Shown here one piece after another: positions 1 through 64,000 of a DNA stretch of 64,000 bases. Origin of the DNA: Bacteroidetes bacterium RIFCSPLOWO2_12_FULL_35_15 (GTDB lineage Bacteria > Bacteroidota > Bacteroidia > 2-12-FULL-35-15); contig MEPB01000049.1 of NCBI GenBank assembly GCA_001769385.1, forward strand, positions 1-64,000. The letters are read 5' to 3'. A program made the translations under genes and the position numbers. The notes under the pieces were generated by a model that was given only the letters and a program-made list of their open reading frames with translations, ran no database searches and was not told the DNA's origin. Each line of letters begins with the position of its first letter. Position 1 is the stretch's first letter.

Positions 1-290
1 GAACGATGGGAACTTAATTCGTCTGAAACAACATAGGTCATTCCTTTTGATGAATGGATTTTTTCTCCGGTTTGTAATTCGGTAATAAATTCACCTTCTA
101 AACAATGAACGATATGTCCTTTTTGGCACCAATGGTCAGCCATGTAGCCCGTACTATATTCTACGACCCGAATTCGTAAACCGGGAAGTTGAATGGTTTG
201 CCAAAATGCAAGTCCTTTTTCACCTTTGTATTCTATTTTGGGAATGTTTTCCCAATTGATGGTTTGGAAGGGAATGTTTTCTGAATTCAT
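1..290 (-). CDS. cupin-fold protein, partial (runs off left edge)
   Basis: The reading frame opens with ATG at 290 and continues without a stop to the window edge, giving 96 residues of the N-terminal part. The protein starts MNSENIPFQTINWE and contains ADHWCQKGHIVHCLEGE followed by a typical cupin strand and YVVSDELSSHR. The clustered His, Cys and Glu residues fit a small single-domain cupin metal site. It resembles the short family that NCBI names DHCW-motif cupin fold proteins, although the order read here is D-H-W-C. No substrate can be named. The missing 3' end should be short, since these proteins are usually a little over 100 residues. Confidence 0.7.
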   Translation of the reverse strand, partial: MNSENIPFQTINWENIPKIEYKGEKGLAFWQTIQLPGLRIRVVEYSTGYMADHWCQKGHIVHCLEGEFITELQTGEKIHSSKGMTYVVSDELSSHR

Positions 291-543
291 GATTTATTTG
301 ATTTGAAGAATTTGCTAAAATAGTATTTAAAATAAATGAATTGCTATCACATAACAAAATGCTGTCGAATAGCTTATCCATTAAGCCTTAGTAGCGATGG
401 TCGATTCTTCAGTGATACTAAAGTAGTAGTAATTTCGATTTCTTTTTATTCTTCTTTTTGACTATGATGTGCAATTAAGATTTGTAAAACGGTTTAGTAA
501 AAGTCATTTTAAAAAATGAAGAATCAAATTTTTTATTCGCGTA

Positions 544-580
544 AAATAGAAATGCCCCACAAATTGTGAGGCATTTTAAC
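544..580 (-). terminator. intrinsic terminator of pruA
   Basis: On the minus strand, five bases after the pruA stop codon, AATGCC-TCACAATTTGTG-GGGCATT forms a strong hairpin (551-575 on the plus strand) followed by a T-rich tract. It closes the pruA transcript. Confidence 0.75.
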
Positions 581-584
581 TTTT

Positions 585-2225
585 TTAATCCGCCTGTAAA
601 AACGGATACCTGTAATCTGTTGGTGGCACAAATGTTTCTTTAATTGTACGAGGTGAAACCCAACGTAATAAATTAATCATGGCACCTGCTTTATCATTTG
701 TTCCTGAACCACGGGCTCCACCAAATGGCTGCTGACCTACAACTGCTCCGGTACATTTATCATTGATATAAAAATTACCGGCTGCATTGCGTAATTGTTT
801 TGTTGCATGTTCTATGGCATAACGATCTTGTGCTATAATTGCGCCTGTTAATGCATAAATAGAAGTAGTGTCAAGAATTTTTAAAGTTTCATCAAATTTT
901 TCTGCATCGTAAACATGTAATGTTAAAACTGGTCCGAATAACTCTTCGCACATGGTAACATATTTCGGATCCTTAGCAACAATGATTGTTGGCTCAATAA
1001 AATATCCTTTTGACTTATCATAATTACCACCTGCAATAATTTCTACATTTTTATCTGCCTTTGCAGCATCAATATATTTTGCCAGCTTATCAAATGATTT
1101 TTCATCAATTACGGCATTAATGAAATTGGTAAAATCTTCTGTTGGCCCCATTTTGAATGATTTCAGATCTGCCTGGACCTGAGCTTTTACTTCTTCCCAA
1201 ATGTTGGAAGGAACATAAGCACGTGAAGCAGCCGAACATTTTTGTCCCTGGTATTCAAACGCACCGCGACTTATCGCTGTTGCAACAATTTTTGGGTCAG
1301 CTGATTTATGAGCCATGATGAAATCTTTTCCACCTGTTTCACCAACAATCCGCGGATAAGTTTTAAACTTATGAATATTGTTGCCAATAGTTTTCCAGAT
1401 ATTTTGGAACACTTCAGTAGAACCAGTAAAATGAATTCCTGCAAAATCAGGATGAGAGAAAATAACTTCAGCAGCATCCGGCCCGGAAGGATAAATTAAA
1501 TTTATAACGCCATCTGGAACTCCTGCTTTCATAAATATTTCCATCAATACATTGGCGGCATAAACCTGGGTGTTGGATGGTTTCCAAACCACTACATTGC
1601 CCATCATGGCGCATGATGTCGGCAGGTTACCTGCAATAGCCGTGAAATTAAATGGAGTTAATGCATAAATAAAACCTTCTAATGGTCGCTGTTCTACACG
1701 GTTCCAAACACCAAAACCGGTTCCTGCAACAGGTGGTTGTTGTTTGTAAATTTCTGTCATGTATAACACATTGAAACGCAAAAAATCTATGATCTCACAA
1801 GCGCTGTCAATCTCCGCCTGAAAAGCATTTTTTGATTGTCCCAACATGGTTGCTGCATTTAATTTTGCACGGTAAGGGCCTGCAATTAATTCAGCAGCTT
1901 TTAAAAATATACTCGCACGATGCTCCCAGGCTAATGCTTCCCATTTTGGTTTTGCAGCTAATGCCGCATCAATGGCTTGTTTCACATGTTCTTTATTGCT
2001 TTTATGGAAATGTCCCAATGTATGTTTGTGATCATGAGGCGGAGCAATTCGGACTTTTTCATTGCTTCGAACTTCTTTTCCGCCAATATACATGGGGATA
2101 TCTAATTCTTTTGAACGTAATTCTTTAAGCATTGCTTGTGTTGCAATTCGCTCAGGGCTTCCCGGAGCATAGTTTTTAATGGGTTCGTTCACCGGTACGG
2201 GAACAGTATAAAATCCTTTTGGCAT
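585..2225 (-). CDS. pruA: L-glutamate gamma-semialdehyde (1-pyrroline-5-carboxylate) dehydrogenase
   Basis: This 546-residue aldehyde dehydrogenase oxidises glutamate semialdehyde, the open form of P5C, to glutamate with NAD+, the second step of proline breakdown in the cytoplasm. Both catalytic signatures are present: the general-base Glu in GETGGKDF (about residue 296) and the nucleophilic Cys in YQGQKCSAASR (about residue 330). Length and the conserved C-terminal block FYINDKCTGAVVGQQPFGG match the stand-alone P5CDH group rather than the fused PutA form. The start is an ATG, with a -7 box about 50 bases upstream and a terminator directly downstream, so it appears monocistronic. No proline dehydrogenase gene is in the window. 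Confidence 0.95.
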   Translation of the reverse strand: MPKGFYTVPVPVNEPIKNYAPGSPERIATQAMLKELRSKELDIPMYIGGKEVRSNEKVRIAPPHDHKHTLGHFHKSNKEHVKQAIDAALAAKPKWEALAWEHRASIFLKAAELIAGPYRAKLNAATMLGQSKNAFQAEIDSACEIIDFLRFNVLYMTEIYKQQPPVAGTGFGVWNRVEQRPLEGFIYALTPFNFTAIAGNLPTSCAMMGNVVVWKPSNTQVYAANVLMEIFMKAGVPDGVINLIYPSGPDAAEVIFSHPDFAGIHFTGSTEVFQNIWKTIGNNIHKFKTYPRIVGETGGKDFIMAHKSADPKIVATAISRGAFEYQGQKCSAASRAYVPSNIWEEVKAQVQADLKSFKMGPTEDFTNFINAVIDEKSFDKLAKYIDAAKADKNVEIIAGGNYDKSKGYFIEPTIIVAKDPKYVTMCEELFGPVLTLHVYDAEKFDETLKILDTTSIYALTGAIIAQDRYAIEHATKQLRNAAGNFYINDKCTGAVVGQQPFGGARGSGTNDKAGAMINLLRWVSPRTIKETFVPPTDYRYPFLQAD

Positions 2226-2275
2226 AGGTAGAGAAATTATAGATTATGAATGTTGAATTATAAATTTTTGAGAAG

Positions 2276-2283
2276 CAAATATA
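2276..2283 (-). promoter_or_regulatory. -7 promoter box of pruA (TATATTTG)
   Basis: The minus strand reads TATATTTG, an exact match to the Bacteroidota -7 consensus TAnnTTTG. It predicts a leader of roughly 45 bases before the pruA ATG at 2225. No clear -33 TTTG was found. Confidence 0.55.
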
Positions 2284-2461
2284 GGAAAAATGTGCTTAGA
2301 GCGGTGTATGATAGAACGCAGGTTTTTATGATCTTTAAGATCCAAATGGCATATTATCATTAAAAATGGGATGCTTTATAATTTAAAAATAAGTAAAATC
2401 TTTTTTTATCTTAACAATCATAAAAATCAGCGTACCATTTTCTTTTTTTTCTGTACCCAAA

Positions 2462-3028
2462 TTACCCAACACGTTTCTGAACAACACTTTCGATTTGTTC
2501 AAACAAAAGTTGTGGGGTGGCAGTGCGCCATGCAATGTTATTTAAGTTGCCTCCCGAGACAATGTAATAATCAATATTTGCTTGTTGAAATTCTTTTAAA
2601 ACATGTTCTCTGAAGTTCAGAAAAGCGATCCATCCATCTTCCACCTCATCAAACCATTCTTCATAATAACAATCATCGGAAGCATGAAAATTCAATACGT
2701 TTTCGCCTATTATAATAAACTTATTTATACCATATTCCATGAGACGTTCGATGATATCACGTTTTAAAATCATAATATCATTGTTAATGCAATCGTTCCA
2801 TTCGCCTATCAATTCTATGATGGCAAACTTTTGATCATAATCAACAACTAAAATTTTCAGGTATAAGGTAGGGGAGTCAATATCATCCCATTGGGGATGG
2901 ATCAGGTAATTGTAAATAGCATTTGTATATTCAAACTCGCTATACTCACGACCATAAAATGGAGATCGCTCATCTTCAGAAGCTATATAAAAATGCCGCC
3001 AGTTGTAATATGGTTCAAGATCTTGCAA
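2462..3028 (-). CDS. conserved hypothetical protein, Bacteroidota type
   Basis: The protein has 188 residues, no signal peptide and no membrane segment, and is rich in Glu, Asp, Trp and aromatic residues, with a C-terminal block WIAFLNFREHVL followed by DYYIVSGGNLNNIAWRT. The pattern of alternating hydrophobic stretches suggests a soluble alpha/beta fold. I recognise the type as a hypothetical protein found across Bacteroidota but know no function. The only plausible start is TTG at 3028: upstream in frame there is no ATG or GTG before a TAG, and the next internal Met is far inside. It stands alone between pruA and a lipoprotein gene, and no promoter was identified. Confidence 0.7.
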   Translation of the reverse strand: MQDLEPYYNWRHFYIASEDERSPFYGREYSEFEYTNAIYNYLIHPQWDDIDSPTLYLKILVVDYDQKFAIIELIGEWNDCINNDIMILKRDIIERLMEYGINKFIIIGENVLNFHASDDCYYEEWFDEVEDGWIAFLNFREHVLKEFQQANIDYYIVSGGNLNNIAWRTATPQLLFEQIESVVQKRVG

Positions 3029-3156
3029 AATCTGATTTTTTTCGAAAAAATAAGTATTTTACAAATTTACGAATCTATCTCCAATTTAAGTATTCATAAA
3101 GGCACCATTTAATTTGTCCAAATAGTATTTTATTTACTTCTGTAAAAAAGTTTGTA

Positions 3157-3187
3157 TAAAAAAACCACTAAACTTTAGTTTAGTGGC
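3157..3187 (-). terminator. intrinsic terminator of the 3209-3934 lipoprotein gene
   Basis: CCACTAAACT and AGTTTAGTGG (3165-3186) form a perfect 10-bp stem with a two-base loop, followed on the minus strand by a run of seven T. It lies about 20 bases after the lipoprotein stop codon. Confidence 0.8.
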
Positions 3188-3208
3188 TTCAAATATTGTT
3201 TTTTGTAT

Positions 3209-3934
3209 TTACATTTTCATAGCCGGCTCTTTGAATTTAGCCGGGAATTGTTTAATGATACCATCAGTAAGCATATCAGACATTTTAAGAATTTGATCAT
3301 TAACCTTATCAAAAGCTATAACATCAGCATCATAATTTTTTGTTAATCTGGCAACGGCTTCGTTGGTTGTCATAGTCAAATGTTCATGCATCATCATTTT
3401 CATTTCTTCCGGTTTCCAGTTCGGATTTGCTTTGCTTAAAAAAGCAGCAATATCATCTGCATTTTGAATCCACTTTTTATTAGCTTCACCGGCAGCTTTG
3501 GTATTTCCCATTTTATTAGCTTTTAAAAATTCTGCTGCTAAAGCAATATGGACATGTAACAAGGCAGTTAATTCTCTTCCGGCTTTTTCTCCATAATAAG
3601 GTTTAATAGCGTTACCAATATCATCCTGGTTTTTCATTAAGCGTTTCACAGCCTGATCTGTTCCCGGCAAATTATCCATGATATTGAAAATAACATTTCG
3701 GGTCCAAACAACATGGTCATCCCAATATCTTCGCATATTTGTTTTCAATTCAACAGCTGCCATGCTCATCGACATTGCTTTTTCTGTAGAAGATGCTGAT
3801 CCTGAAATTGAAGCATCAACAGTTGCTATTGAATTAAGTTCTTTTGATTCACCGCTGGATGTGCAGCCTGAAAAAATTACAGGGACAAGAAAGGATATTG
3901 TCGCTATAGAAATCATTTTGTTAATTGTTTTCAT
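3209..3934 (-). CDS. lipoprotein, helical-bundle family of unknown function
   Basis: The 241-residue product starts with a lipoprotein signal peptide (hydrophobic core then FSGC lipobox at about residue 23), so it should be anchored in a membrane facing the periplasm. The rest is helical, with LKTNMRRYWDDHVVWTRN, NIMDNLPGTDQAVKRLMKNQ and a Met/His-rich EEMKMMMHEHLTMTT. From memory, Bacillus and other proteins with this pattern (WxxHvxWTR, NLPxxD, GNAxKPxYG, IIKQFP) are often labelled acetylglutamate kinase in databases. That label cannot be right here, because no kinase motif is visible. The Met/His clusters could bind a metal, which is inference only. It is monocistronic with its own terminator. 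Confidence 0.7.
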   Translation of the reverse strand: MKTINKMISIATISFLVPVIFSGCTSSGESKELNSIATVDASISGSASSTEKAMSMSMAAVELKTNMRRYWDDHVVWTRNVIFNIMDNLPGTDQAVKRLMKNQDDIGNAIKPYYGEKAGRELTALLHVHIALAAEFLKANKMGNTKAAGEANKKWIQNADDIAAFLSKANPNWKPEEMKMMMHEHLTMTTNEAVARLTKNYDADVIAFDKVNDQILKMSDMLTDGIIKQFPAKFKEPAMKM

Positions 3935-4624
3935 GTTAATTTTTTTTAAAATAATTTTTAAATTTTTTTATAACCTGTTTTTAATTAAAATATGTACAAA
4001 ATAACAACGGATTTGATTTTTATAAAATGATTGTTGTCAATGCTTAAGTTGAGAATAATCAAGTCATTCCTAGCTTTAGTTTTATAAATAATTATAGAGT
4101 AATACGAATTCTAAATATATTATAGTCCGAAATTTAGCCCAACACACTTCTCGACTCCGCAACCATTGACGTGTTTTATAATTGGCTCTATTTCAATTAT
4201 TTAATTTGCCCCCTTCTCCAAAGGAGTCCTTCGGACAAAGGGGGACATAATCCTGTAGGCAATGAAATAGACGTCATTTTATATTGCTTTTTTTGAAAAA
4301 AAATTACCCCTCGAAATTGACAGCGCTGGTGTCAATTCGAGCGGAGTCGAGAAACGAGCGAGGCAATTTAAATTGGACTAGTTTATACTGGTAAATGGTA
4401 TAACAGAGGTTCCAAGGAGTCGATTTTGACCGAAACCATTGTTAATATTACAAGTTTGTTTTCTTGTATGGATAATTCAAATGAATAAGAGAAAGGGTAC
4501 GTTTATGTAATTCTTCAGGCTGGAGATGACTCCAATCGTTCATGGATAAAATAAAAGAAGATTAATTATGAAAAAAATCAATTGAAGTGTCGCACTATTA
4601 TAATGCCGGAGAAGGAGGGAATAA
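3935..4624. other. 690-base intergenic region without a recognisable gene
   Basis: No reading frame with protein-like composition was found on either strand. The left part (3935-4130) is very AT-rich and should hold the lipoprotein promoter. The middle (4140-4375) holds a compound palindromic repeat listed separately. The right part (4380-4624) shows no structure I can name. Confidence 0.6.
4140..4375. repeat. compound palindromic intergenic element
   Basis: Three nested structures are visible. TTCTCGACTCCGC near 4146 is matched by its reverse complement near 4342-4354, giving inverted ends about 190 bases apart. CCCCCTT ... AAGGGGG (4210-4244) forms an imperfect palindrome containing TCCAAAGGAGTCCTTCGGA. 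TCGAAATTGACA and TGTCAATTCGA (about 4312-4340) form a hairpin. No transposase is encoded. It looks like a small non-autonomous or REP-like repeat of the kind scattered in Bacteroidota intergenic regions. Confidence 0.55.
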
Positions 4625-5431
4625 TTATTTTTTATAATTTTCAACTGCTTTTCTGACACTTCCAGATTTCAATAATAATTCCTGTGCTTTTTTATAAGAA
4701 ATTTTTAATTCATCTGAAACCATTTTTGTTCCTCGGTCAACAAGTTTGTTATTACTGAGTTTCATGTCCACCATTTTGTTTCCCTTTACTCTTCCCATTT
4801 GAATCATTACAGAAGTAGAAATCATATTTAGTATTAACTTTTGTGCTGTTCCTGATTTCATTCGTGTGCTACCGGTAACAAATTCAGGACCAACAATGAC
4901 TTCAATTTTATGTTTTGAAACCTTGGCAACATTGCTGCCTTTATTACAAACAATACAAGCGGTTAAAATATTGTTTTTGTTGCATTGCTCCAATGCTCCA
5001 ATAACATATGGAGTTGAGCCGGATGCTGCAATTCCTATAACTACATCTTTTGGGTTTATTTTATTTTGTTGAAGATCTTTCCAACCTTGTTGAGTATCAT
5101 CTTCCGCAAATTCAACCGCTTTGCGGATAGCTTTATCTCCACCTGCAATTAAGCCTATTACCAAACCTTGTGGAACTCCAAATGTTGGCGGACATTCACT
5201 TGCATCCACAATCCCCAATCGTCCACTAGTGCCTGCTCCGATATAAAATAAACGACCACCTTGTTTCATTTGTTTTACAATTACAGTCACCAGCTTTTCA
5301 ATTTTTGGAATTATTTTTTCGATTATTAATGGAACTGTTTTGTCTTCATTATTAATATTAACAAGCAATTCCTTAACACTCATTTTTTCAAGTGCATTGT
5401 ATTTTGAATTTGATTCGGTCGTTTTTTTCAT
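4625..5431 (-). CDS. murQ: N-acetylmuramic acid 6-phosphate etherase
   Basis: MurQ cleaves the lactyl ether of MurNAc-6-phosphate to GlcNAc-6-phosphate and D-lactate in cell-wall recycling. The 268-residue SIS-fold protein carries the sugar-phosphate site GAGTSGRLGIVDASECPPTFG, the SIS motif IAASGSTPYVIGAL and the signature VTGSTRMKSGTAQKLILNM. It is somewhat shorter than the roughly 300 residues of E. coli MurQ, mostly at the C-terminus, where the final helical domain is compact. The ATG start at 5431 is the only good one. No MurNAc kinase or PTS transporter lies next to it, so the substrate-forming step must be encoded elsewhere. Confidence 0.93.
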   Translation of the reverse strand: MKKTTESNSKYNALEKMSVKELLVNINNEDKTVPLIIEKIIPKIEKLVTVIVKQMKQGGRLFYIGAGTSGRLGIVDASECPPTFGVPQGLVIGLIAGGDKAIRKAVEFAEDDTQQGWKDLQQNKINPKDVVIGIAASGSTPYVIGALEQCNKNNILTACIVCNKGSNVAKVSKHKIEVIVGPEFVTGSTRMKSGTAQKLILNMISTSVMIQMGRVKGNKMVDMKLSNNKLVDRGTKMVSDELKISYKKAQELLLKSGSVRKAVENYKK

Positions 5432-5509
5432 TAGTAGTTTATTTTATCATGATGTACAATAAAAAAAACAGAATACATACAGCACATATTATTGTGGTTA
5501 TAGTAAAGC

Positions 5510-5731
5510 CTAAGTCTGTTCTTTTAATTTTTTATGCTTTGAATAATAATACTCAATTATTGAAATAAGGGTCATTAGACAAAGGTGTGAAGGTACTCCG
5601 AAAAGAAAAACAAAGAGCATATTTGTAAAGGAGGCACTTTTTAAGGTGATATAAAATATAATAACTCCAATTACTAAGAATGCTAAAGCAACAAAAAGAA
5701 ACCAATTAAATACATTATATCTTGTCTTCAT
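5510..5731 (-). CDS. small two-helix membrane protein, unknown
   Basis: The 73-residue product has two predicted transmembrane helices (about residues 9-30 and 36-58) with a basic N-terminus (MKTRYN) and a basic C-terminal tail (YYYSKHKKLKEQT). I do not recognise a family. It is read in the same direction as murQ, 78 bases upstream of it, so it could be the first gene of a short transcript. Coding is supported only by length, membrane topology and the ATG start. Confidence 0.45.
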   Translation of the reverse strand: MKTRYNVFNWFLFVALAFLVIGVIIFYITLKSASFTNMLFVFLFGVPSHLCLMTLISIIEYYYSKHKKLKEQT

Positions 5732-5842
5732 TCCTCAATAACCAATTTATAGTGCGGTAAAATTAATAAATCTGAAGACTCTTGAAATAATAATTCTCTT
5801 ATAGTTGTTTTATTCGATCTCTAAACCTCTACAAAGTGGAAT

Positions 5843-5880
5843 AAAAAAAGAAAGGGCGAAAATATTTTCGCCCTTTCTTT
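5843..5880 (-). terminator. intrinsic terminator of the fused E1 gene
   Basis: AAAGGGCGAAAAT and ATTTTCGCCCTTT (5851-5876) form a perfect 13-bp palindrome with A/T tracts on both sides, so it can work in either direction. On the minus strand it follows the stop codon of the E1 gene directly and is followed by a T run. Confidence 0.85.
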
Positions 5881-8306
5881 TAATATATTTTTGGAAATTT
5901 AACAGGATTCGTTTCTCCCATCATTTCATAAACTGCGTCAAATACATCATCGGCACTTGGTTTACTGAAATAATCTCCATCAGTTCCATAAGCCGGTCGG
6001 TGTTCTTTTGCAGTTAATGTGCGAGGTTCGGAATCCAGATATTGAAATGCTTTTTGTTCTTCTACTATTTTTTGTAACATGTATGCACTTGCTCCTCCAG
6101 GTACATCTTCATCGAACACAAGTAAGCGATTTGTTTTCTTTACAGATTCAACAATTGAATGATTTATATCAAATGGTAATAATGTTTGTATATCAATTAC
6201 CTCCAACGAAATATCAGCTTCAGCTAATAGCTTTGCCGCTTCCAAGGCTATGCGACAACATGATCCATAAGTTACTAATGTAATATCTGTTCCTTCATTA
6301 ATTGTTTCAACAACTCCAATCGGAACTTTATATTCGCCTATATTCGAAGGTAATTGTTCTTTTAAACGATAACCGTTCAATGGTTCGATCACCAATGCCG
6401 GCTCATCGGCACATAAAAATGTATTGTAAAAACCTGCAGCTTGTGTCATGTTTCTTGGCACACATACATGAATTCCACGCATGGCATTAATGATCATTCC
6501 CATCGGAGAGCCGCTGTGCCAGATGCCTTCAAGGCGATGACCACGGGTGCGAATGATAACAGGTGCTTTTTGTTGTCCTTTGGTACGGTATTGTAATGTT
6601 GCCAGATCATCACTAATAATTTGCAATCCGTACAATAAATAATCTAAATATTGAATTTCACAGATCGGACGTAATCCGCGGAGTGCAAGACCAATGGATT
6701 GACCAATAATAGTAGCTTCCCGAATTCCGGTATCAAAAACACGTGCTTCGCCAAACTTTGCCTGAAGATCTTCTAAGCCTTGATTTACTCCGCCAATTTT
6801 TCCTGAATCTTCACCAAATATTACTACTTCAGGATATTTAGTAAGTATGGCATCAAAGTTTTCGCGTAACAATTTACGGGCATCCAGGATGACAGGTTCA
6901 CCATTGTATTCTGCTTTTACAGGTTTAATGTTCAATGCTCTTTTTTCTGATTCGCTATGCAGATGGGAACTATAGCGTTCATGATTTGCTAAATGTGATT
7001 CATTTAACCAGGAAAGTAACTGTGATTTTTCAGAAATATTTTCTGTACGGATCAACCTCAATACTTTTTTTAAAGCCACTAATATGTCTTTTCGAAGTGG
7101 TTCTCTATTGGATTCCAGATCGTTTTTAATTTTAGAAATAAAAGCTGCATTTGAAGATTTTGCTGCAATCATATTGATCAATTCAAGTACTTCTTTTTTC
7201 TCTTCTTTGATAGGATTTAGATAAGCGGTCCAGGCAGCAGCTTTTGCTTCAAGAACAGTTTTTTTCGCATTCTCTTCTATTTCCTTTAATTCAACTTCGG
7301 TAGATAATTTGCTTTCGAGGATCCACTCACGCATTTTTTTTATTCCATCAAAATCAATTTCCCATTGCAAACGTTCTTTCGATTTGTAACGCTCGTGAGA
7401 TCCTGAAGTACTGTGCCCTTGCGGTTGATTTACTTCTTCCACATGAATTAAAACAGGGACATGTTCTTCTCGGCACATTTTTACTGCTTTTTCATAAGTC
7501 TCACATAAATGAACATAATCCCAACCTTTTGTTTTAAATATTTCATAACCAGGCCCGCCATTTTCGCGCTGAAACCCTTTTAAAACCTCAGAAATACTTT
7601 CTTTGGTAGTTTGATATTTTTTTGGAACAGAAATTCCATGTCCGTCATCCCAAACAGACACCAACATTGGTATTTGCATGACTCCGGCTGCATTTATTGT
7701 TTCCCAAAATAATCCTTCTGAAGTACTTGCATCTCCAATAGTACCAAAAGCTATTTCATTTCCTTTGTTTGAAAATTTATTAAACTGTTCGGTTTGTAAT
7801 TCAGGATTTTGTCTGTAATGTTTGGATGCCATTGCCAATCCCAATAAACGAGGCATTTGGCTTCCTGTAGGAGAAATATCTGATGATGAATTTTTTATTT
7901 TTGTAAGATCCCTCCAGCTTCCATCCGGATTTATACTGCGGGTAGCAAAGTGGCCACCCATTTGTCGGCCTGCAGCCATTGGTTCTGCTGTAACATCAGT
8001 GTGTGCATATAATCCGGCAAACCATTGTTGTAAAGTAAGACTATTAATTGCAAACATAAATGTTTGATCACGGTAATATCCTGCACGAAAATCTCCTTCA
8101 CGAAAAACTTTTGCCATAGCTAATTGTGCAACCTCTTTACCATCACCAAAAATTCCGAATTTCGCTTTCCCTGAAAGTACTTCACGTCTTCCCATCAAAC
8201 TGGCTTCCCTGCTTTCATTAGCAATACGGTAGTCGTTTAAAACTATTTTAATGAATTCTTCTTTGGTTAATTCTGCTTTTTTTTCTGACAAAACTGTTTC
8301 AGCCAC
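5880..8306 (-). CDS. fused E1 alpha-beta subunit of a 2-oxoacid dehydrogenase (thiamine-dependent)
   Basis: The N-terminal half is an E1-alpha domain with the ThDP motif GDASTSEGLFWETINAAG and a second conserved stretch VWDDGHGISVP. The C-terminal half is an E1-beta domain (FGEDSGKIGGVNQGLEDL, IREATIIGQSIGLALRGLRP, VTYGSCCRIALEAAKLL). Together they decarboxylate a 2-oxoacid and pass the acyl group to an E2 lipoyl enzyme. A charged helical linker of about 100 residues joins the halves. The frame is open up to a TTG at 8351, but that TTG lies inside a perfect -7 promoter box. GTG at 8306 (MAETVLSEKK) is therefore the better start, giving about 808 residues. The substrate, branched-chain oxoacid or pyruvate, cannot be fixed from sequence. 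A shorter paralogue lies at 40892-42982. Confidence 0.88.
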   Translation of the reverse strand: MAETVLSEKKAELTKEEFIKIVLNDYRIANESREASLMGRREVLSGKAKFGIFGDGKEVAQLAMAKVFREGDFRAGYYRDQTFMFAINSLTLQQWFAGLYAHTDVTAEPMAAGRQMGGHFATRSINPDGSWRDLTKIKNSSSDISPTGSQMPRLLGLAMASKHYRQNPELQTEQFNKFSNKGNEIAFGTIGDASTSEGLFWETINAAGVMQIPMLVSVWDDGHGISVPKKYQTTKESISEVLKGFQRENGGPGYEIFKTKGWDYVHLCETYEKAVKMCREEHVPVLIHVEEVNQPQGHSTSGSHERYKSKERLQWEIDFDGIKKMREWILESKLSTEVELKEIEENAKKTVLEAKAAAWTAYLNPIKEEKKEVLELINMIAAKSSNAAFISKIKNDLESNREPLRKDILVALKKVLRLIRTENISEKSQLLSWLNESHLANHERYSSHLHSESEKRALNIKPVKAEYNGEPVILDARKLLRENFDAILTKYPEVVIFGEDSGKIGGVNQGLEDLQAKFGEARVFDTGIREATIIGQSIGLALRGLRPICEIQYLDYLLYGLQIISDDLATLQYRTKGQQKAPVIIRTRGHRLEGIWHSGSPMGMIINAMRGIHVCVPRNMTQAAGFYNTFLCADEPALVIEPLNGYRLKEQLPSNIGEYKVPIGVVETINEGTDITLVTYGSCCRIALEAAKLLAEADISLEVIDIQTLLPFDINHSIVESVKKTNRLLVFDEDVPGGASAYMLQKIVEEQKAFQYLDSEPRTLTAKEHRPAYGTDGDYFSKPSADDVFDAVYEMMGETNPVKFPKIY

Positions 8307-8348
8307 GTTTATTTGTTTTAATAAAATTTGTTTGAATTTATGAAGAAA

Positions 8349-8356
8349 CAAATATA
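8349..8356 (-). promoter_or_regulatory. -7 promoter box of the fused E1 gene (TATATTTG)
   Basis: The minus strand reads TATATTTG, an exact TAnnTTTG match. Transcription would start near 8342, leaving a leader of about 36 bases before GTG at 8306. It excludes the TTG at 8351 as the translation start. Confidence 0.6.
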
Positions 8357-8416
8357 CATATTTACATGATAAAAATCATGTTCGATTTGGGAGGGAAATA
8401 AAAACGAATTGGACAA

Positions 8417-9100
8417 TTAATACTTTTGGTTGTAAAGTCTAATCGCTTCTTTGTTGTATGTTCCACGTTTGTGTTTGAATATGCCAGAAATAATTGGACA
8501 TGTAATTGCCCCACCAATCATAATTCCTGAGACAATCAAATATTTAGAACCTTCATCTCCGCCGGAATAATATGATGGGAGTGATGATAATGCGAAAAAA
8601 ATTAAACTACCACCAGCAACAATTCCAAATGGAATGGCAGCAAAACCAATACTTTGCTTTTTTTTTGCTCCTTTTGCAGATTGTGCAAGTGTGTAAATTT
8701 GTGCGTCATTAGAATTCATCAAAATTTCTTGCATTTCACATTCCCTAATCTTCCATCCATCGTATATATAGTGATGCCCATCGAATTCAATTTTTTTTCT
8801 TGTTTTTACTAAAGATTCATTTTTCTTATAATAATCTTTTTTAGAATCATTTTTTATTTCTTGTACAGCAAATATTTCTTTTAAACCATTGGAATAAATG
8901 ACATACTTTATTTCCGATTTATTTTCGACATATACAGATCCATCCAACAAATTAAATTTTTTAAACTTGATCTGTGTTAGATTAACTTCAAGAATTTTTG
9001 CAATAATACTATCCCCATTTATTTTGAATATGGTATCTTGGGCTTTATTTATAGTTGAAATAAAGAGAAAAAAAGTAAAAAGAGGTACTACTTTTTTCAT
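8417..9100 (-). CDS. secreted/membrane protein, third copy of a tandem paralogue family
   Basis: This 227-residue protein has a signal peptide (cleavage near NKAQ-DT), then the Bacteroidota-type N-terminal domain DTIFKINGDSIIAKILEVNL ... IKFKKFNLLDG ... YVIYSNGLKEIF. A conserved REMQEILMNSNDAQIYTL segment follows, then two hydrophobic helices (about 150-170 and 185-205) and a basic tail ending RLYNQKY. Its two upstream neighbours share the entire layout, so the three arose by tandem duplication. It lies 6 bases after its neighbour and is probably translated from one mRNA. The function of the family is unknown; the N-terminal part is a small beta-rich domain common in Bacteroidota proteins. 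Confidence 0.7.
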   Translation of the reverse strand: MKKVVPLFTFFLFISTINKAQDTIFKINGDSIIAKILEVNLTQIKFKKFNLLDGSVYVENKSEIKYVIYSNGLKEIFAVQEIKNDSKKDYYKKNESLVKTRKKIEFDGHHYIYDGWKIRECEMQEILMNSNDAQIYTLAQSAKGAKKKQSIGFAAIPFGIVAGGSLIFFALSSLPSYYSGGDEGSKYLIVSGIMIGGAITCPIISGIFKHKRGTYNKEAIRLYNQKY

Positions 9101-9106
9101 TTTTGA

Positions 9107-9802
9107 TTAGTACTTTTCGTTGTACAATTTTACCGCTTCGCGATTACATTTTTTTCTTTTCGATTTGGACACTATTGAAATAACCGGACAAGCAATTGCA
9201 GCGGCAGCTAAAATAACGCTTATTGAAACCAATCCGGAATTATTAGTTCCATTATAACTTCCCGAAGAGTAAGTGTTGAAACTATTGGCTAATGCAACCA
9301 AAGATCCTATTCCAAGTGGGATAGCGGCAAACCCAATGTATTGCATTTTATTAGCATCCTTAGCTGATTGCACAAGTCCAATAATTTGTTTGTCTTTTGT
9401 ACTCATTAAAATACGTTGCATTTCCCGTTCCCCTATTTTTCTGCCTTGATATTTATAACGGGAACCATAAGGTTCAATTTTGCTTTGCGGATTTACTGGC
9501 CCTGCATTTGGATTGTAATAATCGTTATTCGCTATTGTTTCGGGCACACTTATTTTCTGTTCTTTAACTGAAAACACTTCTTTCAATCCATTTGAATAAG
9601 TGATTTGTTTTATCTCGGATTTATTTTCAACATAGGTAGGGCCATCCTGAAAATTAAATTTTTTATACTTTATTTCTGTTGAATTTATTTCCAAAATTTT
9701 CGCTAAAACAGTATCGCCATTTATTTTGATGATGGTATCTTGAGCTTTATTTATGCTTGAAATCAACAAAAAAATTGCAAAAAGAGTTAAGATTTTTTTC
9801 AT
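9107..9802 (-). CDS. secreted/membrane protein, second copy of the tandem paralogue family
   Basis: The 231-residue protein begins MKKILTLFAIFLLIS with a signal peptide ending at NKAQ. It shows DTIIKINGDTVLAKILEINS, IKYKKFNFQDGPTYVENKS and ITYSNGLKEVF, then GEREMQRILMSTKDKQIIGL, QSAKDANKMQYIGFAAIPLG, two hydrophobic segments and the tail KCNREAVKLYNEKY. It is closest in sequence to the 8417-9100 copy. It is separated from both neighbours by exactly 6 bases. The linker between the domains (ISVPETIANNDYYNPNAG) is variable among the copies. Confidence 0.7.
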   Translation of the reverse strand: MKKILTLFAIFLLISSINKAQDTIIKINGDTVLAKILEINSTEIKYKKFNFQDGPTYVENKSEIKQITYSNGLKEVFSVKEQKISVPETIANNDYYNPNAGPVNPQSKIEPYGSRYKYQGRKIGEREMQRILMSTKDKQIIGLVQSAKDANKMQYIGFAAIPLGIGSLVALANSFNTYSSGSYNGTNNSGLVSISVILAAAAIACPVISIVSKSKRKKCNREAVKLYNEKY

Positions 9803-9808
9803 ATCACT

Positions 9809-10531
9809 TTAGTACTTTTCGTTATATAATTTTACTGCGTCATGATTATAAGTATTTCTTTTCGATTTCTGTACTCCTGAAATGATTGGGCAGGTAATGG
9901 CTCCGGCAAGAAAAAGACCACTATAAGCAAGGTCAGTATTGTTTAACCCATATCGATTTCTATTAGGGTAGGAACTGTTGTAAGAAGTCGAAGAATAAAA
10001 CATTCCTGTACTTTTTAAGAAAAAAATGCCTGATACAATGCCTAACGGAATTCCCAAAAAACCAATGAACTGCAATGCCTTTGCATCTTTTGCCTGAGCA
10101 ACTAAAGTTATAATTTTTTTATCTTTTGTTTGGTTTAGAATTTCGTATAGGTCTCGTTCAGTCAGTCTTTCATTATGATACTTGTATTGTATTCCCCATT
10201 TTTCAATTTTATTGTTTGCAATTACGGGACGATTATAATAATCACGAGGTGGTTCATTATTATTTATGATTACCTGGTTGGTTGTTGCATTAGATGTGGA
10301 TGTGAAAATTTCTTTTACTCCATTAGAATAGTTTATCTTATCAAGATTTGATTTGATCTCAATATATATTGGTCCATCCAGAAAATCGAAGCGTTTATAT
10401 TTTACTTCTGTGGGACTTATTTCTAATACTTTTGCGATAACAATGTCTCCACTTTTTTTGAAAATGGTATCTTGAGATTTCGCAGTACAAAAAGAAAGAA
10501 CCGTGACCAGGAAAAGGAATATTTTTTTCAT
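9809..10531 (-). CDS. secreted/membrane protein, first copy of the tandem paralogue family
   Basis: This first gene of the triplet (240 residues) begins MKKIFLFLVTVLSFCTAKSQ, a clear signal peptide. It has the same N-terminal domain (DTIFKKSGDIVIAKVLEISP, VKYKRFDFLDGPIYIE, INYSNGVKEIF), the middle block TERDLYEILNQTKDKKIITL, two hydrophobic helices separated by a longer Tyr/Ser-rich loop (FYSSTSYNSSYPNRNRYG) and the tail YNHDAVKLYNEKY. It is the most divergent copy. A weak promoter with TACTTTCG as -7 box lies at 10549-10556, with a TTTG 20 bases further upstream. The conserved C-terminal tail (LYNxKY) suggests a shared cytoplasmic or periplasmic contact, which is inference. Confidence 0.7.
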   Translation of the reverse strand: MKKIFLFLVTVLSFCTAKSQDTIFKKSGDIVIAKVLEISPTEVKYKRFDFLDGPIYIEIKSNLDKINYSNGVKEIFTSTSNATTNQVIINNNEPPRDYYNRPVIANNKIEKWGIQYKYHNERLTERDLYEILNQTKDKKIITLVAQAKDAKALQFIGFLGIPLGIVSGIFFLKSTGMFYSSTSYNSSYPNRNRYGLNNTDLAYSGLFLAGAITCPIISGVQKSKRNTYNHDAVKLYNEKY

Positions 10532-10564
10532 TCAGATTTGTGTTTGAACGAAAGTACGAAAAAA

Positions 10565-10603
10565 ACAAAATCGCATCAAATATTATTTCGATGCGATTTT
10601 TTA
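10565..10603. terminator. bidirectional terminator-like hairpin
   Basis: AAAATCGCATC and GATGCGATTTT flank an 11-base loop, with an A run upstream and a T run downstream, so it can terminate in both directions. It may stop read-through from the PspC gene on the minus strand. Confidence 0.6.
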
Positions 10604-10607
10604 GAAG

Positions 10608-10647
10608 AGCGGGGCTTGAGAAATGCTACGAACTCAAGCCCGATTTT
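10608..10647 (+). terminator. second terminator-like hairpin (plus-strand T tail)
   Basis: CGGGGCTTGAG and CTCAAGCCCG form an almost perfect stem around AAATGCTACGAA, followed by ATTTTTT on the plus strand. No plus-strand gene ends here, so it could close an unseen small RNA or be a repeat. Confidence 0.4.
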
Positions 10648-10865
10648 TTGCACAAAAACCTTTCGACCCTTTTTAAGAATAATTTAATTTATTTAAACAT
10701 TTGACGCATGTCTTATTTAAAAGTTACAGTGTTGATTGAAATTAAAATTTGTTTTTCCATTTCGACTGTAAGAAAAAACCTTTCTTTTGCGTGACTTTGT
10801 TAAGATTTCTCCTTTTGGGCGAAATGAATTCGTTATATTTTACTCTTATTGTTTCTATATAACCC

Positions 10866-12515
10866 CTAATGTTTATGAACATTTTCTAATCCTTCGCAAT
10901 CGATACATTCAAGTCCCCTGTTGGTCATTATCCATTTACGATTTACCATATCACTATCCAATGCATCATTTACATTATCAATATCGAAAATTATTTTTTC
11001 CATACGTTTACTTAAATAAACAAATTTATTTACCGGAACTTTCAAAAGAATTTTAACATTCTGTGCACGTAATTTATCCAGTGCTTCTATGTCGAAATAG
11101 CTGTTAAATAGAATGATTGAATCCATTTGAGTAATTGCATAATTAATATTTTTTGCACGATATGTTGCATCCTTTTTATCAAATCCTTGTGCTGATTTTA
11201 TAGCAACCAATTCAAAGCTATCCGTTTCACTTTTTACAATATTCATTTCAGGATAACCCAATCGGAAACTTTTATCATCCTTTGAGATCATTGTCCAGTC
11301 ACCAAAACGAACTTTACGGTGATGCATATAGGTAACATCCAGATCATCTTCCGCACTTGGTTTCATGTCGAGATAGAGTGTGTTTCCAATAGGTTGCGAA
11401 ATACTAATTATTTGTTTTGTTGTTGCTTGTTCTGAAAAATCAGTTCCGACCTGAATGCCAACATAAGTCAATAAAACAAGACCTGTTAACCATAAAATAT
11501 TAGCAGTATATTTTACTATTTTGTTTTTTTGTTTTATTCTGAAAAGATATTTAATACCTCCATATATCATTGAAAGTAAAGGAATTCCGATAAATAGAAT
11601 TAAGCCTATTACAACAAATTCAATTGGTAGATCATTTGGCAGAACAGCAGAGCTCAATTCATAGATTGAAAAATGAATAGATGTCATTGGGGAATCAAAA
11701 ATTGAAATGGTGCCTCTTCCAAAAATAGTCGCCATTAAGCCTATCATTAATGCAATTCCGATAAAGATAAAAATGAAGGCGAAGATTTTACCGGCAATTT
11801 GAAGCATATTGAAAAAAACATCTCCAACGAAATCCCGAAATTTTTCGGCAGCAGTTCTGATTCTTTCTTTATTTTCCGAAGATTTTACTTCATCACCAAA
11901 ATTTTTCATGCGTTTCTTAAAATCTTCGAACTCTTCATTAACAGCCTTTCCGATATTATTCACATCCACTTTTTCACCACGCATTTCTAATTTTTCAGCT
12001 GTAGTTTTTGCTTTTGGAATGATGATGATCAAAATAATATACAATAGCAGACCTGTTCCAAATACAAAGAAACTGATCGCAAATGCTGCTCTGAGCCAAA
12101 TTGGATCAAAGTCAAAATAGCTGGCAATTCCCGAGCATACACCACCAATGACTTTATCATCAGGATCCCTGAAAACACGTCTTCGGCCTTTGTTTTCCGA
12201 ATAAGTTTTGTTCTCACCGGCAGTTGATTCTTTATTTTCAGTAGTTCCACTTTCCCCTGCAAAATCTTCTGGTTTACCCATAACAGCTATAACAGATTCT
12301 ACATCATTCATTAAAACAGCTTGTTTCGTTTTGCTTACTTTTTCTTGCAGCATTTCAGCAATCCGTGATTCAATGTCGCTCATAATTTCATCCCGACCAT
12401 CAGAATCTTTAAAGTACCCTTTTATTGTGCTTAAGTATTTATTAAGCATATCGTATGCATCTTCTTCGATGTGAAAAATAATGCCACTTAAGTTCATTGT
12501 TATTGTACGGTTCAT
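10866..12515 (-). CDS. PspC-domain membrane protein
   Basis: The 549-residue protein starts with a helical N-terminal region typical of Bacteroidota PspC proteins (MNRTITMNLSGIIFHIEEDA, then MSDIESRIAEML and VIAVMGKPEDF). The PspC domain follows at about residues 113-175 (RRVFRDPDDKVIGGVCSGIA, FDFDPIWLRAAFAI, then a hydrophobic helix). Three more membrane helices lie at about 235-262, 290-315 and 335-355, with a soluble C-terminal domain of roughly 190 residues. PspC domains belong to envelope-stress responses. Here the gene follows a PadR regulator by 40 bases and is surely controlled with it. The N-terminal helical part may contact PadR, an inference from the conserved pairing. Confidence 0.88.
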   Translation of the reverse strand: MNRTITMNLSGIIFHIEEDAYDMLNKYLSTIKGYFKDSDGRDEIMSDIESRIAEMLQEKVSKTKQAVLMNDVESVIAVMGKPEDFAGESGTTENKESTAGENKTYSENKGRRRVFRDPDDKVIGGVCSGIASYFDFDPIWLRAAFAISFFVFGTGLLLYIILIIIIPKAKTTAEKLEMRGEKVDVNNIGKAVNEEFEDFKKRMKNFGDEVKSSENKERIRTAAEKFRDFVGDVFFNMLQIAGKIFAFIFIFIGIALMIGLMATIFGRGTISIFDSPMTSIHFSIYELSSAVLPNDLPIEFVVIGLILFIGIPLLSMIYGGIKYLFRIKQKNKIVKYTANILWLTGLVLLTYVGIQVGTDFSEQATTKQIISISQPIGNTLYLDMKPSAEDDLDVTYMHHRKVRFGDWTMISKDDKSFRLGYPEMNIVKSETDSFELVAIKSAQGFDKKDATYRAKNINYAITQMDSIILFNSYFDIEALDKLRAQNVKILLKVPVNKFVYLSKRMEKIIFDIDNVNDALDSDMVNRKWIMTNRGLECIDCEGLENVHKH

Positions 12516-12555
12516 CTTTTTGTGTTTTTAGATGTTGTTTGTGAATAAAATTATC

Positions 12556-12885
12556 TTACTGTTTGTTTATTGTTTTGTTTACGGCTTCTACCAGATCGTT
12601 CCAGGTTATTTCTAATTCTTTTAAAAACTGTTCTCCTACCGGGGTGAGCTTGTAATATTTGCGTGGCGGCCCTGATAATGATTCTTCCCAGCGGTAACTC
12701 AATAATCCATCATTTTTTAATCGCATCAATAAGGGGTAGAGTGTGCCTTCCACTACAATAAGTTTTGCTTCTTTCATTTTTTCAATAATTTCGGAAGGAT
12801 AGTGCTCTCCATCTGAAAGTACTGAAAGAATACAAAACTCAAGTACGCCTTTTTTCATTTGCGCTTTTGTGTTTTCTATATTCAT
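12556..12885 (-). CDS. PadR-family transcriptional regulator
   Basis: The 109-residue protein matches the short PadR class: an N-terminal helix-turn-helix (KKGVLEFCILSVLSDGEHYP), then VEGTLYPLLMRLKNDGLLSY and the beta wing EESLSGPPRKYYKLTPVGE, ending with a dimerisation helix. It is the first gene of the PadR-PspC operon. Its promoter overlaps a perfect 41-bp palindrome, so autorepression of the operon is very likely. The effector is unknown; PadR proteins respond to small molecules such as phenolics or antibiotics, but the PspC partner here points to an envelope signal. Confidence 0.92.
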   Translation of the reverse strand: MNIENTKAQMKKGVLEFCILSVLSDGEHYPSEIIEKMKEAKLIVVEGTLYPLLMRLKNDGLLSYRWEESLSGPPRKYYKLTPVGEQFLKELEITWNDLVEAVNKTINKQ

Positions 12886-12955
12886 GGTTTATAATTTTTT
12901 TTGTTGATTAGGTAATTTCTTAAATTTCAAATGCAACGTCTTGTATTTGACATTG

Positions 12956-12963
12956 CAAAGATA
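12956..12963 (-). promoter_or_regulatory. -7 promoter box of the PadR-PspC operon (TATCTTTG)
   Basis: The minus strand reads TATCTTTG, an exact TAnnTTTG match, about 70 bases before the PadR ATG. A TTG that could serve as -33 element lies 21 bases upstream, in the centre of the operator palindrome. Confidence 0.6.
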
Positions 12964-12966
12964 TAT

Positions 12967-13007
12967 ATTTATTTTAGTACTATGCAAGACATAGTACTAA
13001 AATAAAT
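12967..13007. promoter_or_regulatory. PadR operator: perfect 41-bp inverted repeat
   Basis: Two 18-base arms, ATTTATTTTAGTACTATG and its exact reverse complement, flank the 5-base spacer CAAGA (12985-12989). Each arm itself contains TAGTACTA. The dyad covers the -33 region and the spacer of the operon promoter, so a bound PadR dimer (or two) would block RNA polymerase. It sits in the 204-base gap between divergent padR and terC and might also affect terC. Confidence 0.75.
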
Positions 13008-13063
13008 CGTAAGTGTTTGGTTTTCAACAATAAAAAAATCGCTAAAAATGAAAAAATCTTATG

Positions 13064-13071
13064 TATTTTTG
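13064..13071 (+). promoter_or_regulatory. -7 promoter box of terC (TATTTTTG)
   Basis: TATTTTTG matches TAnnTTTG exactly and lies 18 bases before the terC ATG, predicting a leader of only about ten bases. Confidence 0.45.
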
Positions 13072-13089
13072 CAAAAAAAATAAAACTGA

Positions 13090-13857
13090 ATGCATTTAGC
13101 CCAAGATTTTAACGAATTATTTACCGTAGGAGCTTTAATTAGTTTACTCACCTTATCAGTATTGGAAATTGTATTGGGAATTGATAATATTATTTTTATT
13201 TCAATTATTGCAGGCAAATTGCCTAAAACCAAACAAAACAAAGCTCGAACCATTGGTTTAATATTGGCTTTAATAATGCGAGTTACCTTACTTTTTAGTA
13301 TTTCCTGGATCGTAGGATTAAAAGAAGCTTTATTTACAATTGCGGATTTTGGTGTTACGGGACGTGATTTAATTTTGTTTGCCGGTGGTGTGTTTTTGCT
13401 TTATAAGACTACCATCGAATTGCATAATAAAGTTCAGGGCTATGGTGATGAAGAAATGAAAGTAAAAAGAATAAGTTTCAATGCCATTGTATTGCAAATA
13501 ATATTAATCGATATTGTATTCTCTTTCGATTCGATACTTACTGCTGTTGGACTTGTAACTAATTTATTGATAATGATTGCTGCTGTAGTGATAGCAATGA
13601 TTATCATGATTATTTTCTCAGGAAAAGTGAGTGACTTCATCAATGATAATCCTACAATTAAGATATTGGCATTATCTTTTTTATTGATGATAGGTGTGGT
13701 ACTTATTTTAGAATCCTTTCATGAACACGTTGATAAAAAAGTCATCTATATATCTATAGCATTTTCATTATTTGTAGAAATGCTGAATATAAATATGAGA
13801 AAGAAAGAGGAGAAACGAAGGCGAGACACCAATAACGATCCCCGCGATTTGATTTAA
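13090..13857 (+). CDS. TerC-family integral membrane protein
   Basis: This 255-residue polytopic protein has about seven hydrophobic helices and the two TerC signatures with membrane-embedded acidic residues: LEIVLGIDNIIFISIIAGKL (about 26-45) and IDIVFSFDSILTAVGL (about 138-153). The family includes tellurium-resistance TerC and manganese exporters such as Alx and MeeF. The conserved Asp residues fit metal-ion transport. The C-terminal tail is highly basic (RKKEEKRRRDTNNDP). It is divergent from padR and converges on the BrkB-like gene, with a 4-base overlap of the 3' ends. Confidence 0.88.
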   Translation: MHLAQDFNELFTVGALISLLTLSVLEIVLGIDNIIFISIIAGKLPKTKQNKARTIGLILALIMRVTLLFSISWIVGLKEALFTIADFGVTGRDLILFAGGVFLLYKTTIELHNKVQGYGDEEMKVKRISFNAIVLQIILIDIVFSFDSILTAVGLVTNLLIMIAAVVIAMIIMIIFSGKVSDFINDNPTIKILALSFLLMIGVVLILESFHEHVDKKVIYISIAFSLFVEMLNINMRKKEEKRRRDTNNDPRDLI

Positions 13858-14798
13858 GAATTTAAAGATTTTATCTTCAGTAGTTTTCCTGAATTTCTTT
13901 TGGCACTGTGAATACTGGCATTTAGATCAAATCCTAAAAGTAAGATCAACGAATTGATGTAGATCCACATCATAATTACGATTAGCGTTCCTATTGAGCC
14001 ATAGAGTTTGTTATAATTCCCGAAATTATTTACATAATATGAGAACATCAACGATGCAATTATAATAAATATTGTTGCAAAGGTTGATCCTGCTGAAAAA
14101 AATCGCCACCCTTTTTTTCTTTTAGGTCCGAAATAATAATTGAATGAAATTAGGCAAAAACTAAGACCAAATAAAACTATCCATTTCCCTAATAAAATAA
14201 AGTAATACAAAACTTTATCGGTGTGAATAATTTTATGAAGACCTATTTCACTAAAAATAATTAATGTAATTCCCGACCCTATCATTAAAAGATTTACGAT
14301 AACCATAAACAACGAAACCAAACGCTGCATAAGTGCATTCCGAGATTCCATTTGGTGATACGTTTCATTAAATGCGCTTATCATTGCATTAAAACCATTG
14401 GTAGAGAAATATAAGGCAGAAATAAACCCGATTGATAATAAGCCTCCACGCTGATTTTTAATAATATCATTAATAGTACCTTCTGTAGCTTCAAAAGCCG
14501 ATTCAGGTAAAACATTTTGTAATTGGCTTAAAAGTGAATCTTGAAAATGTTCAATAGGAATATACGGAATAAGAGTAAAAATAAAAATAATAGAAGGGAA
14601 GAGCGCTAAAAAAAAACTGAATGATAAGGAGGATGCACGCATGTTAATAGTGCCGTTATGTAAGCCATGAAAAAAAAATTTAGTAACGATATATAGTGAT
14701 AATCCCTCAAAACCCGGTAAAATAATACGCTGACTGGCTTTCACTAACTTGTGTGCCAGCTTAAATTTTATTAAACGCTTTATGTTTTTGTGTTGCAT
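13854..14798 (-). CDS. YihY/BrkB-family inner-membrane protein
   Basis: The 314-residue protein has six hydrophobic helices and family motifs: MRASSLSFSFFLALFPSIIF near residue 55, then STNGFNAMISAFNETYHQME, and a C-terminal IYINSLILLLGFDLNA. YihY/BrkB proteins are widespread inner-membrane proteins once mislabelled ribonuclease BN; their substrate is unsettled. It lies 9 bases downstream of nadC in the same direction, so it may share the DUF4783-nadC transcript. Confidence 0.85.
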   Translation of the reverse strand: MQHKNIKRLIKFKLAHKLVKASQRIILPGFEGLSLYIVTKFFFHGLHNGTINMRASSLSFSFFLALFPSIIFIFTLIPYIPIEHFQDSLLSQLQNVLPESAFEATEGTINDIIKNQRGGLLSIGFISALYFSTNGFNAMISAFNETYHQMESRNALMQRLVSLFMVIVNLLMIGSGITLIIFSEIGLHKIIHTDKVLYYFILLGKWIVLFGLSFCLISFNYYFGPKRKKGWRFFSAGSTFATIFIIIASLMFSYYVNNFGNYNKLYGSIGTLIVIMMWIYINSLILLLGFDLNASIHSAKRNSGKLLKIKSLNS

Positions 14799-14807
14799 AA
14801 ATGTTTT

Positions 14808-15677
14808 TCAAATTGCTTTAAGGCTTAAATCAAGGCTTTTAATGCTATGGGTGAGTGCACCTACTGAAATAAAATCAACTCCGCATTTTGCATAACTTGC
14901 AATAGTTTTTTCTGTGATACCACCGGAAGCTTCTGTTTCATATTTTCCATTAATAATTTTTACTGCCTTTTTTATTTCTACAGTTGTAAAATTATCAAGC
15001 ATGATCCGGTGTACATTTCCAATCGAAAGTATTTGTTTTACTTCATCTATATTACGCGCTTCAATTTCAATTTTCAATTTTTTATTTTTTGATTTCAAAT
15101 AAACATTTGCCGCTTCAATGGCTTTTTTTATCCCTCCTGCATAATCAATGTGATTATCCTTTATTAAGATCATATCATACAATCCAATACGATGGTTGGC
15201 CCCTCCTCCAAGCAATACCGCCCATTTTTCCAATCCACGAAGGTTAGGAGTGGTTTTGCGTGTATCGATCACTTTTGTTTTTGTGCCTTTGCAAAGTTGA
15301 ACCAATTTATTGGTATAGGTTGCAATGCCACTCATGCGTTGCATACAATTTAAAACTAACCGTTCTGCTAATAATATAGATTGTGCTTTTCCTTCAACAA
15401 TCAAAACGATATCTCCTTTTTTTATTGATTGCCCATCAGTAATAAGTGCTTTTATTTTTAACGTTTTGTCCACCTGTTTAAAAATTTGGAGCGCTAGTTC
15501 AACACCGGCAAGAATACCATTTTCTTTTACAAGTAAATGAGCTTTCCCTTTTGCCAATGAAGGAATACAAGCCAGTGAGGTGTGATCGCCATCGCCCTTA
15601 TCTTCGGCTAAAGCCTGATCAATAAATTTGTGGATATTAAAATTGTAGAGGTCTTCGGGTAAAAGTTTTTTACTCAT
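14808..15677 (-). CDS. nadC: nicotinate-nucleotide pyrophosphorylase (carboxylating)
   Basis: NadC (quinolinate phosphoribosyltransferase) converts quinolinate and PRPP to nicotinate mononucleotide in NAD synthesis. Signatures are LAEDKGDGDHTSLAC near the N-terminus, LVLNCMQRMSGIATYTNKLV, the phosphoribosyl site KVIDTRKTTPNLRGLEKWAV, ANHRIGLYDMILIKDNHID, IEIEARN and LDNF. An in-frame ATG also exists at 15689, but the ATG at 15677 (MSKKLLPEDL) is the more natural start. It overlaps the upstream stop as ATGAGTAA, giving translational coupling to the DUF4783 gene. NadA and NadB are not in the window. Confidence 0.95.
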   Translation of the reverse strand: MSKKLLPEDLYNFNIHKFIDQALAEDKGDGDHTSLACIPSLAKGKAHLLVKENGILAGVELALQIFKQVDKTLKIKALITDGQSIKKGDIVLIVEGKAQSILLAERLVLNCMQRMSGIATYTNKLVQLCKGTKTKVIDTRKTTPNLRGLEKWAVLLGGGANHRIGLYDMILIKDNHIDYAGGIKKAIEAANVYLKSKNKKLKIEIEARNIDEVKQILSIGNVHRIMLDNFTTVEIKKAVKIINGKYETEASGGITEKTIASYAKCGVDFISVGALTHSIKSLDLSLKAI

Positions 15678-16062
15678 TTTCAGTCTCAATTCTAAATTGC
15701 TGAATAAGCGTTTGAGCGCCAGTAGTTTTTATTAAAAAATAAATTCGGAATTTCCCATTGCTTGTTTCTATTGTTCCAATAACATATTGAGAACCATTTT
15801 TGGATTCGCTTTTATGAGCAACAGTATATGATTTTACAGGATGTTTTCCGAAGAAATCTTTTAAGATCATTTCTGCCTGCTGCTTGCTGTAAACATCTTC
15901 TTGTTCAATTACTTTCAGATCGATATTTTCAATAAAGTATTTTGAAATATTTTTGGGATTTCCTGAACGAATAGCAGAAGCAATATCGTCAATTACATCA
16001 AGCGTGAAAGCAAAAGAAGAAAGAGCAATAATAAATAATACTATAAAAGATCTTGTTTTCAT
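15670..16062 (-). CDS. DUF4783 periplasmic protein
   Basis: The 130-residue product has a signal peptide (MKTRSFIVLFIIALSSFAFT) and a compact NTF2-like alpha+beta domain (DDIASAIRSGNPKNISKYF, YSKQQAEMILKDFFGKHP, YVIGTIETSNGKFRIYFLI). DUF4783 genes are a regular neighbour of nadC in Bacteroidota. The function is unknown, and the link to NAD synthesis is probably only positional, because this protein is exported. The 3' end overlaps the nadC start by 8 bases. Confidence 0.85.
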   Translation of the reverse strand: MKTRSFIVLFIIALSSFAFTLDVIDDIASAIRSGNPKNISKYFIENIDLKVIEQEDVYSKQQAEMILKDFFGKHPVKSYTVAHKSESKNGSQYVIGTIETSNGKFRIYFLIKTTGAQTLIQQFRIETENE

Positions 16063-16184
16063 TTTTAGATTTCTTTTTTTTTCTTAAAAAAACGCAATAA
16101 TTAAGCCATAATGCAATTATTTCCACTCCAAAAAATTGCTATACCACAAAAATATAGTTTTTTTGCATTAATATTCTATCTAAA

Positions 16185-16658
16185 ATGAAAATTACTTTAT
16201 TGCTTAACGGTAAAACCGAAGACGATTATATTATAAAAGGTTTTGCTACCTATGAACAACGTTTAAAACATTATATTTCGTTCGAAACTATTGTCATTCC
16301 TGCATTAAAAAACACTAAAGCACTCAGCATTGAACAGCAAAAGCAAAAAGAAGGAGAAATGATCTTTAAACAAATTCAGAATTCTGATAAATTGATCCTG
16401 TTGGATGAAAATGGTAAAGAATATAATTCAGTTTCATTCTCCGAATTTATTCAGCAGCAAATGAATTCAGGAATTAAAAATATTGTTTTTGTAGTGGGCG
16501 GTCCGTATGGATTTTCAGAAGAAATATATAAACGTGCAAATGGAAAGATCTCACTTTCAAAAATGACTTTTTCACATCAGATGGTTCGCTTGTTTTTTGT
16601 GGAGCAATTATATAGAGCTATGACGATTTTGAAAAATGAACCGTATCATCATCAATAA
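16185..16658 (+). CDS. rlmH: 23S rRNA (pseudouridine-1915-N3)-methyltransferase
   Basis: RlmH is a small SPOUT methyltransferase that methylates pseudouridine 1915 in helix 69 of 23S rRNA on the 70S ribosome, using S-adenosylmethionine. The 157-residue length is normal. The SAM-binding knot is seen in LILLDENGKEYNSVSFSEFI, FVVGGPYGFSEEIYKRANG and ISLSKMTFSHQMVRLFFVEQ, and the diagnostic C-terminus ILKNEPYHHQ is intact. It is a single gene converging on the CvfB-like gene. Confidence 0.95.
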   Translation: MKITLLLNGKTEDDYIIKGFATYEQRLKHYISFETIVIPALKNTKALSIEQQKQKEGEMIFKQIQNSDKLILLDENGKEYNSVSFSEFIQQQMNSGIKNIVFVVGGPYGFSEEIYKRANGKISLSKMTFSHQMVRLFFVEQLYRAMTILKNEPYHHQ

Positions 16659-16659
16659 T

Positions 16660-16796
16660 TTGGTAATGTGTTAATTTGAAAACTAAAAGAATTAACCCAA
16701 TTTAAAATGAGGTATGAATCACAGGGGATTCACTTCATAATGAACAATCTGCTCATTTTCAAATTTCCAAATTGGTAAATTTTTAAATTAGTTGAA
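16660..16796. repeat. imperfect inverted repeat between convergent genes
   Basis: AATTTGGTAATGTGTTAATTTGAAAA on the left is mirrored by TTTTCAAATTTCCAAATTGG on the right, with AATCACAGGGGATTC in between. The arms use the words AATTTG and CAAATT repeatedly. It separates the convergent ends of rlmH and the CvfB-like gene and could act as a bidirectional terminator. Confidence 0.45.
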
Positions 16797-17610
16797 CTCC
16801 CTTATCAGTAAGCTTCACAAGTCGTTCTCTGTAAAGTGCGCCAACAGCTTTTTTGAACGCTTTTTTACTGATCTGAAGTTTTGCTTTTATTTCTTCCGGT
16901 GAGCTATTGTCGCTTAATGAAAGAAAACCATTTTCCTCTTTCATCATTTTTAGGATGCGCCATTTTACATCATCAACTAATTCGTATCCGCTTTTCTGAA
17001 GACTAAGATCTATCTTGTTGTCCTCCCGCACACATTTTACAAATCCTTGTACCTTATCACCAACCCGTATGGCTTCGTAAATTTCATTTTTATAGATCAA
17101 TCCGCTATAACGGTTATTAATTATGGCATTATAACCCAGATCGGTTTCTGAGTAAATTAAAAGTTCAACTATATCGCCTTCCCGAACCTCAATGTTTTCA
17201 CGTTCTAGGTATCGGTTCAATTTTCCGGAGGCGACCAAACGATTGGTTTCTTCATCCACATAAACGAATACTACATAACTTTTTCCCGGATCCATTCTCA
17301 TCGGTTGTTCCCGAAAAGGAACAAGCAGATCTTTATCCATTCCCCAATCTAAAAATGCACCAATATTATTCACTTGTTTAACCTCTAAAAATGCAAAAGT
17401 ATCAGCAGTAGCAAATGGTTTTACCGTAGTTGCGATCAAACGATCATCAGAATCTCTGAAAATAAATACATTTAAGAAATCGCCAATTTTTGTTCCCCTG
17501 GGAACCCATTTTGTGGGCATCAAAATTTCCACATCGCCTTCACGCAAGTAAATACCAAATTCTAATTCTTTTACTACTTCAAGCTCATTGTATGTTCCTA
17601 CGTTTATCAA
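16783..17610 (-). CDS. CvfB/YitL-like S1-domain RNA-binding protein
   Basis: The 275-residue protein contains tandem S1-type OB folds: an N-terminal YLREGDVEILMPTKWVPRG, a second at about residues 65-130 (VNNIGAFLDWGMDKDLLVPF, the hallmark of this family), a third at about 145-210 (GYNAIINNRYSGLIYKNEIY, VGDKVQGFVKCVREDNKIDL) and a C-terminal winged helix (SPEEIKAKLQISKKAFKKAV). Relatives are S. aureus CvfB, which affects virulence-gene expression post-transcriptionally. Many database entries wrongly call them GntR regulators. The start is TTG at 17610; no ATG is available in frame upstream. Confidence 0.85.
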   Translation of the reverse strand: MINVGTYNELEVVKELEFGIYLREGDVEILMPTKWVPRGTKIGDFLNVFIFRDSDDRLIATTVKPFATADTFAFLEVKQVNNIGAFLDWGMDKDLLVPFREQPMRMDPGKSYVVFVYVDEETNRLVASGKLNRYLERENIEVREGDIVELLIYSETDLGYNAIINNRYSGLIYKNEIYEAIRVGDKVQGFVKCVREDNKIDLSLQKSGYELVDDVKWRILKMMKEENGFLSLSDNSSPEEIKAKLQISKKAFKKAVGALYRERLVKLTDKGVQLI

Positions 17611-17628
17611 TTTGTTTATGTTTTTAAT

Positions 17629-18000
17629 TTATTGAAAATTTTGACCATTATTTTCATCTCGTTTTTTTACGCCTTCCAGGATGGAAGTAACTAAGGATAA
17701 TATAAAACTGAAAAGTAGCGCCCACCAGAAACCATCAACATGAAATCCTGTAACTAATTTTTCAGTAAGTAAGATCATTAACGCATTAATAACCAATAAA
17801 AATAATCCAAGAGTTATAAATGTGATTGGAATAGTTAAGAGAACCATTATTGGTTTTACTACTGCATTTAAAAAAGCAAGAACCGCGGCAACTTTAAGGG
17901 CAATATAGAAACTATTACCCTCAATGTGTATGCCTTTTAAAATATAGGAAGAAATTAAAACTGCCAGTGTAGAAATAATAAGTTGAATAATAAATCTCAT
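17629..18000 (-). CDS. phage-holin-family (4_2) membrane protein
   Basis: The 123-residue protein has four hydrophobic helices and the pattern of Pfam Phage_holin_4_2: LISSYILKGIHIEG, ALKVAAVLAFLNAVVKPIM, LLTIPITFITLGLFLLVINA, LVTGFHVDGFWWALLFSFIL. Despite the name, these are chromosomal membrane proteins of unknown function, and no phage genes are near. It is followed after 18 bases by the CvfB-like gene and preceded after 27 bases by the FAD oxidoreductase, all on one strand. Confidence 0.8.
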   Translation of the reverse strand: MRFIIQLIISTLAVLISSYILKGIHIEGNSFYIALKVAAVLAFLNAVVKPIMVLLTIPITFITLGLFLLVINALMILLTEKLVTGFHVDGFWWALLFSFILSLVTSILEGVKKRDENNGQNFQ

Positions 18001-18027
18001 AAAAAATATTTTTTTGCAAAGGTAATA

Positions 18028-19608
18028 TTAAAAAGTATTGGCAATTGCATCAGCGCATTTTTGTCCGTCAATTGCTGCTGAAACAATTCCACCAGCATAA
18101 CCAGCGCCTTCACCGCAAGGATACAATCCTTTAATTTGTATATGTTGCAATGTTTCTGCATCACGCGGAATGCGTATGGGAGATGATGTGCGGGATTCAA
18201 CACCAACAATTACTGCTTCATTTGTATAATAACCACGCATTTTTTTTCCGAATTCTATAAATCCTGCCTGCAAACGTTTTCCAATTGCTTCTGGTAATAA
18301 TTGATGCAACGGTGCAGATCCTACTCCAGGTTGATAGGATGTATCGGGTAGGGTGGAAGAGAGTTTATTCGTTGTAAAATCAACCAATCGTTGTGCTGGC
18401 GCTGTTTGTGTTTTTCCTCCGGCAGTCCAAGCCATTGTTTCCAAAGCTTGTTGATAGCGTAATCCGGCCAAAGGTCCGAATTGTTGAAAATCTTTTAAAT
18501 CAACGTCTTCCGTAGTAACTACAATTCCTGAATTAGCAAATGGGTTATTTCGTTTGGATGGCGACCAACCGTTTGTTACAATTTCACCTGGTGCAGTTGC
18601 GCATGGAGCAATGATTCCGCCCGGGCACATACAAAATGAATATACGCCACGTCCTAATACCTGATGTACTAAACTGTATGATGCGGCAGGCAAATAGTCG
18701 CGCTTTTTTTCTACTTCACTAATAGTACAATGGTATTGTAAAGCATCTATCAAAACTTGAGGATGCTCAACCCGTACACCCATTGCAAATGTTTTACTTT
18801 CAATTATAATATTTTTTTTGTATAGCAATTCAAAAATATCCCGGGCACTGTGGCCGGTTGCAAGTATTATTGAATCAGCTGTAAATTCACTACTTGTATT
18901 TGTTTCGAGGTTAGTACAAATTACTCCTTTTATTGAATTTTCTTTGATGATAAGATCAATTACATGTGTATTGAAATGAACTTCTCCGCCACTATTTATA
19001 ATGGTTTGGCGAATAGATTCAATTATATTGGGAAGTTTATTTGTTCCGATATGTGGATGTGCTTCAATTAAAATATTCTCATCTGCTCCATGCGCCACAA
19101 ATATTTCTAACACTTTTGAAACATCACCACGCTTTGTAGAACGCGTGTATAATTTTCCATCCGAATAGGTTCCAGCACCACCTTCTCCGAAACAATAATT
19201 GGAATTGGGATTTACAAGGTGTTCTTTATTGATAGCTGCCAGATCTCGTCTGCGATCTTTCACATTTTTCCCGCGTTCAATAACAATTGGTTTAAATCCA
19301 TTCTCTATTAATTGCAAAGCAGAAAATATTCCTGCAGGTCCTGAACCAATTACAATCACCGATTTTTTCAGGCTTACATCAGGATAATTGATTTTTTTAA
19401 ATAATGAAATTGGTTGTTCATTAATATAAACATCTAATTTTAAATTGATCTTTATGTTTCGTGAACGTGCATCAATAGAACGTTTTAGGATTCTTATTGC
19501 AGTAATATTTTTCGGAGAAGAAAATAATTGTTGTGCAGCAATTGATTTTATCAGATCATCATTAGCAGCTTCCTCAGGAGAGAGAACAAGGTTTAGTTCG
19601 TGTTTCAT
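18028..19608 (-). CDS. FAD-dependent oxidoreductase of the COG2509 type
   Basis: The protein of about 526 residues has an N-terminal alpha/beta domain (KHELNLVLSPEEAANDDLIK, then RSIDARSRNIKINL), the dinucleotide fold VIVIGSGPAGIFSALQLIEN followed by an acidic strand end IVIERG, and FGEGGAGTYSDGKLYTR. A conserved Cys-rich region reads FCMCPGGIIAPCAT, and the C-terminal FAD segment is GLYPCGEGAGYAGGIVSAAI. The family is widely conserved, but its substrate is not established. The open frame reaches a TTG at 19635. The ATG at 19608 fits homologues, which begin at this beta strand. Confidence 0.85.
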   Translation of the reverse strand: MKHELNLVLSPEEAANDDLIKSIAAQQLFSSPKNITAIRILKRSIDARSRNIKINLKLDVYINEQPISLFKKINYPDVSLKKSVIVIGSGPAGIFSALQLIENGFKPIVIERGKNVKDRRRDLAAINKEHLVNPNSNYCFGEGGAGTYSDGKLYTRSTKRGDVSKVLEIFVAHGADENILIEAHPHIGTNKLPNIIESIRQTIINSGGEVHFNTHVIDLIIKENSIKGVICTNLETNTSSEFTADSIILATGHSARDIFELLYKKNIIIESKTFAMGVRVEHPQVLIDALQYHCTISEVEKKRDYLPAASYSLVHQVLGRGVYSFCMCPGGIIAPCATAPGEIVTNGWSPSKRNNPFANSGIVVTTEDVDLKDFQQFGPLAGLRYQQALETMAWTAGGKTQTAPAQRLVDFTTNKLSSTLPDTSYQPGVGSAPLHQLLPEAIGKRLQAGFIEFGKKMRGYYTNEAVIVGVESRTSSPIRIPRDAETLQHIQIKGLYPCGEGAGYAGGIVSAAIDGQKCADAIANTF

Positions 19609-19771
19609 TTTTTTGCGGCACGTGTTATCGTGCAATTTGTATGAATGATTAATTTTAGAAAGATTCCAATCGACTCAGTTATGGAATGTTTTAATTTATA
19701 AATTCCTTTTTTTTAGAGAATGCAGCTTAGCTTGCCCAATTAATCAATTTTATTTTAAAATCGATTCGTAT

Positions 19772-19792
19772 ACCTGCCTACCGCAGGCAGGT
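19772..19792. repeat. short perfect palindrome ACCTGCCT-N5-AGGCAGGT
   Basis: The 8-base arms around ACCGC form a small hairpin. TCGTAT/ATTCGTATT words surround it. This GC-rich palindrome stands out in AT-rich DNA and is of the kind dispersed in Bacteroidota intergenic regions. It lies between the porT-like stop and the start of the FAD oxidoreductase gene. Confidence 0.5.
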
Positions 19793-19816
19793 TCGTATTG
19801 ATTCGTATTCGTAAAT

Positions 19817-20536
19817 TTATCCTTCAAAAGTAAGAGAAATTAAAAATACTTTTGATCTTAATTTGTCAACCGAATTCGAAAAAATAGTGTTGTCTTTTAT
19901 TAATAAATTTGTTGTTCCAAGTGTCAGTTTCCCTTCAATAGCAAACTTGAAATATTGCAAATAAAACTCAGCACCTGCACCAAATTCGTAGGAGAAATCA
20001 TCACGTTTTAATTTTACAATTTGTTCACTAATAGTTGTGCCATTATTTACTTTTCGTTTGGAAGCAAGATCTAAACTAAATCCTCCACCGGCAAGTATAT
20101 ATGCTCCAAAATTATTTACACGTTTCGAACGTAATTTAAGATCCAAAGGAAAATTCAAGAACGTGGATTCAATTGTTTTTGTTCTTGTTATTGTATCATA
20201 GCCCTCAAAATAATATTGCAGGTTGCGTTCAGCAAAAGATAGATTCGGAACAAAACGTAGTGTAATATATTTATGCAAACGTAATTCTGAAACAATGCCT
20301 AAATTGAATCCATACTTAGGCGCAGATGTTACGGATTTAAGAGAATCAAATCGTTCAAAATGACTAGCCGGAGTAATAAGAAAATTTGCACGATTTATCC
20401 CGATTGTAAAACCAAAATGTAATGGCTCGTTGTAGTAATTAGTTAAGTTACCTCTTTCATTAGGATCTTGCGCTTTTGAAAAAAAAACGAAAAAAACAAA
20501 AACAAATGAAAAGATGTATTTTAGTAAGGTTTTCAA
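19817..20536 (-). CDS. porT: type IX secretion protein PorT-like (outer-membrane beta-barrel)
   Basis: The 239-residue product has a signal peptide ending at SKAQ and an eight-stranded outer-membrane barrel pattern: LHFGFTIGINRANFLI, PKYGFNLGIVSELRLHKYIT, LRFVPNLSFAERNLQYYFEG, FLNFPLDLKLRSKR, YEFGAGAEFYLQYFKFAIEG, and a C-terminal VFLISLTFEG ending in an aromatic-hydrophobic strand. PorT is needed for T9SS secretion of proteins with C-terminal sorting domains. Its place directly downstream of ubiE is the usual arrangement in Bacteroidota. T9SS substrates elsewhere in the window fit this call. Other PorT-family barrels of different role are the main alternative. Confidence 0.8.
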   Translation of the reverse strand: MKTLLKYIFSFVFVFFVFFSKAQDPNERGNLTNYYNEPLHFGFTIGINRANFLITPASHFERFDSLKSVTSAPKYGFNLGIVSELRLHKYITLRFVPNLSFAERNLQYYFEGYDTITRTKTIESTFLNFPLDLKLRSKRVNNFGAYILAGGGFSLDLASKRKVNNGTTISEQIVKLKRDDFSYEFGAGAEFYLQYFKFAIEGKLTLGTTNLLIKDNTIFSNSVDKLRSKVFLISLTFEG

Positions 20537-20581
20537 ACTTCTTTTTATAAATAGTTTAAAAGGAACGTTAAAATGAAGAAA

Positions 20582-21310
20582 TTATTTTGTCCCGATATAA
20601 ATTGAGGCGATTCCAAATGTTTGTGAAATTGCTTTTGTTTCTTTAAATCCGGCATTACGTAAGATTTTTAAAAAATCTTCCCCTGCCGGAAATGCATTTA
20701 CCGATTCAGGTAAATACGTATAAGCTGAGTTATCTTTTGAAAAAATCTTCCCAACAAATGGAGTAATATATTTGAAGTAGAATTTGTAAAGTTGTTTTAT
20801 CGGAAATTTACCGGGCTTCGAAAATTCAAGAACAACTAGCATTCCTTTCGGATTTAATACACGATAAATATCAGAAATGCCTTTTTCTAAATTTTCAAAA
20901 TTTCGAACCCCAAAGCCAACAGTGATGGCATCAAAACTGTTATCAGAAAATGGTAGATTTTCAGAGTCGCCTAATTTTAATTCGATCTTATTTTGTAATC
21001 CTAATTTGTTTATTTTTTCAATACCAAGTTTCAACATTCCTTCTGAAATATCAACTCCTATTACCTTTTCCGGATTTAATTTCATTGCTTCAATCGCAAA
21101 ATCTCCTGTTCCTGTTGCGATGTCTAAAATGGTTTTTGGTTTTTTATCTTTCAATAATTGGATAGATCTTTTTCTCCAGCCTTTATGGATGCCCATTGAA
21201 AGCAGTTGATTAAGAAAATCATACCTAGGAGCTATGTTGTTGAACATGGTTGCAACCTGCTCTTTTTTGCTTGTTGTTTGATCTTTATAGGGAGTTACTA
21301 TTTCGCTCAT
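20582..21310 (-). CDS. ubiE: demethylmenaquinone methyltransferase
   Basis: UbiE/MenG adds the last methyl group to demethylmenaquinone (and to ubiquinone precursors where present) with S-adenosylmethionine. The 242-residue protein shows AMFNNIAPRYDFLNQLLSMG-type N-terminus, the SAM motif ILDIATGTGDFAIEAM, VDISEGML, and the family blocks VGFGVRNFENLEKGISDIYR and LNPKGMLVVLEFSKPGKFPI. The start overlaps the heptose-kinase stop by 4 bases (ATGA), so translation is coupled. A Bacteroidota cell would use menaquinone. Confidence 0.95.
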   Translation of the reverse strand: MSEIVTPYKDQTTSKKEQVATMFNNIAPRYDFLNQLLSMGIHKGWRKRSIQLLKDKKPKTILDIATGTGDFAIEAMKLNPEKVIGVDISEGMLKLGIEKINKLGLQNKIELKLGDSENLPFSDNSFDAITVGFGVRNFENLEKGISDIYRVLNPKGMLVVLEFSKPGKFPIKQLYKFYFKYITPFVGKIFSKDNSAYTYLPESVNAFPAGEDFLKILRNAGFKETKAISQTFGIASIYIGTK

Positions 21311-22296
21311 TTCAATTTTAATTTCATTGCTTCTTCAAGCAATTGTTTTTTATCAATAGGTACAACACCCACTTTTTCGCAAACCAAGCCCCCTGCAAGA
21401 TTAGCTAATGTAGCAATATGAACGGGTGAAAGGTTTAAAGCTAAACACAATGCAGCAACGCTTATTACAGTATCTCCGGCACCTGAAACATCAGCTATGC
21501 TGCGAATATGAGCAGGGATTAGTGCTTTTGTTTTTGAGTTGTGTGTATAAATTCCTTTTTCAGAAAGTGTAATTAATGCAGTATTAATATTTTGTTTTTT
21601 AATAAAATCAGCAACAACTTTTTCCAGTTCTTTTAGTTCGTTATGATTGAACTCAATTTTTAAGCCTTCTTTCAATTCCTTTAAATTAGGCTTAAACAGC
21701 GTTACTCCACTGTATGACATGAAGTTCTTCCTTTTTGGATCAACAACTGTGGGAATGTTTTTTTGTTTAGCAAATGATACACTGGTTTTTATTAATTCTT
21801 CGGAAATACACCCTTTATCGTAATCTTCAAAAATGATAACATCCACTTTTTCGCTAACAATGAGTTTTTTGATCTGCTTGGTCAATGCTTCATTTTCTTT
21901 TTTATCAATCCCATTTTCTATTTCATCATCCACCCTCAGCATTTGATGGTTGCCAGCAATTACACGTGTTTTAACAGTAGTAGTACGTTTTTTGCTTTTT
22001 AAAATTCCTTTTGAAGAAAGTTTTTGCTCTTTTAATAATTGAAAAAACAATTTACTTCCCTCATCATCGCCTATGACTGAACATAAGATAGGATTTGCTC
22101 CCATTGCTTGTATGTTCAATGCTACATTTGCCGCGCCACCCAAACGATTTTCTTTTTTATTTACGGCAACAATCGGTACAGGAGCTTCCGGTGAAATGCG
22201 ACTAACATTACCCCACATATAAGCATCGATCATTACATCACCGATGATCAAAACATTGAGTTTGTTAAAAGATTCGAATGTTTCCCGAATGTTCAT
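21307..22296 (-). CDS. D-glycero-beta-D-manno-heptose-7-phosphate kinase-type PfkB sugar kinase
   Basis: The 329-residue PfkB kinase corresponds to the kinase half of HldE/RfaE, which phosphorylates heptose 7-phosphate at C1 for LPS core synthesis. The RfaE-type N-terminus VLIIGDVMIDAYMWGNVSRI and SPEAPVPIV, the substrate segment RLGGAANVALNIQAMGANP, VIFEDYDKGCI, VDPKRKNF and the catalytic DVSGAGDTV (Asp as base) are all visible. There is no fused nucleotidyltransferase domain, so the two activities are on separate proteins here. It starts directly after the aminotransferase stop with no gap. Confidence 0.88.
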   Translation of the reverse strand: MNIRETFESFNKLNVLIIGDVMIDAYMWGNVSRISPEAPVPIVAVNKKENRLGGAANVALNIQAMGANPILCSVIGDDEGSKLFFQLLKEQKLSSKGILKSKKRTTTVKTRVIAGNHQMLRVDDEIENGIDKKENEALTKQIKKLIVSEKVDVIIFEDYDKGCISEELIKTSVSFAKQKNIPTVVDPKRKNFMSYSGVTLFKPNLKELKEGLKIEFNHNELKELEKVVADFIKKQNINTALITLSEKGIYTHNSKTKALIPAHIRSIADVSGAGDTVISVAALCLALNLSPVHIATLANLAGGLVCEKVGVVPIDKKQLLEEAMKLKLK

Positions 22297-23490
22297 TTAA
22301 TTCAATTTAGCTAAGGTTTCTTTCATTCGTTTTACCGCTTCTGTCAATATATTTTCAGATGTTGCATAGGAGAAACGAATACAATTATCATCACCAAACG
22401 CATCACCGGAAACCAATGCTACATTCCCTTCTTCAAGAATAAACATACTTAGATCATTCGAATTTTTGATGTGATAATTGTTAAATGATTTTCCAAAATA
22501 ATAAGTGATGTCCGGGAAAATATAAAAAGCTCCACCGGGTATATTCGTTTTTAATCCGGGAATATCTTTCATCAAATTTAAAACAAGATCTCTGCGTTTT
22601 TTAAATGCATCCCGCATTTCGAAAGTAACGGAAGGATTTGCTTTTACTGCTTCCAAAGCTGCCATTTGAGAAATAGATGCGGCACCGGAAGTAAATTGTC
22701 CTTGCATTTTTTCACAAGCATCAGCGATCCATTTTGGTGCTCCGATATAGCCAATACGCCAACCGGTCATTGCATAACCTTTTGAAACCCCATTTACGGT
22801 TATTACTCTCTCGTAAACAAAATCAAATTGTGCTAAACTTTCATGTTTTTCACCAAAATTTATGTATTCATAAATTTCATCGGAGATAACATATAGATCG
22901 GGATATTGAATAATAACTTCAGCCAGCGCTTTTAACTCCTCTTTGTTATATACCGAACCACTTGGATTACAAGGTGTACTAAAAACAATCATTTTTGTTT
23001 TCGGAGTGATCGCTTTTTTTAATTGATCCGGGGTAATTTTAAAATTTGATTCAATCGATGTTGGTATCGTAACTGGGTTGCCTTCTGCAAGTTTGATTGT
23101 TTCAATATAACTAACCCAGTAGGGAATAGGCACAATCACTTCTTCACCCGGATTTACCATGCTTAAAATGACGTTTGCAATGGATTGTTTTGCTCCTGTT
23201 GAAACGATGATCTGGTCAAAGGAATAATTCAAATTATTGTCACGCTTAAATTTTTCAGAAATAGCTTTTCTAAGTTCCAAAATACCGGCAACTGGTGTAT
23301 AGCGTGTAACATTATTGTCTATTGCCTTCTTAGCGGCTTCTTTAATGAAATCAGGGGTGTTAAAATCAGGTTCACCAATGCTTAAACTTATGATGTCTTT
23401 TCCTTGTGATTGCAACTCGCGGCTTTTCTTAGCCATTGCCAATGTTTGTGATTCAGCCAGATTCTTTATTCTATCAGATAATTTAGTCAT
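22297..23490 (-). CDS. aspartate aminotransferase-type class I PLP enzyme
   Basis: The 397-residue fold-type I aminotransferase shows ISLSIGEPDFNTPDFIKEAA, RYTPVAGILELRKAISEKF, FSTPCNPSGSVY, YVISDEIYEYI, the PLP-lysine motif TVNGVSKGYAMTGWRIGY and the carboxylate-binding IRFSYATS near the end. This is the AspC/AspB subgroup, transferring the amino group between aspartate and 2-oxoglutarate. Other substrates are possible in the subgroup. It is first in a run with heptose kinase, ubiE and porT, and has an upstream -7 box. Confidence 0.9.
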   Translation of the reverse strand: MTKLSDRIKNLAESQTLAMAKKSRELQSQGKDIISLSIGEPDFNTPDFIKEAAKKAIDNNVTRYTPVAGILELRKAISEKFKRDNNLNYSFDQIIVSTGAKQSIANVILSMVNPGEEVIVPIPYWVSYIETIKLAEGNPVTIPTSIESNFKITPDQLKKAITPKTKMIVFSTPCNPSGSVYNKEELKALAEVIIQYPDLYVISDEIYEYINFGEKHESLAQFDFVYERVITVNGVSKGYAMTGWRIGYIGAPKWIADACEKMQGQFTSGAASISQMAALEAVKANPSVTFEMRDAFKKRRDLVLNLMKDIPGLKTNIPGGAFYIFPDITYYFGKSFNNYHIKNSNDLSMFILEEGNVALVSGDAFGDDNCIRFSYATSENILTEAVKRMKETLAKLN

Positions 23491-23512
23491 ACAAAATTTA
23501 GTTTAGAGGATA

Positions 23513-23520
23513 CAAAACTA
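23513..23520 (-). promoter_or_regulatory. -7 promoter box of the aminotransferase-ubiE run (TAGTTTTG)
   Basis: The minus strand reads TAGTTTTG, an exact TAnnTTTG match 22 bases before the aminotransferase ATG. No obvious -33 TTTG. Confidence 0.45.
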
Positions 23521-23722
23521 CTAAAATTGTATTATCTAGCTTTATTAAATGATAGGAGATATTTTTTTAATTCTGAATTTTTAAATTTTAAACGAACTTT
23601 ATTGATCTATAATCTTTAAGAATCATGATTTTATAGGATTTCTTATTGTTTATGGCAAGTACTAAGGAATCATATTGACAAAAAATTACGATATTTAGCC
23701 ATTAAACAAAACTATTCAAACC

Positions 23723-24241
23723 ATGGATCCATTATTTGAAATTGTAAAAATAATTTTACCTTGTGCTATTGTATTTCTCACAGCATACTACCTGGTTAAA
23801 AACTTTTTAGATCACGAAAGCAGGAAAAAGGCTATTGATATAAAACTTGCCAATCAAACGGTGCTTACACCTATTCGCTTACAAGCTTATGAGCGGGTTG
23901 TTTTGTTTTTAGAACGTATTAATCCCAATAGCATGGTTATGCGTTTGACTAAAATAGGAAATGCAGCGAATTTTCAGGGAGAACTTTTAAAAACAATTCG
24001 CAGTGAGTTTGAACATAATCTTTCGCAACAAATATACATGAGCAATATGTCATGGGATGCTGTTGTAAGAGGTAAGGAAGAAACCATAAAATTAATCAAT
24101 ATTGCATCTACAAAAGTGAATGCTGATGCAAGTGCCATGGAGTTGGCACAATCAATCATCACAGTTGCTTCACAACTTTCTGAGATGCCGACAAAATCAG
24201 CAATAGAAACAATAAAAAGAGAAATTGGTAAAGAATTTTAG
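23723..24241 (+). CDS. membrane-anchored hypothetical protein, DUF7935-like
   Basis: The 172-residue protein has one N-terminal membrane helix (about residues 7-27, IVKIILPCAIVFLTAYYLVK), then a soluble helical region with conserved-looking TPIRLQAYERVVLFLERINP, LLKTIRSEFEHNLSQQIYMS and WDAVVRGKEETIKLINIAS. I recognise it as the protein often found just upstream of the methylmalonyl-CoA mutase gene in Bacteroidota and believe it is Pfam DUF7935, though I cannot verify that here. The function is unknown. It is separated from the mutase by an AT-rich inverted repeat. Confidence 0.65.
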   Translation: MDPLFEIVKIILPCAIVFLTAYYLVKNFLDHESRKKAIDIKLANQTVLTPIRLQAYERVVLFLERINPNSMVMRLTKIGNAANFQGELLKTIRSEFEHNLSQQIYMSNMSWDAVVRGKEETIKLINIASTKVNADASAMELAQSIITVASQLSEMPTKSAIETIKREIGKEF

Positions 24242-24246
24242 AAATA

Positions 24247-24335
24247 AGTTAAATAGGATAAATGGTTATTAGGTTAATTTTGTCAATAGCCTAACCTTAA
24301 ATTTACCTATTTCTATTACCTTAATTAACCCACAA
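24247..24335. repeat. AT-rich imperfect inverted repeat
   Basis: GTTAAATAGGATAAATGGTT with ATTAGGTTAAT on the left pairs with ATAGCCTAACCTTAAATTTA and CCTATTT on the right. It fills the gap between the DUF7935-like gene and the mutase gene, so it could modulate read-through. Confidence 0.4.
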
Positions 24336-24338
24336 TTT

Positions 24339-25901
24339 ATGGAAGAAAAAGAGCGTAAACCACAGTTTTTAACTGATTCGAATATTGAAATCAAAAGAGT
24401 TTATTCTAAATTAAATGTTCCTGAAGAACAGCCTGGGGAGTTTCCTTTTACACGCGGAGTTCAGCCAACAATGTATCGAAGTAAATTCTGGACGATGAGG
24501 CAATATGCCGGATTTTCAACTGCCGAAGAATCCAATAAAAGATACCACTATTTATTGAACAATGGAACAACCGGTTTGTCTGTTGCATTTGATCTTCCTA
24601 CCCAGATAGGTTATGATAGTAGTCACGATTTTGCTGATGGGGAAGTAGGGAAGGCAGGCGTTGCCATTGATTCATTACGTGATATTGAAATTTTATTTGA
24701 TGGAATTAAATTGGAAAATATTACCACTTCCATGACTATTAATGCCACAGCATCCAGTCTTTTAGCAATGTACATTGCCTTGGCAAAAAAGCAAGGTGCT
24801 GATCTGAAAAAGATCTCAGGTACTATCCAAAATGATATTTTAAAAGAATATGCTGCTCGCGGAACTTATATTTATCCTCCAAAGCCTAGCATGCGTATTA
24901 TTACAGATATTTTTGAATATTGCAGCAAGGAAGTTCCAAAATGGAACACTATTTCTATTTCCGGGTATCATATTCGTGAGGCCGGTTCTACTGCGGTTCA
25001 AGAGTTAGCATTCACTTTGGCAAATGGGAAGGCGTATTTGAAAGCAGCTATTGATAAAGGTTTGGATATAAATGTATTTGCAAAACGATTATCTTTTTTC
25101 TTCAATGCGCACAATAATTTGTTCGAAGAAGTCGCTAAATTTCGTGCTGCAAGAAGGATGTGGGCAAAAATAACAAAAGAGTTAGGCGCAACAGACTCTC
25201 GTGCTCAAATGCTTCGTTTTCATACTCAAACCGGAGGCTCCACATTAACAGCACAACAACCACAAAATAATATTATTCGCGTTACAACTCAGGCATTATC
25301 AGCTGTTTTAGGAGGAACACAAAGTTTACATACCAATGGTTTTGATGAAGCTATTGCATTACCTACAGAAGAAGCTGCTCGAATCGCTTTGAGAACACAA
25401 CAGATTATTGCATACGAAAGTGGTGCTGCTGATACAGTTGATCCATTGGCGGGTTCCTATTTTGTGGAAGCCTTGACCAATGAAGTAGAAGCGGCAGCAT
25501 GGGATTATATTCATAAAATTGATGCCTTGGGAGGTTCTGTAGAGGCTATTGAGCAAGGTTATTTACAAAATGAAATTGCCGCATCAGCTTATAAATATCA
25601 AAGAGATATCCAAACCGGAGAGAAGGTACTTGTTGGCGTCAATAAGTTTACAAGTGAAGAGGGGCCTTTAAAAGATATTTTCACTATAGATGATTCCATC
25701 CGTCAATTACAAATCGACAAAATAAACCAGGTAAAAGCAGAACGCGATAATGAAAAAGTGAAAGAGTTATTGCAAACCCTTGATGCCAATGCTCGAACCA
25801 ATGTAAATCTGATGCCTACCATTTTAGCGGCTGCTGAAAGCTACGCTACACTTGGTGAAATTGCTGATGTGATGCGAAATGTGTTTGGGGAATATAAATA
25901 A
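24339..25901 (+). CDS. methylmalonyl-CoA mutase, catalytic (large) subunit without cobalamin domain
   Basis: The 520-residue acyl-CoA mutase barrel lacks the C-terminal B12-binding domain: the sequence ends after the barrel and contains no DxHxxG. Substrate residues fit methylmalonyl-CoA: the Tyr in [13 protein letters not shown], the Arg in [13 protein letters not shown] (Gln in isobutyryl-CoA mutases) and the His in [17 protein letters not shown]. Also present are [20 protein letters not shown] and [18 protein letters not shown]. It interconverts methylmalonyl-CoA and succinyl-CoA for propionate use when paired with a separate cobalamin-binding subunit. That subunit is not in the window. 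The reading frame and start are clear. Confidence 0.88.
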
Positions 25902-26287
25902 TTCGTAAGAAACTTTTTTAACAAATTTGAAGTATTATTAATTCATTCCTAATGCTTAATGAGCTATTTCTTTTTGATTCCAAGGGAGAAGATAAATAAT
26001 TGGTCGAATTCTAATAATAATCAGAACTTTTAATTCATTTTTTACGTAAAATTAGTAATTATATGATTAATGTCATGTTATAGGTTGTTTTATTAAAAAA
26101 TTTAATTGTTCATTAATTAAGAATTTAGTTTATTCTTGAATCGTTAAACGGCAATATCAGATTGTTTGTCGAAATGTTAATGTTTTTATGCAACCTTTTT
26201 TAGATTTTTTGCGTTACTTAATATTATAATAAGGATTATGTGTATGTTTTTTAATGCGCATTTTATTATTTTTAATTTAAAATTTTT
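25902..26287. other. 386-base intergenic region upstream of the giant T9SS gene
   Basis: Very AT-rich. It should carry the promoter of the giant gene, but only imperfect -7 candidates are seen (TAGATTTTTTGCG near 26200, TATAATAAGG near 26225). No protein-like frame and no strong hairpin. Confidence 0.5.
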
Positions 26288-29200
26288 ATGGAAAAAGGCT
26301 ACTCCCTTCATTCATTTCTAAAATTCCGTTTATTGGGGATTTTATTTTTTATCCTTTCTGTTACTGATCTTTTTGCAGTAACTACCTATTATTCAAGGGC
26401 CAGCGGTAATTGGAATTCCAATACAAAATGGAGTACTGTTGCGTGTGGAAATGCAACAAATACAGGTACTTTCCCGGTTGCCGGGGATATTGTAATTATT
26501 TGTACCGGGCATTCTATGTCAGTAAACGTCAACTCTGCATGCGCCTCAATTACTACTCAGGGGTCAGGAAATATAGATTTCCCAACCAATACTATTACAC
26601 TTACAGTTAGTGGCGATGTTATATTGGCAGGTACTGGAGGGATAACAGCTATTGGAGGAGGGGGCAGCGCTTCCAGAGTATTGAATATTGGCGGGCAATT
26701 TATTGTTTCTGCTGGAGCAAATTTACCGCTGGGTGGATTAACAATGACAGTAACCGGAGTTTCGACAATTGATGGAATAATAACCTCTACGGATAATACA
26801 GGAAGTAAAACTTTTAATGATAATGTTAATTTAAATGCTACAGGAAGTATTTGGTTTATTGCTAATGAAACATATACAATAAATGCTAATTTGTATATGA
26901 CAAATGGTAGTATAATTGGAGGCACTTCAACAGGAATACTTATTGTTTCTGGTGCATTCAATGTGCTTTCAGCTGCAGGGGTAACAACAATTGGGCGGGC
27001 CAATATAACTATAAATGGACTTACAACCATTGATGGTACATTGTATTTTGGAACTTCAGCTTCAGGAAATAAGAGTTTTAGAGCGGTAACAGTAAATGCT
27101 ACAGGGGTATGGGATAATACGGTTGGAGAAGATCCGCGTATGAATGGAAATATTATTAACAATGGTAGTTGGATTGGAAATACCGGGGGGACTGCAGATT
27201 ACCAATTTGGTAGAACAGTAGGTGGTAGCTATACAATTACAGGAAATCCCGTTGTTTTCTCAAGATTATCCATTGAAGATGGAACAACTGTTACCAATTT
27301 AGGTACAGTGATTATTGATGGTAATGTAAATCCCGGGATAAGAAATAGAAATGGGAATGGTAATGCTACTTATAACAATGGTGATGGTATTGCGGCTGCG
27401 GTACTTTATATTCAAAATTCAGGAGGAGCGGATGGAGCAGATCTTTTGATAAATAAACTTACTTTCAACGCATCCCTGACCGGAAATACAGTTTATTATT
27501 CTCGGGGTGGAAATCAAAACATACGAATACCCGATGATGCATGTTATTATAATTTAATTTGCGGGATTAGTGGTACCAAAACCATTCAAACCGGAACGAC
27601 CGGAATTCGTAATTTGATAACAATAAAAGAAAATGCGATTGTTGATGTAGGAACAAATATCTTTGCTGATGGATGTGGAGGGACAGCCGGTTTAACTATG
27701 TTGGATAATTCGCAATTGCTTATTGCGACATGTGCAGCTACCGTTCCTGAATTAACAGGAACTTATACTTTAACAGGTGGATCCATAACACTTAATGGAA
27801 ATTGTGCTCAAACCCTCAGAGGAGGAGTTGCTTATAAAGATTTGATTTTTAGCGGTAATAACCCGGCATCTTCTGTAGATATGACCGGAGTGATTGCTAT
27901 TAATGGCAATCTTACAATTTCCGGTCAAGAAATCATTACAGGGAATTCTGTTTTTACAATGGATTGTTTAAAAACATTTACCTACTCCTCAGCTCGAAAC
28001 ACAACAATTTCAGCGAATATGAACATCGGAAGCTTTTCGCAGACAGGTACAGGAACTTTTAATGATGGAGGTAATACTATAACAGTCTGCGGTGCTTCAT
28101 GGATACGTACGGCAGGAACATATTCAGCTTCTGGCACTGTGATTTTTAATGGAATTACAACCATGAGTGGCACTTCGACTACAACGTTTAATAATGTAAT
28201 AATTAATCCTGCTAAAACACTTATTGCCGACCCAAATACAATGGAAGTTGCAGGACCTGATTTTACAAATGATGGTACATTTACTCATAATAATGGTACC
28301 GTAACATTTAATGGAGCAGGTACTACTTTGATTTCGGGTGCATCCTTCACTACATTTAATCATTTTACCATTAGTTCCGGAACAGTAAAGGGACATCCGA
28401 CAGAAATGAGTATTAATGGAAATTTTACAAACAATAGTGCTTTTAATCATAATTCCGGCAAGGTGATATTTAGTGGTAGTGCCGCTCAATCCATTTCTGG
28501 TACAACTTCGCCAACAGGTTTTGGCAGGCTTGAAATAAATAAAACCATTGCTACGGTTCTTACACAAAATTTAGCAGATGTTACGGTGAAATTTTTATTC
28601 ACCATGACAGAAGGAATTTTTTCAGTTGGTACCAACACACTTACCGGTTCAATGGCATGTGGTTTTACAGCAACCGGAGGTGATCTGCAAATTGCTAAAT
28701 TAGCTACTCTTGTTCCTGAATTCAATAATCCATTTGCAATTACAGGAGGTACAGTAACATTAAATGGTGCAGGAGATCAGACATTAAAAACATCTCCAAC
28801 AGGTGCGGATACATATCATAATCTTGTTTTTTCAACCAGCGGAATAAAAACAATAACAGGGTTACTAACCATTAATGGAGATGTCACTGTTTCGGGAACA
28901 GCAACGTTGACAGCTAATTCAAATTTTATACAAAATTCTTCAAAATTATTCAGTTATAATTCTACCGGAGTCACAACTTTAACATCCGCAGTGGCAGTTA
29001 CAGTTGGAAGTTACTCTCAAACAGCAGGTACTTTCAATATCAATACAAATGCCGCCAATGTATTTTCTGTTAGTGGTGCATCATGGAATAAATCAGGAGG
29101 TACTTTTACTAATACGAATCCATCCAAAGTGATATTTAATGCAGCAGTGGCCCAAGTTTTCACTGATAACGGGACATTATTTGCTAATGTTGAAATTAAT

Positions 29201-30394
29201 AATGTGAACCATTTATCGTTGAATAGTAATATAAGTATTTCTACCAATCTAATTTTCACATTAGGAAATATTACAACCGGGATTAATAAAGCTATTCTTA
29301 CAACAAATGCAACTGCTGTGACCGGAGCTTCACAGATAACCGGTTTTGTGGATGGTAATTTTCAAAAATATATATCCTCAAGTCCAAAAACGTTTGAAAT
29401 AGGTTCCGGTGGAAATTATGCTCCACTAAACTTAATATTTGCAAGCATCACTACTGCAGGAAATCTTGTTTGTTCAACTACTCCAAACGACCATGTTGAT
29501 ATGAATGCTTCGGATATAGATCCAAACAAAACAATAAATAGATATTGGACAATTGATTTTGCTACTTTAGTTGTAACAACCTTTGACCCGACATTTAACT
29601 ACCCTAGTACTGATGTAGATGCAGGGGCTGATGTTACTGTTTTTGGAGCACAGCAATACAATGCAATAGCCTGGAGTAATCTTACTGTTTCAGGTACTCC
29701 TACTACTACGGCAACCATTCTTACAGGTGTTGCCGGGACTTCTGCTCCTACTGCAAGAGATTATATTATTGGAGAAAGATTTAATCCTAATGGTCTTTAC
29801 AATGCTGTAACCGGGGCAATGAACTGGAATCTTGCTTCCAACTGGATCAGATACAGAACCGGGCAAATTATTTCGACATTAGGCGATCCGATTATTTTAG
29901 GAGTGAGTACTATTTTTACAACTGAAATAGTTCCAGGTGATGTAATATTATCACAAAACACACCCGGAGTAGTTCTTGGAACCGTATTGTCAGTTGATAC
30001 TGATGGCCAAATAACATTAACTGCCGGAGCTTCAGCAACTACAGCCTTTTCATATGGTATCCAGGCAATCCCCGGAATCACTGATGAAGTGAATATAGGC
30101 AATCCATATATTGCGGGTGCTGCTGTGGATGTGACTCTTGATATTCCTTCTACTATTTACAAATTGATTTTTACTAGAATGGCTTTTTCAAATACATTAA
30201 TTCATGGAGCTGCAAATGCATTAACGATAACAAATAATGCCGTATTAAACCAGCCTTCCGGTGTTTTTACCAATTTATGGAATATTGCAGCAGGTTCAGC
30301 AAGTTTAGGGGGAAATCTGATGATTGGCAGTAACGATGCCACTGCTTCTCGTATTGCAAAAGTAATGATGACAACCGGGACTTTAACTATTTAA
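26288..30394 (+). CDS. giant T9SS-exported repeat protein, N-terminal part (ends at in-frame TAA)
   Basis: The first 1368 codons start with a signal peptide (LRFLLG-type hydrophobic core ending near TDLFAV) and TYYSRASGNWNSNTKWSTVA, a segment typical of Bacteroidota surface proteins with beta-helical repeats. The rest is Asn/Thr/Gly/Ser-rich with recurring units such as VTFNGAGTTLISG, GNFTNNSAFNHNSGKVIFSG and TLNGAGDQTLKTSPTGADTY. The composition predicts a parallel beta-helix adhesin or shell protein on the cell surface. The frame stops at TAA (30392-30394) after MMTTGTLTI and resumes in the same frame 18 bases later. Alone it lacks any sorting domain, so it should not be attached or exported by T9SS. 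Confidence 0.75.
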   Translation: MEKGYSLHSFLKFRLLGILFFILSVTDLFAVTTYYSRASGNWNSNTKWSTVACGNATNTGTFPVAGDIVIICTGHSMSVNVNSACASITTQGSGNIDFPTNTITLTVSGDVILAGTGGITAIGGGGSASRVLNIGGQFIVSAGANLPLGGLTMTVTGVSTIDGIITSTDNTGSKTFNDNVNLNATGSIWFIANETYTINANLYMTNGSIIGGTSTGILIVSGAFNVLSAAGVTTIGRANITINGLTTIDGTLYFGTSASGNKSFRAVTVNATGVWDNTVGEDPRMNGNIINNGSWIGNTGGTADYQFGRTVGGSYTITGNPVVFSRLSIEDGTTVTNLGTVIIDGNVNPGIRNRNGNGNATYNNGDGIAAAVLYIQNSGGADGADLLINKLTFNASLTGNTVYYSRGGNQNIRIPDDACYYNLICGISGTKTIQTGTTGIRNLITIKENAIVDVGTNIFADGCGGTAGLTMLDNSQLLIATCAATVPELTGTYTLTGGSITLNGNCAQTLRGGVAYKDLIFSGNNPASSVDMTGVIAINGNLTISGQEIITGNSVFTMDCLKTFTYSSARNTTISANMNIGSFSQTGTGTFNDGGNTITVCGASWIRTAGTYSASGTVIFNGITTMSGTSTTTFNNVIINPAKTLIADPNTMEVAGPDFTNDGTFTHNNGTVTFNGAGTTLISGASFTTFNHFTISSGTVKGHPTEMSINGNFTNNSAFNHNSGKVIFSGSAAQSISGTTSPTGFGRLEINKTIATVLTQNLADVTVKFLFTMTEGIFSVGTNTLTGSMACGFTATGGDLQIAKLATLVPEFNNPFAITGGTVTLNGAGDQTLKTSPTGADTYHNLVFSTSGIKTITGLLTINGDVTVSGTATLTANSNFIQNSSKLFSYNSTGVTTLTSAVAVTVGSYSQTAGTFNINTNAANVFSVSGASWNKSGGTFTNTNPSKVIFNAAVAQVFTDNGTLFANVEINNVNHLSLNSNISISTNLIFTLGNITTGINKAILTTNATAVTGASQITGFVDGNFQKYISSSPKTFEIGSGGNYAPLNLIFASITTAGNLVCSTTPNDHVDMNASDIDPNKTINRYWTIDFATLVVTTFDPTFNYPSTDVDAGADVTVFGAQQYNAIAWSNLTVSGTPTTTATILTGVAGTSAPTARDYIIGERFNPNGLYNAVTGAMNWNLASNWIRYRTGQIISTLGDPIILGVSTIFTTEIVPGDVILSQNTPGVVLGTVLSVDTDGQITLTAGASATTAFSYGIQAIPGITDEVNIGNPYIAGAAVDVTLDIPSTIYKLIFTRMAFSNTLIHGAANALTITNNAVLNQPSGVFTNLWNIAAGSASLGGNLMIGSNDATASRIAKVMMTTGTLTI

Positions 30395-30412
30395 ACTAAT
30401 CTTGTCTTTTTT

Positions 30413-33097
30413 ATGTCTCCAAATGCTGCTGCAGCTGCAAATGCGGTTATGGACCTGAGTGGAGGGGCGTGTACACTTAATATGTCTGGTAATTTTACAT
30501 TAACAAATACCGGAAATAATTGGGGAACTTTTACTCCGGGTGCTTCAAGCATAGTAAATTATAACAAATCCAATGCAAGCACCACTACCCAAATTATTAA
30601 TTTAACCACTATTGCACCTGCTGTTACTTATGCTAATCTCAATCTTAACAATACCAGTTTGAATACAAGCACAGGAAAACTCGGTGCTACAATAAGCAAG
30701 CCCATTACTGCAGCGATGATTACAGGAAACATGAGAATACAAAGCGGTAAATTTTATACAACAACTTTTGCGATAGCTGGGAATGCAGGAAAGATTTTTG
30801 AGGTTGCAGATTCAGCTATATTTGAACTAACCGGAACATCAGCATTTCCTACCGGTTTTACAATCTTCACCTTTGGCCCAAAAAGTATTACACAATATCA
30901 TCAAACTAATTTTCAATGGATTAAGGTCATAGCCGCTCCAGGCTATGGACATTTACAGTTGCAACCTTCCGCAACAATAAATCACTCATTCCAAACAGGA
31001 ACAACTCTTGTGCAAGGTAATCTTGATCTAGGGAACGGTACAAATATTGTGACATTAAACTCAGGGGTAGCAGCTATTACCGTTAGTGTAACCGGAAATA
31101 TAAAAATATTTCCAAATGCTACTTTTGATATTACCAACTTTACGAATACTCCTGCCGTTAGAAGCGATGGCGACTGGACCAATAATGGCGGGACATTTAC
31201 CCCGGGCGTAAGAACTGTTACCTTTAATGGAACCGGAGCGCAACAGATAAATGGAACACCTGCTTCTCAAACATTCTATAATGTAATTGTTGCAAAAACA
31301 GCTGGGACAACTTTGTCGGTTGGAGGGAGTACCACTACTTTAACTACAAATAATTTGACAATAAATTCCGGTACCTTAAGTTCACCGGCTACGTTAAATA
31401 TTAATTCTACCGATAATGCTGTGTTAACACTTGCCGCAGCAGGAAACATGGATGGCAATGCTTCTTCCATTAGTATTACAGGAAACTGGATAAATAACGG
31501 AGGCGTATTTAATGCTGGAACAAGTTCAGTTAATTTTACCGGATTAACAGCTCGTCAGATTAATGGTTCAGCTGTTGCACAAACATTTAATAACATAGTT
31601 ATCAATAAAACTAACGTAACAATAAGCACTGGTGGAAGTACAACAACTATCACATCCAATGATTTTACATTATCCGATGGTAATTATACAGCTCCTGCGA
31701 CAATGAATATTAATGGTAATATGCTGGTTAATGGAACCAGTGGAGCGGATACATATACAGGTGGAACAAATACAAATGTTTCGGGTCATATTACTTTTAA
31801 TACAGGAGCTTTGACCTGGGGAACCAATGTTGTTTTAAATGGTACCACAGCTCAAACGGTAAATGGTACCTCTACCATTCCTAACTTTACTAATTTTAGA
31901 ATTAACAATACTGATGATTTAACTGGAAATGCTGTTACAGTAAACAAACCAATTACAGTTAATGGGGTGTTCACACTTACTGATGGCCACCTAAAAACTA
32001 CTGCAACAAATATTATTACTCTTGGGGCTGCCGCATCAGTTATACTTAATGCACCTGTAACACAAGATAGTAGTTTTGTCAGAGGGCCAATGGCACATTT
32101 GCAAAATGCTACCGGTAGTGTTACAAAAGTTTATCCTGTTGGTGCGAATGATAATTTGTTGCACCGGGCAGATTTGACAATAAATCATAGTGTTGCAGCA
32201 GCAACAACTTATACCGCTGAATATCTCTGTGTCTCTGCTTTACTCATGGGATGGACGCTTCCTGCAACCCTGGATGCCGTTTCCAACTATGGACAATGGG
32301 ATATCACTAAATCCGGAGCATCTACATTGGGAACAGGATCGGTAAAGTTGTATTACAGGACTCAGGATGCTATTACTACTCCTGCTGATCTTAGAGTTGC
32401 AAAAGGGAACCCTAACGCCTGGACAGATATTGGAGGTGTTGGAACTACCGTTCCTGAAGGAGATATTACTTCTACTATTAATTTTACAACTTTCAGTCGA
32501 TTCGCGTTAGCAAATAAATTGGGAGGTTCAAATCCTTTGCCTATTGAACTTCTTACTTTTGATGCTAAACCAAATAATGAAATTGTTGATTTAAATTGGA
32601 CAACCGCCTCAGAAAGCAATAATGATTATTTTACAATTGAAAAAACATTAGATGGTACTAATTTCGAACTAGTTGAAAAAGTAAATGGGGCAGGTAATAG
32701 CACTTCTGTTTTAAACTATTCAACGAAAGATACTCATCCTTATGAAGGTGTGTCGTACTATCGATTAAAACAAACAGATTTTAATGGCGCTTATACTTAT
32801 TCCAACCTGGTGTCTGTGGAGTTTAAGGCGAATGCTGAATTTTCATTTAATGTGTATCCTAATCCGAATGAAGGTTCATCAATTAATTTAGCGCTCAAGG
32901 CAAATAGAGGCGAGGAAGTATTGGTTGTGGTATATGATGTAACGGGTAAACAAAGTTATTCAAAGATAATTGTTACCGAAGATAATGGCGAACAGGTATA
33001 TGCCATCGATCCTTCTCAAAAATTATCACCGGGTGTTTATTTGATTACAGGAACTACTAATCAAAGTATTTATAGCAAAAAACTCATTGTTAAATAA
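30413..33097 (+). CDS. giant T9SS-exported repeat protein, C-terminal part with sorting domain
   Basis: These 894 codons are in the same frame as the preceding part and separated from it only by TAA and six sense codons. The first Met (MSPNAAAAANAVMD) has no signal peptide. Repeats continue (VTFNGTGAQQINGTPASQTF; VNFTGLTARQINGSAVAQTF), then LPIELLTFDAKPNNEIVDLN with a fibronectin-like stretch, and a type A T9SS sorting domain (FSFNVYPNPNEGSSINLALK ... GVYLITGTTNQSIYSKKLIVK). Together the two parts give about 2270 residues carrying both the Sec signal and the sorting signal, so the original gene was surely one. A terminator follows at 33151-33180. Confidence 0.75.
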   Translation: MSPNAAAAANAVMDLSGGACTLNMSGNFTLTNTGNNWGTFTPGASSIVNYNKSNASTTTQIINLTTIAPAVTYANLNLNNTSLNTSTGKLGATISKPITAAMITGNMRIQSGKFYTTTFAIAGNAGKIFEVADSAIFELTGTSAFPTGFTIFTFGPKSITQYHQTNFQWIKVIAAPGYGHLQLQPSATINHSFQTGTTLVQGNLDLGNGTNIVTLNSGVAAITVSVTGNIKIFPNATFDITNFTNTPAVRSDGDWTNNGGTFTPGVRTVTFNGTGAQQINGTPASQTFYNVIVAKTAGTTLSVGGSTTTLTTNNLTINSGTLSSPATLNINSTDNAVLTLAAAGNMDGNASSISITGNWINNGGVFNAGTSSVNFTGLTARQINGSAVAQTFNNIVINKTNVTISTGGSTTTITSNDFTLSDGNYTAPATMNINGNMLVNGTSGADTYTGGTNTNVSGHITFNTGALTWGTNVVLNGTTAQTVNGTSTIPNFTNFRINNTDDLTGNAVTVNKPITVNGVFTLTDGHLKTTATNIITLGAAASVILNAPVTQDSSFVRGPMAHLQNATGSVTKVYPVGANDNLLHRADLTINHSVAAATTYTAEYLCVSALLMGWTLPATLDAVSNYGQWDITKSGASTLGTGSVKLYYRTQDAITTPADLRVAKGNPNAWTDIGGVGTTVPEGDITSTINFTTFSRFALANKLGGSNPLPIELLTFDAKPNNEIVDLNWTTASESNNDYFTIEKTLDGTNFELVEKVNGAGNSTSVLNYSTKDTHPYEGVSYYRLKQTDFNGAYTYSNLVSVEFKANAEFSFNVYPNPNEGSSINLALKANRGEEVLVVVYDVTGKQSYSKIIVTEDNGEQVYAIDPSQKLSPGVYLITGTTNQSIYSKKLIVK

Positions 33098-33148
33098 TAT
33101 TTTTAAAATAATTTCATTAAAACATTCTTGAATATATTTTTAATAACG

Positions 33149-33180
33149 AAAAGCTCTTGATAATATCAAGGGCTTTTTTA
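33149..33180 (+). terminator. intrinsic terminator of the giant T9SS gene
   Basis: AAGCTCTTGA-TAATA-TCAAGGGCTT followed by TTTTTA forms a typical hairpin with U tail, about 55 bases after the stop codon. Confidence 0.8.
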
Positions 33181-33186
33181 TATTTG
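33179..33186 (+). promoter_or_regulatory. -7 promoter box of the first TPR-SpoIIE gene (TATATTTG)
   Basis: TATATTTG matches the consensus exactly and lies 22 bases before the ATG at 33209, immediately after the preceding terminator. Confidence 0.6.
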
Positions 33187-33208
33187 TGAAAAAGGTATTC
33201 GATAAAAA

Positions 33209-35368
33209 ATGAAACAACGTGCGATCTATTTCTTTTTTTATTTACTTCTGATCTTTTTTGATTTCGATGCAAGTTCTTATGCTCAGGAACCTCATGTAAT
33301 TGATTCTTTAAAGCAAAAAATTAAAACATTATCCAATGATACTTCCTTCTCTTATTGGTACGATGTATTAGCAAAAGAATATTCTGAAATTAATCCTGAT
33401 TCTGCTATAATATATGCAAACCATTCGTTGGCCCTTGCAAAAAAAATAAACAAACCCGAATATCAAATTGATGCTTTACTATCATTAGCTATGATATATC
33501 GTCATCGAGGAGAATTTAATACTGCCTTAAATCATCTTCAAAATGCACTTGCAATCGCTACAAAACATAAAATAAAAGGTAATTATTTTGAACAAGTTTA
33601 TTCTTCTCTTAATTTGGCCTATACGGAGCAAGGGAATTATACTGTTGGAATAGAATATGGTTTCAAGTCATTACATGAGATTGAAAAAACAGGCGATACA
33701 TTAACTATGGCATTGTCAAATAATAATCTTGCCAATACTTTTTTTCAAATTAAGCAGTTTGAAAAAGCAATGAAACATTATAAGATTGCTTTGACATATG
33801 CAAAAAAAATAAACCATTTATACGGACAAGCTCTCCTTACCGGTAATATTGGTAGCGTTTATTATGAAATACGAAAATTAGATAGTGCAAAAATTTATTT
33901 CGAACAGTCTCTCAATTTATCAAGGAAAATAGATGATGTTGTAGGTGAAGCAACCTCCTATTTAAATCTGGGGAGTTATTATCAGATAACGCATGACAAT
34001 AAAACTGCCATTGACTATTTTTTAAAGTCTTTAAAGATCTTTGAAGAGATGAAAATGCAACCCAACATTGCTGATCTATATTACAATATTGCTACTTCTT
34101 ATTTAGAAATGAAAGAGTATAAAAAATCTGAAAATTATGCAAAAAAATCATTAGAAATAGCTGATCAGATCGAGAGTTATCCTCATAAAGAGCAAGCTCA
34201 TCTGGCTTTAAAAAATGTATTTGAAAAAATGAAAAATATGGAGCAAGCATATTATCATTACAAAGAATATATACTAGCAAGGGATACAATTTATAATGAA
34301 AAAAACAAAAAAGAACAGTTTAAGTCTGAATTGATCTACGAATATGATAAAAAAAGATATACTGATTCGTTGGGTCAGGTTTTACTTTCAAAAATTCAGA
34401 AAGAAGAATTAAGTAGAGAAAAAGAAAAAACTGAAACTCAAAAAAAATTGTCATACACTGCATTGATAGGTTTTATACTCATGCTTTTATTGGCCTTATT
34501 TATTTATAAAGGATACAAAGAAAAAAAGAGGTCCAACAAAATTATTTCTGAACAAAAAAACAAAGTGGAAATTCAAAAACATGAAATTGAATTCCAAAAA
34601 AGTATTTTAGAAACAAAAAATAAGGAAGTAACAGATTCCATTAATTATGCAAAGCATTTACAGGATGCTATTTTGCCCCCTTTAAGCCAGATAAAAGAAC
34701 ATTTACCTGATTCTTTTATTTTATATCAGCCGAAAGATATTGTTGCAGGTGATTTTTACTGGATGGAGGTTGTTGACAACAATATTCTAATAGCAGCAGC
34801 AGATTGTACGGGACATGGAGTGCCGGGAGCAATGGTATCGGTCGTTTGTTCAAATGCATTGAACAGGGCTGTAAAAGAATTTGGAATTCTGGAACCGGGT
34901 AAAATTTTAGATAAGGTCCGTGAGTTTGTCATCGAAACATTCGAAAAAAGCGAAAGCGAAGTAAAGGATGGAATGGATATATCGCTTTGTTTAATAAATA
35001 AAAATACAAATGAACTTAAATGGTCTGGAGCCAATAACCCATTATGGATCGTTAGGAATAACGAATTAATTGAACTAAAACCCAATAAACAGCCTATTGG
35101 AAAGATAGATAATCCAACACCATTTACTACCCTTGTGAACAAATTGCAATTAAAAGACAGTATTTATCTTTTTACAGATGGTTATGCTGATCAATTTGGT
35201 GGGCCAAAAGGAAAGAAATTTAAATATTCACAATTAAAAGAGGAATTGATCTTTATTTCTCAATTGAGTGCCGAAAAACAAGCAGAATTATTAGTTAATA
35301 AAATTCAAAATTGGAAAGGTAGTTTCGAACAAGTAGATGATATCCTGGTTATTGGTATCAAATTATAA
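33209..35368 (+). CDS. TPR-SpoIIE membrane phosphatase, copy 1
   Basis: The 719-residue signalling protein has a signal peptide ending near SSYAQ and a periplasmic region with seven or so TPR units (such as DSAIIYANHSLALAKKIN and ATSYLNLGSYYQITHDNKTA). A transmembrane helix (LSYTALIGFILMLLLALFIY, about residue 410-430) and a coiled-coil linker follow. The C-terminal PP2C/SpoIIE domain is intact: metal ligands in DIVAGDFYWME, AADCTGHGVPGAMVS, DGMDIS, and the family tail FTDGYADQFGGPKGKKF and QVDDILVIGIKL. It should dephosphorylate serine or threonine of a partner in response to a periplasmic signal. No anti-sigma factor or STAS-domain gene is nearby, so the partner is unknown. Confidence 0.85.
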   Translation: MKQRAIYFFFYLLLIFFDFDASSYAQEPHVIDSLKQKIKTLSNDTSFSYWYDVLAKEYSEINPDSAIIYANHSLALAKKINKPEYQIDALLSLAMIYRHRGEFNTALNHLQNALAIATKHKIKGNYFEQVYSSLNLAYTEQGNYTVGIEYGFKSLHEIEKTGDTLTMALSNNNLANTFFQIKQFEKAMKHYKIALTYAKKINHLYGQALLTGNIGSVYYEIRKLDSAKIYFEQSLNLSRKIDDVVGEATSYLNLGSYYQITHDNKTAIDYFLKSLKIFEEMKMQPNIADLYYNIATSYLEMKEYKKSENYAKKSLEIADQIESYPHKEQAHLALKNVFEKMKNMEQAYYHYKEYILARDTIYNEKNKKEQFKSELIYEYDKKRYTDSLGQVLLSKIQKEELSREKEKTETQKKLSYTALIGFILMLLLALFIYKGYKEKKRSNKIISEQKNKVEIQKHEIEFQKSILETKNKEVTDSINYAKHLQDAILPPLSQIKEHLPDSFILYQPKDIVAGDFYWMEVVDNNILIAAADCTGHGVPGAMVSVVCSNALNRAVKEFGILEPGKILDKVREFVIETFEKSESEVKDGMDISLCLINKNTNELKWSGANNPLWIVRNNELIELKPNKQPIGKIDNPTPFTTLVNKLQLKDSIYLFTDGYADQFGGPKGKKFKYSQLKEELIFISQLSAEKQAELLVNKIQNWKGSFEQVDDILVIGIKL

Positions 35369-35556
35369 AAAATTGTATAGAAGGAGGTTATGAAAAATGT
35401 TTATAGATTCACTTTAATAAATCCTCGTATGTTATTAATTATCTATTCATCTACATTTTTTGCTCAGTCGTAGGCAATTCGAAATTAATAGTCTAATTAT
35501 TTCATTTTTAGCGAGTTATTTGCTACCTTTACTCTCCCATCAATATATAAAAAATC

Positions 35557-36009
35557 ATGTTTGAGATTCTAAAAAGTTTTGAGACAAAGTATGGTTACCT
35601 TAAGAAAAAAGGTTTAACCATTGAAGGATTGGCTATGGTTGATGTGAAGAAAAAAAAGCACGTCATTAAGATCAGCAGACCACTTGTTTTTGATAATCGA
35701 TTGTTACCAAAGCGTTTCGAAGGGCTGGATGTAAAAACAAATATTAAGCTGAGCACTGAAATGCCAAAAGAGTTTAATGTTGATCGTACCCAACCGGATT
35801 GGCATAAAAAGCAATATATTTGGGCTCCTGAGCGTTTTGTAAAATATGTGGAACGTTGTGAAAAAGAAATAAAAGCGCAGTTGAACAATCCACAAATGAC
35901 AAAACCTGAAATATTAGACGCATTATGCTTCGGTAATTTCGAGGAGCATAAATTAAAAAGTTTGCAATTGGTCAAAGAAGGAAAATTGCCGGCTTATCAC
36001 GAGAACTAA
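35557..36009 (+). CDS. hypothetical protein, 150 residues
   Basis: No signal peptide or membrane helix is present. The N-terminal half is basic and beta-rich (GLTIEGLAMVDVKKKKHVIK), and the C-terminal half is charged helix (RFVKYVERCEKEIKAQLNNP, then ILDALCFGNFEEHKLKSLQL). I do not recognise a family. The coding status is supported by composition, ATG start and a well-placed terminator downstream. It lies alone between the phosphatase and the enoyl-CoA hydratase-like gene. A promoter with TACCTTTA may sit just upstream. Confidence 0.65.
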   Translation: MFEILKSFETKYGYLKKKGLTIEGLAMVDVKKKKHVIKISRPLVFDNRLLPKRFEGLDVKTNIKLSTEMPKEFNVDRTQPDWHKKQYIWAPERFVKYVERCEKEIKAQLNNPQMTKPEILDALCFGNFEEHKLKSLQLVKEGKLPAYHEN

Positions 36010-36046
36010 TTAAATTTAATATAAGGGTTAAACATTAGTTTATAAG

Positions 36047-36077
36047 AGCACTTTGAGTAATCAAGGTGCTTTTTTAT
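36047..36077 (+). terminator. intrinsic terminator of the 35557-36009 gene
   Basis: AGCACTTTGA-GTAA-TCAAGGTGCT followed by TTTTTATTT, 38 bases after the stop codon. Confidence 0.8.
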
Positions 36078-36117
36078 TTCATATATTCGCGTTATAAAAT
36101 CTAAATCCTAAGTGTAA

Positions 36118-36876
36118 ATGGAAGGTCATATCAAATCAAGCATATCAGGGGGCATTGCTACAATCACTTTTTTTCACCCTCAAAGTAATTCGATGCCCGG
36201 AATATTATTACGTCAATTGGCAGAAGAAATAACCAATGCAGGAAATGACACAAATGTGAAAGTGATTGTTTTGAAAAGCGAAGGAGAAAAGACTTTTTGT
36301 TCCGGTGCCTCTTTTGACGAATTGATTTCTATTAAAGATCTGGAAACCGGAAAAAAATTCTTTTCAGGATTTGCTTTGGTCATAAATGCAATCCGTACTG
36401 CTCCAAAATTTGTAATAGCGCGTGTTCAGGGAAAAGCAGTTGGTGGAGGTGTTGGTATTGCATGCACAGCTGATTATACGTTGGCGGTCGATTCTGCTTC
36501 TGTAAAGTTAAGTGAATTAGCAGTTGGTATTGGCCCTTTTGTAGTTGGACCTCCTGTGGAACGGAAAATAGGTACAGCAGCATTTACTGCTTTAACTATC
36601 AACGCAACTGAATGGCAAACAGCGGACTGGGCAAAAGAAAAAGGAATGTATGCATCAGTTTTTAATACTATTGAAGAAATGGATAAAGCTGTTGCTGAGT
36701 TAGCGGATAAACTCTCAAAATCAAATCCTGAGGCAATGGAAATGCTTAAAAAAGTATTCTGGAAAGGAACCGAAAATTGGGATACTCTTTTAATTGAACG
36801 TGCTGAAATGAGTGGGAAATTAGTGCTTTCAGAGTTCACCATCAATGCAATAAATAAATTTAAAACGAAAAGTTAG
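36118..36876 (+). CDS. enoyl-CoA hydratase/isomerase-family protein
   Basis: The 252-residue crotonase-fold protein has the oxyanion-hole segments FCSGASFDELIS and VQGKAVGGGVGIACTADYTL. In true hydratases a Glu sits in GGGxE; here the position is Gly (GGGVGIA), while the second Glu is kept (LSELAVGIGPFVVGP). The same pattern occurs in LiuC-type enzymes annotated as methylglutaconyl-CoA hydratases, which would suit the MCC-like carboxylase subunit at 58287-59915 in leucine breakdown. The reaction is therefore a hydration or isomerisation of an unsaturated acyl-CoA, with the substrate unproven. It appears monocistronic. Confidence 0.8.
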   Translation: MEGHIKSSISGGIATITFFHPQSNSMPGILLRQLAEEITNAGNDTNVKVIVLKSEGEKTFCSGASFDELISIKDLETGKKFFSGFALVINAIRTAPKFVIARVQGKAVGGGVGIACTADYTLAVDSASVKLSELAVGIGPFVVGPPVERKIGTAAFTALTINATEWQTADWAKEKGMYASVFNTIEEMDKAVAELADKLSKSNPEAMEMLKKVFWKGTENWDTLLIERAEMSGKLVLSEFTINAINKFKTKS

Positions 36877-36879
36877 ATT

Positions 36880-37006
36880 TGAGTATTGAGAATAGAGATA
36901 TGAGATTTTTTGTCGTATTTCTTTTATCTCAAATCTCATGTCTTACAACTCACATCTTAATACTCATACTCAATTCTCACATCTCAATTCTCACATCTCA
37001 ATTCTA
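36880..37006. repeat. GAGAAT/ATTCTC-word repeat with 14-bp tandem units
   Basis: CAATTCTCACATCT occurs twice in tandem (36971-36984, 36985-36998) plus a partial third copy. Upstream, GAGTATTGAGAATAGAGATATGAGA (36880-36904) is roughly its reverse complement, so the whole block folds back on itself. It fills the gap before rluF. Confidence 0.6.
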
Positions 37007-37012
37007 TTTTTG
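37005..37012 (+). promoter_or_regulatory. possible -7 box TATTTTTG overlapping the rluF start
   Basis: TATTTTTG matches the consensus but ends on the first base of the GTG start codon of rluF. If used, the mRNA would be leaderless or the start would lie further in. It may be chance within the AT-rich repeat. Confidence 0.25.
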
Positions 37013-37755
37013 TGCAAAAACGTTTAAACAAATTCATTAGCGAAACAGGCACCTGCTCCAGACGGGAGGCAGATAAACTTATTGAGCAAGGACGAGTTAC
37101 TGTTAATGGAAAAATCCCTGAATTAGGAACAAAAGTTTCCGGTGCTGATGAAATCACGATTGACGGAAAGCCTTTAAATTCAAAAGAAAAAGCAATTTAC
37201 ATCGCTTTTAATAAACCTATTGGCATCACAAGTACCACCGATCTGAAAGATAAGGATAATATCATCGATTACATTAATCATCCCAAGCGGATATTTCCAA
37301 TAGGTAGATTGGACAAACCTTCTGAGGGATTGATCTTTTTGACGAATGATGGTGATATTGTAAATAAAATTTTGCGGGCAGGTAATAATCATGAAAAAGA
37401 ATATGTGGTAACAGTTGATAAACCGATAACCACAGACTTTATTCAGCGAATGGGAAATGGTGTAGCAATTTTGGAAACTGTTACAAAAAAATGTGTTGTA
37501 ACACAAGAAGGAAAAAATAGATTTCGTATAATTTTAACGCAAGGTCTTAACAGGCAAATCCGTAGAATGTGCGAAGCTTTAGATTACAATGTTACCAAGC
37601 TGAAGCGAACACGTATTATGAACATTACGTTAGAAAAATTAAATGCAGGGGAGTGGAGATATTTAACAACAGAAGAAATTAGTAACATCAATAAATTAGT
37701 TGAATCATCCAGCAAAACGGAAGAAGCGTCAATAATAAACGATTATGAAGATTAA
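37012..37755 (+). CDS. rluF: 23S rRNA pseudouridine synthase RluF
   Basis: RluF makes pseudouridine 2604 (and 2605) in 23S rRNA. The 247-residue protein has an N-terminal S4 RNA-binding domain ([20 protein letters not shown]), the catalytic motif with Asp ([20 protein letters not shown]) and the RluF signature [20 protein letters not shown] followed by [20 protein letters not shown]. The start is GTG at 37012 (MQKRLNKF in translation); no ATG occurs in frame near the S4 domain and the frame runs open into the repeat upstream. The C-terminal extension is short and acidic. The next gene starts 11 bases before its stop. Confidence 0.92.
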
Positions 37756-38062
37756 AAACAAACTAAAAATTTTAGATAAAAAAACGTTAACCCTTTTTCT
37801 GAAAATTGGTTTTGCTGAAGGAGTTTCCTTTCTGGTATTATTATTTATTGCAATGCCGTTAAAATATTTTATGGGTCTACCATTGCCTGTTAGGGTTATG
37901 GGTATGATACATGGCGTATTGTTTATCTGGTATGTCATCGCACTCTTAAAGGCAACGTTGGAATATCAGTGGAGTTTCAAAAAGGCTGCGATTGCTTTTC
38001 TACTATCGTTCCTTCCATTCGGAACATTTTATCTGGAAAGAACATTAAAAGAAGAACTCTAG
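37745..38062 (+). CDS. DUF3817 membrane protein
   Basis: The 105-residue protein has three hydrophobic helices and the DUF3817 pattern [51 protein letters not shown] and [15 protein letters not shown]. These small integral membrane proteins are widespread in bacteria with no known function. It overlaps rluF by 11 bases and is probably co-translated. Confidence 0.85.
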
Positions 38063-38159
38063 TTTTTTATCAAGAAGTTATCCTAAAAAAATTAAAAACA
38101 TTTATTACGTTCGCGATATATTTTTCTAAAAAAAAACACTCGAACCGACCGATTTTATT

Positions 38160-39242
38160 CTATTTCGAAATTTCCATTTTCACTTTTTTGTTCTTGATCT
38201 TTTCATTTTTAATTAAACTGAGAACCGAGTCAATTTTTTTTCTATTAACAGCAGCATAGGAAGAAAAGTCAAGCACCTCGATCAATCCCAATTCGTCTTT
38301 TTTCAATTCCCCTTTTTGAAGCAGCATTCCAACAATATCCATTTTATTGATCTTGTCTTTTTTCCCGGCAGCAATGTAAAGTGTGCACCATGGTGTGTTT
38401 TCCGGAATCTTGTTTTCCTTTGGTAAAACTTCCGGGATAGGAGTTTCCTTGATAAAAGGAGGAATATGTTCACCTGCTCCTAAAATCAAATAAGCTGTTC
38501 CTTTAGCGTTCATACGTGCTGTACGACCATTCCGATGTATAAAAACATCCTCGGTATGCGGCAATTGATAATGAATAATGTTTTCAATTTCCGGAATATC
38601 CAATCCGCGGGAGGCAAGATCTGTAGTAATTAAAATCCGATAGGTTCCATTTCTGAATTTTATCAAAGCTCGTTCTCTGTCTTCTTGCTCCATTTTTCCA
38701 TGAAATGTTCCATGTATCAAACCTTTCTCTTTCAGTAATTCACTGAAACGATCAACGGCATCCCTGTGATTACAAAACACAAGAGTAGCTGTGTTACCTA
38801 ATTTACATATCAAAGCAAATAAAGCTTCTATTTTATCTTTTTCTTCAGTTGTTACAATTTTTAATTTTAAACCTTCGGCTTTTGTAGGAGTTTTACTTAA
38901 ATAATTTAATTCAATCGGATCGTTAATTCCGGTGAATGATGGAATCTCCTTCATTTTTGTGGCAGAGGTCAACATCCGTTTTTTTATTTTTTTTAACTGA
39001 TAAATAATGTATGACATGTCTTCCTGAAAACCAAATTCAAGTGCTTTATCAAATTCATCCAGTACTAAAGAGGTTATGGTTGATGTATCCACATTTTTAT
39101 TCCGGATATGAAATGCAATTCTGCCAGGTGTTCCGATAAGTAATGCCGGTGCTTGTTCCAGGTTATGTTTTTCTGTTCGGGTAGAATGACCACCATAACA
39201 ACAATTCACTTTAAATCCTGTTCCCATTTGTTTAAAAACCTG
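38160..39242 (-). CDS. DbpA-like DEAD-box RNA helicase, C-terminal part (after in-frame TAA)
   Basis: These codons continue the helicase reading frame directly after a TAA at 39243-39245. The first internal ATG is at 39227, which would give 355 residues. Motifs present: GTPGRI, the Walker B variant LDEFDKALEF (DEFD instead of DEAD, usual in this Bacteroidota subgroup), LTSATKM, the second RecA domain with ITTDLASRGLDIP and HRNGRTARM, and a C-terminal DbpA-type RNA-binding domain (WCTLYIAAGKKDKINKMDIV). It lacks motif I, so this part alone cannot bind ATP properly. DbpA-type helicases act on 23S rRNA hairpin 92 during ribosome assembly. Confidence 0.75.
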   Translation of the reverse strand, partial: QVFKQMGTGFKVNCCYGGHSTRTEKHNLEQAPALLIGTPGRIAFHIRNKNVDTSTITSLVLDEFDKALEFGFQEDMSYIIYQLKKIKKRMLTSATKMKEIPSFTGINDPIELNYLSKTPTKAEGLKLKIVTTEEKDKIEALFALICKLGNTATLVFCNHRDAVDRFSELLKEKGLIHGTFHGKMEQEDRERALIKFRNGTYRILITTDLASRGLDIPEIENIIHYQLPHTEDVFIHRNGRTARMNAKGTAYLILGAGEHIPPFIKETPIPEVLPKENKIPENTPWCTLYIAAGKKDKINKMDIVGMLLQKGELKKDELGLIEVLDFSSYAAVNRKKIDSVLSLIKNEKIKNKKVKMEISK

Positions 39243-39470
39243 TTAGATCTGCAAACCTAATTCACGGGAAGGTACCAAGACCAATGCCTGTACGCCCGTT
39301 TTGTTTTTATCCATTTGTGTTAACAAAGGCAATAAAAAACCGAGGGTCTTTCCTGATCCGGTAGGAGAAAGTAATACAACATCATTTGCTTTTTTTGCTG
39401 CTTCAATTGAAGCAATTTGCATTTCATTTAAGGAAGAAATTTTTAAATTCTCCAGCACTTTTTGTATCAT
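39243..39470 (-). CDS. DbpA-like DEAD-box RNA helicase, N-terminal fragment (ends at in-frame TAA)
   Basis: The fragment of 75 residues starts MIQKVLENLKISSLNEMQIA at ATG 39470. It contains the Q motif region and motif I (LLSPTGSGKTLGFLLPLL), then LVLVPSRELGLQI, and stops at TAA. The frame goes on uninterrupted with QVFKQMGTGFKVNCCYGGH, which is what follows in intact homologues, usually as LQIEQVFKKMG. The TAA thus replaces a probable Glu codon GAA by one G-to-T change. A -7 box TACCTTTG lies 18 bases upstream of the ATG, which supports this start over earlier in-frame Met codons. Confidence 0.7.
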   Translation of the reverse strand: MIQKVLENLKISSLNEMQIASIEAAKKANDVVLLSPTGSGKTLGFLLPLLTQMDKNKTGVQALVLVPSRELGLQI

Positions 39471-39487
39471 CCTTATTAATTTGATCC

Positions 39488-39495
39488 CAAAGGTA
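39488..39495 (-). promoter_or_regulatory. -7 promoter box of the helicase gene (TACCTTTG)
   Basis: The minus strand reads TACCTTTG, an exact TAnnTTTG match 18 bases before the helicase ATG at 39470. Confidence 0.6.
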
Positions 39496-39541
39496 CGCTT
39501 ATTATTGAGGGTAAAAGAAGAACAAAAAATGAAAAAATCAT

Positions 39542-39549
39542 TACATTTG
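39542..39549 (+). promoter_or_regulatory. -7 promoter box of the 39591 T9SS gene (TACATTTG)
   Basis: TACATTTG matches the consensus and gives a leader of about 35 bases before the ATG at 39591. It is divergent from the helicase promoter, about 50 bases away. Confidence 0.5.
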
Positions 39550-39590
39550 AATAAATTTATTTGGAACACAAACAATTAAAAAATAATATC

Positions 39591-40736
39591 ATGAAAAATA
39601 TCTACTTATTTTTACTTTCCTTCTTATTGTCATTAAGTATGAATCTTAATGCACAATGTACTTCCTGTACAATTACAATTAGTAGCAATGATCCTGCAAA
39701 TCATATAATTTCAGCAGGACAAACGATGTGTATAACATCAACAGGTACTTCTACTGGTTTAATAACAATTACAACAGGCGGAACATTATGTAACCAGGGA
39801 ACCATTAATTCATCAAACTTATGGGTGCAAGGTGGAACATTTAATAATTATGGAACCATAACAACAACAAATGTTTTGACATCCTCTGCAGGAACTTTTA
39901 ATAATTATGGAAATGCTGACATTGATAGTTTGCTGATCATGCAAACAAATTCTTTATACATCAATTCAGGAACAGTTACCAATATTCGTTTTGCCGTAAC
40001 TTCAAATGCTTCGGCAACTAATTCAGGTAACATAACAGCTGATTTTATGGGAGATTCAACATGTTTGGCATTTAATAATTATGGTAATCTAACTGTTAAT
40101 TTCGATTTTGGAAATGCATATAACAGCAATTTTAGTAACCATGGTTATGTAAAGATCATGCGTGATTTTTATAATTCGTACGGCTCTAATTTTAATGTAG
40201 GTAATTGTATGATCACTGTAGGGCGTGATTGGTATAATTCAGCTACAATTTCTGGTCTTGCAGGAGCATGCGGAGGGTTTAATATTGCGGCTTCTTCATT
40301 AAATTCGGGTACCATTGGTTCAATTGGTGGACCAGTTGTTGATCTATGCGATGCCGGTCATCCTGCTTTAGGTATTGATGCTCCGGGTGGAACAATTGCC
40401 AGCAATACAACATATTGTACCTGTACAAATAATTGTGTTTTAGTTGCAGGTATCCATGAAGCTGCTGCTCAAAGTAGCGTTTTGATACAAAGTATTTACC
40501 CAAATCCTGTTGCTAACAATTTAACGATCGAACTAAATAATAATGAATCAGAGCTTTTACAAATTGAGATAGTGGACATGTTAGGACGAAAGCAAATCTC
40601 GAATTCTTATAAAGCAAACATTGGCGGAAACAAAACTTCGGTAAATGTTTCTGATTTGGCACAAGGGACATATATTTTAAAAATTACTGATTCACATCAG
40701 TTGCAAGCTACACAGATGTTTAATGTGACGAAATAG
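39591..40736 (+). CDS. T9SS-sorted extracellular protein
   Basis: The product of about 381 residues starts MKNIYLFLLSFLLSLSMNLN with cleavage at NAQ-CTSC. The frame is open further upstream, but this ATG directly precedes a perfect signal peptide. The mature part is rich in Asn, Gly, Thr and Ser with short repeats (GGTFNNYGTITTTNVLTSSA, SAGTFNNYGNADIDSLLI), again a beta-helix composition, with a few Cys pairs (CTSC, CTCTNNC). The last 85 residues are a type A sorting domain: IQSIYPNPVANNLTIELNNN, IVDMLGRKQIS, LAQGTYILKITDS and TQMFNVTK. It should be secreted by T9SS and either released or anchored at the surface. Confidence 0.85.
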   Translation: MKNIYLFLLSFLLSLSMNLNAQCTSCTITISSNDPANHIISAGQTMCITSTGTSTGLITITTGGTLCNQGTINSSNLWVQGGTFNNYGTITTTNVLTSSAGTFNNYGNADIDSLLIMQTNSLYINSGTVTNIRFAVTSNASATNSGNITADFMGDSTCLAFNNYGNLTVNFDFGNAYNSNFSNHGYVKIMRDFYNSYGSNFNVGNCMITVGRDWYNSATISGLAGACGGFNIAASSLNSGTIGSIGGPVVDLCDAGHPALGIDAPGGTIASNTTYCTCTNNCVLVAGIHEAAAQSSVLIQSIYPNPVANNLTIELNNNESELLQIEIVDMLGRKQISNSYKANIGGNKTSVNVSDLAQGTYILKITDSHQLQATQMFNVTK

Positions 40737-40755
40737 AAATTATTTTACTTATTTA

Positions 40756-40788
40756 AAAGAGCGTTTAAATGACGCTCTTTTTTTTTTA
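40756..40788 (+). terminator. intrinsic terminator of the T9SS gene
   Basis: AAAGAGCG-TTTAAATGA-CGCTCTTT followed by a run of T, 20 bases after the stop codon. Confidence 0.85.
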
Positions 40789-40891
40789 AACAATTTAAAT
40801 TGAAGTGGAATAATTTCAAAATACCTTCCATTTCATATTCAAATAAATAGTATTTTTAAAAAAAGAAATTTTAGAAAATAGACCGAGTAGA

Positions 40892-42982
40892 ATGTTGCAA
40901 ACAATGTCTGACAAAAAACGGAAAATAGATTCATCCATTGCTGAAGAAACACTTTTAAAAGCATTTGAGCTGATGTGTACCGCCAAAGCCATGTCTGAAT
41001 TATATGAAGCAAATAAGGATGTTTGTTCAAAATACGTACATGCTACTTCCCGCGGACATGAAGCCATTCAATTAGCAATGGGCCTCCAGCTTAAAGCACA
41101 GGATTATTTATCAGCTTATTACCGTGATGATGCCATGCTGCTTGGAATTGGTATGCAACCTTATGAATTAATGTTGCAATTATTAGCAAAACGTGATGAT
41201 CCATTTAGTGGTGGTCGAACCTATTATTCTCATCCAAGCTTGAGAAGGGATGATATGCCAAAAATTCCTATGCAATCCTCTGCAACCGGAATGCAGGCCA
41301 TACCAACAACAGGTGTTGCTATGGGGATTCAATATTTAGAAAAACAAAATTTATTACCTGATTATGGTGATGAAAAACCAATAGCAGTTTGTTCATTAGG
41401 AGATGCGTGTATCACCGAAGGTGAAGTGGCAGAAGCTTTTCAAATGGCGGTGTTAAAAAAAATGCCTATTCTTTATTTGGTTCAGGATAATGAATGGGAT
41501 ATTTCGGCAAGTGCAAAAGAAATTCGTGCTCAGGATGCATCAGAATATGCAAAAGGTTTCAAAGGATTAGAAACACGTACGATTGACGGAACTGATTTAA
41601 TCAAATCATTTAATACAATCAAAGAAGTTATTGCATTGATCCGAAAAGAACGCAGACCATTTTTAATTCATGCGAAAGTTCCTTTGTTGAATCATCATAC
41701 ATCTGGTGTTCGAAAGGAATGGTATCGTGATGATCTGGAGGAAGCGCAAAAACGTGACCCGTTTCCAAAATTCAGGAATCAATTGATCGTTGCAGGTTTT
41801 GATAATTCTGAATTAACAGAAATCGAAAATAAAGCAAAAGCAAAAGTTGAAGAAGATTATCAAAAAGCTTTATTAGCAGAAGATCCGAGGCCTGAAGATC
41901 TTTTTGATCATGAATTTTCACCAACACCAATCACTGAAGAAAAAGGGGAGAGGGAGCCAAAAGGAAAAGAAAAAACGGTGATGGTTGATTCTGCTTTGTT
42001 TGCTATTCGCGAATTAATGGCAAAACATCCTGAATGTTTATTATACGGTCAGGATGTTGGAGGAAGGCTTGGAGGTGTTTTTCGTGAAGCTGCAACATTG
42101 GCGCAAACCTTTGGTGATGATCGCGTTTTCAATACACCAATTCAGGAAGCATTTATAATCGGAAGTACAGTTGGTATGAGCGCAACAGGTTGTAAACCTA
42201 TTGTTGAAGTACAATTTGCCGATTATATCTGGCCGGGACTTAATCAATTGTTTACCGAGGTTAGTCGTTCTTGTTTTTTATCAAATGGAAAATGGCCGGT
42301 AAGTTGTATCATCCGTGTTCCTATTGGTGCATATGGCAGTGGCGGACCATATCACTCTTCAAGTGTGGAAAGTGTTTTGGCAAATATCCGAGGAATAAAA
42401 ATTTGTTATCCATCAACCGGAGCTGATTTTAAGGGCTTGATGAAAGCTGCTTACTATGATCCTAACCCTGTAATAATGCTCGAACACAAGGGTTTATACT
42501 GGAGTAAAATAAAAGGAACAGAAGATGCCCGTACCATAGAGCCGGATGAAGATTATATTATTCCATTAGGCAAAGCACGCATGGTGCAAGAAGTGGATGC
42601 TTCTTCAGAGAAACAAACATTAACCATTATTACTTATGGAATGGGTGTTTATTGGGCAAAAAATGCAGCGAAAGATTTTCCTGAGCAAATTGAAATTGTT
42701 GATTTACGAACGATTAATCCATTAGACGAAGCAACAGTTTTTTCATCGGTTAAAAAACATGGAAAGTGCATCGTGCTTACAGAAGAACCTTATAACAACG
42801 GATTTGCACAGGCATTAGCCGGACGGATTTCGAAATATTGTTTTGAATCGTTGGATGCACCGGTTGAAATTATTGGTGCTGAAAATTTACCAGCAATTCC
42901 TTTAAATTCAATATTGGAAGCAACGATGTTACCTAATGCAAGTAAAGTTGCAAAAGCAATGGAAGAATTATTAAAATATTAA
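40892..42982 (+). CDS. fused E1 alpha-beta 2-oxoacid dehydrogenase, second paralogue
   Basis: The 696-residue protein has E1-alpha (ATSRGHEAIQLAMGLQL, AYYRDDAMLLGIGM; ThDP motif GDACITEGEVAEAFQMAVLK ending in DNEWDIS) and E1-beta domains (LLYGQDVGGRLGGVFREAAT, IQEAFIIGSTVGMSATGCKP, YGSGGPYHSSSVES, LTIITYGMGVYWAKNAAKDF). It is about 110 residues shorter than the paralogue at 5880-8306, because the linker between halves is brief. The fused form of a branched-chain or similar 2-oxoacid dehydrogenase E1 is common in Bacteroidota. The ATG at 40904 (MSDKKRK) is an equally possible start. E2 and E3 genes are not in the window. Confidence 0.88.
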   Translation: MLQTMSDKKRKIDSSIAEETLLKAFELMCTAKAMSELYEANKDVCSKYVHATSRGHEAIQLAMGLQLKAQDYLSAYYRDDAMLLGIGMQPYELMLQLLAKRDDPFSGGRTYYSHPSLRRDDMPKIPMQSSATGMQAIPTTGVAMGIQYLEKQNLLPDYGDEKPIAVCSLGDACITEGEVAEAFQMAVLKKMPILYLVQDNEWDISASAKEIRAQDASEYAKGFKGLETRTIDGTDLIKSFNTIKEVIALIRKERRPFLIHAKVPLLNHHTSGVRKEWYRDDLEEAQKRDPFPKFRNQLIVAGFDNSELTEIENKAKAKVEEDYQKALLAEDPRPEDLFDHEFSPTPITEEKGEREPKGKEKTVMVDSALFAIRELMAKHPECLLYGQDVGGRLGGVFREAATLAQTFGDDRVFNTPIQEAFIIGSTVGMSATGCKPIVEVQFADYIWPGLNQLFTEVSRSCFLSNGKWPVSCIIRVPIGAYGSGGPYHSSSVESVLANIRGIKICYPSTGADFKGLMKAAYYDPNPVIMLEHKGLYWSKIKGTEDARTIEPDEDYIIPLGKARMVQEVDASSEKQTLTIITYGMGVYWAKNAAKDFPEQIEIVDLRTINPLDEATVFSSVKKHGKCIVLTEEPYNNGFAQALAGRISKYCFESLDAPVEIIGAENLPAIPLNSILEATMLPNASKVAKAMEELLKY

Positions 42983-42987
42983 TTTTC

Positions 42988-43115
42988 TTTACCGCAGAGT
43001 CGCTAAGGCGCGAAAGAAAAGGATAATTATATTGAAGCGAGAAATGATAAATAGGAAATTTTTAAAAAAAATCCAATAAAAAAAACTCTGCGACTTTGCG
43101 CCTTCGCGGTAAAAA
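42988..43115. repeat. GC-rich inverted repeat pair (ACCGC ... GCGGT)
   Basis: TTTACCGCAGAGTCGCTAAG on the left faces CTTCGCGGTAAA on the right; both arms use the words ACTC/GAGT, GCGC and CGC. It lies between the E1 gene and the DUF1456 gene and stands out by GC content. Confidence 0.5.
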
Positions 43116-43120
43116 AAACT

Positions 43121-43363
43121 ATGCTATCCAACAACGACATACTAAAAAAGCTACGTGTAGCGCTTGAACTAAAAGACGAAGATGTAGTAAAGATCTTGAA
43201 ATTAGTAGAATTTGATATTTCGAAAAGTGAATTAAATGCGCTTTATCGTAAACCGGATCACCCGAATTTTAAAGAATGTGGTGATCAATTGTTACGTAAT
43301 TTTTTAAACGGATTAATTATTTATAAACGTGGCCCAATGCCCGAAAAGAAAAAAACAACATGA
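43121..43363 (+). CDS. DUF1456 protein, single-repeat form
   Basis: The 80-residue product MLSNNDILKKLRVALELKDE shows one DUF1456 unit: KILKLVEFDISKSELNALYR, then FKECGDQLLRNFLNGLIIYKR. Well-known members such as E. coli YehS have two such units in about 150 residues; here there is one. The function is unknown. The stop overlaps the ATG of the next gene (ATGA), so the two are coupled. Confidence 0.75.
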   Translation: MLSNNDILKKLRVALELKDEDVVKILKLVEFDISKSELNALYRKPDHPNFKECGDQLLRNFLNGLIIYKRGPMPEKKKTT

Positions 43364-43932
43364 AAAAAACAACTGCAATTTTTTCCGCTCTTTTAGTTCT
43401 GATCTGTTTAAATTCTTTTGCTCAGACAGATTCAATAACAAATGCAAATTGGAAAGTGGGGACCACAAAAGAAATTAATGGAACTAGCATTTTACGGGTT
43501 TCCGGTGCAAATAATGATACACTGGGCCTTACAAATATTTCATACTCCGATTATAAACAAATTATAAATGATGTAAATGCACAAGCTGTCGCTGAAAACT
43601 GGTCTGAAGAAAGGAAGCAATTGTTTTTGAAATCATACGAAAGCACAGCGAAAGGAGGAAGAATAAATCTTTACATCGAACGTAAAACAATTACAGCGGG
43701 AGATTTTAAAAACTTTACCGTTGTTGTAAAAAGAGTTTTAGGAAAAACAATGGAATCGGAGGTTTACACGGAAGTATTAAAAAAGGATGTTCCTGATTTT
43801 TCAAAAACAAAAAAAAATTATTCGAATTCTACTTCAATTTTGTTGAACGATCCAAATCTTGGTAAAATTGTTATTTATGTTATTGAAGGGACAGGGCCTA
43901 AAAAACATGAATTTAAATTTGAATTAAAATAA
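43360..43932 (+). CDS. secreted hypothetical protein
   Basis: The 190-residue protein has a signal peptide (MKKTTAIFSALLVLICLNSF, cleavage at FAQ) and a mature domain of mixed alpha/beta pattern (ISYSDYKQIINDVNAQAVAE, RKQLFLKSYESTAKGGRINL, KIVIYVIEGTGPKKHEFKF). I recognise no family. It is translationally coupled to DUF1456 by a 4-base overlap. It probably ends its transcript, as the next gene has its own promoter box. Confidence 0.65.
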   Translation: MKKTTAIFSALLVLICLNSFAQTDSITNANWKVGTTKEINGTSILRVSGANNDTLGLTNISYSDYKQIINDVNAQAVAENWSEERKQLFLKSYESTAKGGRINLYIERKTITAGDFKNFTVVVKRVLGKTMESEVYTEVLKKDVPDFSKTKKNYSNSTSILLNDPNLGKIVIYVIEGTGPKKHEFKFELK

Positions 43933-44036
43933 ATTCTTTTTCCTCACGAAATCCTTATGCATTTTTATCAGATATGATATTAATCATATCACTTGATTTT
44001 TATAGGAAACAACTATTCAAACTATCCTTGAATAAC

Positions 44037-44044
44037 TAAATTTG
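44037..44044 (+). promoter_or_regulatory. -7 promoter box of korAB (TAAATTTG)
   Basis: TAAATTTG is an exact consensus match 27 bases before the korA ATG. Confidence 0.45.
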
Positions 44045-44070
44045 TTCTTCTTATAAATATCTTTTGTATT

Positions 44071-45189
44071 ATGAATATAGATTTTCTTGACGGCAATGAA
44101 ATGGTTGCATTGGGAGCTTTTGAAGCCGGATGCAATTTTTTTGCAGGTTATCCTATCACTCCAGCCAGTGCCATACTTCAACAAATGATCGATGATTTGC
44201 CAAAACACGGTGGTACCGCTATTCAGGCAGAAGATGAAATTGCTTCCATTGGTTTTTGCATTGGAGCTTCCATGACCGGAAAAAAAGTATTAACTGCAAC
44301 AAGTGGCCCCGGACTCAGTTTGTATTCAGAAAATATCGGAATGGCAATAATGGGAGAAACACCGATGGTAATTGTTGATGTGCAGCGGCACGGACCGGCA
44401 ACCGGATCGGCAACCAAAGACGGAGCGAGTGATATTCAATTTGCCCGTTGGTCCACATCAGGCGGTTATCCAATCATAGCATTGGTCCCAACTAATGTGG
44501 AAGAGTGTTATACGATGGCAATTCAGGCATTTAATTACGCAGAGCAATTTCGAACTCCGGTATTTTTGCTTTCCAGCAAAGAGATCGCTATGACAAGGGA
44601 ACGCGTTGATTGGTCAAAAATTAAAAAACCTGAGATTATAAACAGAACATATCATAAACCGGAAGATGGAAAATACATTCCGTATCGTTTTGTGAATAGT
44701 GAAGATATCCCTCCTTTTGCAGCTTATGGGGGCGAAGAGCTTACACGTTACACAACTTCAACACATGACGAAAATGCGAATCTGCTTGCAGATCCTGTAA
44801 AGATCCAACGAATGATGGATCATCTGAATAAAAAAATTGATTCGGATAAAATCTCGTTAGTTGTAAAAGATTTTGAGGAAGGAGCAGAAATACTTGTCGT
44901 TTCGTATGGCGTAACATCCCGTACTGCACGGGAAGCAATAAAAATGGCAAGAGCAAACAATGTAAAGGTATCATCCTTGGTTATACATTCTGTTTGGCCC
45001 GTTCCAGAAAAGGAAATAAAAAACGCATTAAAAAATGTTAAGAAAGTAATTGTTCCTGAAATGAATGCAGGCCAATACATATATGAAGTTCAGCGATTGA
45101 TTACGAACAATGCTCAATTAATTGGAGTAAACACAATGGATACCAGGCTTATTAATCCTGAAAAAATTTATCAGGCGATTTTAAGTTAA
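44071..45189 (+). CDS. korA: 2-oxoacid:acceptor oxidoreductase, alpha subunit
   Basis: The 372-residue subunit carries the pyrimidine-binding domain: GAFEAGCNFFAGYPITPASA, AEDEIASIGFCIGASMTGKK, TATSGPGLSLYSENIGMA, VDVQRHGPATGSATKDGASD, followed by domain II (EEGAEILVVSYGVTSRTARE, IHSVWPVPEKEIKNALKN). The usual Bacteroidota KorA is longer because a gamma domain is fused at its N-terminus; here none is present. The gamma part is instead attached to the neighbouring beta subunit. The complex oxidatively decarboxylates 2-oxoglutarate or a similar 2-oxoacid to the acyl-CoA and reduces ferredoxin. The substrate cannot be told apart from sequence alone. Confidence 0.85.
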   Translation: MNIDFLDGNEMVALGAFEAGCNFFAGYPITPASAILQQMIDDLPKHGGTAIQAEDEIASIGFCIGASMTGKKVLTATSGPGLSLYSENIGMAIMGETPMVIVDVQRHGPATGSATKDGASDIQFARWSTSGGYPIIALVPTNVEECYTMAIQAFNYAEQFRTPVFLLSSKEIAMTRERVDWSKIKKPEIINRTYHKPEDGKYIPYRFVNSEDIPPFAAYGGEELTRYTTSTHDENANLLADPVKIQRMMDHLNKKIDSDKISLVVKDFEEGAEILVVSYGVTSRTAREAIKMARANNVKVSSLVIHSVWPVPEKEIKNALKNVKKVIVPEMNAGQYIYEVQRLITNNAQLIGVNTMDTRLINPEKIYQAILS

Positions 45190-45195
45190 TAAACG

Positions 45196-45262
45196 TTCAT
45201 TGCGAGCGAAGCGAAGCAATTTTCCAATAAAGTATAGAGATTGCTTCGGGCGAAAAGCCCTC
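45196..45262. repeat. GCGAAGC-word inverted repeat between korA and korB
   Basis: CGAAGCAAT (45212-45220) and ATTGCTTCG (45240-45248) face each other, preceded by ATTGCGAGCGAAG and followed by a small hairpin GGGC-GAAAA-GCCC. It interrupts what should be a tight operon. Confidence 0.5.
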
Positions 45263-45311
45263 CCAAAGACGAACAAAATGAAAAAAAATTTTTCAGAAAA
45301 AAAATTACAAT

Positions 45312-46667
45312 ATGAGTACAACAGTAGCACCAGCATCTTCATTTCTTTTCGAAGATAAAAAATTCCCTTTCTGTCCGGGTTGCGGGCATACCGTAAGTGC
45401 GAATGCTTTGAATAAAGCATTGGTAACTTTAAAAATCGATCCAAAGCAAACAGTTATTGTTACGGATATTGGTTGTGTTGGTTTAACAGATCATTATTTT
45501 AATATCAATGCCTTTCATGGATTACATGGGCGATCCATTACTTATGCAACAGGAATAAAACTTGCCAATCCTGGGTTGAATGTGATAGTTTTGATGGGTG
45601 ATGGCGGGCTAGGAATTGGAGGAGGCCATTTCCTGAATGCAGCACGGAGAAATATTGGAATCACAGTTTTAGTATTTAATAATTTTAATTATGGAATGAC
45701 AGGCGGACAACATTCTACCACCACACCAATGCATGGAATTACCTCAACAACTCCTGAAGGAAATGAAGAAAACCCTGTTGATATATGTGCGCTGGTTGGG
45801 GCGGTAAATGGTTCGTTTGCTGCTCGAACAACTGTTTACGACAAAGATCTGACAGATATTATGGTTGCAGCTATTCAGCATAAAGGATTTTCGGCAGTTG
45901 ATATATTGGAACCATGTACTGCTTATTTTGCTAAGAAGAATACAATGGATAAGGAAGGTATCTTGGGATTAATGACGTCTTTGGGTTATGAAAAAGGTAT
46001 AGTAATAAATAAGAACAGAGAAGAATTAACAGAAAAAATTAAGAAGCATACAGCCCAGCAAATGGCTATTGTTGCATCAAAACAAAAGGAACAAAAACAG
46101 TTCAAACATAATTTAATAAAGAAAACAAGTTTGGTAATTGCTGGTAGTGCAGGAGAGAGAGTTATTTCTTCGTCTTTCTTATTGGCTTATTCCGGTATTA
46201 TCTCCGGATTATTTGTTACACAAAAAGATGATTTTCCAATTACTGTTATGACAGGATATTCTGTTTCCGAAATTATTTTTTCTGATGAGGAAATATTGTA
46301 CACTGAAATTGACAAGCCTGATTATATATTTATATTATCAATGAACGGATATGAGCGTGTGAAGAATCGTATTAATGCAAATACTATCATCATTACCGAT
46401 GAATCCTTGAATATGGTTGAGTTGCTGAAAGGAAAAGTGGATCCAAAAAATATTATTAATATCCCGATTGTAAAAGAAGCAAGAGTGATCGATAAAAATT
46501 ATGCCGTTATGATTGGTTTAGCAGCATTTTTGCATCATTCAAACTTATTTAGTCAGGATGCATTTGTGGAAGCAATTAATACAAAAAATAAACCTGCATT
46601 TATTGAAAAGAGTTTGCAGGCAATTGAAGTTGGAGCTCAAATGATCAAGAGTTTGGTGAATAGTTAA
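45312..46667 (+). CDS. korB: 2-oxoacid:acceptor oxidoreductase, fused beta-gamma subunit
   Basis: Residues 1 to about 260 are the beta subunit: FCPGCGHTV (21-28), the ThDP motif VLMGDGGLGIGGGHFLNAA (about 95-111), VLVFNNFNYGMTGGQHSTT and LEPCTAYF. Residues from about 270 to 451 are a gamma domain (SLVIAGSAGERVISSSFLLA, FPITVMTGYSVSEIIFSDEE, DYIFILSMNGYERVK) of the type normally on the alpha chain or separate. The gamma nucleotide loop GxGGQG reads GSAGER here, so it is degenerate. With korA it should give a heterodimeric enzyme. The 122-base gap after korA contains a repeat. Confidence 0.85.
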   Translation: MSTTVAPASSFLFEDKKFPFCPGCGHTVSANALNKALVTLKIDPKQTVIVTDIGCVGLTDHYFNINAFHGLHGRSITYATGIKLANPGLNVIVLMGDGGLGIGGGHFLNAARRNIGITVLVFNNFNYGMTGGQHSTTTPMHGITSTTPEGNEENPVDICALVGAVNGSFAARTTVYDKDLTDIMVAAIQHKGFSAVDILEPCTAYFAKKNTMDKEGILGLMTSLGYEKGIVINKNREELTEKIKKHTAQQMAIVASKQKEQKQFKHNLIKKTSLVIAGSAGERVISSSFLLAYSGIISGLFVTQKDDFPITVMTGYSVSEIIFSDEEILYTEIDKPDYIFILSMNGYERVKNRINANTIIITDESLNMVELLKGKVDPKNIINIPIVKEARVIDKNYAVMIGLAAFLHHSNLFSQDAFVEAINTKNKPAFIEKSLQAIEVGAQMIKSLVNS

Positions 46668-46707
46668 TTTATTAAAAAAAAATCTGTTCCAGCAAATCCA
46701 ATAAACA

Positions 46708-47169
46708 ATGATTAGAAAATACGAACCCAAAGACAAAGCAGAATTGATAGAAATATTCAAATTAAATATTCCTATTTATTTTGATCCAAAGGAAGTTGTG
46801 ATATTTGAAAAGTATTTGGAAACTCATGCGGGTACTTATCACACAATTGAATATAATAATAAAATTGTAGGAGGAAACGGTTATAATTTTAAGGATAACA
46901 ATTCTATTGGAGAAATTACCTGGATCTTTTTCCATCCAAATTATTCCGGAATTGGTTTAGGAAAGGAATCGGTTGATTATTGTTTGAAATTATTTAGATC
47001 ACAGCCCAGTCTGAACAAAGTTGTTGTAAGAACATCTCAATTAGCTAATAAGTTCTTTTCAAAATTAGGTTTTGATCTTATTGAAACTGAGCCTGATTAT
47101 TGGGGATTAGGACTTGATCTTCATTTAATGGAATTGGATTTTAAAAAAGAAAAAAATCTCATTTCATAA
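46708..47169 (+). CDS. GNAT-family N-acetyltransferase
   Basis: The 153-residue protein begins MIRKYEPKDKAELIEIFKLN, has IVGGNGYNF and the acetyl-CoA loop FFHPNYSGIGLGKESVDYCL, then VVRTSQLANKFFSKLGFDLI. This is the complete GNAT fold. The acceptor substrate is unknown. It follows korB by 40 bases on the same strand. Confidence 0.85.
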   Translation: MIRKYEPKDKAELIEIFKLNIPIYFDPKEVVIFEKYLETHAGTYHTIEYNNKIVGGNGYNFKDNNSIGEITWIFFHPNYSGIGLGKESVDYCLKLFRSQPSLNKVVVRTSQLANKFFSKLGFDLIETEPDYWGLGLDLHLMELDFKKEKNLIS

Positions 47170-47469
47170 ATTCATTGCTTATTTAACTCAAAAAAGGCGT
47201 GGATCTTTTCACCTTTATTTCAAATAATATCCCGTCAACTCTGCTGCAGGAATAAAAAAACGAATCCTTTATTTATAGTAAAGCAATTAAGATAATCCTT
47301 GTATTGTTTTCGAAAAAAAAGCGCCTGCAAGTATAACAAGCAATAGAAGTAAAATTTTTAACTCCAATCAGTTATTATTTTAGCGATTCACAATCAATAG
47401 GAGAGGTAACTGTAAAAAACAAAAGGCTTTTTGAATGTTTTATGAGGAGGATAGGCTGCCATATCCCAA
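47170..47469. other. 300-base intergenic region between convergent genes
   Basis: AT-rich, without a strong hairpin. A 26-codon hydrophobic frame with TTG start (47287-47367, minus strand) is the only coding-like item and is discussed as a finding. No promoter box is obvious. Confidence 0.45.
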
Positions 47470-48831
47470 TTAAATTCGTATTCCAATAATTAAGATATCA
47501 TCTACTTGTTCTAAATCACCTTTCCAATCTTCAATAGTAGAATTTAAAACTTCTTTTTGTTTTGACATTGGTATCTCATTAATAGCGATCAATAATTCTT
47601 GCAAAGGTTTGTACTTGTATTTTTTTCCTTTGGGTCCTCCAAATTGGTCGGCATAACCATCGGTAAAAATGTATAAAATGTCACCAGGTTGTGTTTCCAC
47701 TATGTGAGGAGTAAATTGTTTTAGCTCCTCATAAATAAATGCTCCAACAGGATGTTTGTTAGCTTTTATTTCAATTAATTGTTTGTTTCGGATGATCCAT
47801 AAAGGATTAAATGCTCCTGCAAATTCTATTTGTTTAGTTTCTTTGTCGATACTTAGCAAAGCAATGTCCATTCCATCCTTCACACTTATAATAGTTTCCT
47901 CGGATTGATTAAGCATTTTTGAAATATTCTTATTCAAATTATTCAAGATCAAAAAAGGTTTGCTTAATCCATAAACATTGATCGCTTGTTGTAATAAATT
48001 ATTCCCGACAATACTCATGAATGCTCCCGGAACTCCGTGTCCGGTGCAATCAGCGGCAGCCACCAATACTTGATTCCCCAATTCCTCTATCCAGTAAAAG
48101 TCCCCACTTACAATATCCTTTGGTTTATATAATACAAAGCTGTCCGGTAATAATTTCTGAATTTTGCTATCCGGTGGGAGAATTGCATTTTGAATATTCT
48201 TCGCATAAATAATACTTGAGGTAATCTCCTTATTTTTTAAAGCAAGTTCACCATTTTTTAGTTCAATTTCTTCTTTTTGCTCTTCAATATTTTTATTCTT
48301 TTCAGCTAATATATTGTTAGCTTTTTGTTTTACTTTATTTCTATTAAATAAAATCACAACGATGATTAAAACAAGAATACAGCCACCAATTAAAGAATTT
48401 CTGATAAAGATATTTCTTCCATTTACCATTTCTTGATTTAATAATTGTATTTCTTTTTCTTTTTTCAATAATTCTATTTCCCTGTTTTTTTTGTCGGTTT
48501 CATATTTTGTATTCATTTCAGCAATTTGCCCTGTGCTTTCTTTTGAAAACATTGAATCTTTAAGATTTGAATATTTTTGATGCGACTCATAAGCCTGTTT
48601 GTAATTTCCCATTTCAAAATACACTTCAGAGCTCATTAAATATGCCTGGCTTAACTGTTTTTGAGCCTTAATTTCATTAGACAATGCCAATGCTTCCTTC
48701 AGTTTTTCAATAGCCTTTTCGTATTGCTTTTGCGAAATATAAATTTTAGCAATGGCAAGTATTCCATAAGTCATATCCGATTTATTACCCAGCTCATTGT
48801 TAATTTCAATTGCTTCGGATGCATATTTCAA
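47470..48831 (-). CDS. TPR-SpoIIE membrane phosphatase, copy 2, C-terminal part (after frameshift)
   Basis: These 453 codons hold the last TPR units, a coiled coil (EMNTKYETDKKNREIELLKK), a membrane helix (about residues 145-165, SLIGGCILVLIIVVILF) and the full SpoIIE domain (DIVSGDFYWIEE, AADCTGHGVPGAFMS, DGMDIALLSID, FTDGYADQFGGPKGKKYKYK, QVDDILIIGIRI). The TPR array in front is in another frame and is joined through an A8 tract at 48844-48851. The Met used as start here (MKYASEAIEIN) is inside a TPR helix, so it is not a genuine N-terminus. Removing one A restores a 718-residue protein, the same size as copy 1. Confidence 0.8.
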   Translation of the reverse strand: MKYASEAIEINNELGNKSDMTYGILAIAKIYISQKQYEKAIEKLKEALALSNEIKAQKQLSQAYLMSSEVYFEMGNYKQAYESHQKYSNLKDSMFSKESTGQIAEMNTKYETDKKNREIELLKKEKEIQLLNQEMVNGRNIFIRNSLIGGCILVLIIVVILFNRNKVKQKANNILAEKNKNIEEQKEEIELKNGELALKNKEITSSIIYAKNIQNAILPPDSKIQKLLPDSFVLYKPKDIVSGDFYWIEELGNQVLVAAADCTGHGVPGAFMSIVGNNLLQQAINVYGLSKPFLILNNLNKNISKMLNQSEETIISVKDGMDIALLSIDKETKQIEFAGAFNPLWIIRNKQLIEIKANKHPVGAFIYEELKQFTPHIVETQPGDILYIFTDGYADQFGGPKGKKYKYKPLQELLIAINEIPMSKQKEVLNSTIEDWKGDLEQVDDILIIGIRI

Positions 48832-48835
48832 TGCT

Positions 48836-49627
48836 TCAGAATATTTTTTTTGCCGTATAGATTTCAGAAATATTAATCAGAGATACCGCACAACCAGGTT
48901 TGTAATTTATTTCCTTGTAAAATTCATATGATTTTTTAAAATATAAAATCGAAACTTCTATTTCCCCTTTATAATATGCTACCCCACCAATATTGCTATA
49001 CACACCACCTAGTCCATTTTTATCATTTAATTTTGAATATATGGTAACAGCTTTTTGAAAATAGTCTTGAGCCTTATCTAAATTATTTTGAGCCCAAAAA
49101 ATTAATCCAACGTTGTTGTATGAACTTGCCATTCCTTTTTGTTCATTAAGTGACTCATCTATTTCAAGGGAAATTAAATAATATTTTAGCGCTTTATCAT
49201 AATTGCTTTGATAATAATAGATTGATCCGATATTATTATAGGTTGTAGACATTTGTTTTTTATTTCCCAGCTCTTCATTAATTTTTAGAGAAAGCATGTA
49301 TGAATCCATTGCTTTATCATTGTTTGATAGATTAGAGTTGATCATACCTAATAAATGATAGGAATTGGCAATACCTTGTTTGAATTTAAGTTTTTGCGAA
49401 AGTTCTAAAGCTTTGTTTGCAAATCCCATTGCCTTTTTTGGTTCGTTATTCTTATACTCTGAACCTAATTGAATAAAACAATTTACTGTAGTAGTATCCT
49501 GTGATTCCTTATTTAATATTGATTGAACACTATCAACAGTTTTCTTATTTTGCGCCAGCGAACTTTCTGTAAAAAGTAAAAACAGAAAAATAAAAAATCG
49601 GTAATGTGTCATAAAAAAGAATAGCAT
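48836..49627 (-). CDS. TPR-SpoIIE membrane phosphatase, copy 2, N-terminal TPR part (before frameshift)
   Basis: The fragment has a signal peptide (MTHYRFFIFLFLLFTESSLA with cleavage near AQ; Met at 49612 or 49627) and six TPR units, such as GIANSYHLLGMINSNLSNND and ATTYNNIG-type helices in MSTTYNNIGSIYYYQSNYDK. It ends in a spurious IF-stop after EIYTAKK, where the correct frame would continue as AKKYSEALKYASEAIEINNE. The gene as a whole covers 47470-49627. Confidence 0.75.
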   Translation of the reverse strand: MLFFFMTHYRFFIFLFLLFTESSLAQNKKTVDSVQSILNKESQDTTTVNCFIQLGSEYKNNEPKKAMGFANKALELSQKLKFKQGIANSYHLLGMINSNLSNNDKAMDSYMLSLKINEELGNKKQMSTTYNNIGSIYYYQSNYDKALKYYLISLEIDESLNEQKGMASSYNNVGLIFWAQNNLDKAQDYFQKAVTIYSKLNDKNGLGGVYSNIGGVAYYKGEIEVSILYFKKSYEFYKEINYKPGCAVSLINISEIYTAKKIF

Positions 49628-50068
49628 TATTTAGTTTAAATTCATTGTAAAGTAGAAAAAATAATTGGTTTTATAAATAGTCAGAAAATAATTTTTAAAT
49701 GATGGACTTTTTTTTAATATCTATTATAGTTCAAACCGTAATTCCAATAATTAAAATATTATCTTCTGTTCTAAATTCTCTTTCCAACCTTCGATATTAG
49801 AATTAAAAATTTCTTTTTTGTTTAGCTATTGTCACTTATCGCATTCAGCAATTCATGCAAAAGGTGCTTGTATTTTTTCCCTTTTAAAACAAAAAATTAA
49901 ATAATTGAATATAATTATTATTTATTACACTGAAAAATAGTCATAGAAATTTTAAAAGAGAAGTCAAATAGTCATATAACTATCAATTAATTCAGCCAAT
50001 TCGTCCTGATTAAAAATCTTCTTTTGCCATGGAATAGCTTTTGACTAAGTTCTAACAACAAAATATAA
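49628..50068. other. 441-base intergenic region holding gene remnants
   Basis: The left part should carry the promoter of the copy 2 phosphatase gene. A decayed copy of a SpoIIE 3' end (49731-49886) and a short coding-like frame (49964-50044) follow, and an AT-rich stretch lies between them. No intact gene. Confidence 0.55.
49731..49886 (-). pseudogene. degenerate 3' end of a SpoIIE phosphatase gene
   Basis: On the minus strand this stretch aligns with the last 160 or so bases of the copy 2 gene (47470 onward). ATTCCAATAATTAA, TTCTAAAT, CTTTCCAA, TAGAATT, TTCTTTTT, CAGCAATTCATGCAA and TTGTATTTTTTCCC all recur in order with small gaps and substitutions. It has lost the reading frame and the rest of the gene. 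It is the relic of a tandem duplication. Confidence 0.75.
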
Positions 50069-50485
50069 ATGTTAAAAAAAGATTACATAGAAAAACAACT
50101 TGAACAATTAGCCCTTGCAATTGCAAAGGTGATTAGCCAAATCACTAATTCAAAAATGCAGGGCAATCCTGATTCAGGGATAATAATTGCGGATGAATTT
50201 TTGCGATCTGAATTTGATGTTGAGTTAGCAAAATTGGCGGCAATGGACAAAGAACATTTGATCGAATATTTAACAACACATAAAAATTTAAAATCAGCTA
50301 AACTTAATCTTATGGCTAATCTGCTTTTTGAAACAGCAGAATTATATGAAAGATCTCAAAAGGAAAACATTGCAAAAAATCTGTATGAGAGAACATTAAT
50401 TATTTACGACTATGTTAATGAAACAGAAAAAACATTTTCACAACATAGGCAAGAGAAAATAAGAACTATAAAATTAAAGATATGA
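50069..50485 (+). CDS. hypothetical helical protein upstream of clpB
   Basis: The 138-residue protein starts [20 protein letters not shown]. It is all-helical by composition, with a C-terminal TPR-like hairpin ([40 protein letters not shown]). There is no signal peptide. The N-terminal pattern recalls small proteins annotated as DUF6483-like in other phyla, a weak similarity from memory. The ATG of clpB overlaps its stop by 4 bases (ATGA), so the two are co-translated and it may act with ClpB. That link is inference. Confidence 0.65.
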
Positions 50486-53124
50486 ACCTGAATAATTTTA
50501 CCATCAAATCGCAAGAAGCTGTTGAAAAGGCTGTTCAGCTGGTAACCGTAAATGGTCAACAAGCCATAGAGAACGGACATCTTTTAAAAGGGATTCTTGA
50601 AGTGGATGAAAATGTTACACCATTCATCCTTAAAAAATTGAATGTAAATGTTCCATTATTCACAAAAACATTGGATAAAATAATTGAAAATTATCCAAAA
50701 GTTTCCGGTGGACAACCTGTTTTATCCAACAGTGCCAATCAGGCAATAGTAAAGGCTGCTACCTACTTAAAAGAATTTGGAGATGAATATGTTTCCATTG
50801 AGCATTTATTGCTGGCTATTCTTTCAACAAAAGATACCATATCACAATTATTAAAAGATAATGGGGTTACTGAAAAAGATTTGAAAGCTGCAATTACCGA
50901 ATTACGCAAAGGAGCTAAAGTAACCAGCCAAACAGCTGAAGATACTTACAATGCATTAAACAAATATGCCATTAATTTAAACGAACAAGCAAAAAAAGGA
51001 AAGCTTGATCCTGTGATCGGTCGTGATGAAGAGATCCGCAGAGTATTGCAGATTCTTTCTCGAAGAACTAAGAACAATCCTATTTTGGTGGGAGAACCGG
51101 GTGTAGGAAAAACAGCTATAGCCGAAGGGTTAGCGCATCGTATCGTAAACGGTGATGTACCTGATAATTTAAAATCAAAACAAATATTTTCCCTTGATAT
51201 GGGATCATTGATTGCCGGTGCAAAATTCAAAGGAGAATTTGAAGAACGTTTGAAATCAGTTGTAAAAGAGGTAACTTCTGCCGAAGGGGAGATCATTTTA
51301 TTTATTGACGAAATCCATACACTTGTTGGAGCCGGTGGCGGAGAAGGAGCCATGGATGCTGCAAATATTTTAAAACCAGCATTGGCTCGCGGTGAGTTAC
51401 GTGCTATTGGTGCTACTACTTTGGGTGAGTTTCAGAAATATTTTGAAAAAGACAAAGCACTCGAAAGGCGCTTTCAGAAAGTAATGGTTGATGAACCAAG
51501 TGCCGAAGATGCAATTTCGATTTTGCGTGGGATCAAAGAAAAATACGAAACACATCACAAAGTGCGAATAAAAGATGAAGCAATTATTTCTGCAGTTGAA
51601 CTTTCGCAACGTTATATCAACGATCGTTTCTTGCCCGATAAAGCTATTGACCTGATGGATGAGGCTGCGTCAAAATTGCGTATGCAAATTAATTCCATGC
51701 CGATTGAATTAGATGAAGTAGAGCGTAAAACGCGCCAATTAGAAATTGAACGAGAAGCAATAAAAAGGGAGAATGATACTAAAAAGCTGGAGGATCTGAA
51801 TAAAGAAATTGCTGAACTTTCTGATAAACGTACCAATTTACGAGCTAAATGGCAAGCTGAAAAAGAAGTGGTAGAAGGAATTCAAAAAGTAAAAGAACAT
51901 ATTGAAAATTATAAGTTCGAAGCCGAACAAGCGGAACGGAGCGGTGATTATGGTAAAGTTGCTGAGATTCGTTATGGGAAAATCAAAGAGTCGGAAATAG
52001 AATTAAAATCATTTGAAAGTAAATTAGCAGAGATGCAAATGAACGGTTCTCAAATGATCAAAGAAGAAGTGGACAGTGAAGATATTGCAGGCATTGTAGC
52101 CGGCTGGACAGGCATTCCTGTTTCACGTATGCTGCAAAGTGAACGGGAAAAATTATTGCATCTGGAAGATGAATTACACAAACGGGTTGTTGGTCAGGAA
52201 GAGGCAATTGAAGCAATCAGTGATGCTGTTCGTAGAAGCCGTGCCGGATTGCAGGATACAAAACGTCCAATCGGTTCATTCATTTTCTTAGGGACAACAG
52301 GTGTTGGTAAAACCGAGTTAGCAAAAGCATTAGCTGAATTTTTATTCAACAACGAAAATAGTATGACCCGTATTGATATGAGTGAATATCAGGAGCGTCA
52401 TTCTGTAAGTCGTTTAGTTGGAGCCCCTCCGGGTTATGTTGGCTATGAAGAAGGCGGACAATTAACGGAAGCTGTTCGCAGAAAACCATACAGTGTTGTT
52501 CTGTTAGATGAAATTGAAAAAGCGCACCCGGATGTATTTAATGTTTTGTTGCAAGTACTTGATGATGGAAGATTAACGGATAATAAAGGCCGTGTTGTCA
52601 ATTTTAAAAATACCATTATTATCATGACATCTAATATGGGCTCACATCTTATTCAGGAAAATTTCGAAAAGATAAAGGACCACAACTACGATGAAATAAT
52701 GGCAAAAACAAAATTAGAGGTATTTGATCTTTTAAAAAAATCCATTCGCCCTGAGTTTTTGAATCGTATCGATGAAACAATCATGTTCACTCCTTTAAAT
52801 CGTGAAAATGTTCATCGTATAGTTGAACTTCAATTCAACGGAATAGCAAAAATGTTGGAAGAAAACAATATTCACCTTTCTGCAACTCCTGAAGCAATTG
52901 AATGGTTGGCACAACTGGGTTTCGATCCACAGTTTGGTGCGCGTCCTGTTAAGCGAGTAATGCAGAAACGTGTATTGAATGAGCTTTCAAAACAAATTTT
53001 GGCTGGAAAGGTTCAGAAGGATGCAAAAATAGTGTTGGATGTGTTCGACAAAGAATTTGTATTCAGAAACCCTGTAGAAACAGATAAAAAAGTAAAAAAA
53101 GAAAAGTCTGGTAAAATCGCCTGA
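50482..53124 (+). CDS. clpB: ATP-dependent disaggregase ClpB
   Basis: ClpB (Hsp104 class) pulls proteins out of aggregates together with DnaK. The 880-residue length is normal. It has the double Clp-N repeat (about residues 1-145), the first AAA+ domain with Walker [11 protein letters not shown] (204-213) and [20 protein letters not shown], a long coiled-coil middle domain (about 400-530) and the second AAA+ domain with Walker [15 protein letters not shown] (about 605) and [11 protein letters not shown]. There is no ClpP-binding loop, as expected for ClpB. A heat-shock promoter was not identified. It begins 4 bases inside the preceding small gene. Confidence 0.95.
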
Positions 53125-53199
53125 TGTTAAAATATGTTAACCTTACAACATTTGGCCGGAATGTTGAGTTATATTAATAGAAATAAAAAAATAAAAACC

Positions 53200-53340
53200 A
53201 TGAAAACAAAAAAAATAGTCATAGATAATCGCCCGAAGTTTAAATTACAACTGGATAACAGAACGACAATAACAGTTAGAAGCACAATTGCATTAAAAGC
53301 ATGGCAGGAACGTTATCCGGCTGCAAAAATTCTGGATTGA
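53200..53340 (+). CDS. 46-residue conserved-looking small protein
   Basis: The peptide MKTKKIVIDNRPKFKLQLDN continues RTTITVRSTIALKAWQERYP and ends AAKILD. It is basic and beta-rich, with an IALKAWQERYPAA helix. The frame is open from 53134, but ATG at 53200 follows an A-rich stretch and gives a compact product. A strong terminator lies 30 bases after the stop. I know no family; similar tiny proteins occur near clpB or elsewhere in Bacteroidota, from memory. Confidence 0.5.
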   Translation: MKTKKIVIDNRPKFKLQLDNRTTITVRSTIALKAWQERYPAAKILD

Positions 53341-53370
53341 TTTATTAACAACAACATCCCCAAACATGTT

Positions 53371-53414
53371 AATACAGTCAGGGCTTATTAATAGCCCTGA
53401 CTGTATTGTTTTTT
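53371..53414 (+). terminator. strong intrinsic terminator after the clpB region
   Basis: AATACAGTCAGGGCT and AGCCCTGACTGTATT form a perfect 15-bp stem around TATTAAT, followed by GTTTTTT. It ends the clpB transcript including the small gene. Confidence 0.9.
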
Positions 53415-53491
53415 ACCGGTTTCTGTATCTGTTTTCGACTGTTTTTTTCATTAATTCATCTAATTGTTAGGTGTTTTTCTGCATAAAATTC

Positions 53492-53499
53492 TATATTTG
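53492..53499 (+). promoter_or_regulatory. -7 promoter box of the 53517 gene (TATATTTG)
   Basis: TATATTTG matches the consensus exactly and lies 17 bases before the ATG at 53517. Confidence 0.55.
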
Positions 53500-53516
53500 T
53501 CCGCAAAATATAGAAA

Positions 53517-53978
53517 ATGAAAAAATTACTCTCTTTAATTTTATTTTTCTCCTTAAGCTTAATAGCAATTACTTCATTTTCAAAAAATAAAGAAGATGAA
53601 TCTGAAACTATTGATAATTCAATTGTAATTGATAGAATTACTAATTCTGATATAGAAGTTATTATACCTTCCATAATTTTCACATTTCGAGATGCCGAAA
53701 TAAAATTAAAATTCAATAACCTTCAACATACAAAACTACAGGCAAGTAAAAACGAAGTTGAATTTATTATAAATGGCGAGAACAAAAAAATACATTTTGT
53801 AAATGGTGAAGCTTCATTCAAACATAGCTTCGATTCATCTAACTCTCTTTCAATCTTTGCTGAGGAATTTAGTTTTAATAAGAAAGTAACAGCCTACCCG
53901 CTATGGGCATTTTTTGTACCCGTTGCATTGTTATTATTATTAATTATTAAGAATAGGTTGAAAAAAAGTAAAAATTGA
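53517..53978 (+). CDS. hypothetical secreted protein with C-terminal membrane anchor
   Basis: The 153-residue protein has a signal peptide (MKKLLSLILFFSLSLIAITS, cleavage near SFS) and a beta-rich periplasmic part (IEVIIPSIIFTFRDAEIKLK, NEVEFIINGENKKIHFVNGE). A C-terminal helix follows (about 128-146, LWAFFVPVALLLLLIIKNRL) with a basic tail, so the domain sits outside with its end in the cytoplasm. I do not recognise a family. It is convergent with ppx, 31 bases apart. Confidence 0.6.
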   Translation: MKKLLSLILFFSLSLIAITSFSKNKEDESETIDNSIVIDRITNSDIEVIIPSIIFTFRDAEIKLKFNNLQHTKLQASKNEVEFIINGENKKIHFVNGEASFKHSFDSSNSLSIFAEEFSFNKKVTAYPLWAFFVPVALLLLLIIKNRLKKSKN

Positions 53979-54009
53979 ATTCCTATTACTGTTAGAGAAG
54001 AAAATTAAC

Positions 54010-54906
54010 TTACTGCTGAATTAACTTCCTGCTTTTATACTTCTCGTACAATTGATGTACAATTCCATCCGCTAATCCAATTTGAGGGACAATTATTTTT
54101 TCGATATCCGCTTTTTTGAGGACAGTTAATACTATTTTTGAAGCTGTAATAATAACATCTGCCCTGTCGGGATTAAGACCAAGTATTTTCACCCGTTCCT
54201 CATAAGTATAGGATTCAAGTAATTCATACAGATTTTTTAATTTGGATGTTGGCAGTGCCTTATTTAATTTTCTGCCCGACATTTTAAATAATTTATTAAT
54301 ATTCCCTCCTGAACCAATAGCAATCAAAGGTTTGTAGCCTTTTGTAATTTCCTGGATCCAGTTTTTAAAATACGTCCAATATTCTTTATCGATCTGATCA
54401 TGAAGCATGCGGATGGTTCCAATATTGAAAGATTGAGAAACAACAGCTTTGTTTTTTGAGAATAGTGTTATTTCTGTACTTCCTCCGCCAATATCAATAT
54501 ATAGGTAATTGTTGCTTTTATCCAAATGTTCCTCAATGTGATTGGAATAAATAATATCTGCTTCTGTTTTCCCATCAATAATTTCAATTTTTATTCCGGC
54601 TTCTTTCCGCACCTGTTCGATAACATCCCAACGGTTTTCTGCATCACGCATTGCGGATGTTGCGCAGGCTCTATAATCTACAGCATCATATACACTGATC
54701 AAATTTTTAAACGCTTTCATAGCGGTTACTAACTTTTCAGTTTTTTCACGGGAGATTTTCCCGGTTAAAAATGAATCTTCGCCTAAGCGAATGGGAACAC
54801 GGATAAGTTCTGCTTTTTTAAAAACTACCATGCCATTGTCATCATACACATTGCAGAATAGTAATCTAACTGCGTTGGAACCTATATCAATTGCTGCAAA
54901 TTTCAA
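54010..54906 (-). CDS. ppx: exopolyphosphatase/pppGpp phosphatase family
   Basis: The 298-residue Ppx/GppA protein has FAAIDIGSNAVRLLFCNVYD at the N-terminus, RACATSAMRDAENRWDVIEQ, the phosphate-binding YLYIDIGGGSTEITLF and ITASKIVLTVLKKADIEKII. It releases orthophosphate from the end of polyphosphate; the family also acts on pppGpp. It is the short form without the C-terminal HD-like domain. It lies 9 bases after ppk1 on the same strand, giving a polyphosphate synthesis and breakdown pair. Confidence 0.9.
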   Translation of the reverse strand: MKFAAIDIGSNAVRLLFCNVYDDNGMVVFKKAELIRVPIRLGEDSFLTGKISREKTEKLVTAMKAFKNLISVYDAVDYRACATSAMRDAENRWDVIEQVRKEAGIKIEIIDGKTEADIIYSNHIEEHLDKSNNYLYIDIGGGSTEITLFSKNKAVVSQSFNIGTIRMLHDQIDKEYWTYFKNWIQEITKGYKPLIAIGSGGNINKLFKMSGRKLNKALPTSKLKNLYELLESYTYEERVKILGLNPDRADVIITASKIVLTVLKKADIEKIIVPQIGLADGIVHQLYEKYKSRKLIQQ

Positions 54907-54915
54907 GGATACGTT

Positions 54916-56976
54916 TTAATTTTTTTTAGTTTTGAATAAATTATAAATTGATTCTTGAGCTCTTACCTGTGTTTTACTTTTTGATTTTCTGTATTCATTA
55001 TTTTGATTACTTCCTAATATTCGGGACTTTGTATTATCTTCCAAAAGCAATTCTATTATTTTCCGTATTGTTTGTTGAATACCTGTATCATAAATAGGCA
55101 CAGCTACTTCTGACCGAAAATCAAGATTACGGGGCATCCAATCTCCCGAAGATATATAGAATTTTTCATCACCTCCATTACAAAATATGAACACCCTGCT
55201 ATGTTCTAAGAATTTATCTACAATGCTAATTGCTTCAATATTATCGCTTAATCCTTTAATGCCTGCTACCAATGAACATATGCCACGAATGATCAATTTT
55301 ATCTTAACTCCTTCTGCACTTGCATCATATATTTTTTGGATCATTTCGGGATCTACTAGATTATTTAATTTTAAAATAAAATAAGCAGGTTTGTTTTTTC
55401 TTGCGTTCTGAATCTCTTTGTTGATAAGCTGTAAAATTCGTTTGCGCATATAAAAAGGAGAAACTAATAAATGTTTATATGTTCCTTTTTTAAAATTGTC
55501 GAAATAAAAAGTAAATACCTTTGCCACTTCTTCTGTTATTCGTTTGTCAGAGGTTAACAATGAATGATCAGTATATATTTTTGCCGTATCTCCATTAAAA
55601 TTTCCTGTCCCTATATTTGAATACTGAATTAATTTTCCGGATTCTTTTCGGGTTATTAAAAACATTTTCGAATGTACTTTTAACCCGGGAACACCATAGA
55701 TCACTGTTGCTCCCTCTTCCTGTAGTTTGTTAGACCAATAAATATTAGCTTCTTCATCAAAGCGGGCCTGAAGTTCGACAACAGCAGTAACTTGTTTCCC
55801 ATTTTTTACCGCATTAATAAGTGCTTTTACCACATTTGAATTTTTTGCAACGCGGTATAAGGTTATTTTAATGCTTTGAACTTTTGGGTCAATTGATGCT
55901 TCACGTAAAAGATCAATGATATGTTCATAGGACTGATAAGGATAAGTTAGTAAAACATCTCTTTTTTTGAGAACTTTAATGATGCTGGATTGTCCTTTTA
56001 AATCAGGATGTTTGAGTGGCACATTTTTTTTATAACTTAATTCTTGTCCGCCAATATTCGGGAAGGAAATAAAATCTTTGAAATTGTGATACCGGCCTCC
56101 GGGAATAAGGTTGTCCTCTTTACGTAATTTTATTTTTTTTATAATAAATGCTAAAATATCAGGGGCAATTTCATGATCATAAACCAATCGAACCGGTTGT
56201 CCTTTTTTTCTTGCTTTTAATCCTTTTGAGATCTTTTCCACAAAACTTTTCGACAGATCATTGTCCATGTCAATTTCAGCATCCCTGGTCATTTTGATAT
56301 TGTAAGCCTCTGCATAATCATAGTCGAAATTAGAGAATATATCATCTAAACAAAAGCGAATCACATCATCCAGTAGTATAATATGGTTTCTTTCGTTTTC
56401 TTTTGGTAAAACTAAAAAACGCGAAATTGTGTCTGTTGGAACTTCAAGTAATGCAAATTTATTTTTTTTAAATGAATTCTTCCGTCCCAATTTCACGATC
56501 AAATAACCTGTTCTGTCTTTTAAGTATGGGAAATGAGATGATTCGTCCAACATGATTGGGAAAAGTGTTGGCATTACCTTTTCAGAAAAATAATCTCTTA
56601 CAAATGCAGCTTGTTTAGCGCTTAAATGTTTTTCATTTATAATGGAAATATTATTTTTAGTAAGTTCTTTTAAGATCGATTGATAAATTTTTTCGAACTT
56701 ATTTTGTTGGTCAATAACAATTTTTTGAATTTTATCGAGGAGGCGTTGGGGATTTTCGCTTATAAAAACTTTAGCCGTTTTTCGATGCTTAATTATTCGT
56801 TTTAACGTAGCTACCCGAACACGAAAAAACTCATCAAGATTATTGGAATAGATGCCCAAAAATTTTATCCGTTCTATTAACGGAACTGTTTGATCGGCTG
56901 CTTCCTGTAAAACCCTTTCATTGAATGCTAGCCAGCTTAATTCACGGTTAATTAAGACTATATTTTTTTTAGCCAT
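54916..56976 (-). CDS. ppk1: polyphosphate kinase 1
   Basis: PPK1 polymerises the gamma phosphate of ATP into polyphosphate. The 686-residue protein has the N-terminal domain starting LINRELSWLAFNERVLQEAA, the head domain, and the two phospholipase-D-like C domains with both active histidines: H435 in GLKVHSKMFLITRKESGKLI and H592 in FLEHSRVFIFCNGG. Also seen are ARFDEEANIYWSNKLQEEGA, NIGTGNFNGDTA and SGDWMPRNLDFRSEV. A -7 box lies 22 bases upstream of the ATG, so the gene has its own promoter besides any read-through from the basic protein gene. Confidence 0.95.
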   Translation of the reverse strand: MAKKNIVLINRELSWLAFNERVLQEAADQTVPLIERIKFLGIYSNNLDEFFRVRVATLKRIIKHRKTAKVFISENPQRLLDKIQKIVIDQQNKFEKIYQSILKELTKNNISIINEKHLSAKQAAFVRDYFSEKVMPTLFPIMLDESSHFPYLKDRTGYLIVKLGRKNSFKKNKFALLEVPTDTISRFLVLPKENERNHIILLDDVIRFCLDDIFSNFDYDYAEAYNIKMTRDAEIDMDNDLSKSFVEKISKGLKARKKGQPVRLVYDHEIAPDILAFIIKKIKLRKEDNLIPGGRYHNFKDFISFPNIGGQELSYKKNVPLKHPDLKGQSSIIKVLKKRDVLLTYPYQSYEHIIDLLREASIDPKVQSIKITLYRVAKNSNVVKALINAVKNGKQVTAVVELQARFDEEANIYWSNKLQEEGATVIYGVPGLKVHSKMFLITRKESGKLIQYSNIGTGNFNGDTAKIYTDHSLLTSDKRITEEVAKVFTFYFDNFKKGTYKHLLVSPFYMRKRILQLINKEIQNARKNKPAYFILKLNNLVDPEMIQKIYDASAEGVKIKLIIRGICSLVAGIKGLSDNIEAISIVDKFLEHSRVFIFCNGGDEKFYISSGDWMPRNLDFRSEVAVPIYDTGIQQTIRKIIELLLEDNTKSRILGSNQNNEYRKSKSKTQVRAQESIYNLFKTKKN

Positions 56977-56997
56977 GTTTTAAAATTATTGAGGCAA

Positions 56998-57005
56998 CAA
57001 AATTA
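56998..57005 (-). promoter_or_regulatory. -7 promoter box of ppk1 (TAATTTTG)
   Basis: The minus strand reads TAATTTTG, an exact TAnnTTTG match in the 35-base gap between the basic protein gene and ppk1. Confidence 0.45.
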
Positions 57006-57011
57006 TAAAAA

Positions 57012-57326
57012 TTATTTTTTGTTCCTTGTTTTTAAAACAACTGTTCTTACGGGCTTCTTAGCCACTCTGCTAGTTAATTTGATGTTGGCTTTATTTCTCC
57101 TTATTATCAGTTTTTTAGGAGGTGCAGTTGAAACTTTTTTTACCGCTTTAGTTTTTGCTTGGACTGTTTTTACTGTTTTATAAAATTTCTTAGCAAGTCT
57201 TTTTGCTGCTTCATAAGTAATTTTTCTGATTGTTTTTGCAGCTTCAGAATCTTCTTTTATCAGAATTTCTTCTATGCTTTTTATTAAAGCTAGTTCAAGC
57301 TTCTGACGTTTTTCTTTTGTTTTCAT
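57012..57326 (-). CDS. lysine-rich histone-like small protein next to ppk1
   Basis: The 104-residue protein has an N-terminal helical half (KLELALIKSIEEILIKEDSE, AAKTIRKITYEAAKRLAKKF) and a C-terminal Lys/Arg/Ala/Pro-rich half (VKTVQAKTKAVKKVSTAPPK, then KLIIRRNKANIKLTS and VLKTRNKK). The tail resembles histone-H1-like bacterial proteins in composition, suggesting binding to DNA or to a polyanion. It ends 35 bases before ppk1 in the same direction. Polyphosphate is a strong polyanion, so binding of the tail to polyphosphate granules is an attractive inference. A frame on the opposite strand exists but looks like a shadow. Confidence 0.65.
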   Translation of the reverse strand: MKTKEKRQKLELALIKSIEEILIKEDSEAAKTIRKITYEAAKRLAKKFYKTVKTVQAKTKAVKKVSTAPPKKLIIRRNKANIKLTSRVAKKPVRTVVLKTRNKK

Positions 57327-57407
57327 GATGTTTGAATAAAATTGAGAAAATTGAATATAACCGAATTTACTATTAATAAATTATTTAAACTACTTATTGA
57401 CAAAAAG

Positions 57408-57441
57408 ACAAAAAAAAACGTGCTGGTTAATTAGCACGTTT
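57408..57441 (-). terminator. intrinsic terminator of the DUF6580 gene
   Basis: AACGTGCT-AATTAACC-AGCACGTT on the minus strand, followed by a run of nine T, about 20 bases after the stop codon. Confidence 0.8.
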
Positions 57442-57459
57442 AGAATAAAGTTGAATTAT

Positions 57460-58002
57460 TTATTTTACTTTAACAAGTGCTGGAAATTTTTGTTGTGCTA
57501 AGTAAAAAGATCCAAATAGAATTGCGTTAAAAAATAAATCACCACTTAAAGTTGGACCAAAAAACGGAATACCTAAAATGTAAGTTGTACCTAATCCTGC
57601 CATGCCCATTTGAAATCCTGATGCTGCCCAAACACCAAAATTGGTAAGAACAAAAAACAGCACGGATGATAGGATCGATGCAGTTGCTACAGATAAAACA
57701 GATGTGTTATTTCTAAGTTGCATCCCAATAAGTGAGGTTAAAATAAATCCGATATAAACATAGATCATTGTATTATGAAATCCCCATCCTGTGGTTGCTT
57801 CAAGTACAGCATCGCTAATAAACATGGTAATTAACGGAACAATAATAGCTAAACGTTTATCTGACAAATAAACTCCTCCAAATAATGCCATTGCAGCAAG
57901 AGGTGTGAAGTTAGGAATATGCGGAAATACACGGCTGATAGCAGCAATTAAGATTGCAGATGTAATAAAAATAAAACGTGGTGTAACTAATTTCGATTTC
58001 AT
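57460..58002 (-). CDS. DUF6580 integral membrane protein
   Basis: The 180-residue protein has five or six hydrophobic helices with the pattern RFIFITSAILIAAISRVFPH, PNFTPLAAMALFGGVYLSDK, PLITMFISDAVLEATTGWGF, FFVLTNFGVWAASGFQMGMA and SGDLFFNAILFGSFYLAQQ. This agrees with the DUF6580 family, which resembles the substrate-binding component of ECF vitamin transporters in size and topology. The substrate is unknown, and no riboswitch is visible upstream. A -7 box is 21 bases before the ATG and a strong terminator follows, so it is monocistronic. Confidence 0.75.
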   Translation of the reverse strand: MKSKLVTPRFIFITSAILIAAISRVFPHIPNFTPLAAMALFGGVYLSDKRLAIIVPLITMFISDAVLEATTGWGFHNTMIYVYIGFILTSLIGMQLRNNTSVLSVATASILSSVLFFVLTNFGVWAASGFQMGMAGLGTTYILGIPFFGPTLSGDLFFNAILFGSFYLAQQKFPALVKVK

Positions 58003-58022
58003 AATGCTTAATTTGATTTCAA

Positions 58023-58030
58023 CAAAAATA
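58023..58030 (-). promoter_or_regulatory. -7 promoter box of the DUF6580 gene (TATTTTTG)
   Basis: The minus strand reads TATTTTTG, an exact match, 21 bases upstream of the ATG at 58002. Confidence 0.5.
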
Positions 58031-58286
58031 TGTTTTTTTATTTTAATAAAGAATATCTGAACGTTTAAAAATAAATTTTGAGATTTTCAGTAGGTTGAAT
58101 TAGAGTAAAACATTCTATTTTAAGCTTTTTGCCATTTCTAACATTCTTCGTTGAAGCAGATATATCGAGAAATCAGTTTATTCGTTTGCAATTTATGCGA
58201 ATAAAATAGATAGATTCCTCCGCGAAGTTAATACTGAGCAAATCCGAAGTAGTCGGAATGACATTCCTATATATCTGAATGGGCCA

Positions 58287-59915
58287 CTAGGTTTGAATAA
58301 CACCTACATTATAGGCTTTGGTAATTGGTGAAAGATTCGCCATCTCAATTCCCATCGAGATCCATTTGCGGGTATCTAAAGGGTTGATGATAGCATCTAC
58401 CCATAACCTGGCAGCAGCATAATATGGTGTAGTCTGGCTATCGTAGCGTTCTTTCATTTTATTGAATAATTCGGCTTCTCGCTCAGGGGTTATTACTTCT
58501 CCTTTCGCTTTTAAGGATGCTACTTCTATTTGTCCCAATACTTTTGCTGCTTGTGCACCTCCCATTACTGCTATTTGCGCAGTAGGCCAACCAACAATTA
58601 AACGGGGATCGTAAGCTTTCCCACACATGGCGTAATTTCCGGCACCGTATGAGTTACCAATAACAACTGTGAACTTTGGAACTACAGAATTGCTCATCGC
58701 ATTCACCATTTTAGCTCCATCTTTGATGATACCACCATGCTCAGAGCGTGAGCCAACCATAAACCCGGTAACATCCTGTAAAAATACCAGTGGGATCTTC
58801 TTTTGATTGCAATTCATGATAAAACGAGCTGATTTTTCGGCACTATCACTGTAGATAACACCTCCAAACTGCATTTCACCTTTTTTGCTTTTTACCACTT
58901 TACGCTGATTGGCAACTATTCCAACACTCCAGCCTTCGATACGTGCCAATCCACAAATAATGCTTTGTCCGTAGGAATCTTTGTATTCTTCAAAATCAGA
59001 ATCATCCACCAATCTTGCAATCACTTCATGCATATCGTATTGCTGGTCACGAGCGGCAGGAATAATTCCTATAATTTCTTTTGGATCTTTTACAGGTGCT
59101 TTTGCTTCAATGCGGTTAAATCCTGCATTATCAAAGTGCCCCACCTTACTCATAATATTACGGATACGTGTTAATGCATCTTTATCATCCTTACATTTAT
59201 AATCGGTAACACCGGATATTTCACAATGTGTAGTGGCACCACCAAGCGTTTCATTGTCAATTGTTTCACCTATTGCAGCTTTAACAAGATAAGAACCAGC
59301 CAGAAAAATACTTCCTGTTTTATCAACGATCATTGCCTCATCACTCATGATCGGAAGATAGGCACCACCTGCAACACAGCTGCCCATTACGGCAGCGATC
59401 TGCAAAATTCCCATTCCTGACATGATCGCATTATTGCGAAAAATACGTCCAAAATGTTCCTTATCAGGAAAAATTTCATCCTGCATAGGAAGATAAACAC
59501 CTGCACTATCAACTAAATAAATGATTGGTAAACGGTTTTCCATTGCAATTTCCTGAGCACGCAAACTCTTTTTTCCGGTTATCGGAAACCAAGCTCCTGC
59601 TTTTACTGTTGCATCGTTTGCAACAATGATACATTGCCGTCCACTTACATAACCAATAACAACAACAACTCCCCCTGCAGGACATCCGCCATGCTCTTTA
59701 TACATGTCATCACCTGCAAAAGCACCAACTTCAATTGTTCTTGAGTTTTTATCCACTAAAAAATCAATACGTTCACGGGCAGAAAGTTTGCCTTGTTCAT
59801 GTTGCTTGTCAATTCTGCTTTTCCCACCACCCAGATATATTTTCGCTAATTTTTGCTCCATGGCAGAGATCAGCAAATTCATTTTGTCTTCGTTTTTGTT
59901 AAATACTAGATCCAT
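58287..59915 (-). CDS. acyl-CoA carboxylase carboxyltransferase (beta) subunit, methylcrotonyl-CoA type
   Basis: The protein of about 542 residues is a biotin-dependent carboxyltransferase: KIYLGGGKSRIDKQHEQGKL, LIYLVDSAGVYLPMQ-type core in YLVDSAGVYLPMQDEIFPDK, IAAVMGSCVAGGAYLPIMSD, FLQDVTGFMVGSRSEHGGII and SYGAGNYAMCGKAYDPRLIV. The set fits MCC-beta best and PCC-beta next. It transfers CO2 from carboxybiotin to the acyl-CoA. The frame is open upstream to 59999, but the -7 box at 59952-59959 and the ATG at 59915 (MDLVFNKNED) place the true start there. The biotin carboxylase alpha subunit is not in the window. Confidence 0.85.
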   Translation of the reverse strand: MDLVFNKNEDKMNLLISAMEQKLAKIYLGGGKSRIDKQHEQGKLSARERIDFLVDKNSRTIEVGAFAGDDMYKEHGGCPAGGVVVVIGYVSGRQCIIVANDATVKAGAWFPITGKKSLRAQEIAMENRLPIIYLVDSAGVYLPMQDEIFPDKEHFGRIFRNNAIMSGMGILQIAAVMGSCVAGGAYLPIMSDEAMIVDKTGSIFLAGSYLVKAAIGETIDNETLGGATTHCEISGVTDYKCKDDKDALTRIRNIMSKVGHFDNAGFNRIEAKAPVKDPKEIIGIIPAARDQQYDMHEVIARLVDDSDFEEYKDSYGQSIICGLARIEGWSVGIVANQRKVVKSKKGEMQFGGVIYSDSAEKSARFIMNCNQKKIPLVFLQDVTGFMVGSRSEHGGIIKDGAKMVNAMSNSVVPKFTVVIGNSYGAGNYAMCGKAYDPRLIVGWPTAQIAVMGGAQAAKVLGQIEVASLKAKGEVITPEREAELFNKMKERYDSQTTPYYAAARLWVDAIINPLDTRKWISMGIEMANLSPITKAYNVGVIQT

Positions 59916-59951
59916 AGGTATAAATTTATTCTTGCATCGTTTTATGATTGC

Positions 59952-59959
59952 CAAATATA
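59952..59959 (-). promoter_or_regulatory. -7 promoter box of the carboxyltransferase gene (TATATTTG)
   Basis: The minus strand reads TATATTTG, an exact TAnnTTTG match, with a leader of about 30 bases to ATG 59915. It argues against the longer upstream frame. Confidence 0.6.
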
Positions 59960-60165
59960 GCAACAAATCTGAATTGTTATTGTAAAAAACAGGGTACAAT
60001 CAGATGATTAAAATCAGATATTTTCCTTTTGTTATCTATGATCCTAATTAAATGTAATATTAAAACAGAATGTCGATAATAAAGAAGGACGGTTAGCTGA
60101 AAATGCAGAAGCAAAAGGAAAAAATGTTATGGAATTATTGATATAACTGGAATACTTTGGAACTT

Positions 60166-61902
60166 TTACAATTTAATTCCAATAAGACAAACATCGTCTA
60201 CTTGTTCAAGTTTTCCAGTCCATTCAGAAAATATATCTTCAAGATTTTTTTTCTGTTGCAAATGTGGTAACTGATTATTGACAAGTAGAATTTCCTTCAA
60301 TTGTTTGTATTTGAATTTTTTCCCTCGTGGACCTCCGAATTGATCAGCAAAGCCATCTGTAAATAAAAAAACTGAATCTCCTTGTTCTAATTGTAGTTCA
60401 TGATTTGTAAACAAGATAGGCGAATGAGTCAGGCCGATAGGTTGTTTATCGCCTTTGATTTCAAGAACTTCAGATGCGCCATTTCTAATGATCCATAAGG
60501 GATTATTGGCACCTGCCCATATAATTTCTGCAGTTTTATAATTGATCCTGATCATGGAAATATCCATTCCATCCTTTGTTACTCCATCAGCTCCAAGTTC
60601 CTTAACGAATTTTATTCTCAGTTCATCCAAAATTTGAGCTGGTGATGGAAGATCATCTCTACTGGTGATTTCATTAATATAGGAAGTTCCCAACATTGTC
60701 AGGAAGGCCCCAGGGACCCCGTGTCCGGTGCAATCGGCAACTGCAATGTAAAGAAATGGACTTTTTTCAAGTGCCCAGTAAAAATCACCGCTTACAATAT
60801 CTTTGGGTTTATATAGGATAAAATGTGGAGGTAAATGTTTGGAAACATGTTCTTCATCCTTTAATAAGGCCTGCTGTATTCGCTTAGCGTATTTTATACT
60901 ATTAATAATTTCGATATTTCTATGTTCCAGTAATTGTTTTTGATACTCAATTTCTTGATTGGCTGCTCTCAGCTCCACAGTTTTCAATCGTTCAATTTCA
61001 GCTTCTTTTGTAATTCTTTCTATTTCGTATTGAAACTCTATATCTCTTATTCGTTGCGCATTTGTTTCATTGAATATTTCAATGTGTGCAGCATGATGTT
61101 TTTTATAAAAGATTATAGCTTCGTTCAGTTGGCCGGTATTCTCTTTTATCTGAGCAATAAGGTTTAAGGCACTTTTAAACTCATCTTTTGATCCTATCTT
61201 TTCGGCAATTTGCAATGCATTGTAAGCAAATAGTTCTGCTTCTTTATAATTTTTCTTTTCAAAAAATAAAGAGGATAATTCAAGATTGGTTCCGGAAGAT
61301 AATACATCGTATCCAACATCAGTACTAATGACAAGGCTTTCAAGGAAATATTCTTTTGCTTTGTCAAAATTCTTTTGGGATTTATAAACTTTCCCCAGGT
61401 TATGTGTAGCCCAAGCTTTGATCTGTTGGGAAGCATGCGGGTTGTTTAAACATTCATAAAACCATTTCAAAGCATTTTCAGAATCACCCATTTCAAAATA
61501 AGTTTCCCCTATATTATTTTGAGACCCCGCTACACCTTCCTTATCATCCACATCCTGCCTGATTTTTAAACACTGCATATTACATTCAAGTCGTTTTGTA
61601 TGTTCATTTTGAAACATATAAACTGCGCCAATGCTGTTTAAGGTATCAGCTTCATCTTTTGGTAAAATTAATTGTTTATAGATTTTTAATGCTTTCAGAG
61701 AATTGGTAAGTGATTGGGAGAAATCGGAAAATCGCCAGTAACAATAACCCAAAACTTTACTGCTATCAGCTATGCCTTTTACATATTCCAAAATATCTGC
61801 TGCTTCCTTCGTTTTCATAGCAATATCGAACGATTGACGCAAATCGGTACGTCTCATTTCCCAAGCGCTATTATTTAGTTCGTCTATTTGTGAAAGGTTC
61901 AT
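60166..61902 (-). CDS. TPR-SpoIIE phosphatase, copy 3 (cytoplasmic)
   Basis: The 578-residue protein lacks both signal peptide and membrane helix, unlike copies 1 and 2. It starts MNLSQIDELNNSAWEMRRTD, has about six TPR units (DADTLNSIGAVY-like repeats in ADTLNSIGAVYMFQNEHTKR, VAGSQNNIGETYFEMGDSEN), a coiled coil (RIRDIEFQYEIERITKEAEI) and a complete SpoIIE domain (DIVSGDFYWALE, VADCTGHGVPGAFLTML, DGMDISMIRIN, FTDGFADQFGGPRGKKFKYK, QVDDVCLIGIKL). The short linker LLEHRNIEIINSIKYAKRIQ before the catalytic domain is shared with the other copies. It should act on a Ser/Thr-phosphorylated partner, unidentified. Confidence 0.85.
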   Translation of the reverse strand: MNLSQIDELNNSAWEMRRTDLRQSFDIAMKTKEAADILEYVKGIADSSKVLGYCYWRFSDFSQSLTNSLKALKIYKQLILPKDEADTLNSIGAVYMFQNEHTKRLECNMQCLKIRQDVDDKEGVAGSQNNIGETYFEMGDSENALKWFYECLNNPHASQQIKAWATHNLGKVYKSQKNFDKAKEYFLESLVISTDVGYDVLSSGTNLELSSLFFEKKNYKEAELFAYNALQIAEKIGSKDEFKSALNLIAQIKENTGQLNEAIIFYKKHHAAHIEIFNETNAQRIRDIEFQYEIERITKEAEIERLKTVELRAANQEIEYQKQLLEHRNIEIINSIKYAKRIQQALLKDEEHVSKHLPPHFILYKPKDIVSGDFYWALEKSPFLYIAVADCTGHGVPGAFLTMLGTSYINEITSRDDLPSPAQILDELRIKFVKELGADGVTKDGMDISMIRINYKTAEIIWAGANNPLWIIRNGASEVLEIKGDKQPIGLTHSPILFTNHELQLEQGDSVFLFTDGFADQFGGPRGKKFKYKQLKEILLVNNQLPHLQQKKNLEDIFSEWTGKLEQVDDVCLIGIKL

Positions 61903-61971
61903 ACCTATATACTTTTTATTCCGGGAAGGAGGTCAAATGTAACTAAAAATGTGGTTGTTAAATCAAATAAG

Positions 61972-62589
61972 TCAGATGCTTTCCAATGCTCTTGACCCTT
62001 GATTAAAAAGCAGATCGACAATACTTAAGTTAGAAATAAAACCTTGTTTATTTTCAAACACTTGAATGTAAGTTGGCGGGATATAATCAGGATCACGCGA
62101 AAGAGGTTGTTTGGGTGAAATAATATTCCTGAAATCATCAGCATCAGAATATGTTTTAAGATATTCTGTTGTAAACGAATAATTCGTTTTTAATTTTAAA
62201 AGCGTCAATATTTCCTGCTGAATACGTTCATTAAAATCAATCAGAAATTCATATTTTTTTTCGAGATAAAATCCTTGCAAATCATCTTCGAAATATTCAA
62301 AAAATGGAGATCGCCTGTAACAGGATTCTAATGAGCGCCAATGTAATTTCTGCCAATCATAATCATTTGCAATTTTTACATCTTTTATAACTTGTCGTTG
62401 ATTTCGTTTTACAAGCGGAATGCTTAATGTTAAAATGCCATTCGGAGAATATATATCACAGCGGCTTCGGAAAGTTTGTTTGGGTATATGCTCAAATTGC
62501 TCAATAACACAATTCGAATAATTTTTTAATTTAGAATAGTATTGAATAGGAGCGAGGTAGGCGGTAGATAAGATAGTTGATTGGTTCAA
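61972..62589 (-). CDS. WbqC-family protein
   Basis: The 205-residue protein starts MNQSTILSTAYLAPIQYYSK, with FEHIPKQTFRSRCDIYSPNG, LTLSIPLVKRNQRQVIKDVK, DYDWQKLHWRSLESCYRRSP, FFEYFEDDL and YIQVFENKQGFISNLSIVDL ending LLFNQGSRALESI. This matches the WbqC-like family, linked in some species to O-antigen or amino-sugar synthesis but without an established reaction. It follows lepB in the standard Bacteroidota order, separated by an AT-rich repeat of 183 bases. Confidence 0.85.
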   Translation of the reverse strand: MNQSTILSTAYLAPIQYYSKLKNYSNCVIEQFEHIPKQTFRSRCDIYSPNGILTLSIPLVKRNQRQVIKDVKIANDYDWQKLHWRSLESCYRRSPFFEYFEDDLQGFYLEKKYEFLIDFNERIQQEILTLLKLKTNYSFTTEYLKTYSDADDFRNIISPKQPLSRDPDYIPPTYIQVFENKQGFISNLSIVDLLFNQGSRALESI

Positions 62590-62765
62590 TGTATAGGTTA
62601 ATTAGGTGATTGGGTTATTTTTGATTAAGTAAATTAGGTTTATTGTTTATTGGTTGATTAAGTTAATCGGGTTTATTGCTTAGATAAATATTTTTTTTAA
62701 TAATTATTACAATTTCGTTTTCAAAAACATATCCATTTTCCCTAATTAACTAATTCAACCTTTCC
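62590..62765. repeat. AT-rich GGTTAATTAGG-word inverted repeat
   Basis: AGGTTAATTAGGTGATTGGG and several similar words (GGTTGATTAAGTTAATCGGG) on the left face CCCTAATTAACTAATTCAACC and CCCTTAATTAACTCC on the right. The word pattern is the same as at 24247-24335, which suggests one dispersed family. It fills the gap between lepB and wbqC. Confidence 0.5.
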
Positions 62766-62772
62766 CTTCCCC

Positions 62773-63831
62773 TTAATTAACTCCTTTAAACCATCTGTTC
62801 CAACGTATGTGATTTCCTTCTTCTGCTTTATTAATAGACATTATCACACCAACAGTTTTTCCTACAACATGATCTTCAGGTACGAACCCCCAGAAACGAG
62901 AATCAGCAGAATTGTGCCTGTTATCGCCCATCATAAAAAAATAATTCATTTTAAAAGTATAATGGGTAGTATATTTATTATTTAGGAAGATGGAATCATT
63001 CGAAATACGTAAGTCGTTTTTTTCATATGTTTTTATAATACGCTCATAGAGTGGGAGGGAGTCGATACTCAATTTCACCGAGTCGCCTTTTTTAGGAACA
63101 TACAGTGGGCCGAAAAAATCTACATTCCATAAAAAATGTTCGTTGGCAGGAAACATATAATCATTGTAATGTCCTTTGTTTTCCAGAAAGGGTTCAACAC
63201 TTTTTATACGCGGAACTTTTTTTATATTTTCAAGATCTTCCAGATTCAATGTAAACCAAAACTCTCCATCTTTCCGCATATTACCTCCATTTACAAGTCC
63301 GTATTTTGTTAAGGTATCCGAATTAAGATATACTGTATCAGAAACAACTTTATATGTAAATTGTAATTTTTCCGGCAAGTCGTTGTATTTCCCATTTATA
63401 TAAACTTGTCCGGTTCTTATTTCAATCGTATCACCTGCAATAGCTACACAACGTTTGATATAATACGTTTTTTGATCTATCGGATAATCATCTTCAATTG
63501 GAAAATTGAAAACTACGATATCGTTTCTATCAATATCCGGTGAACCAAACAAACGTATGTAAGGAATTCTTATCCAGTCGAGGTATGATTTTGTCCTTTC
63601 GGTAAAAGGCAATCGCTGATGAGCAAAGGGAAAGGAAAAAAGAGTAATGGGGATACGTGGTCCGTAACTTAATTTACTTACTAAAATATAATCACCGGTA
63701 AGTAGTGTCTTTTCCATTGAAGCAGATGGAATTGTAAATGCTTCGAAAAAGAAAACACGAAATAAAATAATGGTAATAAAAGCCAAAAGAATAGCTTTTG
63801 CCCACTCCTTTATTGTTGATTTTTTTTTCAA
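62773..63831 (-). CDS. lepB: signal peptidase I
   Basis: LepB cleaves signal peptides at the outer face of the inner membrane. The 352-residue protein has an N-terminal membrane anchor (about 12-30), the catalytic Ser38 in FTIPSASMEKTLLTGDYILV, the general-base Lys126 in KTYYIKRCVAIAGD and the C-terminal box MMGDNRHNSADSRFWGFVPE. As in other Bacteroidota a long insertion (about residues 145-290) sits between the Lys and the GDNR box. The start is TTG at 63831, two bases after the stop of the upstream gene, so translation is coupled. Next downstream is wbqC. Confidence 0.92.
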   Translation of the reverse strand: MKKKSTIKEWAKAILLAFITIILFRVFFFEAFTIPSASMEKTLLTGDYILVSKLSYGPRIPITLFSFPFAHQRLPFTERTKSYLDWIRIPYIRLFGSPDIDRNDIVVFNFPIEDDYPIDQKTYYIKRCVAIAGDTIEIRTGQVYINGKYNDLPEKLQFTYKVVSDTVYLNSDTLTKYGLVNGGNMRKDGEFWFTLNLEDLENIKKVPRIKSVEPFLENKGHYNDYMFPANEHFLWNVDFFGPLYVPKKGDSVKLSIDSLPLYERIIKTYEKNDLRISNDSIFLNNKYTTHYTFKMNYFFMMGDNRHNSADSRFWGFVPEDHVVGKTVGVIMSINKAEEGNHIRWNRWFKGVN

Positions 63832-63833
63832 TT

Positions 63834-64000
63834 TTATTTATTTACTTTTTTTTCTGAACGTTTTCTTCTGAAATAGCCAAAACCTGTGATGGCAATTACA
63901 ATAACAATAAAATGAATAAAGTAAGAGTGTGATAAGCCATCTTTAGTAACAAAGCAGAAAAAACGAGCTCTACGCGCAGGGTCATCAAATAACGATGTTT
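63834..64000 (-). CDS. C-terminal tail of a membrane protein, probably a second signal peptidase I (partial)
   Basis: The last 55 codons of a gene that begins beyond the right edge. The end reads SLFDDPARRARFFCFVTKDG, LSHSYFIHFIVIVIAITGFG and YFRRKRSEKKVNK: a short extracytoplasmic part, one membrane helix and a basic tail. Some Bacteroidota LepB proteins end with a similar soluble piece followed by a C-terminal membrane helix, so a lepB paralogue directly upstream of lepB is the best guess. No catalytic residue is inside the window, so it stays a guess. Confidence 0.45.
   Translation of the reverse strand, partial: TSLFDDPARRARFFCFVTKDGLSHSYFIHFIVIVIAITGFGYFRRKRSEKKVNK

Follow-up and report, generated by a model that had tools for sequence, protein, structure and literature searches.

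The T9SS takes up type A cargo proteins by their C-terminal domain, after a Sec signal peptide has brought them to the periplasm (PMC10202324, PMC12618676). The closest counterparts of the gene described here are proteins with the type A C-terminal domain (TIGR04183/PF18962). The gene lies in the window, the whole stretch of 64,000 nucleotides analysed, at positions 1 to 64,000 of contig MEPB01000049.1 (C49) from Bacteroidetes bacterium RIFCSPLOWO2_12_FULL_35_15. It shares with them a Sec-like N-terminus, low-complexity repeats, a type A C-terminus and the presence of SprA in the genome; unlike them, it has an in-frame TAA that puts the signal peptide and the sorting domain on different open reading frames (ORFs). 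Single-lesion nonsense pseudogenes, whether real or created in assembly, resemble the locus in having one internal stop, an otherwise intact frame and intact orthologues. They are often assembly artefacts, notably at low coverage or with poor reads (PMC11017572). The present case departs from them in that three such genes share one contig, and is otherwise not distinctive. Conserved in-frame stops with suspected readthrough also have a preserved downstream frame, but for the published candidates sharing between species was required (PMC7918605); those stops are common to two or more species, whereas the stop in the surface gene occurs in a single genome. Nonsense interruption of this type is an ordinary event and calls for no new mechanism.

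An in-frame TAA interrupts a T9SS surface-protein gene

The initial annotation had placed a TAA between a 1368-codon ORF and its in-frame continuation of 894 codons, with a Sec signal in the first part and a T9SS sorting domain in the second. Coordinates and translation agree with the former statement; profile matches to TIGR04183 and PF18962 and inspection of the N-terminus bear out the latter. The features of the gene are as follows.

26288..30394, + strand: part 1 of the surface-protein gene, 1368 aa to the TAA, signal-peptide-like N-terminus
30392..30394, + strand: in-frame TAA, a sense codon (S, K, V or G) in the four orthologues
30395..33097, + strand: part 2, the same frame continued, 900 codons from stop to stop, without a signal peptide
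30410..30424, + strand: insertion of 3-4 codons (around FMSPN) directly 3' of the stop, which none of the four orthologues has
32852..33094, + strand: T9SS type A sorting domain (TIGR04183/PF18962)
33148..33178, + strand: terminator-like hairpin with a T tail, 3' of the whole frame, the sole such site found

Part 1 opens with the Sec-like segment MEKGYSLHSFLKFRLLGILFFILSVTDLFA, in which basic residues are followed by a hydrophobic stretch, continues into a long repeat region rich in Ser/Thr/Asn/Gly and ends in MMTTGTLTI before the TAA. It gave no match to Pfam or NCBIfam. The first residues after the internal stop, in the same frame, are TNLVFFMSPNAAAAANAV. The earliest ATG of part 2, at 30413, lies 18 bases past the stop and gives 894 aa; the frame is closed by a TAA at 33095-33097. 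Part 2 matched TIGR04183 with an E-value of 2.9e-10 (40 bits, cut-off 23) and PF18962 with an E-value of 4.4e-8 (33.7 bits, cut-off 27). No start codon with a signal-like segment behind it was found within its first 220 codons, and the Sec signal-like segment and the sorting domain thus stand on separate ORFs and not on the same polypeptide. A random frame with the base composition of part 2 would stay open over 900 codons with a probability of ~2e-28, which excludes a chance open frame. The uninterrupted product is a T9SS type A surface protein of roughly 2270 residues. Judged by its composition, it is probably a β-rich adhesin-like repeat protein. AlphaFold2 returned an all-beta model of the junction region with a mean pLDDT of 48.8, too poor to use, and a PDB sequence search gave no match.

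Orthologues are uninterrupted and the stop is young

A search of 59 relatives recovered three full-length orthologues (in G042, G024 and G040), and a search of further genome contigs added L051 from Bacteroidetes bacterium GWA2_32_17. Overall identity to the surface protein was about 45-56%, being 56% for L051 (63% close to the junction) and ~46% for the other three. The initial annotation had named an orthologue encoded as two separate genes as the observation that would count against a single gene; all four orthologues proved to be one open frame of 2169-2573 codons without a stop, running from the signal peptide, seen by inspection as a hydrophobic N-terminal segment, through to the sorting domain. 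Since these four are uninterrupted, the locus is one gene carrying a stop. The gene is patchily distributed: few of the sampled genomes of the genus, class or phylum matched the junction region, and none of these matches contained a stop except this genome's own.

The same annotation had attributed the split to a single nonsense change instead of two genes. The one-gene part of that proposal stands; a single change is plausible, though no one-step precursor codon was found. At the position of the stop the orthologues differ (Ser AGC, Lys AAG, Val GTA and Gly GGA), none of the four codons being one step from TAA, and with such variability neither the ancestral codon nor a one-step origin can be proved for this site.

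The age of the stop was approached with a relative-rate test of the surface gene against L051, in which each of the other three orthologues served as outgroup. In part 2, changes unique to this genome numbered 107, 107 and 125, against 136, 165 and 138 for L051; the corresponding numbers in part 1 were 168, 147 and 130 against 105, 95 and 91. Part 1 has therefore evolved somewhat faster than its counterpart in L051 whereas part 2 has not, the reverse of the decay expected past a stop. Nor did the 900 codons of part 2 contain a second stop or a frameshift. With neither acceleration nor extra lesions, part 2 shows no relaxed constraint, as expected if the stop is recent, and we consider the stop young on these grounds. 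We hold with high confidence that a single gene bears a young stop here, be it real or artefactual, as opposed to two genes or a case of recoding.

A mid-gene TAA also splits a helicase and a peptidase gene of this contig

We screened 1.99 Mb of this genome (16 contigs) for stops with coding sequence directly on each side. The screen required at least 50 codons per flank and was blind to frameshifts, so that its yield is a lower bound. Three clear mid-gene TAAs were obtained, that of the surface gene (30392) and two more, in a DEAD-box helicase (C49:39243) and an M16 peptidase (C49:125941); C49 thus holds two further genes with the same lesion.

38160..39575, - strand, inside the window: DEAD-box helicase (DbpA type) split by an in-frame TAA at 39243-39245
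C49:125941-125943, outside the window on the same contig (locus L200): in-frame TAA splitting an M16 peptidase

All three stops fall on C49, which accounts for 220 of the 1993 kb, and none on the 15 other contigs; the probability that three random events fall on any one contig is ~0.0075, a figure calculated post hoc. The helicase TAA lies just past an SRELGLQI motif, at a position occupied by Glu (GAA/GAG) in 19/19 relatives, and is the sole change at columns invariant in these relatives. At the peptidase stop, 18 of 19 relatives have Ser (TCN) and one has Ala. Each of the three genes has an internal stop where its orthologues have a sense codon, one mark of a nonsense pseudogene. The Pfam DEAD and Peptidase_M16_C alignments span the helicase and peptidase stops, respectively. 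Helicase matches were found in 30 of 36 genus genomes and are uninterrupted in all but this one; peptidase matches, present in 36/36, are intact except for this genome's own and for a TAG flag in a short G022 fragment. On either side of both stops, dN/dS against the nearest relative was ~0.04-0.07, values that are approximate with synonymous sites near saturation. Nonsense alleles are hence not peculiar to the surface gene, since two other genes carry equally young TAAs.

If they arose in single steps, both changes to TAA, from Glu GAA/GAG and from Ser TCA, belong to the G:C to T:A transversions, a class tied to oxidised guanine (PMC12390751, PMC8748355). About 33% of all one-step routes to TAA belong to this class, and two of two therefore mean little. 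Loss of MutY, which could have produced a mutator, was discarded because MutY is intact; two TAA flags in weaker homologues turned out to be ordinary terminal stops. Elsewhere in the genome, a gene at C97:8708-9593 matches a protein of G010 in three frames and is likely a frameshifted gene or one with assembly indels.

Two genes, readthrough or a sequence error

Two genes, a secreted 1368-aa protein followed by a separate 894-aa T9SS protein, could in principle account for the ORFs, and the ATG 18 bases 3' of the stop would suit them. Such an arrangement is ruled out by the four fused orthologues and is the least probable of all the explanations weighed here: part 2 lacks a signal peptide, coding-like scores on both flanks show coding sequence running straight across the TAA, no terminator flanks the internal stop, and promoter-like matches near it stay at the level of shuffled sequence, that is, at chance. 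Readthrough at some rate, yielding a little full-length surface protein, accords with the full preservation of the downstream frame, with reports of bacterial in-frame stops under purifying selection (PMC7918605) and with the high readthrough that stress can induce in E. coli (PMC11126739), but the preserved frame is equally expected under a young stop. The stop shows no conservation, as no other genome shares the TAA. TAA is moreover the main terminator, ending 570 of 777 long ORF segments and closing the surface-gene frame as well, and these counts also speak against a reassignment of TAA. The upstream bases CTATT are T-rich, a context that reduces readthrough in E. coli (PMC11126739), and a scan of 2.0 of the 5.4 Mb turned up no UUA-anticodon tRNA. 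We therefore judge readthrough very unlikely. More improbable still is that suppression or readthrough of UAA reaches useful levels, which would let the strain tolerate its fresh TAAs in the surface-protein, RNA helicase and peptidase genes and would make these nonsense alleles functional or subject to conditional switching. A programmed frameshift at the TTTAAAC heptamer over the stop was rejected, as the frame is the same on both sides and the heptamer is out of slippery register.

With one gene and a young stop as the preferred reading, the question becomes whether the TAA is real. Among the four causes that the initial annotation had left open, readthrough is disfavoured, which leaves recent inactivation, strain variation and assembly error. 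We give an even chance to a stop that the organism really has, produced in the assembled strain by a very recent nonsense substitution. A sequencing or assembly error, or a minority-strain allele in the consensus of an organism whose gene is intact, is a serious rival because the TAAs cluster on one contig and no other damage accompanies them; we put its probability somewhat short of even. The assembly is a draft of 110 contigs. Each of the three TAAs on C49 stands alone in a gene with no other damage, as in the single-lesion pseudogenes that are frequently artefacts (PMC11017572); the helicase and the peptidase are widely conserved and intact in nearly all relatives recovered, and both sites with a clear ancestral codon show G:C to T:A. 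Low coverage seems unlikely, however, for a 220-kb contig, and the transversion class is frequent among one-step routes to TAA regardless of cause. Comparison of 57 C49 genes with 400 kb of G010 gave the helicase stop as the only convincing internal stop, so that C49 is not generally error-ridden. The clustering on C49, the conserved targets and the lack of other damage fit an error or very young alleles alike.

Consequences for the T9SS product

SprA is intact in this genome (TIGR04189, 2614 bits), and on this basis we took the T9SS machinery to be present. At least 150 genes encode a type A sorting domain, a number that comes from scoring the best 150 of 344 candidates; the T9SS cargo set of this genome is thus very large. 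From the interrupted gene, the 1368-aa product would enter the periplasm through Sec and be stranded there, with no T9SS export or anchoring for lack of a sorting domain. If made at all, from the ATG at 30413, the 894-aa remainder would stay in the cytoplasm for want of a signal peptide. Because neither product unites the signal peptide with the sorting domain, the interrupted allele would be null. Its loss may be tolerable, given the intact SprA and the at least 150 sorting-domain genes.

A real stop would show a surface-protein gene caught in the act of being switched off in one lineage, a frequent way for large adhesin families to vary. An error would mean that the annotation of C49 holds false splits, with three genes appearing as fragments, of which two are widely conserved across the genus.

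Elsewhere in the window, on the - strand, two adjacent similar ORFs of 231 and 240 aa (9107-9802 and 9809-10531) have near-identical ends and starts (KLYNEKY ... NKAQDTI) and probably arose by tandem duplication.
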